Below are positions 1 through 40,634 of a stretch of 40,634 bases of DNA, one piece after another (the first letter of the stretch is position 1; every line of letters begins with the position of its first letter). Made by a program: the position numbers and the translations under genes. This DNA comes from a virus: positions 1 to 40,634 of IMG/VR virus record IMGVR_UViG_3300025736_000065, one strand, 5' to 3'. The notes under the pieces are model-generated. The model made no database searches. It was not told the origin of the DNA and saw only the letters and a program-made list of their open reading frames with translations.

Positions 1-189
1 GAACAAGGTGAGTTTTTGCATAAAGAACTATGGGCTGATACTGCATATAGGATAGTAAAATTATTTTCTATGCACCTTGTTAGCAATAACGAAGTGGCGT
101 ATTGCCATGCTGGAAAAGATTACAGACAGAACGAATGTGACGGATATTGCCCCAATTGTGAATATCACCACAATGATAAGGCAATATGA
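1..189 (+). CDS. 3' end of a truncated gene, Cys/His-rich C-terminus
   Basis: An open frame runs in from the left edge and stops at TGA 187-189, giving the last 62 residues of a protein whose start lies outside the window. The tail is rich in Cys and His (CDGYCPNCEYHH), which looks like a small metal-binding knuckle. I do not recognise the family. It points the same way as the next gene. The last codons overlap a 9-bp inverted repeat (GTTAGCAAT at 79-87 and ATTGCTAAC at 189-197), whose meaning is unclear. Confidence 0.5.
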   Translation, partial: EQGEFLHKELWADTAYRIVKLFSMHLVSNNEVAYCHAGKDYRQNECDGYCPNCEYHHNDKAI

Positions 190-226
190 TTGCTAACGTC
201 TTTCTAAATTCCCTTAATTACTCAAA

Positions 227-526
227 ATGGTTGACATAGTGAATATACAGGAAAATTTAAGTATTGTTAGTTATTTAATAATTTATGTGAGATATACTTT
301 ATTAAAAAATATAGTTGCAGATAAATATGGTAATCTTTTTATACTACCACATTTTAATGAAAAAAGAACGACTAATTTCAAGCAACTTAAAATTTACAAA
401 AATGGAAATAGGAAAGCAATAAATTATAAGAAATCGAATGTTTCATTTGTCCAGCTTACCAAAATGAAATATATAGTTGATGAAATGTTTAGGTTGCCGC
501 TGGATTATAAAAAGTATCTACTATAA
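227..526 (+). CDS. Hypothetical protein, 99 aa
   Basis: This is an ATG-started frame of 99 codons on the plus strand, convergent with the late operon that ends at 582. The protein is Lys/Asn/Tyr-rich and soluble-looking. Its middle (around LFILPHFNEKRT, then KQLKIYKNGNRKAI) suggests short beta strands, as in small phage proteins with an SH3-like or WYL-like fold, but I cannot assign a family. The hairpin at 534-555 lies just after its stop, but the T-tract suits the minus strand. The product is unknown; I am fairly sure it is a gene because of its length and codon use in AT-rich DNA. Confidence 0.55.
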   Translation: MVDIVNIQENLSIVSYLIIYVRYTLLKNIVADKYGNLFILPHFNEKRTTNFKQLKIYKNGNRKAINYKKSNVSFVQLTKMKYIVDEMFRLPLDYKKYLL

Positions 527-555
527 AAACAAAGGGAAAGTTTAAAAACCTTCCC
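527..555 (-). terminator. Intrinsic terminator of the late (minus-strand) operon
   Basis: Read on the minus strand, GGGAAGGTT pairs with AACTTTCCC (9 bp with one G-U) around a short TTTA loop (534-555). It is followed by TTTGTTTTTA. It sits about 27 nt after the last late gene (582-941) and marks the end of the late transcript. The plus strand has no T-run after the stem, so it probably does not stop the convergent gene 227-526. Confidence 0.7.
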
Positions 556-581
556 GATGAAAACTAAACTAAAACAAAAAC

Positions 582-941
582 CTAGTCTTTAAATACGTTT
601 ATTATTGGCACTATATTATTATTATACACACCAATCATGGTTTCTACTGCCTCAACTGCATTTATGATAACAATCTCTGCCTTATCTCCAATTACACCAA
701 GCCCGATAGTGTAGTTCAATAACTCTTTGCCGTCTTCTGTTGAAAAATCAAGTATCTCTGCCTTTAGTTTTCCAAACCCAGAAACAATTGTTAATGTAGA
801 AATTGCCTCATCCACAAATCCTAGATATTCAGCTTTGGATATTTTACCATCATCTGATTTTGCCTTTTTTACTTGCAGTGCATAGTCTACTGCATTTTTA
901 ACTAATTTTTTTAACTGGTCTGTTCCTTCTTTTCCTGCCAT
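582..941 (-). CDS. Hypothetical phage protein, last gene of the late operon, 119 aa
   Basis: This 119-residue soluble protein has an amphipathic helical N-terminus (DQLKKLVKNAVDYALQVKKA) and an alternating hydrophobic second half. There is no signal peptide or membrane segment. It follows the lysis genes and precedes the operon terminator. The start ATG at 941 is preceded by an A-rich leader (TTTAAAAACAAAAATC), like the early genes. Proteins of this size and helical make-up are common beside lysis genes in Bacteroidota phages, but the role is unknown. It could be structural or a lysis regulator. Confidence 0.65.
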   Translation of the reverse strand: MAGKEGTDQLKKLVKNAVDYALQVKKAKSDDGKISKAEYLGFVDEAISTLTIVSGFGKLKAEILDFSTEDGKELLNYTIGLGVIGDKAEIVIINAVEAVETMIGVYNNNIVPIINVFKD

Positions 942-1039
942 GATTTTTGTTTTTAAATAAATTATTAATTAATTTTCTAATTGCCTTAAAGTTAATGCTT
1001 TTCTTGCACTTAAGCAATAGTGTGCTATCAATATAATTT

Positions 1040-1195
1040 TCACTGCTGTTTAATTTTCTTTTTAAAGATTGCATTCCACTTTTTTTTAAACCAGAATCTT
1101 TTACCATAAACCCACCTTGCAGCATCAATTGTTGCTGGTATGGTAATTTTTCTATTCCTCCAGTATAATCGCAATATATCTGTAATAAACTTCAT
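1040..1195 (-). CDS. Small basic aromatic protein, 51 aa, coupled to lysozyme
   Basis: A 51-codon frame starts at ATG 1195-1193, overlapping the lysozyme stop as ATGA, the classic translational-coupling arrangement. The product starts MKFITDILRLYWRNRK and continues through DAARWVYGKRFWFKKKW to a Lys-rich end. It is strongly basic and rich in Trp, Tyr and Phe, so it could lie on a membrane as amphipathic helices. A longer frame at 898-1128 overlaps it in another phase and also overlaps the next gene; I take that as a shadow. A lysis role is possible from position only. Confidence 0.7.
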   Translation of the reverse strand: MKFITDILRLYWRNRKITIPATIDAARWVYGKRFWFKKKWNAIFKKKIKQQ

Positions 1196-1617
1196 TTATC
1201 TGATTCTTTTGACAATACCTTACTTAATTCAATTGCCCTTATGCCTACCTGCTTTGCCCATTTACTGTTTAGCATTTCCTTAGCGGCTTCTTTGTAGTTA
1301 CCGATTTCGATTAATGATAATGTTTTCTTGAATTTCAATAATCCATTTAATCCTAAATTAAACCGCATATTCAAAAGAACTAATTTTACATTGTCCGGCA
1401 AATCATAGAAGTAGCTTAATACTACATTCATGGATTCAATACATTCGTCAATATCATTACTCAACAAGTAATCTGCTTCGTATTCTGTTATCCCACGTTC
1501 TTGTAAATTCCTTCCGTATCCTATTGTTAGCTTTCCTGACGTACATCTGTATGGAAACAGACGTAATCCTTCACCTTTCTTTAAATCGTGCCTTAAACTG
1601 TCTCTTAGGTCGCCCAT
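1192..1617 (-). CDS. Endolysin: GH24 (T4/P22-type) lysozyme
   Basis: This is an N-acetylmuramidase that cleaves the MurNAc-GlcNAc bond of peptidoglycan at the end of infection. It is 141 aa with no signal peptide, so a holin must let it out. The family signature E-x8-D/C-x5-T is present: E16 in KKGEGLRL, C25 in YRCTSG and T31 in LTIGYG. The middle residue is Cys rather than the Asp of T4 lysozyme, a variant known in phage endolysins. The C-terminal helices (LLNMRFNLG, then KWAKQVGIRA) match the family. It overlaps the upstream gene by one base (TAATG) and the next by four (ATGA), inside a cluster of membrane proteins. Confidence 0.93.
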   Translation of the reverse strand: MGDLRDSLRHDLKKGEGLRLFPYRCTSGKLTIGYGRNLQERGITEYEADYLLSNDIDECIESMNVVLSYFYDLPDNVKLVLLNMRFNLGLNGLLKFKKTLSLIEIGNYKEAAKEMLNSKWAKQVGIRAIELSKVLSKESDK

Positions 1618-1889
1618 TATTTATTCTGTAACTTGTCTAAAATTAAATCAAGTTTTGAGTCCATGCTTTCAACGAGGGATTTATCAGCCTTTTCGGATAT
1701 TCTTTTATCCTGTTTCGTATTCTGACTATCTACATAGCAAACATCTGCTTTTTTTTCAATCTTATCGTTCAGCTCTTTTTTAGACCCACGCATTCCGTAT
1801 GCCCAAAATATTATTAGTGCTACCAATAAAGTTGACACCAAGTTTAACAGCCACTTTAAAGCGGGCGTATTATCTAACCATTCTTTCAT
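1617..1889 (-). CDS. Single-TM protein with coiled-coil tail, lysis cassette
   Basis: The 90-aa protein has one membrane segment at about residues 12-32 (LKWLLNLVSTLLVALIIFWAY). It is followed by a charged coiled coil with heptad-like KADxxYVD and EKADKSLVESMDSKLD blocks. An anchor plus coil next to an endolysin resembles an inner-membrane spanin or a holin accessory protein. The orientation predicted from the charges is uncertain. The start overlaps the preceding gene by 20 nt and the stop shares a base with the lysozyme ATG. The function is inferred from architecture and position, not from sequence family. Confidence 0.7.
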   Translation of the reverse strand: MKEWLDNTPALKWLLNLVSTLLVALIIFWAYGMRGSKKELNDKIEKKADVCYVDSQNTKQDKRISEKADKSLVESMDSKLDLILDKLQNK

Positions 1890-2223
1890 GCCGTGAGTAT
1901 ATTAAAAATATTATTACGCAACATACAACTGCACATCCTAATTCTTTTGTATGATTCAATTCCCTAAATCGTTCAATATTAAAAAATGAGTATGTATTTA
2001 AAATTAATTCGAAGACAGTTACCCCCATAAATATCTTCATTATTACCCTTAATAATTTATCTTTACTTGATTTTAAAATATATCTAAATGCATAAATTCC
2101 AATTAAATTCCACGTCACATAATAATAACTAGCCCAAAAGCTATTCCCGTGAATATGAAACAAATCATATATCACAAAAAGAACAATTAGAACTAGCCCA
2201 AATATGTTTCGTGCGTTAATCAC
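1870..2223 (-). CDS. Polytopic membrane protein, candidate holin
   Basis: A GTG start at 2223-2221 overlaps the TGA of the upstream small gene (GTGA). The product of 117 aa has about four hydrophobic segments (near residues 7-20, 30-50, 60-83 and 95-112), so it is an integral membrane protein with very short loops. Its place three genes before the endolysin makes a holin or antiholin role reasonable. There is no recognised holin family motif, and the 71-aa two-TM protein at 2365-2580 is a competing candidate. Confidence 0.65.
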   Translation of the reverse strand: MINARNIFGLVLIVLFVIYDLFHIHGNSFWASYYYVTWNLIGIYAFRYILKSSKDKLLRVIMKIFMGVTVFELILNTYSFFNIERFRELNHTKELGCAVVCCVIIFLIYSRHERMVR

Positions 2224-2324
2224 TTTTTCTTCTTCTCCTTTTTGGTTTTTTTTGTTTCTGATGCTGTTGCTGATTCTTCTTTTGGTTCTTCGAAGCCTCC
2301 CGGCGGATCATCTGGTCTTGGCAT
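2220..2324 (-). CDS. Tiny Pro/Lys-rich protein, 34 aa
   Basis: A 34-codon frame starts at ATG 2324 and ends at TGA 2222-2220, overlapping the GTG of the next gene. It fills a gap that would otherwise be empty. The product begins MPRPDDPPGGFEEPKEE and ends in an almost pure Lys/Glu/Thr tail (KKTKKEKKKK). It is probably disordered and might bind nucleic acid or membrane lipid head groups. I do not know the function. The coupling overlap is the main evidence that it is translated. Confidence 0.55.
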   Translation of the reverse strand: MPRPDDPPGGFEEPKEESATASETKKTKKEKKKK

Positions 2325-2364
2325 AACTCTAAATTTTAAATTATTACTAAATTATAACTTTTTA

Positions 2365-2580
2365 TTATAAAATGCAATGTGAATATAATCCATACATAAA
2401 AAATATAAATGACACAACGGCAAATAATATAACTGTCGTTGCGGCTGTTATTAATTTATTCTTTGCAAACCAATCTATAATATTCTCAAAAACCCAACTC
2501 CTAAATGGGTACAACTTAACACTTACATAAGTTGCGGCGATTATCGCAATTAGTATTCCTGCTATTATTAATATTTTCAT
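2365..2580 (-). CDS. Small two-TM membrane protein, candidate holin
   Basis: At 71 aa it has two clear membrane segments, residues 2-20 (ILIIAGILIAIIAATYVSV) and about 44-65 (ITAATTVILFAVVSFIFFMY). A basic, amphipathic linker (RSWVFENIIDWFAKNK) separates them. Size and topology match class II holins, which let the endolysin reach the wall. It lies just downstream of the tail fibre genes and upstream of the lysozyme. No family motif is visible, so holin is an inference from size, topology and position. Confidence 0.65.
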   Translation of the reverse strand: MKILIIAGILIAIIAATYVSVKLYPFRSWVFENIIDWFAKNKLITAATTVILFAVVSFIFFMYGLYSHCIL

Positions 2581-2593
2581 TATCCTGCTATTT

Positions 2594-3907
2594 TTATTTG
2601 TAATCTAAATCAAGTGTTAAATACATATAAAAACCAATTCTTTTATATGTTATTATATCTACCGCTGCATTGGTATCTGTTAATTCCTTTAAACCGCCCT
2701 TCCATTCTACAGAAACACCAGACACCGTAATTATAATATCATCATCATCAGCATCGTCTTGGATAACTATTATTTGACCAGTGCTTCCTGTGGTTGTATT
2801 AGTAATAGCTAATGTGGTTCCCTCATCTATAACTATTGTTGCATCGCTTCCAGAAGTATAATCCATAGTAGATGCTCCTGCTGTTTCTGTTAATGTCTGG
2901 TGTGTTTGTATTACATTATCTGCTTCAATTTCAGAAATACCAGAAACATTATCGTTAGCATCAATTTCTATTCCTGTTGCTTGTACGCCTTTCCCTGTTC
3001 CGTCACTTATTATCATTCTATTGTCAGTGCCAAATGCAGATGCAGCAGTAACATCGCCAAGCTCATTATCAATCCAATTAGTTCCATCTATAGTGCTTGA
3101 AAATATTTGTCCAGGTATTCCTGCATCGCCGTCTGAATCAGCAAGTATCCCTTTTATGGTGGTTGTTATTATATCTGCTGTAAATTCAATATCTGCTCCA
3201 TAAATACTAGAACCGCCACCAGAAATAGTTGGCATCGAACCATCGTTCCCATATACACCATAAAATACGTGTATTAAATCACCTATATCTAAATTAGCAT
3301 AACCTCCTTTCGCTGAATTCCCTGCAATTTCAGCAGCAACAATATATATCGAATCTTTGTATATATTAACCGGAGTAATAGCTTGATAGTTCCACTCGTC
3401 AGATGTGGCAGAACTTATTGTTGTTGTTGCTATTTTTACTTCTGTTGCCTGATTATATAAGTTAATTGTGTGAGATGCTCCAGACGATGGATATACGCCA
3501 AGTTTAGAAACCTGACCATCCGCCAAGGGTTTGAATATATTACCTGTTTGATAAAAACCAGTAGCTATCGTTAATTCTTGTGGTTCTAATGGTCTTATTG
3601 CGGTATCTGGAACTCCAAAAGTATTGTCATCAACGAAGGTATTTTTAGATTTCAATAAAGGCACATTGCTCCCTGTATTTAGTTCCTGCCCAGTAACTGT
3701 TATGTTATTGACATCAGCGGTTGTTACAGCAACGTGCCTTGCTGCCGTATTAGCTACTACATTTGCATTTGTATTTACGGAATCTTGAAATTCCGTTACG
3801 TGACTCGCCGGAATAGGTTTTAATTGGTCGTAGCGAGGTTTCCCGTCTGCTTGACCAAACCCATAAACCGAAATCAATAAAAATAATATCGTGATTAATT
3901 TTTTCAT
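2594..3907 (-). CDS. Secreted fibre-like protein with Sec signal peptide, 437 aa
   Basis: The N-terminus MKKLITILFLLISVYGFGQ is a textbook Bacteroidota Sec signal peptide with Gln after the cleavage site. The body is Thr/Ser/Gly/Asn-rich and beta-structured, like a trimeric tail fibre. Residues about 110-200 (from FYQTGNIFKPL to YIVAAEIAG) resemble a DUF4082-like beta sandwich. The C-terminus (GQIIVIQD, VEWKGGL, GFYMYLTLD) looks like the tip repeats of phage fibres. It overlaps the upstream secreted protein by 4 nt. Position after the tail genes suggests receptor binding, but the signal peptide is hard to fit with ordinary cytoplasmic virion assembly. Confidence 0.75.
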   Translation of the reverse strand: MKKLITILFLLISVYGFGQADGKPRYDQLKPIPASHVTEFQDSVNTNANVVANTAARHVAVTTADVNNITVTGQELNTGSNVPLLKSKNTFVDDNTFGVPDTAIRPLEPQELTIATGFYQTGNIFKPLADGQVSKLGVYPSSGASHTINLYNQATEVKIATTTISSATSDEWNYQAITPVNIYKDSIYIVAAEIAGNSAKGGYANLDIGDLIHVFYGVYGNDGSMPTISGGGSSIYGADIEFTADIITTTIKGILADSDGDAGIPGQIFSSTIDGTNWIDNELGDVTAASAFGTDNRMIISDGTGKGVQATGIEIDANDNVSGISEIEADNVIQTHQTLTETAGASTMDYTSGSDATIVIDEGTTLAITNTTTGSTGQIIVIQDDADDDDIIITVSGVSVEWKGGLKELTDTNAAVDIITYKRIGFYMYLTLDLDYK

Positions 3908-4317
3908 TTTTTATTGCTTTTTTTGTTATTTTTTTTAACCTCTTTAATGGGGTTTTCTTTTATATTCTTAGCTAGTTTTTCTTTTATCTTCTTTGCCTTT
4001 TTTGTGGCAACATTCCTTTTAGAAAAAGAAAATTTCTTAGTTTCAACTATCTTGTTTTGCAAAGGCTCAGGTGCTACATAAGCATCTGCCTTAATTTCCA
4101 ATTCAGCTAATAACCCCTCAATTGTTACCTTAATTGAATCAGGAGTTGACTTTTCTCCTTCTGTAAAAAAGTGTTCGATGTAAACAGGAACTTCGGTTGA
4201 GTTAATGCAAATAAATAACTGTTCTCCTGTTTGTTCGTAACGAGAAATTTTGTAGTTTTCCTGAGCGTTAAGCCCTAGGCTAAAAAGTATTGCTATTGTA
4301 ATTAATAATGTTTTCAT
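3904..4317 (-). CDS. Secreted protein with very basic C-terminal tail, 137 aa
   Basis: MKTLLITIAILFSLGLNAQ is a signal peptide with a predicted cut between AQ and E or A and Q. A small mixed domain of about 70 residues follows (QLFICINSTEVPVYIEHFF to LLAELEIKADAYV), then a long Lys-rich tail (residues about 95-137, KKAKKIKEKLAKN and KKNNKKSNKK). It lies between two fibre-like genes that also carry signal peptides. Binding to a negatively charged surface or nucleic acid is conceivable. I recognise no family. Confidence 0.7.
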   Translation of the reverse strand: MKTLLITIAILFSLGLNAQENYKISRYEQTGEQLFICINSTEVPVYIEHFFTEGEKSTPDSIKVTIEGLLAELEIKADAYVAPEPLQNKIVETKKFSFSKRNVATKKAKKIKEKLAKNIKENPIKEVKKNNKKSNKK

Positions 4318-4332
4318 TTTCCTATGTTTTTA

Positions 4333-7300
4333 TTAATATATGAAGTCAATTCTCAAAATATCGTCCGTAATCGGAATGTAAGCCGCCTCGAAAACGATTG
4401 TATTCGTGCTTTCGGTGTACATTAATCCTAATACTTGTCTTTGCCCATTTAAATACACCTGACTTGAATTTGCAGTAAATGTTTGCGTGCAAGTAAATGT
4501 TGTATTTGAACCGTTAATAGTTCCAGAGGGCGTTTCATTAAATACATGGGTGTGGGTGGCTGCTGTTATATCACTTACATAAGCCACAGTTTCCCTTGTC
4601 GTTCCGCTTGGTGTGAAGTATAGTTTTGCTCCATCGTATTCAAATGCCCCTGCCTCTGCTGTTGTGAGGTTTGTTCCACTTGTGAATTTAAAAGGTGCTG
4701 TTGAAGCTGTGGCTGTTCCTGCTGCTATGTGGACTTTGGCTGTCGGGGCGATTGTACCGAGTCCTATTTTGCCGGTATTGTCTATTACAAAATCAACTGT
4801 TCCCGAAGATATTGCTCCACCGACTCCGAGTGCAGGGTAGGTCGAAGCATCCGCACTTCTTATTATAGCAAACTTATTAATCGCATAAGCATTTGTTATT
4901 AAATATTTTCTTGCACTACCGGAATAATTACGATTGGCATTTAATAGCAATCCACCATAATTACCAGATTCCGATGATCCGTTATCTAATCCCATTCCAT
5001 TAATAATTAGACTGGGAGTCAAGCTGAGTCCATGAGTTTCTGTATTGCCGATTGTAGTAACACCTAAACTATCGGTATATATTACGGTTGTATCTCTATT
5101 TGTTTTTAATTGAAATCCGTTTGTAGATGCAGTAATACTCGTATAATCATTTGTTGTCCCAAATGATGAATTATTCCCAGTATTGTTTGTTAGATATAAA
5201 TTACCTGAGAATAATGATGGTGCTGTTTGTTGGCTCAATATCGCATACGGTGAAGTTATTCCAGATGTCGATTGTGATGCAATATGTATTGCTGCTGCTA
5301 CTCCTACACTTCCACTATTGGTTACTGTTGGTAAATTTGCATCCAGACCATATGCATAATTAACAATGGAACCAACACCATCAACAAAAGCACCCCCTGT
5401 TTCAACGCCTCTCCATGTCGGTAATGTAAATCCAGAATAATGATTTAGCAAAGTCAATATGCCATCAAGCTCGTTAACTGTTGATTGACCCGATTCCGTA
5501 TTCATTATAGACTGAAGCGTACCCCATTGATTTCCTGCCCCATTATTGGCTGTAGCATTAAACACATTCGCAACATTTAATCCTGATGCGGTGGACACTA
5601 TCTGATTGCCTGTCACAATGCTCAATGGACTAATTCGCCCCAAAAAACTAGTAGTCCCAGTGGCAGTAAACGCATTTGCATTATCTAAATAAGCCACATT
5701 GCCTAATGTTCCTCCTGTGTTAATATTTGCTCCTGATATAGAAACACTACCTACGTCTATCCCATTACTAGTAACATCTCCATTTGTGGTTACATCGTCT
5801 AAAGTTAACCCCGAATTAGCTATTACAGTAGGATTATTGGTTATTGAATCCCCCACCGCATCTTTATCTAGCTTTAAATCTAAACTATCGGTTAATCCTA
5901 CTACTTGGCTTTGGCTTACTTCAAATCCTGTTGAATCGAATCCAGTTAATAGTATTGCACTTCTGGAAATAGGTTCCCATTCTCCAGTTGTATTATTCCA
6001 TGTAGTTAACTGGTCATCAACTGTCCCGTCAGCTATATTTGCTGCTGAACTAGAACCTCCACCAGAACCAGACTCATTTCTTAAATCGTAAAAATAATTC
6101 CCATCATCAAATTGTTGTAATACATAATTAACACCATCTCTCTTAACTATTATTCGACATACAGATACGAATAAGTTCTTTAAAAAAGCATCCGTTGGCC
6201 TATATATTGTTTGATTTTTTTTATCTTCAAAAGCCTTATTAAAATCCTTATATTCTTCGGAACCACCACTCTGAACTAATGCCATTATGTTTGTATTTCC
6301 ATTTTCCATTACCCCCAATACAACATTAAAGAATTTACCATCAGCAATAGCCACACCATCTGAATATTCTACATCAAAAGAAAAATCGTTTAAAGTAGAA
6401 TAAGTCCCATCATTTTTAACAAAAAATAAACTATCAACTGTTACTTGCTTCTGTGTTGTTGTTATTGTTTCAAAAATGGATTCATAAGAACCTACACCAA
6501 TAGTTAAATCTGTAGAAGTTACAACTTGTGTCAATCCTGAAAAATATATAGGACCTTGATAAAATGTTCTATGATAAATATTAGAGGCTAATTTATACAT
6601 TTCAATTACAGCATCAGATTTACCATAAATTTTAGTAGAACTTGTTGAAACCGAACCAACCTTATAGTTAGACACATGAGCATGTATAACAACTCCTTCG
6701 GGACTAGTATTCGTTGCAACTAATTCAGGATTATCACTACCATCATTTTGAACATACACATACACAGTATTAGGGCTTGCATCCGTTCCAGCCACAGCTG
6801 TTGCATTAACACTCATAGTAGAACCTATGCTGAATAAGGTTTTATCATCTAACACAAATGCTAAAAAACCATTACTTTCTACCTCCGTTAATGTAATTGT
6901 CCATACACCTCCAGAAGTACTTTCTGATATAGTATAAGGTAATATTGCTGCCTCTTCCGAATAATCTCGGTGCAACCTGGATAGTTGCCTTGCAGTAAAA
7001 GGAACACCATTTACATCTCTAAAATGTGCATCCTTAAAAGGCTTAGTAGCGCTACCTAATTCAAATGAATCTGCAATAGTTGGCAAAATATTTCCAATAC
7101 CATCAATTAACATATTCGAAGATTCAATGGTATCTCCAGACGTTCCCTTGAATATACTTATTGATTTGTCTAGTATTGTTCCGTCTGAAACAATAATATC
7201 AGGAAGATTTGCTCTTACGGTATCTCCGGCTGCACTTAATAATAAATACCTATCATCAATACTCGTAGAATCAACAACAGAACCGCTTAAATAGGCTCGC

Positions 7301-7599
7301 AAATAACCGTCTGAGGAGTTGAATACAACTGAATCCCAACCTCCATCCGTTGCAATATAAGCAACCAGTGTACGTAAATTTATACCATCCAAATCAACGG
7401 CGGGGTCAGACATGTTCTTATACTTAAACTGCCCTGTTGAATCGGCATTAACCACAATTACGGTATCAATGCCACCTGATTTATTTCCATAAATAGCATT
7501 ATTAAGTTTCATTAAATCAACATTTATGTTTTCCCCTTCTTCCTGAGAATAAACTATAAATGAAAACAAAATCAATATTAATGTTAGTATCTTTTTCAT
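4333..7599 (-). CDS. Giant tail-fibre-like protein with Sec signal peptide, 1088 aa
   Basis: This protein starts MKKILTLILILFSFIVYSQ, a signal peptide, and then runs for over 1000 residues of Gly/Ser/Thr/Asn-rich beta structure typical of trimeric phage fibres. Near residues 190-200 (FELGSATKPFKDAHFRD) and near the C-terminus (NTGKIGLGTIAPTAKVHIA) are motifs often seen in Bacteroidota fibre and adhesin proteins. A distinct C-terminal domain of about 75 aa (HTHVFNETPSG to DDILRIDFIY) looks like a beta-sandwich tip. It follows the tail-tip genes with a 2-nt gap. Most likely it is a receptor-binding fibre; a host-surface adhesin or decoy is the alternative raised by the signal peptide. Confidence 0.8.
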   Translation of the reverse strand: MKKILTLILILFSFIVYSQEEGENINVDLMKLNNAIYGNKSGGIDTVIVVNADSTGQFKYKNMSDPAVDLDGINLRTLVAYIATDGGWDSVVFNSSDGYLRAYLSGSVVDSTSIDDRYLLLSAAGDTVRANLPDIIVSDGTILDKSISIFKGTSGDTIESSNMLIDGIGNILPTIADSFELGSATKPFKDAHFRDVNGVPFTARQLSRLHRDYSEEAAILPYTISESTSGGVWTITLTEVESNGFLAFVLDDKTLFSIGSTMSVNATAVAGTDASPNTVYVYVQNDGSDNPELVATNTSPEGVVIHAHVSNYKVGSVSTSSTKIYGKSDAVIEMYKLASNIYHRTFYQGPIYFSGLTQVVTSTDLTIGVGSYESIFETITTTQKQVTVDSLFFVKNDGTYSTLNDFSFDVEYSDGVAIADGKFFNVVLGVMENGNTNIMALVQSGGSEEYKDFNKAFEDKKNQTIYRPTDAFLKNLFVSVCRIIVKRDGVNYVLQQFDDGNYFYDLRNESGSGGGSSSAANIADGTVDDQLTTWNNTTGEWEPISRSAILLTGFDSTGFEVSQSQVVGLTDSLDLKLDKDAVGDSITNNPTVIANSGLTLDDVTTNGDVTSNGIDVGSVSISGANINTGGTLGNVAYLDNANAFTATGTTSFLGRISPLSIVTGNQIVSTASGLNVANVFNATANNGAGNQWGTLQSIMNTESGQSTVNELDGILTLLNHYSGFTLPTWRGVETGGAFVDGVGSIVNYAYGLDANLPTVTNSGSVGVAAAIHIASQSTSGITSPYAILSQQTAPSLFSGNLYLTNNTGNNSSFGTTNDYTSITASTNGFQLKTNRDTTVIYTDSLGVTTIGNTETHGLSLTPSLIINGMGLDNGSSESGNYGGLLLNANRNYSGSARKYLITNAYAINKFAIIRSADASTYPALGVGGAISSGTVDFVIDNTGKIGLGTIAPTAKVHIAAGTATASTAPFKFTSGTNLTTAEAGAFEYDGAKLYFTPSGTTRETVAYVSDITAATHTHVFNETPSGTINGSNTTFTCTQTFTANSSQVYLNGQRQVLGLMYTESTNTIVFEAAYIPITDDILRIDFIY

Positions 7600-7601
7600 G
7601 T

Positions 7602-8783
7602 TTAAGATGTTGTATCGATAACAGTATCGAAGTTTATAATTATGTCCATTACTGCACCGGTTCCCGAAACAGCTATATAAACGTTGCTTGCAGCATCTGG
7701 ATTCTTTAAAAAGTGCCTTGAATATCCCTTAAACTTTCCGGTTGAGGGATAAGAGGCTAGCGTTATGCTTCCTTGCATTGCGTCAATCAAATCAGTACCA
7801 GCCAAGGTAGTTCCAATTGTTACTACCGCCGTAGCTGCTGCGCTCGTTAATGCGTGTCGTATAAATATTGAATGTAACATATAACCTTCAGGGTTTTCTA
7901 TTACCGCCCCGGCTGTTGTTACTCCTGTATTTCGAATTGGTACTATTGCCATAGTTGTATCTGTATTTGTTATTCCTAAATCATCAACATTTAAACCAAC
8001 CTCATTTTTTTGAGTTAATTTTAAAGAACATTGAATAGATGTACTCTGACCATATCGTTCCTGTTCGATTTCTCCTTCTTTGATGTATTGCAGCCCGTTC
8101 ATTTCAAATACATCTAAATCGCTTATTATTCCTATTTTTGTAGCTAGATAATCAGGAATACCCCCTGTATTAAATGTCAACCCGCTATAATAGTTAGCTG
8201 AAATAATAGTTTTGCTTTGTGATCCTTCCAATATTTCAATAGAATCTGAGTCATTCGGGTCCAAATCAACCGCTTCAACATAGAAATACATAAAGGCTAC
8301 TTCAGACCAGTCAATCCAATAATCTGATAAATCGCTTTCGTTCCTATCTAAATTGGTATATTTCAAACGCCTTATTTTACCGTCTGCAATATCCTCTGTT
8401 AAGTCACGGCAATAAATAGGCTCACTGGTTAATGTATTAGCCCCCTGAACACACGTAAATGTTATTTTCTTGTCGTAATACGTTGCGCCTAGAGTAACCT
8501 CAAAATCAAAGAAATACCTGTTATCTAAACCAGTATAACTACTTACTAAAGTTCCGGTTATTGGTGTTTGTATTTCAGGAATAAAAATATTTAAAGTTGG
8601 TAATGTTGCCACATCAGAAGTAAACTGAAGATAAATAATATCGCCATAATTAAACTGCTGGCAATATTCTATAATAGTATATCCAGCCTGTTTCCTGTCA
8701 GCGTGTAAAGTATTCCACTTGTTAGGATACCCACCATCGAGGTTTTTAAAAGTGACGCTATTTATTTTAGAGCTTGTAAACAT
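7602..8783 (-). CDS. Putative distal tail / baseplate protein, 393 aa
   Basis: The 393-residue, beta-rich, acidic protein has no signal peptide. It shares one base with the upstream tail gene and lies 2 nt before the giant fibre. The N-terminal half contains aromatic beta strands (YGDIIYLQFTSD, RYFFDFEVTLG). The last 100 residues (SIFIRHALTSAAATAVVTIG to VYIAVSGTGAVMDIIINF) look like a carbohydrate-binding or fibre-attachment sandwich. Order after the tape measure and a large tip protein fits a baseplate upper protein or fibre adaptor in siphoviruses. This is a positional call. Confidence 0.6.
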   Translation of the reverse strand: MFTSSKINSVTFKNLDGGYPNKWNTLHADRKQAGYTIIEYCQQFNYGDIIYLQFTSDVATLPTLNIFIPEIQTPITGTLVSSYTGLDNRYFFDFEVTLGATYYDKKITFTCVQGANTLTSEPIYCRDLTEDIADGKIRRLKYTNLDRNESDLSDYWIDWSEVAFMYFYVEAVDLDPNDSDSIEILEGSQSKTIISANYYSGLTFNTGGIPDYLATKIGIISDLDVFEMNGLQYIKEGEIEQERYGQSTSIQCSLKLTQKNEVGLNVDDLGITNTDTTMAIVPIRNTGVTTAGAVIENPEGYMLHSIFIRHALTSAAATAVVTIGTTLAGTDLIDAMQGSITLASYPSTGKFKGYSRHFLKNPDAASNVYIAVSGTGAVMDIIINFDTVIDTTS

Positions 8784-10990
8784 TAGCTATATTTTTCAAT
8801 TATTGTTATTATTGCTTTGTCTTCATTGTTCTTTTTCTTCAGGTTCAATAAATATCCGGTTAACGTAGATGAAAAACGAATCAAACCGAACATATTAGCC
8901 TGAATTAAAACAAAATCATCATAAGTAAATTTGCATTCTACTGTATGTTTTATCGGTTTGTAAATTGGGTCGTTTAAATCATCAACCAGTACATTTTGAT
9001 TCTCTGTCCACGTTTCACCCTCTCCTGTTGTTTCAAGTGTTTGTAATTTTTTAGAGGTTTGAAAACGCACATAGCTAGCTAGGAATTTTGTTAATGATGC
9101 TTTTATTTTACAACTATTCCTTATTAAATTACGTAAAGGAGTAATATATAAATTCATTGAATTAACACCGAATATTGAGGTATCATTATTAATAGCTATA
9201 TTTTCATCTGTTTCCGGTTTCCAGTCATCGCCGTCTTCCTGAGTTTTAAGAATAAAAATATCATTATCTGATTTTTCATCTTTTGTACCGTCCTGAATTA
9301 TTGGACTAGTAAGAAGATCTATAAACTCTTTTGTATCACCTCTTAAATCGCAAACATTATCAAATTCAGTGTCTGTTTCAATAATAGTAGTATGCAAAGC
9401 TTCGGTGTTATACTCACCCCGCCCGTTTATTTCTTCGTAATCAAAATCTTTAAATCCTGATTTAACCTTAAAATAAGCAAGTTCTGGCATTGCTTCGCTT
9501 TCAATATCGTATGTTGATATTCTGGCGGAGATATCCAATACTTCAGTATCATCAAAAAAGTGAGCGTATTCTTCAACCCGCACCCTGGTAAAGTCATCAA
9601 TAACTTCAATTGCCATTCCTAAATTCAGTATTGAACTTGAAGAATCATAAAGTTTATCAAAATTTATTGCTAAAGGATTGTCATTATTGCTTAAAGCTAA
9701 ACCCCTTACATTTAGACCAGACATTACATTAAAGTGCCTTAATTGGCTTTCGGTTGCATAGGTATCACCATCCAAATTATAAACACATTCTGGACGGCCT
9801 AAATATTCAGAATAGAAAGGAAATTGAACGTCTAGGTTATGTTGTAATACCCTTTCAAAAGCCTCGTACAAAGGAAATGATTCGGTTGTTGCTGCGTCCG
9901 AATTTGCTACAGTTTGTTTAAAAAATGCCTCTGTATAATATTCAGTAAATGGTGAAAGTTGCGTTTGATAATAAACAAGTTCGGCGGCAATATCCGCATA
10001 ATCTCCAACCTCAATAACAAACTTAAATGAATTGCCAGCAGATATAGTTACAGTACTGCTTCCAGATAAAAAGTAATTTTGCTTAATGGTTCCAAATGAA
10101 TCAAACACGTTTTCGTTAACAATAGCACCCAAAGAATCGGTTTCTATTAATTTCAAAGTCCATGGGTTTACTGAATGTTTATCGGTAACGTTTACCGTAA
10201 CTGAATACGAAAAAGTAAAACTATAATCAACTAAAGCAGTATCAAAAATAGAATTTACATCAGCTAAACTTGTTTTTCTTGTCACATGTACAACATCGCC
10301 AATTTCATCAAAGTCAGATAATACGGTTCTTACTGGAACAGAACAATAAGATATTTGCCCAGACAATCTTGGAAGCGTTGAACCATCAGCAGAACTTGGC
10401 AATCTTGATTGAGTTGAATTGATAATTGTATAGGCAGGAAAGTTTATATTCTTTCGTAAATCCTGATATGTAAACCCGGCTCCTGACTCTCCGTAATCAA
10501 TTATGTCAACGCCTCCTATTGTTGTGGTTTTGGTTACGTCTACATCAGTATCGCTACGATTATCTAATTTCGTTAACACGTCACTATTAATTGCTTCTAT
10601 ATTTAAACCAATTGCATTTTTACCTATTTTCTTTTTAGGTTTACATGTTGCAAAGTTGAGGGCAAAGCTGCTCGGAAACTCCACATAGTCACGGGTTGAA
10701 TTTTTAAACCAATATACATGAAGATCGCATTTACCATTAAATTCTTTTTCTGTCCAGATTGACCGGACAAAGTTAGCACCTTCTTTTATAAACGTTAATG
10801 AACTAACCGCAAAGGATGTAAATACACCACCTACTTTAATCCTACGGTTAAGCTCGATGATACCACTAGCCCATTCTAAAGGTTCGCTATCAACTCCAAG
10901 ATTTACGAATTGAGCGGTCTCAGGATTAACTAATTTAAACCTGTACGGAGGATATGTATTCGACTCTTTGCTATTTAACCACTCACTCAT
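8783..10990 (-). CDS. Putative tail-tip / baseplate hub protein, 735 aa
   Basis: This large protein directly follows the tape measure with a 4-nt overlap, the usual place of distal tail and tail-associated (Tal-like) hub proteins. The N-terminus (YPPYRFKLVNPETAQFVNLG and the stretch after it) is beta-rich. The central part alternates beta strands and short helices, and there is a C-terminal domain with TVECKFTYDDFVLIQAN and GLIRFSSTLTGYLLNLKKK. No peptidase or lytic-transglycosylase motif was seen. Hub identity is inferred from order and length. Confidence 0.65.
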   Translation of the reverse strand: MSEWLNSKESNTYPPYRFKLVNPETAQFVNLGVDSEPLEWASGIIELNRRIKVGGVFTSFAVSSLTFIKEGANFVRSIWTEKEFNGKCDLHVYWFKNSTRDYVEFPSSFALNFATCKPKKKIGKNAIGLNIEAINSDVLTKLDNRSDTDVDVTKTTTIGGVDIIDYGESGAGFTYQDLRKNINFPAYTIINSTQSRLPSSADGSTLPRLSGQISYCSVPVRTVLSDFDEIGDVVHVTRKTSLADVNSIFDTALVDYSFTFSYSVTVNVTDKHSVNPWTLKLIETDSLGAIVNENVFDSFGTIKQNYFLSGSSTVTISAGNSFKFVIEVGDYADIAAELVYYQTQLSPFTEYYTEAFFKQTVANSDAATTESFPLYEAFERVLQHNLDVQFPFYSEYLGRPECVYNLDGDTYATESQLRHFNVMSGLNVRGLALSNNDNPLAINFDKLYDSSSSILNLGMAIEVIDDFTRVRVEEYAHFFDDTEVLDISARISTYDIESEAMPELAYFKVKSGFKDFDYEEINGRGEYNTEALHTTIIETDTEFDNVCDLRGDTKEFIDLLTSPIIQDGTKDEKSDNDIFILKTQEDGDDWKPETDENIAINNDTSIFGVNSMNLYITPLRNLIRNSCKIKASLTKFLASYVRFQTSKKLQTLETTGEGETWTENQNVLVDDLNDPIYKPIKHTVECKFTYDDFVLIQANMFGLIRFSSTLTGYLLNLKKKNNEDKAIITIIEKYS

Positions 10991-13962
10991 TTACCGTATC
11001 TTAATCTATTTAAATAAATTTCTCTATGATTATTTTGTTGTAATCCTATTGTTCTGTAATCTTTGTCAACTATTTGAATAGGTTTGTTTTTAATTGCTTT
11101 CTCAACCGAGCTAAGCCCGTTTAAAATACGTTCGTCTGTCATTGTCCTTTGACCAAATCCTGAATGATCGGTTTGTGACATTATTTTTTCAGTATCTTCA
11201 TTTTTAAATACAGTTGCGCCTTTAAATTGATTTCCTTTAAACCTAGTTGGCTTTTCGGCTAAATAAACCTGTCCTGACCTTGTTGCAACCAATTCACGTT
11301 TTGATCCTCCATTTTTTGTTTCACCCGCAACAAAATCAGACGGTGCGTTTGTTGTCCCATCTTCGTATGCTGCCACTGCTGCTGCTGATAATGCACCGCT
11401 TATTATAGCAAAAGGTATCTGAGCAGCAACAATAGGAATAAGTGGTAATAATAGCGGATTCAATGCGGCTGCAGCTTTCATTTCTAATACTTTCAATTTA
11501 ATAGCACCTACCGTTTTTGCCGTATTTATTCCTATTTCAGCAATAGCCTGTATTTTATCAGCGTTCTTTTTTTCCTGTTGTATTTTTTGCCTTCTTATTT
11601 CATAATCAGCATCAAGTTTTTCCCTCTGTTCTGTTGTTAATTGGTCATTTGATAGCTCAATTTGTTTTTCCTGTTCTAATCGTTCTAGTTTTTTATTAAA
11701 AGAACCCTCGGCTAATGCAAAAAGAGTATTCACGCCATCAATGGCTGTTTCCTTTTTAGCATCTAATAATTCTTTATCAACTTCTTTTTCTTTTTCAGCA
11801 AATTCCTTTACATTATCTAATATTTTTTGGTTTTTATTTTTTTCTATGTCTATTTCTTCAAGAGCAGCATCTTCAATTAGTTTTAATTCGTCATCAATAA
11901 ACTTTTCAGCTTCGTCAAATATTTCTTGATCTAAATCAATACGTTCTTCTGCGTTTTCAAGCCTTAGTTTACGTTCTTTTAATATTAGTTTTTCTTTCTC
12001 AATAGATAATTTTTTCTCAATATCAGCTTCCTTTTTTGCTGCAATTTCCAATTCATTTTCACGCTTTGCAATTGCTTCTTTTTCAAGTGCAATTTTCTCA
12101 AGTTCAGCCTGTTGTTTTGCTAATTTCTTACGTTTTTCTGATTCTATTTCATTTTTTTCAATTTGTTTTATTCTAAAATCAACAGCAGACATAAAATCTT
12201 TTTCAAATTCCTTGTCTTTCTCTATATATTTTTTATTTTTATCAATAAGCATCTGAATACTCTCTTCATCAAGGCTCTGAATTTTAGTCAATGCCCATTT
12301 TTGAAATGCTAGTTGTTTTTTAATTGGAGCGCCCCATAATTCCTCTACACCAGTGCCAGCTATAACTTTTTGAATAGTATTTAGATATTTATCTGAAGCT
12401 ATATCAAGAGACAATGCTAGGCTTTTAAAAAATGCACTTAAAAATCCCTCACTCTCTCTAAACCCAAGGATTAATTTTTCCCACGAACTAGCAACACTTA
12501 ATATAGAGCCATCAAGTGTTTCCATTTGTTCTTTAGCAACTTTTTCTGCTGTTCCTCCTGCATTCTGCAATGAGGTATCGAAAGTATCTATTAATTCAAT
12601 ATTATTAGCAAGTGCCAACCCAACAATAGCAGCCCTTTTGCCAAATAAATCATATGAAGTCACAAGTCTATTGGAACTTGTTCTTATTTGTCCTAAAGCC
12701 TGCTCCAGTGTTATTCCCTTCTTGGCTATTTCTAAAAATATATTTCTCAATGAAGTTCCTGCAATAGAAGCATCAAGTGTTGCATCTTGAGCTATACCCA
12801 ACAATGACAATGTTTTAGAAAGTGGTACATTTAAAGCATTTGCTGCCCCAGCAACTTTAGGCAATGCTGTTTCAAGTGTAACAAAACTCTGACTTGATAT
12901 TTGAGTAGCTCTTGTGAGTTGATCTATAATTTTACTTGCATCTGCAGTACCAAGATCTTGGTAAGCCTTAACAACTGCACCAACAAGTGTCGCCGTTTTA
13001 TCCAGTTCTGAATTTAATGCTATAGAACCTAAAATAGTGGCTTCTGTTAAATTTATTATATCGGATTGAGTAAAACCTAATCTGGCATAAGAAACTTGTA
13101 ATTTGGTTACCTCAGAAGCTAATATAGGATAAACACTACCTAAATTAACTGCCTGTTCTGTTAATTGTTCTACTTCTTTTCGTGTTTTACCTAAAACCCC
13201 AGCTAATACTGCATTCTCTTTTGTAAAACCCCTAATTGTGCCAAAGGCATTTTTCAATACATTTACAAAAAGAAATACAACACTTGTTAATCCTAAAGCT
13301 CCGGCAAATTGCATAGCAACCATTTTTGCTTTAGTACCAACCCCAGCCAACGCAGACGTATAATTTCCTATATTGCGCTTCTGCTTCGACATTGCAGTTC
13401 CCTGAGCTGTTATCCTACTATTCAACCTATCAATTGAAGATCGCAATAAATCAGCCTTCTTTTTGCCGTCTAGCGTTGTTTGATTAACCTTTGATAATCT
13501 ATTGTTTAATATTGCAACAACGGCATTTAACTGCTGTGTGCTGCCTTGCTGTGCCCTTTTAGCTACTAATAATAGTTTTAATTCTTTTGTTTGTTGTTGT
13601 AAAAGTAATTTACCTTTTTGAAGTATTACATTGCTTCTTTCTTCTACAACTAAACTTTTTGTAAGGGTTTGTTGCTGCTGTTTTCTTAATTTTATCCGCT
13701 CCTGTTCGATCCTTGTTAGCTGTTTCCCTATTTCTATTTGTTTGTTTGAAACTTTGTCTATTTCTATTACCTTTTGTTTTGAGTTTTCATAAGCCTTATT
13801 TAAAGCTTCTAATCCAATTTTATTGTTAGAAAGAGTTTTTATTAAGTTGTTTAAATCTTCAGTTATTTTAAGTACAGAATTATCAGTCTTAATCAAAGCA
13901 TTATCTACCGCAATTATCTTTTTCGGTTCATTAGTATTAAATATTTGAGCAATTTCAGCCAT
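10987..13962 (-). CDS. Tail tape measure protein (TP901-like)
   Basis: The tape measure sets tail length and is ejected with the DNA. The 991 aa begin with long coiled coils (residues about 20-210). A hydrophobic segment follows at about 215-240 (MQFAGALGLTSVVFLFVNVL), then the conserved TP901 core (ITKLQVSYARLGF-like helices, QISSQSFVTLETALPKVAGAA, LSLLGIAQDATLDASIAGTSLRNIF). A very charged coiled coil covers about 590-790, and an Ala-rich hydrophobic stretch at about 825-865 ends in PFAIISGALSAAAVAAYEDG. At about 1.5 angstrom per residue this predicts a tail near 150 nm. No contractile sheath gene was recognised, which supports a siphovirus. Confidence 0.92.
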   Translation of the reverse strand: MAEIAQIFNTNEPKKIIAVDNALIKTDNSVLKITEDLNNLIKTLSNNKIGLEALNKAYENSKQKVIEIDKVSNKQIEIGKQLTRIEQERIKLRKQQQQTLTKSLVVEERSNVILQKGKLLLQQQTKELKLLLVAKRAQQGSTQQLNAVVAILNNRLSKVNQTTLDGKKKADLLRSSIDRLNSRITAQGTAMSKQKRNIGNYTSALAGVGTKAKMVAMQFAGALGLTSVVFLFVNVLKNAFGTIRGFTKENAVLAGVLGKTRKEVEQLTEQAVNLGSVYPILASEVTKLQVSYARLGFTQSDIINLTEATILGSIALNSELDKTATLVGAVVKAYQDLGTADASKIIDQLTRATQISSQSFVTLETALPKVAGAANALNVPLSKTLSLLGIAQDATLDASIAGTSLRNIFLEIAKKGITLEQALGQIRTSSNRLVTSYDLFGKRAAIVGLALANNIELIDTFDTSLQNAGGTAEKVAKEQMETLDGSILSVASSWEKLILGFRESEGFLSAFFKSLALSLDIASDKYLNTIQKVIAGTGVEELWGAPIKKQLAFQKWALTKIQSLDEESIQMLIDKNKKYIEKDKEFEKDFMSAVDFRIKQIEKNEIESEKRKKLAKQQAELEKIALEKEAIAKRENELEIAAKKEADIEKKLSIEKEKLILKERKLRLENAEERIDLDQEIFDEAEKFIDDELKLIEDAALEEIDIEKNKNQKILDNVKEFAEKEKEVDKELLDAKKETAIDGVNTLFALAEGSFNKKLERLEQEKQIELSNDQLTTEQREKLDADYEIRRQKIQQEKKNADKIQAIAEIGINTAKTVGAIKLKVLEMKAAAALNPLLLPLIPIVAAQIPFAIISGALSAAAVAAYEDGTTNAPSDFVAGETKNGGSKRELVATRSGQVYLAEKPTRFKGNQFKGATVFKNEDTEKIMSQTDHSGFGQRTMTDERILNGLSSVEKAIKNKPIQIVDKDYRTIGLQQNNHREIYLNRLRYGK

Positions 13963-14602
13963 TATCTACTTTTTCTTTTTTGCTTTTTTCAACTGCACTA
14001 TTGCGAAAATCAATAAACTCCAATACTGTTAATTCTACATTTGCAGTTTGATTTAGATATGTGAATATGCTAACAACAACATTCATCAAGTAAACTTTCT
14101 TAACTGAATCATTTTTTTGTTGTTTATGCATCATTTCATTATACTTGTCAATTTTATATTGTAAATATTCATTAGCTAAATCAATATCAACTAATTCTTT
14201 TATTTCAATTCCAGTTAGCTTTTTTATGTTTTTAATATATGTTGAAAGGTTTGTGTTTTTAAACTTTAATTTTCGTTTTAAACGCCTTTTATGATTTTCT
14301 GTTAATACTTTTAATTTTGTCCCTAATCCTAAAATATTTGATATTCCTAGAATATTTGATCTTATTGCATTTATTAAATTAAGACTTTTAACCTGCCATA
14401 ATAAAGATTCAAATTTCATTTTTTCATTATCACCAAATGTTGAGTTTATTTTTTCACTTAAAAGTTTTAATTCCCTATCTATCTGTTTTGTGAAATATTT
14501 AACCGGGAAAGGATTATACCATTTACGAAATTGACTTACAATACCAGTCTTTTCCATGATATTGTATTCCCTAATTTTTATTTCCCAGTATTTTTTTATC
14601 AT
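13955..14602 (-). CDS. Protein upstream of tape measure, tail-assembly-chaperone position, 215 aa
   Basis: This 215-aa helical, Lys-rich protein overlaps the tape measure start by 8 nt and the upstream gene by 4 nt (ATGA). In siphoviruses the genes between tail tube and tape measure usually encode tail assembly chaperones, often two products made by a frameshift. Here I saw no obvious slippery site or second frame, and the sequence (FRKWYNPFPVKYFTKQIDRELKLL and following) matches no chaperone that I recognise. The role is inferred from position only. Confidence 0.5.
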   Translation of the reverse strand: MIKKYWEIKIREYNIMEKTGIVSQFRKWYNPFPVKYFTKQIDRELKLLSEKINSTFGDNEKMKFESLLWQVKSLNLINAIRSNILGISNILGLGTKLKVLTENHKRRLKRKLKFKNTNLSTYIKNIKKLTGIEIKELVDIDLANEYLQYKIDKYNEMMHKQQKNDSVKKVYLMNVVVSIFTYLNQTANVELTVLEFIDFRNSAVEKSKKEKVDNG

Positions 14603-15036
14603 TTTCCTAATACTAATCTTCTATATCTTCGCCTAAATGCTAATCCCGTTATTGTCTTTGCGTAATCTTTATTGTAAATCCCGAATATATTCCGGTAATT
14701 GATTACTAATTGATTTGCCTTGTCGTCTTCGCTGTTTATAAACCATGTTAAATTATTCTCATTTACATCCAGGAACATTGCCTTTTGAAAATCACCTGAT
14801 AAATATAAATTTGGCGTTCGTTTCCTTGTCCTTTTAGCATATGCCGGGCTTAATAGTTCGCTTCCGGTGCCTCCGTGCATTAATGGATTAAATTCAGAAT
14901 CTTTTGATTGTAACATTTGCTTTCTATTCTCGTCAACTAATTCTTTTTCTACCGACTGGATAGATAAAGCGATATTAACATTCATGTTCGCCACAAAAGT
15001 ATTTGATTTTATCCGTATGTCATGAAGCCTTACCAT
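14599..15036 (-). CDS. Phage structural/neck-type hypothetical protein, 145 aa
   Basis: The start at 15036 overlaps the previous gene by 17 nt and the stop overlaps the next by 4. The C-terminal half contains LSPAYAKRTRKRTPNLYLSGDFQKAMFL and then an Arg-rich end (AFRRRYRRLVLGK). The pattern of a central L-x-G-D-F-Q motif after a basic stretch recalls HK97 gp10-like or virion morphogenesis proteins that help tail completion. I would not assign it firmly. It is well supported as a gene by the tight overlaps. Confidence 0.6.
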   Translation of the reverse strand: MVRLHDIRIKSNTFVANMNVNIALSIQSVEKELVDENRKQMLQSKDSEFNPLMHGGTGSELLSPAYAKRTRKRTPNLYLSGDFQKAMFLDVNENNLTWFINSEDDKANQLVINYRNIFGIYNKDYAKTITGLAFRRRYRRLVLGK

Positions 15037-15376
15037 TAATTAATTTGCCAATTGTTTTAAATGCTGATTTTCTGTTAGCCCTATTTGCTGATCTAACTAT
15101 CTTTTTCAATGCCTTATCGAAAGGGTATTTAGTTAATTTCTCGCCTTCCTTTAAAATAACATCCTCCAACTGATTAAGTGTTAACCTGCTATTAGCACAA
15201 GCATCGAAGCAATCAATCCTTATTTGCCCTACATAAACAGTGTCCAGTTTCCATAACTTGAACACTTTGTCTTCTATTCTTTTTAATTGTAACCTCAAAG
15301 GACTTGGCATTGTCATTAAATACTTAAACCTTTCAGTTATTAAGTCTTTTTCAATTCGTGCTACAATATTATCCAT
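15020..15376 (-). CDS. Hypothetical tail-region protein, 118 aa
   Basis: I start this gene at ATG 15376 (MDNIVARIEKDL), not at the longer open frame that reaches 15493. The upstream part overlaps the neighbouring gene and crosses a hairpin at 15392-15417. The 118-aa product is basic and helical (RFKYLMTMPSPLRLQLKRIEDKV, then KALKKIVRSANRANRKSAFK). The gap and hairpin before it are exceptional in an otherwise overlapping operon. Function unknown; tail assembly is likely from position between tail tube and tape measure. Confidence 0.6.
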   Translation of the reverse strand: MDNIVARIEKDLITERFKYLMTMPSPLRLQLKRIEDKVFKLWKLDTVYVGQIRIDCFDACANSRLTLNQLEDVILKEGEKLTKYPFDKALKKIVRSANRANRKSAFKTIGKLINGKAS

Positions 15377-15391
15377 TTGTTTAGTTTTTAT

Positions 15392-15417
15392 AAAAGGGGC
15401 ATAAAACCACCCCTTTT
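15392..15417 (-). terminator. Mid-operon hairpin (attenuator or processing site)
   Basis: AAAAGGGG and CCCCTTTT form a perfect 8-bp inverted repeat around a 10-nt loop, between the stop at 15420 and the start at 15376. On the minus strand the T-run is only the four stem bases plus TAT-like sequence, so it would be a weak terminator. On the plus strand TTTTGTTT follows. It directly follows the tail-tube gene pair, so it could raise tube mRNA over downstream tail genes or stabilise a 3' end. Confidence 0.45.
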
Positions 15418-15419
15418 GT

Positions 15420-15599
15420 TTATTCAGGATTTTTCCCTTTCGGTTCTTTTTTCTTTGGCAATACGCCTCCCAACATAACATACACATCTTCAACTGGTGT
15501 AGTTACATGAATTTCCATAAAATTTTTATAGAACTTTTTAAACCACTTAAAGTCTTTTTCCCCGAGACTTTTAGGTATATCCATTCCCTCAACTCTCAT
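15420..15599 (-). CDS. Small protein coupled to the tail tube gene, 59 aa
   Basis: I choose ATG 15599-15597, which shares its A with the TAA stop of the tail tube gene (TAATG). A longer open frame reaches 15692 but would lie inside the tail tube gene. The 59-aa product (MRVEGMDIPKSLGEKDF, then VTTPVEDVYVMLGGVLPKKKEPKGKNPE) has a short helical start, a hydrophobic strand and a disordered basic tail. A small gene right behind the tube gene may be part of a tail chaperone pair. This is inference only. Confidence 0.6.
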   Translation of the reverse strand: MRVEGMDIPKSLGEKDFKWFKKFYKNFMEIHVTTPVEDVYVMLGGVLPKKKEPKGKNPE

Positions 15600-16516
15600 T
15601 ATGCAGAGTAATGTGGTATGGTTAATGGCTGAGACAAATACGTCATAGTAGTTGATACTTTTGATCCTTGAATAATAACATCGCCTCCACATACAGCAGC
15701 GGCACCATCTGCCAAGGTTAAACTATATTCACCTAAAGCAGCATTTGCGAAACTTGTTACAACAACGGTAACACCAACATCTTCTTCTGCACTTAATACA
15801 TTCCATTCATCAGCAGTTGTAAATCCAGCATATGGTGTAGTTGTATTTCTTAACACCGCTTTAACAACTGTTAATCCAGCAACAGAAGTTGCAGTTTTAA
15901 CAGAAATGTCAACCCCGACTGGGTTAATATCTTCAAGTACCTCTGCAACCCCGTAAGAAGTTGTAAGTATTTCAGTATTAGACCCAAATTGTTCCATGTC
16001 TGTGAAAATAACTTGAAAATGATACGATTTAATCTTATCCGCACCAATTGGAGCTATCTTTTTATCAAGGTATAATTTACCCCTAAATCCGGTAAAATTT
16101 AATGCACTTGCATTTGTGCCTGTTAAATTACCTTTTGCATCAATTAATCCTATTTCCATAGTTTGATCTGCAAAAGCGAAATAATTGACATAGTCGTTCC
16201 AACTCATATCGGCATACACATCTAAAACTATAGCCGAAACATTTGTTAGTTTTGGATAATTAAGATTAGATTGTGTTATTTCATTCTCACCACCGCTTGG
16301 CTCAACACCATTTCGGCAATCCAAAACACAACCCTCAATAGCTCCTACAGTAGCAGGGGCGACAAGTAATTTAAGCCCCGTAAGCCCTGTGTTTAATTTT
16401 GCATTTACTTTTGTTAATGTCGCATGCCCCTTATCGAGCAACAGCAACCCTTCTATAGAGTCAGGAAGTGCCTTGCATCCTCCAGCTCCTACGTAATATT
16501 TCGGTTTACAACTCAT
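15599..16516 (-). CDS. Putative major tail tube protein with C-terminal Ig-like domain, 305 aa
   Basis: This 305-aa beta-rich protein lies after head-tail connector candidates and well before the tape measure, the standard place of the tail tube gene. The first 210 residues (NVSAIVLDVYADMSWNDYVNYFAFADQ, then GFRGKLYLDKKIAPIG and YHFQVIFTDMEQFGS) fit a tube-type beta barrel. The last 90 (VDISVKTATSVAGLTVVKAVL to ALGEYSLTLADGAAAV) look like an added Ig-like or Big-type domain of the kind often displayed on tail tubes. No sheath follows, again favouring a siphovirus. Confidence 0.7.
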   Translation of the reverse strand: MSCKPKYYVGAGGCKALPDSIEGLLLLDKGHATLTKVNAKLNTGLTGLKLLVAPATVGAIEGCVLDCRNGVEPSGGENEITQSNLNYPKLTNVSAIVLDVYADMSWNDYVNYFAFADQTMEIGLIDAKGNLTGTNASALNFTGFRGKLYLDKKIAPIGADKIKSYHFQVIFTDMEQFGSNTEILTTSYGVAEVLEDINPVGVDISVKTATSVAGLTVVKAVLRNTTTPYAGFTTADEWNVLSAEEDVGVTVVVTSFANAALGEYSLTLADGAAAVCGGDVIIQGSKVSTTMTYLSQPLTIPHYSA

Positions 16517-16517
16517 T

Positions 16518-17033
16518 TTAACAATTGTTTTTTATTAATAAATTATTTATTTTAATTCCTAAAGCATCCAACGGATCGGATAAAACCTGTTCATTAGAAC
16601 TACCCCAGTAAGGGAAAAGCCTCACTTCGGGTTGAAAATCCTGTATTCCAAAATCATCAACATACTCAGAAGTTTCGATTTTCTCCTTTAGTAGTTTATA
16701 AATTGGAAATAAAATTGTCGCATAAACCTGTTCAAACCGATCCGATGTGTACCATTCTTTTTTTGTTTCATCAACTATCCAGCAATTAAAAGATACCTCA
16801 TACTGCCTTCTGTTAATATCCCTTTCAATATAATCACTATCAATTCCTAAAATTATTAAAGGATAACGATCTGTTATTTTTTTTTCAATAATCTCATTCT
16901 TAATAGCTAATGATTGACCAAATAAATAATACGGCGTAGCTTTCGGAGTATTCACTATATCATATTCCGCACGAACATTTGTGATAATGTCCCCAAACAC
17001 ATCCGTAAATATCCTTTTATTTGCTACTGTCAT
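16518..17033 (-). CDS. Putative tail terminator / completion protein, 171 aa
   Basis: The 171-aa protein begins MTVANKRIFTDVFGDIITNV and has the alpha-beta pattern (YPLIILGIDSDYIERDINRRQYEVSFNCWI) of minor tail terminator proteins. Its place immediately upstream of the tail tube gene is where the tail terminator lies in lambda-like and Bacteroidota siphoviruses. It overlaps the upstream connector gene by 4 nt and is separated from the tube gene by 1 nt. No motif proves it; confidence comes from gene order and size. Confidence 0.55.
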   Translation of the reverse strand: MTVANKRIFTDVFGDIITNVRAEYDIVNTPKATPYYLFGQSLAIKNEIIEKKITDRYPLIILGIDSDYIERDINRRQYEVSFNCWIVDETKKEWYTSDRFEQVYATILFPIYKLLKEKIETSEYVDDFGIQDFQPEVRLFPYWGSSNEQVLSDPLDALGIKINNLLIKNNC

Positions 17034-17605
17034 ATCCCAAAAATATTAACATCGCCTGGTACTCCAATACTTTCAAATATCCATTCTGGATAAGTCTCAT
17101 AATTCTCATACATAAAATTAAAGCAACTAGGTTCTATTGATAATTGTCCTCGATAACCATATAACAGTGTCAATTCTCTATATGCAAATACTGCTTTTTC
17201 AGCAAATCCAACATTAATAGCATCTTCAACTTGAGGCACAATGCCTCCGGCTGCTGTTATGTTTGTTTGATTTTCTAAACAATAGTTATAGAATACCCAA
17301 TATGCAATTAAAGAAACTAGCTGAGTGTTTTTTAATCCATTCCATTTTATAGTTACATCGCCAAACGTTGGCATATAAACACCAGAATAATCAGTAATTG
17401 TATATTCCTTGCCCTCCACAATGTCCTTAATCCTCTGTGGAGATGTTGAAATATTATAAGCGATTATAAGATTTCCTAATGTGTATCCAAATAGCTTATA
17501 AATAATCTGATTCTCATACCGTGTAATATAATCGGCAATCAAATCATACTTCTTTATTGGTAAAGCTATTCGACCTATAAAATATGTTGAATCAATTAAA
17601 CTCAT
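17030..17605 (-). CDS. Putative head-tail connector (adaptor), 191 aa
   Basis: This is a mixed helical protein of 191 aa (KKYDLIADYITRYENQIIYKLFGYTL, then KNTQLVSLIAYWVFYNYCLENQT and ALAFAYRELTLLYGY-like helices). This pattern of an N-terminal helix bundle plus a long hydrophobic central helix resembles adaptor proteins of the DUF6712 type known from Bacteroidota phages. That match is from memory and not proven here. Overlaps of 4 nt on both sides and its position after the capsid genes support a neck role. Confidence 0.55.
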   Translation of the reverse strand: MSLIDSTYFIGRIALPIKKYDLIADYITRYENQIIYKLFGYTLGNLIIAYNISTSPQRIKDIVEGKEYTITDYSGVYMPTFGDVTIKWNGLKNTQLVSLIAYWVFYNYCLENQTNITAAGGIVPQVEDAINVGFAEKAVFAYRELTLLYGYRGQLSIEPSCFNFMYENYETYPEWIFESIGVPGDVNIFGI

Positions 17606-17844
17606 TGTTTAAGTTCTTTTAACTTTTTACCATAAGCCAATTTGGCTACTTGCCTTTTATCTGATTTATATACTTGCAATTCTTCAACAGTTTTACAAGT
17701 ATTAATCCTTTCGGCGATTTTCTTTGCTGTTAAAACTAGTATCTCTTCAATGTCTTGTTCCCATTTAGCAATACCAATATTAACACAAACCTTTGCTTGT
17801 TCCCCTGAAACATTAACCCCTGTTCTTGTTATAATTGCTCCCAT
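17602..17844 (-). CDS. Small hypothetical head-tail region protein, 80 aa
   Basis: The 80-aa protein is tightly packed between the fibre-like head gene (1-nt overlap, TAATG) and the connector (4 nt). It has a short beta N-terminus (AIITRTGVNVSGEQAKVCVNIG) and then two helices (WEQDIEEILVLTAKKIAERI and VEELQVYKSDKRQVAKLAYGKKLKELK). No family was recognised. Similar short genes in this place encode neck or head completion proteins. Confidence 0.55.
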   Translation of the reverse strand: MGAIITRTGVNVSGEQAKVCVNIGIAKWEQDIEEILVLTAKKIAERINTCKTVEELQVYKSDKRQVAKLAYGKKLKELKQ

Positions 17845-19334
17845 TAGTTACCAGATTGAGATATTTGTTGCCATTGTGTACCATCATAAACAACTCTTAC
17901 AACTTGCGTATCTCTAATATCTGCTGAATCTAATTCAGAAATATCAGAAGCCTCAAAAACTGCCTTAACAACACCATTTAATGTAAGTGTTGTGGCGCCA
18001 GCTACGGTAGCTTCAGCTACAAATGTTAATTCTAATCCTGCAACTAGGGCTGGGATTGAAGCATTAACAATAACAAGTGAATCAGTTACTGTCTCGGTTA
18101 ATTGAGCAGCCGTTACAAAGTTATATGTAGCAGCAGTAACATTTGCTGTCCCCATACTTATATATCCATCAGTTTCATTAGTAATTGTTTCCTGATTTAC
18201 TAAACGAATATCAGCAGTCCTATATGAAACAGCATCATAGGCTCCGATTGCAGCACCATATAAATCCAGTCCATAACCGAATCCACTTGTAGGAGTGCTA
18301 TTCAGATGCCTAACCGCATAGGCGGCACCAGCCTGTGTTACCTGTGTATCTCCATCAATTAAAGCCACAAAGGCACCATCGGCAGTAGTTGTATTATCTA
18401 AGATCCATCCTAATACACTAGCCTTTGGATATGTGCTTGCATTTGTGCCAGTAATCGCATATACTCCAGTAATTGCCGCCTCATAAGAATCAGAAGCAGT
18501 TAAATTTGCACCTACGATTTTTGAATAAACAGTCATGCCATATCCGGGGCCAGCGGCCCCAAATGTGCCACTTAATGTTTCAGTAAAATATGCTGGTAAT
18601 GCAGTCACATCAGTACTAGTTACATGTTCGAATTTAAATTTATCAGCAGTAACAAGTCCATCAGCCGTAATAGCTCCAATTCCTGTCATTGCACCAGTTG
18701 CGTCAATTGCCCAATCGCTAGATGTAATTGCGGTTGTTCCTGTGCCTGCACCAATAGTTAATGCTCCTGTTCCTCCTGCCCTATAAGTAGTGGCTGCATT
18801 TGCATCATTGTCTTTTGATGTGATAGTAACAGCACCAGCCGTTTTCCTTGCAATAGTTAATGTTCCTGAATTTGCAGGAATATCATAAGCATTGGCAGTT
18901 TTTACCTCAAAGGTTGTTATCTTCGTTTGTTGAGTAGTACCGGTTGCGATAAATTCAACCTTTAAGTAATTGTAGTTAATCGGAGTTGTTGCCGTAATAC
19001 TACCATCATTAGCGGTAGTTGTCCAGTCAATAGCTGTTCCAATTTCTGTCCAATCACTTGTGGCTGTCACTCTACCATAAAAAGATACCTCTACATCTGG
19101 AGTACCAGAAACATCAGTCAACCCAACGGTAACGACTTGCGTTTGTGAATACTTTTGTAAATTAGTGACAGTAAAAATTATAGTGTCACTCGCATTAATA
19201 GTATCACTTGCATCTAATACCAATGGTCTTGTTAACATTGTATATCCCGTACTGATTCTAAGGTTATCTCTATCTGCGGCCATATTGATCATTGCTCCAA
19301 CAATCAATATGAATAATAATATATACCTCTTCAT
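17844..19334 (-). CDS. Head-associated fibre or decoration protein with Sec signal peptide, 496 aa
   Basis: The gene follows the major capsid protein with TAATG coupling, the usual place for decoration proteins or head fibres. Yet the product begins MKRYILLFILIVGAMINMAA, which reads as a signal peptide. The body is Thr/Ala/Gly-rich beta structure. The first 130 residues form a sandwich (IIFTVTNLQKYSQTQVVTVGL, VEVSFYGRV). The middle has low-complexity GAGTGTTAI-type repeats, and the C-terminus (LVIVNASIPALVAGLELTFVAEA to VRVVYDGTQWQQI) is typical of trimeric fibre ends. Either the N-terminus is a membrane or virion anchor, or the protein is exported. Confidence 0.7.
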   Translation of the reverse strand: MKRYILLFILIVGAMINMAADRDNLRISTGYTMLTRPLVLDASDTINASDTIIFTVTNLQKYSQTQVVTVGLTDVSGTPDVEVSFYGRVTATSDWTEIGTAIDWTTTANDGSITATTPINYNYLKVEFIATGTTQQTKITTFEVKTANAYDIPANSGTLTIARKTAGAVTITSKDNDANAATTYRAGGTGALTIGAGTGTTAITSSDWAIDATGAMTGIGAITADGLVTADKFKFEHVTSTDVTALPAYFTETLSGTFGAAGPGYGMTVYSKIVGANLTASDSYEAAITGVYAITGTNASTYPKASVLGWILDNTTTADGAFVALIDGDTQVTQAGAAYAVRHLNSTPTSGFGYGLDLYGAAIGAYDAVSYRTADIRLVNQETITNETDGYISMGTANVTAATYNFVTAAQLTETVTDSLVIVNASIPALVAGLELTFVAEATVAGATTLTLNGVVKAVFEASDISELDSADIRDTQVVRVVYDGTQWQQISQSGN

Positions 19335-20746
19335 TATACAGCAACTAAAGCGTTCCAGTCTGTATCCACGTCATCTGAATAAATAACACCCGCTTTATCC
19401 CTTACAGCAAAAGCAACACGGACTTTAACAACAACTGTTTTCTGTCCTTCTGTTAAATCAGTTCCATTATAGGCAATTTCCATTGTCATCTCTTTTCGCT
19501 TACCAATTATTAATTGTTTAGAATCAACAACTGCCATTGTATTAGCGGTAATTGCGGTTGATTTAAAAATCCTTAACCCTTGCACAAATACTGGACGTCC
19601 AAATGTATCAAATGAAATTCTACGGTCACTTATTGAATTATTCAATAAATCCTTTAATTCCATGAGAATTTTTATTTCTGCTGGATTCATTATAATAGCA
19701 TCAGGCGGATATTTGTTTGTTTCGGCTTGCTGTACCATTGTTCCGATAAGGTCAATCATATTAGCACCCTTAATCGAAGCGGCATATGAAGCACCACTAT
19801 AATCAGTATGTTTGTTTGCTGTAAACAAACCAGCCAATGCACTTGAATCATCACCAGCGGTACCTAAAATCTGACCATCAATGTTATCCAAAATCTTATC
19901 GGGGAAAACAATTGATATTTCATCTAATACCTCTGGAAGGTCGTCTAGTGTTTCATCAGATAAAGTTCCGTAAGTAGCAATGTAAAATGCCTTAAATTCA
20001 ACAGTCTTAAGTAAGAAACTTGATTGACCAGGAGCTGATCCTTCTGTTTTAGTTCCTGCACCATCGGTGTAATCATAAACAACCAATACAGACATGTAGG
20101 GGCGTGTAATACCTTTTGATGGCATCCATTCCATTACATGTGGATAAATTGTCAAAGGAATACTAACCCTGTTTGGATCAAGTTCTGTTAGTCTAACTAA
20201 ACTAACTTCACTTTGTACTATATTACTTTCAAGAAAATCAACTGCTTTTGTTGTAAAAATAGGTGTACTTTTATTTCCCTTCTCTGTAAAGTAGTCTTTT
20301 AACGATAAACGTTTACCGTTGTCGTCATTTTTCTCGGTTAATATATCTTTCTTTTCCATAATGGCATCTTCTATAGCCTTACGGAATGTTTTAGGGGCGT
20401 CTGATTTTTGAGCAACACCTTTTTCGTTTAATGCCTTAATTGCCGTTGCATTATCAGAAGCAGCAACAACTAATTTATCTACACTTTCTTTGAGTGTAGC
20501 CATACCTGCATTGTCGAGCTTATCGGCAATAGCTTTATTAATACCAGCGACTTCATTTTCAAGTGTTTTTTGTGATACACCTTTTTCTGAGTCATGCACA
20601 AGCTTAGTGATACGGGTTTCAATCGCTTTCAATTCGCTTTTTGTTTGATCGGCCATGTAAACAGGTAATTGTTCGTTTGTAAGACCTTTAATTTGATCTT
20701 CGGACAATTCTGTAAATTTGCCGTCTTTCATCCAAATTTTATCCAT
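19334..20746 (-). CDS. Major capsid protein, HK97 fold
   Basis: The 470-aa protein builds the head shell. The first 110 residues are charged coiled coil (LKAIETRITKLVHDSEKG, then INKAIADKLDNAG), matching the delta or scaffolding domain that the prohead protease removes. The remainder carries the HK97-type pattern: N-arm, an E-loop region around VYDYTDGAGTKTEGSAPGQ, the spine helix DEISIVFPDKILDNIDGQIL, and the P and A domains with PPDAIIMNPAEIKILMELKD. It overlaps the protease gene by 8 nt, and a fibre-like gene follows with TAATG. Confidence 0.92.
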   Translation of the reverse strand: MDKIWMKDGKFTELSEDQIKGLTNEQLPVYMADQTKSELKAIETRITKLVHDSEKGVSQKTLENEVAGINKAIADKLDNAGMATLKESVDKLVVAASDNATAIKALNEKGVAQKSDAPKTFRKAIEDAIMEKKDILTEKNDDNGKRLSLKDYFTEKGNKSTPIFTTKAVDFLESNIVQSEVSLVRLTELDPNRVSIPLTIYPHVMEWMPSKGITRPYMSVLVVYDYTDGAGTKTEGSAPGQSSFLLKTVEFKAFYIATYGTLSDETLDDLPEVLDEISIVFPDKILDNIDGQILGTAGDDSSALAGLFTANKHTDYSGASYAASIKGANMIDLIGTMVQQAETNKYPPDAIIMNPAEIKILMELKDLLNNSISDRRISFDTFGRPVFVQGLRIFKSTAITANTMAVVDSKQLIIGKRKEMTMEIAYNGTDLTEGQKTVVVKVRVAFAVRDKAGVIYSDDVDTDWNALVAV

Positions 20747-21560
20747 TTTTAAAATTTTTTAAATAATTAATATAAATTTCACGTTTTTGAGTGTCCTCTG
20801 ACGGCTCTATTGCTTTCTGAGTGCTTTTGGGCGGCTCATAATTTTTAACATACAATGTTGGCGTTACACTATTGCTTCCAAATACAACAGCACTACCCTC
20901 TCTTTTTTTCGCTTCATATACTACCCAAAAATAACCATATTCATCTGCCACATCTGGATTAACTGCATTGGCTTTCATTTCATTAAAGAAGTCCATTTGT
21001 TTTTCACTATCTTCATCATAATAAGCCATGTCTATATTAACATACATCATACCTACTGAATGCTGAGTAACATCTCCGTTAACGTATGAATCAAACATAA
21101 ATGGCATTTTATCTTTTGATAATGTAAACTCATTTATATTTGCGACTGTTTCAAAGTCAATATCTAAGCCCAATTTGTTAAAATTCGACTTCTCGTTATA
21201 GCTTTTTGCTTTGTTTGATATTACGCTCTCAAACTTTGCTTCATGTTGTTTTAAGTGATATGAAAATGGATTATCTTTTATTGTCTTATTCCATATTTTA
21301 GCCATATGTAAATCTAAATGGCTATCTATAATGTTAGTTGAATTAATAACAGCCTTAACTAAAATAATATCAGAAGTTATGTCTTCAATTTCGGGTTCAA
21401 ATTCTTTTTTGTTAATAGATTCAATTATACCATGCGAATTCGTCTTGTATTCAGTCATTTTGATTTGCTTCATGGTATCAAAATTCTCCTTAATGAATCG
21501 TGTTTGATCCATTTTTGTACTGAATTTTTTATCTGGAAACTGTTTTATAATATATTCCAT
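20739..21560 (-). CDS. Prohead protease (HK97 / S78-type serine protease)
   Basis: This is the head maturation protease, which cleaves the capsid delta domain and itself. At 273 aa it is somewhat longer than the usual 180-220. A likely catalytic His lies in HLKQHEAKF (H106, or H102) and the Ser in the conserved-type QHSVGMMY motif (S168). The domain runs from IILVKAVINSTNIIDSHLD to about residue 240, and a variable charged C-tail follows. It sits directly before the capsid gene, as in HK97, and the 8-nt overlap couples their translation. Confidence 0.88.
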   Translation of the reverse strand: MEYIIKQFPDKKFSTKMDQTRFIKENFDTMKQIKMTEYKTNSHGIIESINKKEFEPEIEDITSDIILVKAVINSTNIIDSHLDLHMAKIWNKTIKDNPFSYHLKQHEAKFESVISNKAKSYNEKSNFNKLGLDIDFETVANINEFTLSKDKMPFMFDSYVNGDVTQHSVGMMYVNIDMAYYDEDSEKQMDFFNEMKANAVNPDVADEYGYFWVVYEAKKREGSAVVFGSNSVTPTLYVKNYEPPKSTQKAIEPSEDTQKREIYINYLKNFKNG

Positions 21561-21820
21561 TATAATATCATTTTAAATTTAACCGTAACTATTCCATCCT
21601 TTTCAGTAAATACTGCTTCATATACTGGATAAACCTCTCCTTCTATTACTGATTTAAATTCATTACAATATCCCAAAACCTCATACATCCTATCGAATTG
21701 ATTGTAATTAATTGCACATGGAAAAAACTCATAATACAATACCCTGAACATATCAATATCTTTGTTCAATCGAAGCTGGTGCATCAACGTATCTGATATA
21801 TTAATTATTCCTAAATTCAT
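21560..21820 (-). CDS. Hypothetical protein between portal and protease, 86 aa
   Basis: The 86-aa product (MNLGIINISDTLMHQLRLNKD, then YYEFFPCAINYNQFDRMYEVLGYC) looks like a small alpha-beta protein. It shares a base with the protease start (TAATG) and starts 4 nt after a 31-aa frame. Some siphoviruses carry small head genes here, but I do not recognise it. It is well supported as a gene by packing. Confidence 0.6.
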   Translation of the reverse strand: MNLGIINISDTLMHQLRLNKDIDMFRVLYYEFFPCAINYNQFDRMYEVLGYCNEFKSVIEGEVYPVYEAVFTEKDGIVTVKFKMIL

Positions 21821-21824
21821 AACC

Positions 21825-21920
21825 CTACTTTTTAATCAATTCCTTATTATCAAATTGTTTTTGCTTAAACTTTCTAAACTTCTTAATTTCTTCCTTAGTT
21901 AACTTCTTCTGTGTTTTCAT
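21825..21920 (-). CDS. Tiny Lys-rich protein overlapping portal 3' end, 31 aa
   Basis: A 31-codon frame begins at ATG 21920 inside the portal C-terminus, in another phase. It ends at TAG 21827-21825, just before the ATG at 21820. It exactly fills what would be a 75-nt hole in a packed operon. The product, MKTQKKLTKEEIKKFRKFKQ and then KQFDNKELIKK, is a basic amphipathic helix. It may be a real microprotein or a translational bridge that re-initiates ribosomes on the next gene. No homology is known to me. Confidence 0.5.
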   Translation of the reverse strand: MKTQKKLTKEEIKKFRKFKQKQFDNKELIKK

Positions 21921-23232
21921 CTTGTTTTGGATTTATTGATTTATCCCTTTCGTATTTGTAAATATCACCACCAGAAACAGGGTCTTTATCCATTATGCCC
22001 AGATACTCATTCCATGTAATGATATTATTATTATATGAAGCCTCTGCACTCCTAACATTCATATTGAGAGCCATAGCCTCTTCTTTGAAATTTTCCTGTA
22101 GGCACGCAATATGATCGAATGATGTTCTTAATTCTAGCCCGTAGTTCCTTAGTTTTAATCTTTGTGTATATATTTGGTCATCATTATTGACCATCGGAAT
22201 TATACGACTCTGATACATCCTTCTTTCTGCCTGAATTTGATTTTCGAAAGTAGTTCCTTCTGCATTTAGCTTAAATAAATCATATGGAACACCAACGACA
22301 TTACAAATTATCATTGCGTTTGCAACCATATCTTTATAAATACCCATTTCTTCAGGATTAAGTATGGTTTTTATAAATTCAATATCTGCATTTACTATTA
22401 AAAATTGCTTTTGCCCACTTAGTAATCCATATTCGTTGGCAAACTTTGTATCTATTTCGTTCTTTATTGCGGGCTTAACAGGCGTTTGTGTACCCATCCC
22501 ATCTTTTGAGCTGGTCTTTATTATACCCTGCATGCCCTTTGACTTCAGGATAACGTTCATTGCTTCAAAGTCCTTCTGAACGTTTTCAATTGGCAGGGAT
22601 AATGATGTGTGTCTCGATGTACCCATTATTGAATTACCAACACCGGACACATTTAACTCATTAAAATGAATTATGTTTCTTGTTTCGAATATTTTAACGG
22701 GATTATAATTAGTGAGCGCATATTCAGATACAATACCCTCCAAACTTATCTGGTCGAATATCTTTCCTGTTTGTTTTGGTTCAACAAACTCACTATTAAG
22801 ATTCATTAACGTTTTAGTGGTGAGAATATCTGTGTCAAAACTGGACCCGTTTAACATCTGAACATAATTATTTCCAAATGTAGGCAGCATATAATAGCGT
22901 TCTGCCGTGTATTCTGACTGTGATTGTATTGGATTTGGATTGTCAACGAATAATTGACGTGCTGCCTTAACTGCCGCCTTGTTTGAATCCCACGATACCT
23001 CGTTGCCCTTGTTGTCTACTAGGTACTTCTTACCGTTAGCAGCAGACTGTGAGATAATCATTGTCGTACCGTATAGTACAGGGTTGCTCTCCACTGCTTC
23101 CCTTAGATCGGCTGCGTTGGATAGCTTTAACCATGCTGGCTTATCAACTAAGAGTTGAGCAGACATAGACCCCTGCTTACTCAAATTTATACCAGACTTT
23201 GTAAATAAACTCCTAAATGACCAATTAGCCAT
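21895..23232 (-). CDS. Portal protein
   Basis: The portal is the twelve-fold ring at one head vertex through which DNA enters and leaves. The 445 aa carry family-typical features: an N-terminal WSFRSLF start and the region around DLREAVESNPVLYGTTMIIS. Also typical are the LTNYNPVKIFETRNIIHF segment, the helix around QIQAERRMYQSRIIP, and the C-terminal DHIACLQENFKEEAMALN helix. An acidic tail follows. It is the first gene after the late promoter (start about 19 nt downstream of the -7 element) and follows TerL, the normal order. Confidence 0.9.
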   Translation of the reverse strand: MANWSFRSLFTKSGINLSKQGSMSAQLLVDKPAWLKLSNAADLREAVESNPVLYGTTMIISQSAANGKKYLVDNKGNEVSWDSNKAAVKAARQLFVDNPNPIQSQSEYTAERYYMLPTFGNNYVQMLNGSSFDTDILTTKTLMNLNSEFVEPKQTGKIFDQISLEGIVSEYALTNYNPVKIFETRNIIHFNELNVSGVGNSIMGTSRHTSLSLPIENVQKDFEAMNVILKSKGMQGIIKTSSKDGMGTQTPVKPAIKNEIDTKFANEYGLLSGQKQFLIVNADIEFIKTILNPEEMGIYKDMVANAMIICNVVGVPYDLFKLNAEGTTFENQIQAERRMYQSRIIPMVNNDDQIYTQRLKLRNYGLELRTSFDHIACLQENFKEEAMALNMNVRSAEASYNNNIITWNEYLGIMDKDPVSGGDIYKYERDKSINPKQDENTEEVN

Positions 23233-23250
23233 AATCTAAACATGTTTGTA

Positions 23251-23281
23251 CAAAGATATTTTAAAAAAACAACATTTCAAA
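23251..23281 (-). promoter_or_regulatory. Bacteroidota-type promoter for the late operon
   Basis: On the minus strand a -33 element TTTG (23281-23278) is followed by exactly 19 nt and a -7 element TATCTTTG (23258-23251). This is a full match to the Bacteroidota consensus TTTG-N19-TAnnTTTG. The expected transcription start leaves a leader of roughly 10-15 nt before the portal ATG at 23232. It would drive portal through lysis genes independently of the terminase genes. Confidence 0.85.
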
Positions 23282-23317
23282 TAAAAATGACATTAATCAT
23301 GTTTTTTATTTTATTGC

Positions 23318-23390
23318 TTGCATATTTTGACACAATAATTTTAACTATAACCCCGTATTATTTAATATTATTTGCACATTTTGACACAAT
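23318..23390 (-). repeat. Two 19-nt direct repeats upstream of the late promoter
   Basis: TTGCAYATTTTGACACAAT occurs at 23318-23336 and 23372-23390 with a single C/T difference, 54 bp (about five helical turns) apart. Both lie upstream of the late promoter's -33 element. They fill the only sizeable non-coding gap of the head genes. The core, on the other strand TTGTGTCAAAAT, occurs again at 35419-35430 over the promoter of the antirepressor operon. Spacing and position suggest binding sites for a phage transcription factor. Confidence 0.65.
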
Positions 23391-23393
23391 TTA

Positions 23394-24836
23394 TCATTTA
23401 AACATCTCATATTGTGCCTCTAAGTGCATGGCAGAACCAGCCAAAGAATCTGGAGCGTCATCTTCTTTCTTCGAAGTCTTTAATAATCGGTAAACCTGCT
23501 TCATAAATCGCTCAACATTTGGGTTTGGATTTTCAGGGAAACGGTAGTATAGTTTAATAATACCCGCATAACTAAGTATACGAGCCATTTTGTTAGCCTT
23601 TGACCACTGCCCAAAGAAAGGTGTGTCTGGGTGGTTATCTTCTAGTGTACGCTTAAAAAACGCCCCCGCTGAGTTTGTTTCGACTACTATTTCACCAAAC
23701 CGCCCATGCTCTTTTAGCTTGCTAGCTACCTGACTTAATTGTATTGTTAGGTTTTCTTGGTCAAATATACAGTCTACTAAATACACAAGGTCGCCTATTA
23801 CCCTAAATATAGGCATTGCGAAGTTATCCATTCCTTCATCGGCTGTGTCTATAAAGGAAAACAACCATCCTTGCGGTATTTCTTTTTCGGTTCCGTTTTC
23901 GTTTATTGTTTTGGTTGGTAGGTATTTGTAGAACTTTAACGAACTTCGAGGGAATGCCTTGGCTTCATTGTCGTCAATAGCTTCGCACATGTAATTAGCA
24001 TAGAATATACCCTTTGTCCTTGAGTCAACCAGCATCCTAGCCTTTAGCTTTACAAATGCTTTTTTTGACAAAAGGTCTTCGCATAACATTTCATCTAATT
24101 CAGAATCATAAACTGGCATTGATAATATGTACCATTCATCACCTTCAGTTTCCTGTAGCCTGTATTGTGGATCACGTTCACCCCAAAGTGTAGCGCAAAA
24201 TATTTCCCTTACTTCTTCTTCTTCAGCGGCATTCCTACTAGAAAATGTTCCTGTTAACCAAATCCATAACTTATCCATTGCGGTGTCACTTAACGCCTGA
24301 TCCGCACCCTTAACAATGTCATCCATTATTCTAAGCGTTGCACCCTTGCCAGTAACTAAACCATTTACACCTACTCCCAAATAATTAAAGTGTTGACCCT
24401 GTAGGGCCCATTTCTGTACTGCTGAATCACCTTTCTTTAATTTTGTATTTGGGAATATATCCGAATAAACTATTTGTTCTGGCAGGTTTTTAATGCCCAT
24501 TATGCCGTCACGGGTAAACCTTGAAAAGTCTGTTGCTTGTGAATCTGTATTGGACGCTGTAACTATGCGTTCGTTAACGTTCTTGCCAAGTATCCATTTA
24601 GTAAAATTTACAAGCGTACGGCTCTTACCGTGCTGTGGTGGCATCCTTACCATTAGCTTAGTGAATGCGTCACCGTCTGGCTTTAGTAGTTTTTTGTAGT
24701 AAAATAATTCTAGGATATTACATAGGGTTATTAAATGTTTTCTGTCGGGTTTGTAGAAATCGGGTTCAAGCGTATTGCAGAACTCCCAAAAATTCCTTCT
24801 TGATAATTCTATGTTTAATATTGAATCGAAAATCAT
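23394..24836 (-). CDS. Terminase large subunit (packaging ATPase and nuclease)
   Basis: This 480-aa motor pumps DNA into the prohead and cuts the concatemer. The Walker A loop is PPQHGKS (66-72) and Walker B is LRIMDD (168-173). The C-terminal RNase H-like nuclease shows acidic residues at FSFID (D330), VVETNSAG (E386) and DDAPDSLAG (460-463). It overlaps TerS by 4 nt (ATGA). The stop lies only a few bases from the direct repeats of the late control region. Confidence 0.95.
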   Translation of the reverse strand: MIFDSILNIELSRRNFWEFCNTLEPDFYKPDRKHLITLCNILELFYYKKLLKPDGDAFTKLMVRMPPQHGKSRTLVNFTKWILGKNVNERIVTASNTDSQATDFSRFTRDGIMGIKNLPEQIVYSDIFPNTKLKKGDSAVQKWALQGQHFNYLGVGVNGLVTGKGATLRIMDDIVKGADQALSDTAMDKLWIWLTGTFSSRNAAEEEEVREIFCATLWGERDPQYRLQETEGDEWYILSMPVYDSELDEMLCEDLLSKKAFVKLKARMLVDSRTKGIFYANYMCEAIDDNEAKAFPRSSLKFYKYLPTKTINENGTEKEIPQGWLFSFIDTADEGMDNFAMPIFRVIGDLVYLVDCIFDQENLTIQLSQVASKLKEHGRFGEIVVETNSAGAFFKRTLEDNHPDTPFFGQWSKANKMARILSYAGIIKLYYRFPENPNPNVERFMKQVYRLLKTSKKEDDAPDSLAGSAMHLEAQYEMFK

Positions 24837-25300
24837 TCTGGTTTTTTGCCATACTTTAATTGGTATAGCTCTTCAAATGTTTTGCCCTCCAGTCCTGTGT
24901 TTGGCGACATTGAACCATCTGAACTTTGTACGTCTAATCTTTCACCATATTTTGCAGGCTGCATTTTACCAAGCATCCATTTACGAGAGTCAACCCTTAA
25001 TCTAGCCCGTTGTATTACATCGTGGTTAACAACCTCCCTACCGTCCTCCAGTGTTATCATGTCACCCTCTTGGCTGTCTGAGATGTCAAGTATCTGCTCA
25101 AATATGAAATCTGCTCTATCCTCACGCGCACATGTGTACTGTAAAAGTCTTTGTTTGCTATCCTTCATCCATTTACTAAACGTAGGATTAGACGGCATGT
25201 TCTCATCTCTCAATACAGACCTAAGAGAACGACCACCAGCCACCTCTTTACATATAGTGTTTACTAATTTAGTCTTTTGTTTCTCTGTATAAGATGCCAT
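24833..25300 (-). CDS. Terminase small subunit, Sf6-like
   Basis: The 155-aa protein recognises phage DNA and loads TerL. The N-terminal half is a helix-turn-helix (LVNTICKEVAGGRSLRSVLRDENMPSNPTFSKWM). The C-terminal part holds the typical IQRARLRVDSRKWMLGKMQPAKYGERLDV segment of the Sf6-type small terminase family. It starts at an ATG that shares its A with the upstream stop (TAATG) and ends overlapping TerL. A second, unrelated TerS-like protein lies at 30129-30650. Confidence 0.85.
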   Translation of the reverse strand: MASYTEKQKTKLVNTICKEVAGGRSLRSVLRDENMPSNPTFSKWMKDSKQRLLQYTCAREDRADFIFEQILDISDSQEGDMITLEDGREVVNHDVIQRARLRVDSRKWMLGKMQPAKYGERLDVQSSDGSMSPNTGLEGKTFEELYQLKYGKKPE

Positions 25301-25452
25301 TATTTTTCCCTTCTTTTTATTTCATCCCTTATATTAGCGCAATATTCATACCTTTCTTCCTTGATAGCCATATCTAAATGTACTTTTAAAAAGTCATCAC
25401 TCCAATGCTCACCATCGCAGCCTACAAAGTCAGGGATACACGGTAATTTCAT
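25300..25452 (-). CDS. UVR-motif microprotein, 50 aa
   Basis: This 50-codon frame starts at ATG 25452 and ends at TAA sharing one base with the TerS start (TAATG). The C-terminal 28 residues (LDMAIKEERYEYCANIRDEI, then KRRE) match the UVR motif pattern, a two-helix hairpin known in UvrB, UvrC and McsA with AxxxEdyExAaxlRDeIk. The N-terminal half has CIPDFVGCDGEHW with two Cys. UVR hairpins mediate protein-protein contact; a link to TerS or to a host repair complex is possible but unproven. Confidence 0.72.
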   Translation of the reverse strand: MKLPCIPDFVGCDGEHWSDDFLKVHLDMAIKEERYEYCANIRDEIKRREK

Positions 25453-25463
25453 TACGCTACATA

Positions 25464-25667
25464 CTATTGATATATGGATATAATTACTTCTACTTCAATT
25501 CCGGTTAATATTTTCTTTTTAACGTGGGGTGGGTGATTATACGATAACTGTGAAGATATATTAATATCACACATTCCATTGTATTCTATAAATTGTTCTA
25601 AAAGGGCTTTTATATCCTTTTCCAATTTATCTTTATTTTGTTTTATTACGTCCACATTGCTTTCCAT
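25464..25667 (-). CDS. Hypothetical protein, 67 aa
   Basis: The 67-aa protein starts with a charged helix (VIKQNKDKLEKDIKALLEQFIEYNG). It ends with a strand-turn-strand part (CDINISSQLSYNHPPHVKKK, then ILTGIEVEVIISIYQ). It is placed between a 186-aa gene (4 nt gap) and the UVR-motif gene (11 nt gap). No known family. It probably belongs to the packaging operon's leading genes. Confidence 0.55.
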   Translation of the reverse strand: MESNVDVIKQNKDKLEKDIKALLEQFIEYNGMCDINISSQLSYNHPPHVKKKILTGIEVEVIISIYQ

Positions 25668-25671
25668 TTGC

Positions 25672-26232
25672 TTAATGTATTTTCAAATTAACATTTTCAA
25701 TAGTACCCTTCATTAATCCGTTCGGTTGCCTGTTGTGGCTTGTATTTGAGGACATTGAGTCTAGTGTTATATATTTATCCCTTAATCCAAACATTTCTAT
25801 AAATTCGATGAACGTTACTCCTTCTTGTAATTTAGGCACATTTAGATTTGGAACACTTATGTCTATTCCGGTTATGTTTAAATTATTTACTGTGATTTTA
25901 TCCCTTCCGAAAAAATTAGAATAAAACGATTCAAGCGTTCCTTGTGCAGTACTTGCAGCCCTTATTAGTTGATTTAATATTCTTTCTTGATTTTCCAAAC
26001 TGTCATTAATAGCCTTGAATGCCTTCCTGTACTTATGTTTTCCGGTTTCCCGTATTTTATTTATGAATACAAATTCATTTATTATTGTCTTATCAATTGA
26101 TTCTAGCCTGTCAGCACTGTTTTCTATAAATAAAACAATGGTTGTACCTATTACCACCTCACGAAGCTGATACGATTTCTTAAATAGCTCAAAAGCCTTT
26201 GGGTATTTTCGTTTTATTTTATCCCAGTTCAT
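25672..26232 (-). CDS. Hypothetical protein, 186 aa, first gene of the packaging block
   Basis: This is a soluble, mostly helical protein. Residues about 1-60 (WDKIKRKYPKAFELFKKSYQ, then IGTTIVLFIENSADRLESI) are followed by a helical stretch (FKAINDSLENQERILNQLIRAASTAQGTLESFY) and a beta-like tail (ITVNNLNITGIDISVPNLNV). No motif gives a function. It is the first gene of the TerS/TerL group, after a 250-nt untranslated region, so it may have its own promoter; TAAATTTG at 26325-26318 is a possible -7 element, but I see no -33 partner. Confidence 0.6.
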   Translation of the reverse strand: MNWDKIKRKYPKAFELFKKSYQLREVVIGTTIVLFIENSADRLESIDKTIINEFVFINKIRETGKHKYRKAFKAINDSLENQERILNQLIRAASTAQGTLESFYSNFFGRDKITVNNLNITGIDISVPNLNVPKLQEGVTFIEFIEMFGLRDKYITLDSMSSNTSHNRQPNGLMKGTIENVNLKIH

Positions 26233-26481
26233 TTTGTTTAATTTATTAAGTTTATACTGTTGATATAATTAAAACAAGTATCATAAGTTGCAAGTTATTA
26301 AATCTTTATTTAAAATACAAATTTAATAGTTTATATAATCGGGGCCCGCTATGGTGGGCAGAATATACCCCGATTCAATCATTTAACGATTAACTGACAA
26401 TTTAATAAAACAACCCCTTCATCACCTCCCCTCTTTTTATCTGTCATTGCTTTTAAAAGTAGAAAGAGTTGTTTTGTATTA
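26233..26481. other. Intergenic region with nested inverted repeat
   Basis: No convincing protein gene lies here. The notable element is at 26337-26375: AATCGGGG pairs perfectly with CCCCGATT, and inside it GCCCGC pairs with GTGGGC around a TATG loop (one G-U when read as plus-strand RNA). Compared with the surrounding AT-rich DNA it is a GC island. It could be a structured RNA or a processing site; no T-run follows, so it is not a normal terminator. A 22-codon frame (26379-26447, minus) is present, but I do not call it. Confidence 0.45.
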
Positions 26482-26574
26482 TTATTTTCTTTTATTGTCT
26501 AATGTAGTCATGTAAATTAATATGTGGATAAATGCCAGGGCAAATAAGTACTGAATACAAGTGTCGTATGTCAT
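26482..26574 (-). CDS. Single-TM microprotein, 30 aa
   Basis: A 30-codon frame begins at ATG 26574-26572, overlapping the stop of the upstream secreted-protein gene as ATGA. The product, MTYDTCIQYLFALAFIHILI and then YMTTLDNKRK, is one hydrophobic helix with a charged end, so it should sit in the membrane. The coupling overlap is the main support. Function unknown; it may help or guard against the secreted protein it is coupled to. Confidence 0.55.
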   Translation of the reverse strand: MTYDTCIQYLFALAFIHILIYMTTLDNKRK

Positions 26575-26864
26575 TTTATCCGTTTTAACTTCATTATCCC
26601 ACGCCTATTGTATGTTATCTTTTTCATTTCACAATAAACAATCATTCCATAAACTTTTAACTCAAAATAGTCTGAATGATTAAAGATACAACTTATTCCC
26701 GATATTCCGGTTATCCTATCTACAAAATAATCAACTGATTCTATACTGTACATAGTATCTGTACAAATAAAATGCGGTGTTTCAATTACAATATAATAAG
26801 CAATTGAATCAGCTATTGAATTTAAACTAATGAACAATAATGACAATAATAATAATTTACTCAT
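26571..26864 (-). CDS. Secreted paralogue A (97 aa, signal peptide)
   Basis: I start this at ATG 26864 (MSKLLLLSLLFISLNSIAD), which gives a clean signal peptide. A longer frame to 26921 would overlap the neighbouring HTH gene. The mature part is closely similar to the product of 28327-28626: DSIAYYIVIETP against DSVAYLVVTENP, SDYFELK against SDYFELR, and the common ending YNRRG.KLKRIK. So the two arose by duplication and now flank three unrelated genes. There are a few Cys in the mature part. The function is unknown; export to the periplasm or surface is likely. Confidence 0.7.
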   Translation of the reverse strand: MSKLLLLSLLFISLNSIADSIAYYIVIETPHFICTDTMYSIESVDYFVDRITGISGISCIFNHSDYFELKVYGMIVYCEMKKITYNRRGIMKLKRIK

Positions 26865-26895
26865 CTTGTTTTGTATTACTTTTACTAGCATTTCA

Positions 26896-27117
26896 CTACA
26901 CTTCTGGTGAACTTTCTTCATCCTGATTTTCAGATTGTTTGCAGTTATTCAGGAATACGACATCAAAAGATACATTATATCCATTAATTACTACCAGTTT
27001 GCGGGCCCGGTACCATCTCCTGATAGTCTCGGGACAAACACCTAGTAATTCACAAGTTGTAACCGGGTTTCCGATTATCTTCTTCTTGCCTTTCTTTTCG
27101 AGAATTACTGTTATCAT
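26896..27117 (-). CDS. Small helix-turn-helix protein (excisionase/MerR-like), 73 aa
   Basis: The central part (VTTCELLGVCPETIRRWYRARKL, then VVINGYNVSF) matches a winged helix-turn-helix of the excisionase/MerR type: a short helix, turn, recognition helix with ETIRRWY, and a wing. The protein has a basic N-terminus (LEKKGKKKII) and an acidic tail. It could regulate this accessory block or act in excision, but no integrase is in the window. It lies between two signal-peptide genes. Confidence 0.65.
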   Translation of the reverse strand: MITVILEKKGKKKIIGNPVTTCELLGVCPETIRRWYRARKLVVINGYNVSFDVVFLNNCKQSENQDEESSPEV

Positions 27118-27118
27118 C

Positions 27119-27610
27119 TTATTTACTTATTTGTTCCCATTTCCAAATATAAAATCCTTCACGGCTTGGCTTTTCGTTCTTTACTGAGCATACATATTTA
27201 CGCTTAACTTCGTATTTAATATCTGTTTGATGTTGGTTGTCAATCATACTACTGAGTATAGGACCAGGACGCCAGTTACTAATCGTATCATATGTAAGCG
27301 ATGAATTACCCCAATCGTTGAAAATAATACCAGTTGAAGTATAATTGTATGTTCCATGATCTACCAAATGGCTTTTACATTCAACATCTACCCAAACCGT
27401 GTCGGAAGTATTCCCGTAAGAATATTTAATCAACTCTCCTGAATCAGAATAAACCGGAATCAGTTTTGTTTTAACGTTACCAACTTGCCAAACAGTGTCC
27501 GGCGTTTCAGTGTTACAATACTCAATGTAATTTTTGTAATCTTGTTTTGTCTGTGCAGGAGTAATCATTGTGATTAACAACGCTGCAATAATAAATAGTA
27601 GTTTTTTCAT
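27119..27610 (-). CDS. Secreted hypothetical protein, 163 aa
   Basis: MKKLLFIIAALLITMITPAQ is a signal peptide ending in AQ, as common in Bacteroidota. The mature 143 aa are beta-rich with many Trp and Tyr (DTVWQVGNVKTKLIPVYSDSG, then DTVWVDVECKSH, EGFYIWKWEQ) and three Cys. Such compact aromatic domains may bind sugar or protein, but I recognise no family. It lies immediately downstream of the GH16 gene in the same direction (3-nt gap), so they are probably co-expressed. Confidence 0.65.
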   Translation of the reverse strand: MKKLLFIIAALLITMITPAQTKQDYKNYIEYCNTETPDTVWQVGNVKTKLIPVYSDSGELIKYSYGNTSDTVWVDVECKSHLVDHGTYNYTSTGIIFNDWGNSSLTYDTISNWRPGPILSSMIDNQHQTDIKYEVKRKYVCSVKNEKPSREGFYIWKWEQISK

Positions 27611-27613
27611 AAT

Positions 27614-28330
27614 TTAGTTTTTATATGCTTTAACTGATTCAATAACCATTTTGGTGTTATTATTACCGCCTGTATCTGCATTGTTCAATAACAGATAGCA
27701 GGGTTCAGGGGAAGTGAACTCAGGATGTTTATCTTTGAAATCCACAACCAAAATCCGGTCTATGTAAATCCTGTAACCTCCTGGCAGTAATTCACAGGCG
27801 AATTTATGAAGTTTTTCATCGTACTTGCACACTTTACTAGCTGCTTGGTGTTTTGCATGGCCATCTTTATTATCAGGAGTACAGTAATGGATTGCCGGCT
27901 TGAAATAACCGTGCATAACCTCCATAATGTCCACTTCAGGAATAATAATGCCGCCTTTTCGAAGCAGCCATATTGCGGGCCATGAATCGCAAAGTCTTGC
28001 CTCTATTTCCCATATTCCATAAATCATTGAGAATACAGTTTCAACCATACAGGACTTAAAATTAACTTTTTTATTGGTAAACTGCCAGTTCGAATGAGTT
28101 ACAGGATTATGAACACATTCTATATTTAACCCATTTTTACTGATATAGGCATACCTTGAATCAAACCAAACATCGTTATGGTTGTAGAACTCGTTGTGGT
28201 GAACTTTGAGCCCCCACAATGAATCAAAATTATTTTCATAAAGCAATTTGCCGGAAAAATTCTTCCTACTAGCAAATAACCTAAAATACCTATACCTAAT
28301 AGCGAGTAACCAATTTTTGAACTTATTCAT
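27614..28330 (-). CDS. Glycoside hydrolase family 16 enzyme (endo-beta-glucanase/agarase-like)
   Basis: GH16 enzymes cut internal beta-linkages in polysaccharides such as laminarin, agar, carrageenan and lichenan. The family signature E-[ILV]-D-[IVAF]-x-E is intact as EVDIME (residues 132-137: nucleophile E132, acid/base E137). Before it come YGIWEIEARL (104-113) and WPAIWLL (117-123), both GH16 hallmarks. At 238 aa it is about a single catalytic domain. The N-terminus (MNKFKNWLLAIRYRYFRLFA) is amphipathic and basic, not a clean signal peptide. It overlaps paralogue B by 4 nt and sits among secreted proteins, not fibres. The substrate cannot be told from sequence. Confidence 0.88.
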   Translation of the reverse strand: MNKFKNWLLAIRYRYFRLFASRKNFSGKLLYENNFDSLWGLKVHHNEFYNHNDVWFDSRYAYISKNGLNIECVHNPVTHSNWQFTNKKVNFKSCMVETVFSMIYGIWEIEARLCDSWPAIWLLRKGGIIIPEVDIMEVMHGYFKPAIHYCTPDNKDGHAKHQAASKVCKYDEKLHKFACELLPGGYRIYIDRILVVDFKDKHPEFTSPEPCYLLLNNADTGGNNNTKMVIESVKAYKN

Positions 28331-28626
28331 TTTATTCGTTTTAGTTTAATCCTGCCCCTCCTATTATAAACAACCCTTTTCTTCTCGCAATAAATAACAA
28401 CACCACAGCTTCTTAACTCAAAATAGTCTGAATAATGAAGTATATTCCCAACTCCTGGCACCCCAAATATGTATTCGACTAGGTAATTAACCGAATCGAT
28501 ACTATGTAGTGTATCTGAACGGATGGTACGTGGGTTTTCTGTTACCACAAGGTAGGCAACAGAGTCATATTGTGCTTTAATACTTATGCTTACGAGTAAG
28601 AATAGTACAAATAGTAGTATTTTCAT
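28327..28626 (-). CDS. Secreted paralogue B (99 aa, signal peptide)
   Basis: MKILLFVLFLLVSISIKAQ is a signal peptide. The mature protein pairs with the product of 26571-26864 over its whole length: DSVAYLVV, SDTLHSIDSVNYLVEYIFG, YSDYFELRSCGVVIYCEKK and YNRRGRIKLKRIK. The matching ends and conserved CE/Tyr-rich middle point to a small folded domain. It overlaps the GH16 start by 4 nt. Being repeated on either side of the HTH, secreted and GH16 genes suggests a duplicated cassette boundary. Function unknown. Confidence 0.7.
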   Translation of the reverse strand: MKILLFVLFLLVSISIKAQYDSVAYLVVTENPRTIRSDTLHSIDSVNYLVEYIFGVPGVGNILHYSDYFELRSCGVVIYCEKKRVVYNRRGRIKLKRIK

Positions 28627-28630
28627 AGCA

Positions 28631-28813
28631 TTAAGTTAATTCAACTAATACGCAATTACACCCTTCCCTCCTTCGAACAATCTCCTTTTTCAAAAGGCTA
28701 TCCAATTCCTGAACGGTTCCCTCTCCAAATTTCGCGCGGAGTTTTATTAAGGAGAAGAAGGGCCACCTTGTTTCCTTAAATATTGATTCCATGTATTCGA
28801 GTATCTCAGGCAT
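28631..28813 (-). CDS. Hypothetical protein, 60 aa
   Basis: I use ATG 28813 (MPEILEYMESIFKETRWP); a TTG at 28831 in the same frame would add six residues. The protein is helical and looks like a winged-helix half (FSLIKLRAKFGEGTVQELDSLLKKEIVRRREG), with a final strand CNCVLVELT. It might be a small regulator or DNA-binding adaptor, but no family is certain. It is the first gene of the secreted-protein operon, 4 nt before paralogue B. Confidence 0.6.
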   Translation of the reverse strand: MPEILEYMESIFKETRWPFFSLIKLRAKFGEGTVQELDSLLKKEIVRRREGCNCVLVELT

Positions 28814-29292
28814 GGCTTCCGATAATGCCAATCTTTATTTTCTTGTGCTTATCCATAGTCTTTTGTTGCATTACCCCGTAAAACTACAATATATTTAAAC
28901 CAATTCCAATACTTTAAGAAAAAATATTCCCGCCCCACTCAGTAAACCAATACACGGCAGAGCCGTCGGCGGCAAATTTCAAACAAACATGTTCCAGGGA
29001 AATACATGCACTCATTTAAATTATTCCCAATCCCAATAATACCAAATAAATGTTATCAAACATTCTAAAGGAGGTCGAATTAGCCCCGTAGGTGAGATAA
29101 GTATGAGAAAAGGTAGAACGGTGCCGGAAATCAAGGGGAGGATATAGGGGGTTGCGGGATGAAGCCCATGGGGGTGAAATTGGGTTTGGCTGTGTAGTCG
29201 AATTACCTTTTGACAATTATATAATACCCAGGCATAGGAATAAAAGCTATTATTTTTAGGGGTGGGGGGGGGTAGTGGTGCTATGGTACGGC
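28814..29292. other. Intergenic region with G-rich, plus-strand purine stretch
   Basis: No reliable gene was seen in these 479 nt. An open frame on the minus strand (29016-29216) has unlikely composition and no leader. The segment 29060-29180 is unusually G- and A-rich on the plus strand (for example GGGGAGGATATAGGGGGTT). At 29259-29272 there is a G4-T-G9 run, which could form a G-quadruplex or cause slippage. A weak TAnnTTG-like element lies near 28890 on the minus strand. It may hold a promoter for the secreted-protein operon. Confidence 0.4.
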
Positions 29293-29655
29293 TTACCTAT
29301 TGAGTATAGATGAGTGAACGTACTTTAGTTCTAATGAAGACACTGATCTGTATCGCTCACTGTTTAGAATAACGGTACATTTTGAATGCTTACCATTACC
29401 ATTGAGTCGCGGCATATGTTTAACGATTAGTTCCCTTTCTTTTATCTTGGCCTGCTTCTGTGTAGCCATTGAAAACATATCTATCTTATCGAAAGGTTTA
29501 TGGTATCGATGCGCTTTGAATCGTTTATATATATTCCTGGAGCAGCCAACATAAACCACTTCTTTATTGTGTATCAGTGAATAAACAAAATAGATTCCTT
29601 TCAATTCCTTCAGTTTAACAGTTATATCCCCCGGCACTAGCTCAATATACATCAT
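29293..29655 (-). CDS. GIY-YIG family nuclease
   Basis: The 120-aa protein has the GIY-YIG order: GIYFVYSL (20-27), VVYVGCS (33-39), catalytic Arg in KRFKAH (R45) and a metal-binding Glu in KERELIVKHMPRLN (E73 or E75), followed by PxLN. This is the whole catalytic domain with hardly any extra DNA-binding region, as in free-standing phage GIY-YIG proteins. It could be a homing endonuclease, a host-DNA degrading enzyme or a repair nuclease. Two ATG codons start it in tandem; either may be used. It is isolated between two long intergenic regions, which fits a mobile homing gene. Confidence 0.85.
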   Translation of the reverse strand: MMYIELVPGDITVKLKELKGIYFVYSLIHNKEVVYVGCSRNIYKRFKAHRYHKPFDKIDMFSMATQKQAKIKERELIVKHMPRLNGNGKHSKCTVILNSERYRSVSSLELKYVHSSILNR

Positions 29656-29804
29656 GTCTCAATTACTTAAATTATCATATAGTTTGTTTGTCTTATAATA
29701 TACATTGTGTTTAATATTGTTAAGTAGAACAAACACAATAGGCGCATCATATGTCGTTATCAGCACGTTGCGGAGGTGTGCTTTAATTATAATTGTCCTA
29801 TCTG

Positions 29805-29835
29805 CAAATGTAAGTATAATAATTTAATTACACAA
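29805..29835 (-). promoter_or_regulatory. Candidate Bacteroidota promoter before the GIY-YIG gene
   Basis: On the minus strand TTG (29835-29833) is followed by 20 nt and TACATTTG (29812-29805), matching TTG-N20-TAnnTTTG. It would produce a leader of about 145 nt ahead of the nuclease gene. The -7 element is perfect, but the -33 box is only TTG, so confidence is moderate. Confidence 0.5.
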
Positions 29836-29871
29836 CATGAGCCCTTATGCGGGCCACACATAAATTGTCAC

Positions 29872-29900
29872 TATGTCAGGCCTATTTTTGAGGTGACATA
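29872..29900. other. Hairpin TATGTCA / TGACATA
   Basis: A perfect 7-bp inverted repeat (29872-29878 with 29894-29900) encloses CCT and AGG, which pair further inside. It sits upstream of the candidate minus-strand promoter at 29805. It could be an operator palindrome or part of a structured RNA together with GCCC-TTATGC-GGGC just before it. No T-run follows. Confidence 0.4.
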
Positions 29901-30065
29901 ATATAGCATAATGATACTGTATTCGTGTGTTTACTGACTATGTGTAAATGTTAAATAGATAGTTTGTTTACCCCGTGCAGGAATGATACTAACCGACTGA
30001 TAATAAGCCATTATTGAAATAACGCTATTTTCATGTTATTGTTAACCAGATAGGCAATAAGCAAC

Positions 30066-30095
30066 AAAAAACCCTGATTAAATGAATAACCAGGG
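30066..30095 (-). terminator. Intrinsic terminator after the second TerS-like gene
   Basis: On the minus strand CCCTGGTT pairs with AATCAGGG (8 bp with one G-U) around an 8-nt loop and is directly followed by TTTTTT. It lies about 35 nt past the stop of the gene at 30129-30650. This closes the minus-strand transcript from 31645 and isolates it from the GIY-YIG gene. Confidence 0.8.
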
Positions 30096-30128
30096 CTCTA
30101 ACCTATAAACTAAACCTATGAAAAAAAA

Positions 30129-30650
30129 CTATCCTTTATTCAATATGTTGCTAATGTCTGGATTTGACACATTGATTATTGGGGTGATCTGTTTGCCGTC
30201 GCTTGTAATATCCTGTTGGTCCTTGTATCCCTGTATTCTACTAACCAACATAGGATTAAGTAAATTCAACAATCCTCCTTGAGTATGATTTATGCGAATT
30301 ATGTCGTCCACATACGTGAAGATTGGAAAAAATTCTTTATACGCTTCGTCCCCTCTATAGTTGCGAAAAGTCCTTGAATCAATCTGTAAATGTTGACATA
30401 GTTCTTCTATCGTATAAGGTGCATCTATTTCTATGTCGATAATTGTTCCGGCTCCTGGTCCTGATTTAATGAATTCCTTTTTAACCCATTGCGGGCGGGG
30501 TTTTTGGAAGTACTCATTACATAAGTCCAAAAAGGCTTGTGTTCCTTCAGGGGTAGATGAAAACAGTTTATCCCTTCCTGATTTGGTACGCATCTTCCAA
30601 CATTGATTTCCTACGTGGTTAGGGTGCTTATCGCCTTTCTTTGCTACCAT
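30129..30650 (-). CDS. Second TerS-like DNA-packaging protein (P22 gp3-like)
   Basis: The 173-aa protein begins with a basic MVAKKGDKHPNHVGNQ. It then has the pattern of P22 gp3-type packaging proteins: a first helix with TQAFLDLCNEYFQ, then YTIEELCQHLQIDSRTFRNYRG (helix-turn-helix), a helix DDIIRINHTQGGLLNLLNP, and the end VSRIQGYKDQQDITSDGKQ that is typical of small terminases from Bacteroidota phages. TerL here already has a TerS partner at 24833-25300 of a different family, so this one is an extra or a relic. It carries its own terminator. An alternative is a non-packaging DNA-binding regulator. Confidence 0.7.
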   Translation of the reverse strand: MVAKKGDKHPNHVGNQCWKMRTKSGRDKLFSSTPEGTQAFLDLCNEYFQKPRPQWVKKEFIKSGPGAGTIIDIEIDAPYTIEELCQHLQIDSRTFRNYRGDEAYKEFFPIFTYVDDIIRINHTQGGLLNLLNPMLVSRIQGYKDQQDITSDGKQITPIINVSNPDISNILNKG

Positions 30651-30671
30651 ATCTTTAAATTTTACTAGGCT

Positions 30672-31142
30672 TTATGAATTAATTATATTTGATTGATTGG
30701 ATAGTTCGATTATCTGTAGTGTCTTGTTTGCGGCTGTTTCGCAATCTTTCATCTCCCTAACTGTGGTTTTGTACTTGATAGCATAATCTTTCATTGTTTC
30801 GCCTGGTTTGGGCGGACTACTGTTCTTATTCATCCAGTGGGGAAAGTCGTATTTTAACAAACAATTCTTTTCGTATGCTATGCGGGCATTGTATGCACGT
30901 TGAAAGTTTTTAAATTTCTGTGCTGCCTGGTCCTGGTGCTTGGTTTGAGTATCTTCTTTTTGTGGCATAGATTTTTTGTTTTCCTTTGACTTGTTTAATA
31001 AAGAGTCCATTTGATTAGAATGTATTTTCATTAACTGTTCCGGAGTAATTTTCTTTATGGGTTCCTTTGCCTTTGTTGTATCCTGCTGAACATTGGCAGT
31101 GAAGGCGAATAATAAAATTAATATGGTTGCAAAAATTTTCAT
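30672..31142 (-). CDS. Secreted, charged helical protein, 156 aa
   Basis: MKIFATILILLFAFTANVQ is a probable signal peptide; there is no lipobox Cys. The mature part is very polar, with coiled-coil-like Lys/Glu/Gln runs (EQLMKIHSNQMDSLLNKSKEN, then QAAQKFKNFQRAYNARIAYEKN) and two Cys near the C-terminus. Together with the downstream membrane-protein genes it looks like a lysis-type module (outer spanin or similar), but there is no endolysin here. The function is not established. Confidence 0.55.
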   Translation of the reverse strand: MKIFATILILLFAFTANVQQDTTKAKEPIKKITPEQLMKIHSNQMDSLLNKSKENKKSMPQKEDTQTKHQDQAAQKFKNFQRAYNARIAYEKNCLLKYDFPHWMNKNSSPPKPGETMKDYAIKYKTTVREMKDCETAANKTLQIIELSNQSNIINS

Positions 31143-31146
31143 TTCT

Positions 31147-31350
31147 TTATTTGTCTTTTATAAATTGAATAATTTTGCCGTTCAATTGTTGTTGGTCCAT
31201 TAAAAGCTGGTGATTTTGTTCTGCAATCTTCTTTGTTTGCTTCACTTCGCTGTAGAATATGCCGGCGGCGAATATCCAACCCGCAATACTGGCAATGGAA
31301 ATAATTAAACTAATATTATTTTTTAAACTGAACTCTTTACTCTGTGCCAT
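31147..31350 (-). CDS. Single-TM protein with short coiled coil, 67 aa
   Basis: It has one membrane segment at residues about 11-33 (NISLIISIASIAGWIFAAGIF). A coiled coil follows (YSEVKQTKKIAEQNHQLLMD, then QQQLNGKIIQFIKD). The architecture is like the lysis cassette protein at 1617-1889 but the sequences differ. A holin or spanin-type function is possible. It lies 4 nt upstream of the secreted protein gene 30672-31142 and is likely co-transcribed with it. Confidence 0.6.
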   Translation of the reverse strand: MAQSKEFSLKNNISLIISIASIAGWIFAAGIFYSEVKQTKKIAEQNHQLLMDQQQLNGKIIQFIKDK

Positions 31351-31430
31351 TGTAATTTGATTTGAAGAACTTGGCAGGGCTTATATGCTATAGCGTGCCT
31401 GCCCTTTACTTTGTTAGTGTTCTTTGTATC

Positions 31431-31550
31431 TTAATTTTGTGCAAATTTTTTAAATTCAAATAAATCTACCTTTATTCCTTGGCTAATATTGAATAATCCT
31501 GATGTTCTCAAGACGTTCTCATTAACCGATATTTTATTTTTTATTTTCAC
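31431..31550 (-). CDS. Small basic protein, 39 aa, GTG start
   Basis: GTG 31550-31548 overlaps the stop TGA of the upstream TM microprotein (GTGA), which is the reason I prefer it over the longer TTG-started frame to 31616. The product (MKIKNKISVNENVLRTSGLF, then NISQGIKVDLFEFKKFAQN) is basic and has no membrane segment. It is a possible small regulator. Without the coupling overlap it would be doubtful. Confidence 0.45.
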   Translation of the reverse strand: MKIKNKISVNENVLRTSGLFNISQGIKVDLFEFKKFAQN

Positions 31551-31645
31551 CACAATTTTATAATATACCAGAAAACAGTTAACGCAATTCCGGTTAAAAT
31601 AAGCCAAACCAGCCAATTAGGAACATTTGTAAGAACCATTTTCAT
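31547..31645 (-). CDS. Single-TM microprotein, 32 aa
   Basis: The frame starts at ATG 31645 (a second ATG at 31639) and reads MKMVLTNVPNWLVWLILTGI and then ALTVFWYIIKLW, one strongly hydrophobic helix with Trp-rich ends. It ends at TGA 31549-31547, coupled to the next gene. It is the first gene of the minus-strand group that ends at the terminator at 30066. Likely a small membrane protein of holin or toxin type; no family known. Confidence 0.6.
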   Translation of the reverse strand: MKMVLTNVPNWLVWLILTGIALTVFWYIIKLW

Positions 31646-31698
31646 ATTGCAATATAGTTAAAATCTATCGAGAATAATATTTTCATAGTCTTGATTTA

Positions 31699-31716
31699 TT
31701 AACAATGTGTTGTTAA
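31699..31716. promoter_or_regulatory. 18-bp perfect palindrome in the divergent control region
   Basis: TTAACAA at 31699-31705 and TTGTTAA at 31710-31716 flank a 4-bp centre. It lies in the 284-bp gap between the minus-strand group (31645) and the plus-strand early genes (31930). A palindrome of this size here is a good candidate operator for a dimeric repressor, possibly the XRE protein at 35181. Promoter boxes were not clear in this gap. Confidence 0.5.
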
Positions 31717-31929
31717 ACATACAATTAGGACCGGTTCCGGGTGAAAATAGTTGGCTAAATAGTTGTAGGTTATTACTAAATATAGTACTTTTAAGTATTG
31801 AAATAAGGGTAATTATCCACCTGTTTAGCGGCAATCAGAAGACAAACAACCGCATAACCGTAACAAATCTATTAGATGTTTGCCGGGAATTTGTTAGTAT
31901 AAGATGTTTAATAATTAAAACTAAATAAG

Positions 31930-32028
31930 ATGAAAACCGAGAAACTAAATTTTAAAGAAATTGCAATATGTGTTTTATCTGGGATTATTTGCGCTGCTAT
32001 CGGCTTGTTATTCATGTTGGCAATATAA
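31930..32028 (+). CDS. Single-TM microprotein, 32 aa, first early gene
   Basis: An ATG after the leader AATTAAAACTAAATAAG opens a frame of 32 codons: MKTEKLNFKEIAICVLSGII and then CAAIGLLFMLAI. It has one hydrophobic helix from about residue 11 and a charged N-terminus. The same leader style precedes the other early genes, which supports translation. Probably an early membrane protein (superinfection exclusion or host-membrane effector); this is only a guess from location. Confidence 0.6.
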   Translation: MKTEKLNFKEIAICVLSGIICAAIGLLFMLAI

Positions 32029-32034
32029 CCTTTC

Positions 32035-32090
32035 ACCCTGTTTAATTACTTGAAAATAAAGTGATGTAAATATTGACTATTTAACAGGGT
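32035..32090. other. Imperfect inverted repeat between two early genes
   Basis: ACCCTGTTTAA (32035-32045) pairs with TTTAACAGGGT (32080-32090) with one mismatch, enclosing 34 nt. It follows the 31930-32028 gene and precedes the leader of the 32122 gene. It could be a terminator-like or antitermination structure, or a binding site for two protein dimers; there is no T-run after it. Confidence 0.4.
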
Positions 32091-32121
32091 ACTAAATTTT
32101 AAACCTAAAAAACTAAATAAG

Positions 32122-32532
32122 ATGGAAAATTTAAAATTACATGAATTTGCTTATAATAAAGCTAATAAGGATGGTAAAAGTTTTTTACTTGATTATGTAA
32201 ATGAAAAATATAATAAAATTTTAAATATATTTGATACCAACCGTAGCTGGTTTTTTATCCAAGCTAAAAGTATTAATACTGGCAATGTCTATTTTTATTC
32301 TATATCTTACAAAGACAGTGGCGCCAGTAGTTCACATTTCGGGGATGCTTCACACCTTCAGAGTGTTTTTAATAACGTTGGAATTAATAAAAAACCTATT
32401 GTTAAAATTTGCCCAAACGGTATGATAAAATATTTTGATTGTAATGGCAAGCGTAATTTAATCCATCCAACCGGATTTTATAATCAAAAAAATGATAAAT
32501 TATTAAATAAAGATTATTTGGTAATTTATTAA
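32122..32532 (+). CDS. Hypothetical early protein, 136 aa
   Basis: This 136-aa soluble protein is preceded by a very good A-rich leader. It is rich in Lys, Asn and Tyr, with alternating beta-like segments (RSWFFIQAKSINTGNVYFYSISY, then GINKKPIVKICPNGMIKYFDCNG) and a short N-terminal helix. No motif. It belongs to the early, host-takeover-type gene group; the function is unknown. Confidence 0.65.
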   Translation: MENLKLHEFAYNKANKDGKSFLLDYVNEKYNKILNIFDTNRSWFFIQAKSINTGNVYFYSISYKDSGASSSHFGDASHLQSVFNNVGINKKPIVKICPNGMIKYFDCNGKRNLIHPTGFYNQKNDKLLNKDYLVIY

Positions 32533-32655
32533 TTTCATTCCTTGTAAATATAGAACTATGTCGGGATCGTAACTTTATATTTTGCCCTTTGGTTGGTGTT
32601 TTGTTATTATATGTAAGAATTGTAATAAAATTTATTAAACCTAAAAAATAATATT

Positions 32656-32904
32656 ATGAAAACAGTTAATTTAAAAGATATTAGCGAAAAAAGAATGCTC
32701 GAAAAAGAGAAATTTGTTCGAATATTAGCACAAAAAAAAGGACACAATCTGGGCCCGTGTTTTGAAAATTGGTTTAAGTGTATTTTTATGACAGATAATA
32801 AAAACGGGTTTCAAATATTAATATCAGAAAATCCGCTTGAACATCGAAAGGCAGTTATAAAAAAAGTAACCTTTTCAAACGATACGTATTACATAAAAAT
32901 GTAA
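32656..32904 (+). CDS. Hypothetical early protein, 82 aa
   Basis: The 82-aa product starts with a charged helix (KDISEKRMLEKEKFVRILAQKK). A central part with Cys, Trp and Phe (LGPCFENWFKCIFMTD) and a beta tail follow. It is preceded by CCTAAAAAATAATATT as leader. No known family. Confidence 0.6.
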   Translation: MKTVNLKDISEKRMLEKEKFVRILAQKKGHNLGPCFENWFKCIFMTDNKNGFQILISENPLEHRKAVIKKVTFSNDTYYIKM

Positions 32905-32952
32905 TTATAAAACCCCAACGGTTAACAACTTAAAACATTAAAAAATTAAGCC

Positions 32953-33129
32953 ATGAAAACTATTTGTGACAGATGTAAAAAATATTCAATTTCATTGTGC
33001 GGAACAAACGAATCGTGTGGCGCATTTATTGATGAAATGACAAAATTTACTTATGGAATTAGTAAGCCATATATTGAATTAAGGATGACAGGAGAAAAAA
33101 ACCATTGCAAGGAATTTAAAAGACTATAA
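32953..33129 (+). CDS. Cys-rich putative zinc-ribbon protein, 58 aa
   Basis: This 58-codon frame with an A-rich leader has Cys pairs in ICDRCKKY (CxxC, residues 5-8), LCGTNESCGAF and HCKEF. This arrangement suggests a small zinc-binding fold. It sits in the middle of the early cluster. A role as a host RNA polymerase or nucleic-acid-binding effector would fit, but is only inferred. Confidence 0.6.
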   Translation: MKTICDRCKKYSISLCGTNESCGAFIDEMTKFTYGISKPYIELRMTGEKNHCKEFKRL

Positions 33130-33314
33130 TATAGGTTTTCATTTTTGTTTCAGGGGTTTAAATTGGTCATTTGCCCCTGTTTTTAAAAAACCTGATAAAT
33201 GAAATGTAAAAATAATGTGTTAAATATCATTCATTAGCTATAAAAAACTAGGTTAGTGAATTAAAAAACAATCAAAGTGAAATTTATTAATTATCAACCT
33301 AAAAAAAAGACAAA

Positions 33315-33542
33315 ATGAAAACTTTAACCAGAAAACAAATCAAAAAAGAAACAAGAGTTAAAAGATTGTATGGTAATTCATTCAGTTTTAATTTTGACTT
33401 TGATGGTAGAAAGTTCGAAGCAACCCCAAATTTACCTGGCGCAATGGAATTTAATAGCAAGGGATTTGGCACTTTTTGCGGATTAGGAGACACAAAAAAA
33501 GAGTTTGTAAATTCAGTTTACGAAACTATTAATAAAAATTAA
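33315..33542 (+). CDS. Hypothetical early protein, 75 aa
   Basis: The 75-aa product is basic at its N-terminus (LTRKQIKKETRVKRLYG). It then shows beta strands with Phe/Gly (FSFNFDFDGRKFEATPN, FGTFCGLGDTKKEFVNSVYE). The leader CCTAAAAAAAAGACAAA precedes the ATG. No motif recognised; possibly nucleic-acid binding. Confidence 0.6.
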   Translation: MKTLTRKQIKKETRVKRLYGNSFSFNFDFDGRKFEATPNLPGAMEFNSKGFGTFCGLGDTKKEFVNSVYETINKN

Positions 33543-33600
33543 GGTGCTAAGGGATTAAGCCGAGAAGCCCGGCGGGGTTGGATTTATTTCAGCCCTCCAG
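33543..33600 (+). other. Pair of short GC-rich hairpins between early genes
   Basis: In an AT-rich region, GCCG-AGAAGCC-CGGC and GGGTTG-GATTTATTT-CAGCCC (one G-U) form two adjacent hairpins right after the stop of the preceding gene. The following TTCAAACC recalls a tRNA T-loop but has no matching stem, so it is not a tRNA. A 3'-end stabiliser or small structured RNA is possible. Confidence 0.35.
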
Positions 33601-33623
33601 TTCAAACCTTAAAAAATAATATT

Positions 33624-33776
33624 ATGCCAGAAATATACTTAACAGATTTAGAGCAAAATATAAATTTTGATTCTAAAAACATTAAAATTCAAATTTCATT
33701 TTACGACGATAATTTAACCTTTTCCGGCTGGTTTATTCAGACTTTCGGCGGGTCCTGGTTTAAGATATTTATTTAA
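33624..33776 (+). CDS. Small early protein, 50 aa
   Basis: MPEIYLTDLEQNINFDSKNI begins a 50-codon frame with a good leader (CCTTAAAAAATAATATT). The rest (KIQISFYDDNLTFSGWFIQ, then TFGGSWFKIFI) looks like an amphipathic beta sheet with aromatic residues. No homology was recognised. Support comes from leader and packing: the next leader starts right after its stop. Confidence 0.55.
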   Translation: MPEIYLTDLEQNINFDSKNIKIQISFYDDNLTFSGWFIQTFGGSWFKIFI

Positions 33777-33794
33777 CCATAAAAAACTAATCAA

Positions 33795-33968
33795 ATGAAA
33801 ACAGTTTCAGAATTAAAGAGCTTTATTGAATCGGCAAATCCATTAACAGAATGGCACCAGACCGTATTTAGTACATTCATTCAGTTGAATAATATTGAAG
33901 TTGAACAATTAGAAAACAGTCTTATTTTAACAGAACCGAACGGTAAAAAAACAACTATAAAAAACTAA
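33795..33968 (+). CDS. Small early protein, 57 aa
   Basis: This 57-codon frame (MKTVSELKSFIESANPLTEW, then HQTVFSTFIQLNNIEVEQLE) encodes a probably helical protein. It ends in TTIKN, whose last codons are the leader of the next gene (ATAAAAAACTAA). The leader for this gene is CCATAAAAAACTAATCAA. No family is known. Good support by spacing. Confidence 0.6.
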   Translation: MKTVSELKSFIESANPLTEWHQTVFSTFIQLNNIEVEQLENSLILTEPNGKKTTIKN

Positions 33969-33972
33969 TAAA

Positions 33973-34251
33973 ATGAAAAGATTTTTAATTATTAACGGAA
34001 ATTACGTTACAATAATAGAGGTTGCAAACTTCCAAGAAGCAAAAGAGGTTGCAGTTAGTTTTTGTGACTTTAGCAAACAAACAACAGTTAATCAAATAGA
34101 ATCTAAAATTGTTATCCCTAGCAAAGAATATGCAAATGTAAAAATTCAGTATGTTTCTGAATCAGCAACTAATATATTTTATTTGACTGTTGATAAAAAT
34201 CAATATTACTTTGATAACTCAACAGGTGAACACATTTTCGAACTTCTTTAA
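33973..34251 (+). CDS. Hypothetical early protein, 92 aa
   Basis: The 92-aa product starts MKRFLIINGNYVTIIEVANF, a strand-turn-helix start. It continues QEAKEVAVSFCDFSKQTTVN and ends in a strand-rich part. Alpha-beta; no motif. The leader is ATAAAAAACTAATAAA, shared with the end of the previous gene. Confidence 0.6.
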   Translation: MKRFLIINGNYVTIIEVANFQEAKEVAVSFCDFSKQTTVNQIESKIVIPSKEYANVKIQYVSESATNIFYLTVDKNQYYFDNSTGEHIFELL

Positions 34252-34337
34252 CGCTAAAAAACAGGTTAACTGACGATTTCTAAATGAATGAAACACGGCT
34301 TTAAATGGCTGTGTATTAACCATAAAAAATAAAAAAC

Positions 34338-34577
34338 ATGTTACTATCTGACGTATTATTAGAAATTGGAATGGCCGTTGATAAAAATGACTGGTCCTCA
34401 AAATCAAAACAAAGTAAAAAAATGTTGGATGTTTTAATTTTAGCCAAGGACAATGGCACGAGCCAAAAGAAATTGTTAAACATGACTAAGTTGGTTGTGA
34501 ATCAGTTAAACAAAGCCGGATTGTTATTCTATAATGTTGATATGTTCTGGATGAAAACAGCTAACCATAAAAAATAA
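34338..34577 (+). CDS. Small early helical protein, 79 aa, possibly HTH
   Basis: The 79-aa product (MLLSDVLLEIGMAVDKNDWS, then SKQSKKMLDVLILAKDNGTSQKKLL) has a region NGTSQKKLLNMTKLVVNQLNKAGL that could be a helix-turn-helix. Leader: CCATAAAAAATAAAAAAC. The C-terminus ANHKK is made of the leader of the next gene. A DNA-binding regulator is possible. Confidence 0.55.
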   Translation: MLLSDVLLEIGMAVDKNDWSSKSKQSKKMLDVLILAKDNGTSQKKLLNMTKLVVNQLNKAGLLFYNVDMFWMKTANHKK

Positions 34578-34581
34578 AGAT

Positions 34582-34767
34582 ATGAAATTCGAAACACAAT
34601 TTAAATTAGTTTACCTATTCGTAGAAGGAATGGGAGGGAAATTATATAACTGCCTTGAGCCAAAATTGACTGAATGTAGTTTAGCCCATGATTCGGGAGA
34701 TACTGAAACAGCAAATCAAATGCTTACTTTCATAGGTGAAAAAATAGTTGAATTAATGGAAGCATAA
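34582..34767 (+). CDS. Small early protein, 61 aa
   Basis: MKFETQFKLVYLFVEGMGGK begins this 61-aa, probably helical protein (YNCLEPKLTECSLAHDSGDT, then ETANQMLTFIGEKIVELMEA). It follows the previous gene by 4 nt with the leader CCATAAAAAATAAAGAT. No motif was recognised. Confidence 0.55.
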   Translation: MKFETQFKLVYLFVEGMGGKLYNCLEPKLTECSLAHDSGDTETANQMLTFIGEKIVELMEA

Positions 34768-34803
34768 TGTTTTGTAAAAAACTCAATTGAGCCCATAAAA
34801 AAA

Positions 34804-35178
34804 ATGAACACAAAACTACTAATACTATTCCTTAGTTTTTCAACAGTAAAAAACAAGGATGAAATAAATGTAACGGGCACATGCTACCATCCAGTTGAAA
34901 ACCAGTGCGACGATACGCCGCTAATTACAGCCAGTTGTAAAAAAATAGATGAAAACGACCCGTTAAAACATCGCTGGATAGCGATTTCAAGGGATTTGAA
35001 AGAGTTCTATGCTTTTGGTGACACATTAATCGTCTCAGGAACTAAAAGAGGCATATACGACGGCAAATGGGTTGTGAATGATTTAATGAATCGCCGGTGG
35101 AATCGCAAAATAGATTTCCTGGTTGGAGAAAACGACTACATTGATAAATTTGAAAACATAACAATTATAAAAAACTAA
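34804..35178 (+). CDS. Secreted 3D-domain (double-psi beta-barrel) protein, 124 aa
   Basis: The N-terminus MNTKLLILFLSFSTVKNKDE looks like a short signal peptide. The rest matches the 3D domain, found in MltA-like and Rpf-like cell-wall enzymes: TGTCYHPVENQCDDTPLITAS (36-37 Asp), WIAISRDL, FGDTLIV, WVVNDLMNRRWNRKIDFLV with D93 and D104. The three acidic positions that name the domain are present. It could trim peptidoglycan for entry or release, or bind a wall protein. It is unusual to find it in the early region. The leader is a short A-run, and it is followed 2 nt later by the XRE gene. Confidence 0.75.
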   Translation: MNTKLLILFLSFSTVKNKDEINVTGTCYHPVENQCDDTPLITASCKKIDENDPLKHRWIAISRDLKEFYAFGDTLIVSGTKRGIYDGKWVVNDLMNRRWNRKIDFLVGENDYIDKFENITIIKN

Positions 35179-35180
35179 AC

Positions 35181-35375
35181 ATGAATAAAATAAACTTCAG
35201 GGAACAACTTGCGGCCGCTAAAAAACGGGCTAATGTTACAAACAAAAAAATGTCACAAGAAACCGGTGTCCGGGAAGCTGCAATATCTCAGTTCCTTAAT
35301 GGGAAGACAGATATTCAGGTCGGCACACTAGAAAAACTCTTGAATTTCTTGTCAGGTACAGTAAAAGTGTTATAA
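35181..35375 (+). CDS. XRE-family helix-turn-helix regulator, 64 aa
   Basis: The 64-aa protein is a minimal Cro/CI-type HTH domain: FREQLAAAKKRANVTNKKMSQ, then ETGVREAAISQFLNGKTDIQ and VGTLEKLLNFL. The recognition helix is REAAISQFLNG. It is co-directional with the 3D-domain gene and lies 73 nt upstream of an operon that encodes a KilA-N antirepressor. It may bind the TTGTGTCAAAAT sites or the palindrome at 31699. Confidence 0.85.
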   Translation: MNKINFREQLAAAKKRANVTNKKMSQETGVREAAISQFLNGKTDIQVGTLEKLLNFLSGTVKVL

Positions 35376-35390
35376 AACACATAAAAACGC

Positions 35391-35421
35391 TTGTATTAGT
35401 GGAATTTTTATGCTTAATTTG
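35391..35421 (+). promoter_or_regulatory. Candidate promoter of the antirepressor operon
   Basis: TTG (35391-35393), 20 nt, then TTAATTTG (35414-35421) fits TTG-N20-TAnnTTTG with one mismatch. The sequence TTGTGTCAAAAT at 35419-35430 overlaps the -7 box and start site and is the same core as the direct repeats before the late promoter. That placement suits a repressor operator. The gene starts at 35449. Confidence 0.55.
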
Positions 35422-35448
35422 TGTCAAAATAACATTTAAAAAAACAAC

Positions 35449-35676
35449 ATGAATTTAACTGAATATTATAAAAAACTGCCGGATGCTAATACTAAAGGAT
35501 GGTTTCGCGCAAGGGTTAAAGAAAGGTGCCTTGTATCTGAAAACAGGGCAGCTCATTATGTTTCGGATTGGCGACAAGTGCCTGTCATAAAGCGCAAGGT
35601 AATTGCAAGTATTATACCTGGACGGTCGGCACAAGAATTATTCCCTGTTAAAACTAAAAAAATCACATTGCCATGA
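35449..35676 (+). CDS. Small basic regulator-like protein, 75 aa
   Basis: The 75-aa product (MNLTEYYKKLPDANTKGWFR, then ARVKERCLVSENRAAHYVSDWRQVPVIKR) looks like a helix-turn-helix with a C-terminal tail (SAQELFPVKTKK). It overlaps the antirepressor start by 4 nt (ATGA). It probably regulates transcription or replication, Cro-like in position. Confidence 0.6.
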   Translation: MNLTEYYKKLPDANTKGWFRARVKERCLVSENRAAHYVSDWRQVPVIKRKVIASIIPGRSAQELFPVKTKKITLP

Positions 35677-36539
35677 AACAAATAGCCTATAAATTTAATA
35701 ATTCATTTGTTACCTTTATCAATAATGATGGTAAGGTAATGGCTAATGCTACCGAAATGGCTAAATCATTCGGCAAAACACCTAAAGATTGGTTAAGAAC
35801 TGAGCAGTCAGATACATTGATTCATGCAATTGCCAGTGGGCAAAAATGCCTATTGGCTGATATTGTGAGAGTTGTGAATGGCGGCAATAATCCCGGCACA
35901 TGGATGCAAGAAGATGCCATGCTTTTATTTGCACAATGGTTATCTCCTGAATTTTATTTATGGTGCAACAACCATGTCAAAGAATTATTAAAACACGGAT
36001 TGACTGCCACTACTGATACTTTAGAAAATATCGCCAATAATCCTGATTTATTAATTGAGATTGCCACAAATCTAAAAAAAGAGAGGGCAGAAAATGAAAG
36101 GCTTTTAGTTCAAACACAAATTGATAAAACAGCAATCGCCGAACTTTCACCTAAGGCTGAATACTGCGAAAGTGTATTGCAGGCCAATTCTGAACATACA
36201 GTAACTACAATTGCATCCCAACTTAATATGTCTGCCGTTATTTTAAATAGGCTACTAAAAGAGCTTAAAATCATTCGTAAAACAGGCGAAGAATATTCAT
36301 TAACTGCACAATTTCAGGGGCATGGTTACGCAAAACCACATACTCATACCTACATAAAAGATACCAATACAGGAGAAACAGGCACTAAAATAACCTTGCG
36401 ATGGACAGAGAAAGGTAGGGCTATGATTGTGACAACTTTTAATGAAGCAATCAAAAGGGGTGTTTTAGTCGAACGTAAGGGTAGGTATTTTATAAAAAAT
36501 AATTGGAGGCAATTTTTGCAAGATAAAAAAAGGGCTTAA
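35673..36539 (+). CDS. KilA-N / KilAC antirepressor-like protein, 288 aa
   Basis: Residues about 1-110 form a KilA-N domain (MANATEMAKSFGKTPKDWLR, NPGTWMQEDAMLLFAQWLSPEFYLW). Residues about 145-285 form the KilAC (ANT-type) DNA-binding domain (HTVTTIASQLNMSAVILNRLL, QGHGYAKPHTHTYI, ITLRWTEKGRAMI, GRYFIKNNWRQFLQDKK). Proteins of this build inactivate phage repressors or drive lytic genes. It ends 36 nt before a strong terminator. It is complete and has all conserved blocks. Confidence 0.9.
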   Translation: MKQIAYKFNNSFVTFINNDGKVMANATEMAKSFGKTPKDWLRTEQSDTLIHAIASGQKCLLADIVRVVNGGNNPGTWMQEDAMLLFAQWLSPEFYLWCNNHVKELLKHGLTATTDTLENIANNPDLLIEIATNLKKERAENERLLVQTQIDKTAIAELSPKAEYCESVLQANSEHTVTTIASQLNMSAVILNRLLKELKIIRKTGEEYSLTAQFQGHGYAKPHTHTYIKDTNTGETGTKITLRWTEKGRAMIVTTFNEAIKRGVLVERKGRYFIKNNWRQFLQDKKRA

Positions 36540-36575
36540 AAGTAGAGAGAAGAGCCAAGTAGTTGATTAAGCCTA

Positions 36576-36605
36576 AAAAGGGAGGAAAACTATAACCTCC
36601 CTTTT
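36576..36605 (+). terminator. Intrinsic terminator after the antirepressor
   Basis: AAAAGGGAGG pairs perfectly over 10 bp with CCTCCCTTTT around a 10-nt loop; the T-run is part of the stem. The symmetry would let it act on both strands. It separates the antirepressor operon from the 36639 gene and the RNA region. Confidence 0.75.
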
Positions 36606-36638
36606 AAAAAGAAATTATTAATGTAAATTTATAATAAA

Positions 36639-36875
36639 ATGAAATCAGGTAATATTAAAAAACAAACAGGAAATCCTAAATTAGGATTATTTAAAATGTT
36701 AATGGCTATGTTTATGGTCGGAGGAATGAATGCAGAATCTGCAAATGGCATGGCAACACATCAAGTATTTATGGGTGGCGGCAATCCTGAATTTGTACCA
36801 AGAAAGCACACAGTAATGAACTATGCCCAACAAAACAGGTTGGCTAAAAAACGAAGGATAGCAAAAGTTCATTAA
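36639..36875 (+). CDS. Hypothetical protein, 78 aa, Met- and Gly-rich
   Basis: The 78-aa product has a basic start (MKSGNIKKQTGNPKLG). A short hydrophobic Met-rich stretch (LFKMLMAMFMVGGMNAESANG) and a basic end (AQQNRLAKKRRIAKVH) follow. The hydrophobic stretch could be a signal or membrane segment. It follows a terminator, and an A-rich leader precedes the ATG. Function unknown. Confidence 0.5.
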   Translation: MKSGNIKKQTGNPKLGLFKMLMAMFMVGGMNAESANGMATHQVFMGGGNPEFVPRKHTVMNYAQQNRLAKKRRIAKVH

Positions 36876-37077
36876 AATATTGAAGATTCAATCTGATGAA
36901 GCTAAACAGTAACGAATAAAGTTGGGTTAATGGGTTCTCGAAGCACCTTATGGTTATTTCATAAGCCGAAGTGATAGTTTAGATGGATTAGTAATGAAAT
37001 TAGTGTCATGGTCTTTACAGACAGCCTAATCTAGTTACTCCTTGGCAAGGCAGATTGTTTTTTATAGTTCTATTACC
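36876..37077. other. Non-coding stretch with several hairpins
   Basis: About 200 nt without a gene lead into the RNA region. Local hairpins include CTTATG-GTTATTT-CATAAG, GTCT-TTAC-AGAC and CCTTG-G-CAAGG. TAGATGGATTAG could also pair with CTAATCTA with a bulge. The density of stems suggests a structured transcript continuous with the tRNA-like element and the tmRNA, but no known RNA family could be assigned. Confidence 0.4.
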
Positions 37078-37174
37078 CACCGGAAGCAGTAGGAAAGGAT
37101 AAGTCCCAGGAGAGAAATCACACTGGCAAAATCCTAAACCTATGGGCTAATAAGGTTCAATCCCTTATCCGGTA
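37078..37174 (+). ncRNA. tRNA-like element with T-arm and acceptor but no clear anticodon arm
   Basis: ACCGGA (37079-37084) pairs with TCCGGT (37168-37173), and directly before the latter lies a perfect T-arm, TAAGG-TTCAATC-CCTTA (37151-37167). This is exactly the tRNA 3'-half topology. The interior of about 66 nt does not give a standard D-arm or anticodon arm; TAGGA/TCCTA, GGA-TAAG-TCC and CCAG/CTGG can pair instead. It could be a degenerate tRNA with an insertion, or a domain of the acceptor piece of the permuted tmRNA that begins just downstream. Confidence 0.4.
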
Positions 37175-37196
37175 CGACCTTTTGATGTTATTTGAA

Positions 37197-37494
37197 ATAC
37201 TGTTTGGACGCGGGTTCGAATCCCGCCAGCTCCACATTAAGCTAAAGGATTGATTAGTGATCGCCTTTAGTCGTGCCGATTAGAAATGAGTATAGTTAGG
37301 TTGCTTGTAGCTCCTCTATTAGTATGGGACATGGCGCAATAAACAAAACTATACTTCCGGGGCTGACTGGTTTTTGACAGGCAGGGAAGTAGTATAACGG
37401 AGGGTTAACAGCCATAACAGGCAAAACAGTAAATATTTTCGGTTATGAAGCTAAAGTAGCAGCGTAATTGGAGCCCCCGGAGCGATTCGGGGGT
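37197..37494 (+). ncRNA. ssrA: tmRNA (ssrA), circularly permuted two-piece arrangement
   Basis: tmRNA rescues stalled ribosomes. The 3' part comes first: one P2 strand ATACTGTTT (37197-37205), then GGAC, T-arm GCGGG-TTCGAAT-CCCGC (37210-37226), acceptor strand CAGCTCC and discriminator A at 37234. CCA is not encoded (ACATT follows). A spacer of about 124 nt follows, with stems CTAAAGG/CCTTTAG and AGTATAGTT/AACTATACT. Then comes the 5' part: GGGGCTG (37359-37365), GACTGGTTTTTGACAGG, and P2 strand AAGTAGTAT (37387-37395), which pairs with the upstream strand over 9 bp with two G-U. Next is a possible PK1 pseudoknot (GTTA/TAAC with GCC/GGC), the tag frame and a CCCCCG/CGGGGG hairpin. The upstream end is uncertain. 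Confidence 0.85.
37420..37467 (+). other. tmRNA tag reading frame
   Basis: The open frame after PK1 reads GKTVNIFGYEAKVAA and then TAA. The exact resume codon is uncertain; GTA at 37429, 6 nt past the pseudoknot, would give VNIFGYEAKVAA. The C-terminal VAA agrees with the -LAA/-VAA degrons of bacterial tmRNA tags, which are read by ClpXP-type proteases. Bacteroidota host tags as I know them end in YALAA-like sequences, so this tag differs. Confidence 0.7.
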
Positions 37495-37525
37495 ATGTTT
37501 GAAGTTTATTTAAAACAAAGATATT

Positions 37526-37648
37526 ATGAAACATCCTTATTACAATTCAGAGAAGAAACAAAAATCAGAAAAAGACGCTGAAAATTTAATCAAAGGCTTA
37601 TTAATAGTTTTTGTATTCGTAGTAATCTTAATTATTATTTTCAATTAA
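37526..37648 (+). CDS. Tail-anchored membrane microprotein, 40 aa
   Basis: A 40-codon frame gives MKHPYYNSEKKQKSEKDAEN and then LIKGLLIVFVFVVILIIIFN: a charged first half and one strong membrane helix at the end. The ATG lies about 30 nt after the tmRNA end; TATGTTTG at 37494-37501 could be a -7 promoter box with a poorly spaced -33. A terminator follows its stop at once. Function unknown. Confidence 0.6.
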   Translation: MKHPYYNSEKKQKSEKDAENLIKGLLIVFVFVVILIIIFN

Positions 37649-37656
37649 CTACTATT

Positions 37657-37688
37657 AAGGGTAGGTGTAAGGAGCCTACCCTTTTATT
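37657..37688 (+). terminator. Intrinsic terminator after the microprotein gene
   Basis: AAGGGTAGG pairs perfectly over 9 bp with CCTACCCTT around a 9-nt loop, followed by TTATT. It ends the tmRNA/microprotein unit, and the next leader (ATTAAAAAACTACTACA) begins right after. Confidence 0.75.
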
Positions 37689-37702
37689 AAAAAACTACTA
37701 CA

Positions 37703-37885
37703 ATGGCAGCACCAATTATTAAAAAAGGAAAAATAAAATGGCTTTCAATGTTCTTCTTTGGGGAGTATTCACCAGGCAGCTTTGTTGGCGAACTCGAATT
37801 AAAGAGGTTCAAGAAAATGAAAGAACCCTACTCTGCAATGTTTATGCGGAGCTATAAAAAACTAAAACCAGAAATAATAAACTAA
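37703..37885 (+). CDS. Small basic protein, 60 aa
   Basis: MAAPIIKKGKIKWLSMFFFG starts a 60-aa basic protein rich in Lys, Phe and Met (LELKRFKKMKEPYSAMFMRS, then YKKLKPEIIN). It has the usual A-rich leader and is placed just ahead of the gene for a 78-aa protein and the ATPase. It might be an accessory of the recombination ATPase; no motif. Confidence 0.55.
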   Translation: MAAPIIKKGKIKWLSMFFFGEYSPGSFVGELELKRFKKMKEPYSAMFMRSYKKLKPEIIN

Positions 37886-37893
37886 CAATAATA

Positions 37894-38130
37894 ATGGAAG
37901 ACGATAAAGTAATTAATGAGCAAGCTGATCTCATAAAAGAAACGACCAGTAGAATACTAAAATTCCCTAACGTGAATCAGAATGAGATTATTTCTGCATT
38001 GTTTCAGAATATCCGTAATGACCGGATGGAAACTATCACTAAGTCTGAAAAAGCTATTGAAGCCCTTAAAAACTCGAATTCCGAGCTAATGAAAATGGTA
38101 AGTGTAAATCCACCTTTAAACAACGACTAA
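37894..38130 (+). CDS. Helical protein preceding the ATPase, 78 aa
   Basis: The 78-aa product is nearly all helix (DKVINEQADLIKETTSRILK, NEIISALFQNIRNDRMETIT, KSEKAIEALKNSNSELMKMV). It has a coiled-coil character and ends 1 nt before the ATPase start. It is likely to be a partner subunit of the SbcC-like protein, because the genes are nearly joined. Family unknown. Confidence 0.6.
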   Translation: MEDDKVINEQADLIKETTSRILKFPNVNQNEIISALFQNIRNDRMETITKSEKAIEALKNSNSELMKMVSVNPPLNND

Positions 38131-38131
38131 A

Positions 38132-40066
38132 ATGAATGTAAAATTACAATCACTTAAACTAAGAAACTTTAAGGGTGCTAAAAACCTTGAGGTTAACTTT
38201 TCAGGAATCACTAATATCTATGGCGATAACGCTACGTTCAAAACTACTATCTTCGATGCCTTCACCTGGCTCCTGTTTGGTAAGAATTCTCAGGATAAAA
38301 AAGACTTTGGTATTAAAACCCTTGACTCAAATAATGTTGAGATATCAGACATTGAACACGAAGTTGAGGGAGTTTTATTAGTCGATGGGGAAACAATGGT
38401 ACTTACCCGGACGTTAAAAGAGAAGTGGGTTAAGAAACGAGGTGAGGAAGGTGCTGTATTTACAGGTAACACAACCGATTATACAGTTGATGGTGTGCCA
38501 AAACCTGACAAGGAATACTCAAAAATCATTGGCGAAATTATTAACGAAACAACTTTTAAGCTGATAACATCCCCTCTTTATTTCAATGATGTTCTAAAAT
38601 GGAACGAACGAAGAGACTCGCTTATTAAGATGGCCGGTAGTATTTCTTATGCCGATGTAGCCGCAACAGATAACCGGTTTGCAGAATTGGTTGAGATCAT
38701 CGAAAAGAAATCAATTAAAGGTTATAAGGACCAACTAAACGCTCAGAAACGAAAGGTTAAAGAACAACTTGCCACTATTCAGCCCCGGATTGATGAAAAT
38801 AACAATAATATCACTGAAGGGATTGACGAAACTTTACTTAAAGGTGAATTAGTCAAATTAGAGGTTAAATTGAAGGCTGCTGACAATGACATATTCCAGG
38901 TGGCAGAGCAATTTAAAACGTTAAATAAAGGCTACACTGATAAATTGGATGTAATTTCAGGACTCAAGCGCGACCTCCACAGAGTTAAAAACCAGGTTGA
39001 GTTTGATGAAAACGAGAAAGTTGATAAAGTAAAAAGAGAAAGGGCATCGGCTGACCAAACCGTTAAGTCTAATCAGCAAACCATTGATTTACTTGGAAAG
39101 GAAAATGTACAATATTTAGTTCAGGTTGATTCACTTAATACTGACCTTGACAAGAAACGAAAGGAATATGATACTGAAACTGACAAGGTATTAACAATTG
39201 ATGAATCTAAATTTGTTTGCCCTACTTGTAATCGAGAATTAGAACCTGGTGATATCGAAGAAGAACGCGCAGAAATGCAAAAGAATTTCAATGCTAATCA
39301 AGTTCGAAAAATCAACAACATTAAGGCTGAAGGAATTCGAATGGCTGAAAGGCAAAAAAATATATTGGGTAAAATCGAGGAGAACAAGAAAGAAATTGAA
39401 AGATTATTCCCGTCAGTAGCAGTCGAGCCAGTTGAGAAAGAAGTAATCCCTGAAATTAACATTGACTTACTCTTAGAATCAAATACAGAGTACCAATCTA
39501 TTAAAAAAGAAATTCAAGCTAAGGAGGAATCATTAAAGGTGCCAGAACAGGCTGATAATTCAGCACTTAATGATGTTAGAAAACATATTCAGTTGGAAAT
39601 CAACAATGTTAATAGTAACTTGCAAATAGCAAAAATCAACAAGGATGCAGCAGCAAGAATTCAGGAATTAATGGAGCAAAGAAAAACACTTTCTCAAGAA
39701 CTAGCCAACTCTGAAAAAGATGAATTCCTGATTGAGCAATTCAATAAAGCCTACATGGAATTAGTAGAATCTAAAATAGCTTCAATGTTCACAACTGTAA
39801 AATTCAGGATGTTTAAGAAGCTCGTCAATGGAGGTGAGGAAGAAGATTGCACTTTATTATACAATGGTGTCCCTTGGAGTGATCTAAACCACGCCCGGAC
39901 CATTCAGGCAGGTATTGATTGTATTAATGCGATATCAAAACACTTCAATACTGAAGCTCCTATCTGGATTGACAACGCCGAGGCGGTTACCTCTATTCCA
40001 AAAACTAAATCACAGGTTATTAACCTTTATGTATCAGCAAAAGACAAAACTTTAAGAATTGAATAA
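38132..40066 (+). CDS. Rad50/SbcC-like SMC-type ATPase, 644 aa
   Basis: It has ATPase halves at both ends and a long coiled coil between. The N-terminus LRNFKGAKNLEVNF leads to the P-loop region GDNATFKTT (31-39), where the usual Gly before the Lys is Phe. Coils run about 200-360 and 375-560, split by a zinc hook CPTC (363-366). The C-terminus has a signature-like LNHARTIQAGIDCINA and a Walker B-like IWIDNAE (611-617). It may process DNA ends with a nuclease partner outside the window. Related ATPases are common in phages and often accompany recombination genes. The altered P-loop is odd and may affect ATP binding. Confidence 0.85.
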   Translation: MNVKLQSLKLRNFKGAKNLEVNFSGITNIYGDNATFKTTIFDAFTWLLFGKNSQDKKDFGIKTLDSNNVEISDIEHEVEGVLLVDGETMVLTRTLKEKWVKKRGEEGAVFTGNTTDYTVDGVPKPDKEYSKIIGEIINETTFKLITSPLYFNDVLKWNERRDSLIKMAGSISYADVAATDNRFAELVEIIEKKSIKGYKDQLNAQKRKVKEQLATIQPRIDENNNNITEGIDETLLKGELVKLEVKLKAADNDIFQVAEQFKTLNKGYTDKLDVISGLKRDLHRVKNQVEFDENEKVDKVKRERASADQTVKSNQQTIDLLGKENVQYLVQVDSLNTDLDKKRKEYDTETDKVLTIDESKFVCPTCNRELEPGDIEEERAEMQKNFNANQVRKINNIKAEGIRMAERQKNILGKIEENKKEIERLFPSVAVEPVEKEVIPEINIDLLLESNTEYQSIKKEIQAKEESLKVPEQADNSALNDVRKHIQLEINNVNSNLQIAKINKDAAARIQELMEQRKTLSQELANSEKDEFLIEQFNKAYMELVESKIASMFTTVKFRMFKKLVNGGEEEDCTLLYNGVPWSDLNHARTIQAGIDCINAISKHFNTEAPIWIDNAEAVTSIPKTKSQVINLYVSAKDKTLRIE

Positions 40067-40083
40067 ATAAATAAATAAAAACT

Positions 40084-40634
40084 ATGAAAAAGATTACAGC
40101 TTATAAAGTTTTTAATGCTAATTGGAAATGTAGAGAATTTCAGTACAAGATTGGAAAAACATATACACACAATGGCGGTATAGGTTTGTGTGATTCTGGA
40201 TTTCATGCTTGTGAAAAAATTGCTGATTGTTTTAATTATTATTCATTTGACCCCAAAAACAAAATTGCCCTTGTTGAGATGTTTGGCAATATCAAAAAAG
40301 GAGACGACAAATGTGTGTGTTCTAAAATAACAATAATTAAAGAAATTACGTGGAACGAACTTTTAATATTAGCAAATACTGGCGGAGGTAATTCTGGAAT
40401 TAGAAACAGTGGCGACCTAAACAGTGGCGACCGAAACAGTGGCTACCAAAACAGTGGCGACCAAAACAGTGGCGACCTAAACAGTGGCTACCGAAACAGT
40501 GGCGACCGAAACAGTGGCGACCGAAACAGTGGCTACCAAAACAGTGGCGACCGAAACAGTGGCGACCGAAACAGTGGCGACCGAAACAGTGGCGACCGAA
40601 ACAGTGGCTACAGAAACAGTGGCGACCGAAACAG
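40084..40634 (+). CDS. DUF7666-type protein with NSG pentamer repeats (truncated)
   Basis: The start is MKKITAYKVFNANWKCREFQ; the N-terminal 100 residues (GIGLCDSGFHACEKIADCFN, KNKIALVEMFGNIKKGDD, ITWNELLILANTGGG) match a domain found in many phage proteins that carry NSG-rich repeats. From residue 103 the sequence is a tandem array of five-residue units NSG(D/Y)(R/Q/L). The gene runs off the right edge. The repeat part may form a solenoid or a flexible, polar surface; the role is unknown. It follows the ATPase by 17 nt. Confidence 0.8.
   Translation, partial: MKKITAYKVFNANWKCREFQYKIGKTYTHNGGIGLCDSGFHACEKIADCFNYYSFDPKNKIALVEMFGNIKKGDDKCVCSKITIIKEITWNELLILANTGGGNSGIRNSGDLNSGDRNSGYQNSGDQNSGDLNSGYRNSGDRNSGDRNSGYQNSGDRNSGDRNSGDRNSGDRNSGYRNSGDRN
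40390..40634 (+). repeat. Tandem 15-bp repeat array
   Basis: The units read AACAGTGGCGACCGA with changes almost only at position 10 (G or T: Asp or Tyr) and position 14 (G, A or T: Arg, Gln or Leu). There are 16 units (the first is diverged, NSGIR) plus a partial one at the window edge. The near identity of silent positions points to recent expansion or homogenisation. Confidence 0.9.

Follow-up and report, generated by a model that had tools for sequence, protein, structure and literature searches.

The window (the whole 40,634-nucleotide stretch of viral DNA analyzed here) carries a circularly permuted gene for tmRNA, which frees stalled ribosomes; the features of this gene are collected in Table 1. 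ARAGORN, run on the window, called a permuted tmRNA at 37145–37558 with the tag GKTVNIFGYEAKVAA. The suggested comparison with tmRNA models gave a match of 37176–37467 to the Rfam model tmRNA_permuted (RF04321, a merger of the alphaproteobacterial RF01849, betaproteobacterial RF01850 and cyanobacterial RF01851 models) at 73.2 bits (E 2.5e-12, cut-off 47). An earlier reading of the sequence alone had placed the 3' half upstream of the 5' half, and ARAGORN, RF04321, a structural detector and the sequence itself all returned this order: acceptor piece, intervening sequence, coding piece, which is the order of RF04321. The detector also set the piece ends at 37234 and 37359, as claimed, and the spacer, put at about 124 nt, is 124 nt long (37235–37358). 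The acceptor strands, said to pair over 7 bp with one G-U, form P1 with 7/7 pairs, including G3-U70, the alanine identity pair. The acceptor piece has no encoded CCA tail, and CAT directly follows A 37234. The tag frame predicted for the 5' half is open in the ARAGORN call, with GGC as resume codon 61 nt from G1, and GKTVNIFGYEAKVAA ends in a protease-type tail. In the window, the hairpin after the tag occupies the site of the further pseudoknots of longer tmRNAs; several relatives also have a hairpin plus a T-run there, and crAss-like and other members have extra sequence that by eye could form a pseudoknot. The locus is represented by one sequence only, since L122/G001, a contig of 54 kb with 99.995% identity to the window over 20 kb, is the same virus.

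Table 1. Features of the permuted tmRNA gene in the window and the basis on which each was placed.
Feature	Position	Strand	Basis
Acceptor (3') piece (5' end is the start of the model match)	37176–37234	+	RF04321 match start, structural detector, sequence
P2 3' strand, CTGTTT, adjoining GGAC	37200–37205	+	by eye
GGAC	37206–37209	+	sequence
T-arm	37210–37226	+	structural detector
Acceptor strand, CAGCTCC	37227–37233	+	sequence, structural detector
Discriminator A	37234	+	sequence
Intervening sequence, 124 nt	37235–37358	+	structural detector, fold
Hairpin CTAAAGG-ATTGATTAGTGATCG-CCTTTAG in the intervening sequence	37242–37270	+	pattern search, covariation
Second hairpin (37288–37297 pairs with 37348–37357), ending just before the coding piece	37288–37357	+	fold, window only
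Coding (5') piece	37359–37467	+	ARAGORN, RF04321, structural detector, cofold
P1 5' strand, GGGGCTG	37359–37365	+	sequence
D-loop with TTTGAC	within 37359–37467	+	sequence
P2 5' strand, AGGCAG	37379–37384	+	by eye
Tag reading frame GKTVNIFGYEAKVAA*, resume codon GGC at 37420	37420–37467	+	ARAGORN
Hairpin CCCCCG-GAGCGATT-CGGGGG directly after the tag, terminator-like by eye	37474–37493	+	sequence

The P2 pairing claimed across the permutation does form, although its exact register is not fixed. The strands chosen by eye make six pairs, two of them G-U, whereas the minimum-energy cofold pairs GACAG with CTGTT, shifted by three, and adds 18 further pairs, nine of which join CGGAGGGTT to GACCTTTTG. 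Cofolding of the two pieces gained −19.9 kcal/mol, compared to a mean of −9.5 kcal/mol for mononucleotide shuffles, 7 of 500 of which did equally well or better. A detector that uses structure only matched the window once and 400 dinucleotide-preserving shuffles not at all, which rules out a chance origin of the permuted structure. The PK1-like pseudoknot of the sequence-only reading was not confirmed: in the 61 nt from G1 to the resume codon the cofold places only a 3-bp GCC/GGC hairpin, and PK1 is absent from the cofold and the consensus fold, both of which are blind to pseudoknots. A linear tmRNA that uses one of the halves, named in that reading as a possible refutation, was ruled out within the stretches searched, where no partner half lies in linear order. 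On the + strand, GGGGCTG is unique; each of the five T-loops located from 37365 to 38400 gives 2 or 3 of the 7 pairs with the 5' half, and 36600–37190 holds no 5' half with at least six pairs.

Among the separate Rfam models, RF01850 reached 42 bits, below its cut-off of 84. RF00023 (standard tmRNA), RF01849 (cut-off 50) and RF01851 were not listed for the window, in a listing that hides clan members scoring lower than the 42 bits of RF01850; this puts RF01849 below its cut-off. At E ≤ 1, nothing but tmRNA matched in the window, which also rules out a glutamine riboswitch like that of Melnitz. A RAGATH-like RNA at 36900–37175 was considered and rejected, as the fold was no better than that of shuffled sequences (z 0.37; 123 of 200 at least as good); the same region had no convincing similarity to the comparison loci (best E 0.28). 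Just upstream of the tmRNA, 37079–37173 can adopt a tRNA-like or tmRNA-like fold, in which ACCGG/CCGGT close a long stem-loop with a T-arm of ATAAGG TTCAATC CCTTAT. No relative of this fold was found, and the fold of the wider region is no better than chance.

Relatives were collected from viral contigs by scans for the T-arm plus acceptor strand (at least 120 stretches), the coding piece (27 stretches) and the intervening-sequence hairpin (16 stretches), and from phage records by blastn (24 records, 19 taken), plus genome loci. After removal of 7 tRNA-type false positives, 10 copies and near-identical sequences, 97 detector matches left 73 distinct permuted tmRNAs. At least 36 of them, the window included, form a compact class with a Gly resume codon 52–64 nt after G1 and thus little room for PK1; L083 and L113 were excluded by hand because of doubtful tag calls, and L192 and L194 have the intervening-sequence hairpin, with a Gly tag that is not clear. 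Another 25 are classical, with a well-called Ala resume codon at 79–108 nt (22) or 61–67 nt (three), and 12 were left unclassed, two of which (L034 and L110) resume at Gly after 83 and 81 nt. Compact members were found in viral contigs, crAss-like phages, a Chryseobacterium phage isolate and one phage-like region of a Bacteroidota genome. Their tags vary in sequence, and most end in AA, or in AVA or VA: examples are GKVINLFNSEAKVAA (L195), GKTIKLFDNEPKMAA (L183), GKTINLFREVAIAA (L152), GKVVQM...LRAVA (one group), GNTSYVTDYTRLVA (crAss-like phages), GNVIDINKYVAKLEVAA (Chryseobacterium phage MA9V-3) and GEHVEMAMAA (other viral contigs). The tmRNA type is the same in four loci (L076, L144, L145 and L162), whose tags vary at a single residue (GKTINVNFAPAQ[FVI]RAAA) and whose intervening sequences measure 138 or 56 nt.

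Compensatory changes, proposed as a check, were present in both P1 and P2 across the 28 members with less than 90% identity. P1 was paired in 196/196 cells (detection having required at least 6/7 P1 pairs); positions 5–7 occur in seven combinations, and all three pair in every one of the 28 members, compared to a mean of 7.8 and a maximum of 15 in 2000 shuffles of the partners. G3-U70 is likewise present in 28/28. For P2, 159 of 196 cells were paired, against 115.5 ± 5.4 (maximum 135) with shuffled partners; lacking the usual bulge, the window pairs in only some of the consensus P2 columns. All of these figures lend support but are not exact, given the detection threshold, the choice of the P2 columns by RNAalifold on the same alignment, and a partner shuffling that ignores relatedness.

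Among other records with a related capsid gene, 0/11 matched RF04321 (several are short, and one is a piece of the same virus), which indicates that the gene is accessory. A TerL search of bacterial genome contigs found no relative, and a search with the MCP matched no phage record. A decaying gene fragment or functionless passenger would suit the missing match in these relatives with similar capsids, but the conserved parts and the tag are intact, P1 and P2 have changed in compensation, and the type recurs in many phage contigs, so that we consider decay very improbable.

The first hairpin of the intervening sequence has the same loop, ATTGATTnnTGATCG, in the permuted tmRNAs of the window, L073, L182, L183, L187, L188 and L190–L196, an invariance to which the search pattern itself contributed. 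No such bias affects the outer stem: seven distinct stems paired in 32 of 35 cells, compared to a mean of 20.5 and a maximum of 31 in 2000 partner shuffles. The pattern matched 16 viral stretches; 13, one of which is the same virus, fall within the intervening sequences of permuted tmRNAs, and three lie elsewhere. In bacterial genomes it matched 33 stretches, none with an acceptor piece within 300 nt upstream; with about 30 matches expected by our arithmetic, a bacterial home for the hairpin was ruled out. In 9 of 11 distinct members, the window not among them, the hairpin lies 3–10 nt before the coding piece, a position that suggests a processing or binding signal. Rfam had no match for it in the window (E ≤ 1), and most compact members found by other routes are without it.

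In the permuted tmRNAs of five crAss-like phages (L176, cr4_1; L178, cr118_1; L180, cr55_1; L181, cr1_1; L175, cr6_1), the T-loop is interrupted by 705–874 nt, and a search requiring 5/5 T-stem pairs and 7/7 P1 pairs returned a single 3' end for each locus. The Rfam group I intron model passed in three of the four inserts scanned, those of L176, L178 and L180 (scores of 74.9, 76.0 and 58.7 bits); there was no match in cr6_1, and cr1_1 lay outside the scan. Pfam identified HNH genes inside the same three inserts, and those of cr6_1 and cr1_1 carry an endonuclease annotation. A T-loop insert within a permuted tmRNA, and with it a permuted-plus-intron form of the gene, seems to be new. In L173 (cr56_1), L174 (cr113_1), L177 (cr109_1) and L198, the T-loop reads TATCGTAT and the T-arm is otherwise paired. 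The intervening sequence is 601 nt long in L173, L174 and L198, and 150 nt in L177, which lies at the end of its record; an endonuclease gene annotated on the opposite strand covers most of it in L173 and L174. In cr114_1, the intervening sequence of the permuted tmRNA contains a tRNA-His(gtg) gene (L124 1553–1625). RAGATH RNAs (RAGATH-9, -20, -22 and -7-assoc) are found ≈7–650 nt upstream of permuted tmRNAs in crAss-like phages and fecal contigs (L124, L173, L175, L180, L198 and L199).

The host of the window phage was approached through its gene starts. None of its 35 genes has an SD-like motif, and the 20 nt before the starts contain 54% A, compared to 31% window-wide, a pattern that we take to be a Bacteroidota habit, the window being the sole phage run. 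Several predicted signal peptides end before Q in the translations, which is presumably typical of Bacteroidota as well. Protein similarity gave a mixed picture: the SbcC-like protein matches Cellulophaga phages but also Aeribacillus and Bacillus phages, a structural protein has weak matches to a Tenacibaculum phage and a Rhodobacteraceae phage, and the best matches of TerL and the RecT-like protein are phages of Firmicutes. TAnnTTTG is a Bacteroidota promoter element. It occurs within 200 nt upstream of 10 of 28 compact members (3.0 expected) and 2 of 25 classical members (3.0 expected), and is absent from the corresponding 200 nt of the window.

Hosts were surveyed with the same models. RF04321 exceeded its cut-off in 1 of 395 Bacteroidota genomes, a count based on five candidates per genome under strict filters that weak matches may escape, and in 0/3 further genomes, one of which reached 31.6 bits. 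RF00023 was above its cut-off in 141 of 148 sampled Bacteroidota genomes. As far as sampled, the permutation thus belongs to the phages, and the hosts keep the standard gene. The single positive genome, G253, has a compact permuted tmRNA with the tag GKVIQMNNAPVRLAA on a 1.6 Mb contig, near phage-type replication genes and with PHROGs matches for 5 of 10 neighboring proteins; a standard tmRNA with the tag GEDNYALAA (160.3 bits) and a single SmpB gene are also present. G253 was the only bacterial genome searched for SmpB (PF01668) alongside 18 virus records, where there were no matches (0/18; these include fragments, the two contigs of the window virus, and L154, which has no confirmed tmRNA). 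With RF04321, the P1/P2 covariation and the gene starts together, the claim of a permuted tmRNA gene in a Bacteroidota phage is supported, Bacteroidota being the likeliest host; phage-borne permuted forms as such have already been described (PMC9004378).

The D-loop and the resume codon bear on where the compact class came from. TTTGA (T before GA) is present in the D-loop of 35 of 36 compact members, a count biased by L142–L166, which came from a search pattern with TTGACA; the signature holds in 9/9 members from the T-arm/acceptor scan and in 23 of the 24 non-redundant members that did not come from the patterned scan, both sets being free of that bias. It is found in 0/25 classical phage permuted tmRNAs and 22/48 Bacteroidota standard tmRNAs, and ARAGORN assigned a Gly resume codon to 27 of 49 of the latter (9 + 40 from two samplings; L296 is missing from the signature count). 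The three alphaproteobacterial permuted tmRNAs compared resume at Ala (ANDN...), have TCGA and differ in the T-arm. The D-loop signature and the Gly codon therefore favor a Bacteroidota-type ancestor, which may mean that permutation arose once more. In its full form, this proposal derives the compact Gly-resume class from a rearranged one-piece tmRNA of Bacteroidota type, as a phage-borne permuted lineage with an origin independent of the alpha, beta and cyano ones. The lineage would have lost PK1 and, on the branch of the window, also the later pseudoknots; part of it has the conserved intervening hairpin, and in some crAss-like phages it would have taken in a group I intron. We regard this proposal as an even bet.

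If the gene was captured from permuted bacteria of the alpha, beta or cyano lineage and adapted later, no separate origin would be needed. Such a capture would fit the 42 bits of the beta model, and a FastTree tree of the tRNA-like part, built on a short alignment and poorly resolved, places the window among the classical-type phage tmRNAs. Moreover, L034 and L110 lie outside both classes and resume at Gly, so that Gly is not confined to the compact class. The D-loop counts, the Gly codons of the Bacteroidota standard genes and the Ala codon of the alphaproteobacterial permuted genes speak against it, with a bacterial comparison that covers alpha only, and we treat capture as a possible but doubtful history. 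Mean identity of the tRNA-like part, where alphaproteobacterial comparators are missing, did not separate the sources; our reading of the origin makes no use of it or of the tree.

Taken together, the locus is probably (we estimate about 85%) a working circularly permuted tmRNA gene of a Bacteroidota-infecting phage that adds rescue capacity. At the level of sequence, this reading draws on the gene order, the covarying P1 and P2, the AlaRS identity pair, the open tag, the host-type gene starts and the absence of an SmpB match in either contig of the window virus; transcription, cutting, charging, tagging and benefit are predicted steps. A single transcript would comprise the acceptor piece, the intervening sequence and the coding piece. 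Host tRNA-processing enzymes, presumably RNase P and those of 3' tRNA processing, would excise the intervening sequence, CCA would be added to the acceptor piece, and the two mature RNA pieces would be held together through P1 and P2. The host AlaRS could then charge the tmRNA, G3-U70 being present, and the host SmpB would bring it to stalled ribosomes. The ribosome would restart at GGC and append GKTVNIFGYEAKVAA, whose -AA end should still flag the product for host proteases. If mRNA is cut and ribosomes stall during infection, the phage tmRNA would add to the rescue capacity; extra capacity, or different tags, is our best guess at the benefit.

PK1 and PK2–4 help function in well-studied tmRNAs. 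The compact form is cramped for PK1 and has a hairpin in place of PK2–4, and the tag ends in KVAA, compared to the usual ALAA or AMAA in the hosts examined; these features count against a working gene. The main rival to extra rescue capacity is a decoy role, in which a charged, SmpB-binding RNA mainly competes with the host tmRNA and thereby keeps phage proteins free of the normal tag or shifts the targets of degradation. The short mRNA-like part and the tag end unlike those of the hosts would agree with this, and there is a precedent in phage DS6A, which, according to PMC4131195 and PMC11915505, makes a TLD-only tmRNA, a type of molecule that inhibits the endogenous tmRNA. Diverse compact members nevertheless keep the tag open, with a protease-type C-terminus that would be superfluous in a pure decoy, and a decoy role appears unlikely.

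Phage-borne permuted tmRNA is already known, mostly from marine or aquatic sources: the main text of PMC9004378 reports 133 unique phage tmRNA structures, 53 of them two-piece; marine or aquatic samples account for 50 of these 53, and in its tree the phage two-piece tmRNAs fall with lineages of alphaproteobacteria, gammaproteobacteria and cyanobacteria. Melnitz-like and other marine phages described there resemble the window phage in carrying a permuted tmRNA; that main text, supplementary table aside, has no mention of bacteroid, flavobact, cellulophaga or crass. In the text of the 2025 tmRNA database paper (PMC11915505), permuted tmRNA is ascribed to three main bacterial clades and organelles, and standard, intron and permuted tmRNAs are separate forms, with a combined form not among them. 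Among the open-licence PMC papers listed, supplementary tables aside, none dealt with permuted tmRNA in phages of Bacteroidota or with a permuted tmRNA that carries an intron. What seems new is the lineage, the conserved intervening-sequence hairpin, and the T-loop insert of five crAss-like phages, which in three of them is a group I intron.

The window shares with RF04321 the acceptor piece, intervening sequence, coding piece, P1 with G3-U70, T-arm, P2 and tag. It differs in reaching only half of the beta cut-off, in a Gly resume codon only 61 nt from G1, and in having TTTGAC, no PK1 seen and a hairpin directly after the tag. With the Bacteroidota standard tmRNAs it shares the TTTGAC signature (22/48) and the Gly resume codon (27/49); those, however, are one-piece, with the tag at about 93–102 in 48 of 49 by ARAGORN (one odd call at 130). 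The crAss-like phages (e.g. cr114_1) and Chryseobacterium phage MA9V-3 have tmRNAs of the same compact permuted type, annotated in GenBank as transfer-messenger RNA, SsrA, and not as permuted among the matches listed. Unlike the window tmRNA, some crAss-like ones enclose a tRNA, an endonuclease gene or a T-loop insert. The compact permuted class of Bacteroidota phages, gut crAss-like phages included, would be a natural small tmRNA and a source of naturally occurring forms that have hardly any PK1 or none. With this class, the number of permutation events becomes testable, as does the question why phages carry ribosome rescue, the G253 host already having a standard tmRNA and the only SmpB.

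Two further features of the window were noted. Direct repeats at the contig end (40403–40634) and at the start of L244 may be deduced from blast matches staggered by ≈15 bases. The window also encodes two distinct terminase small subunit families, phrog_1482 (24833–25300) and phrog_606 (30129–30650).
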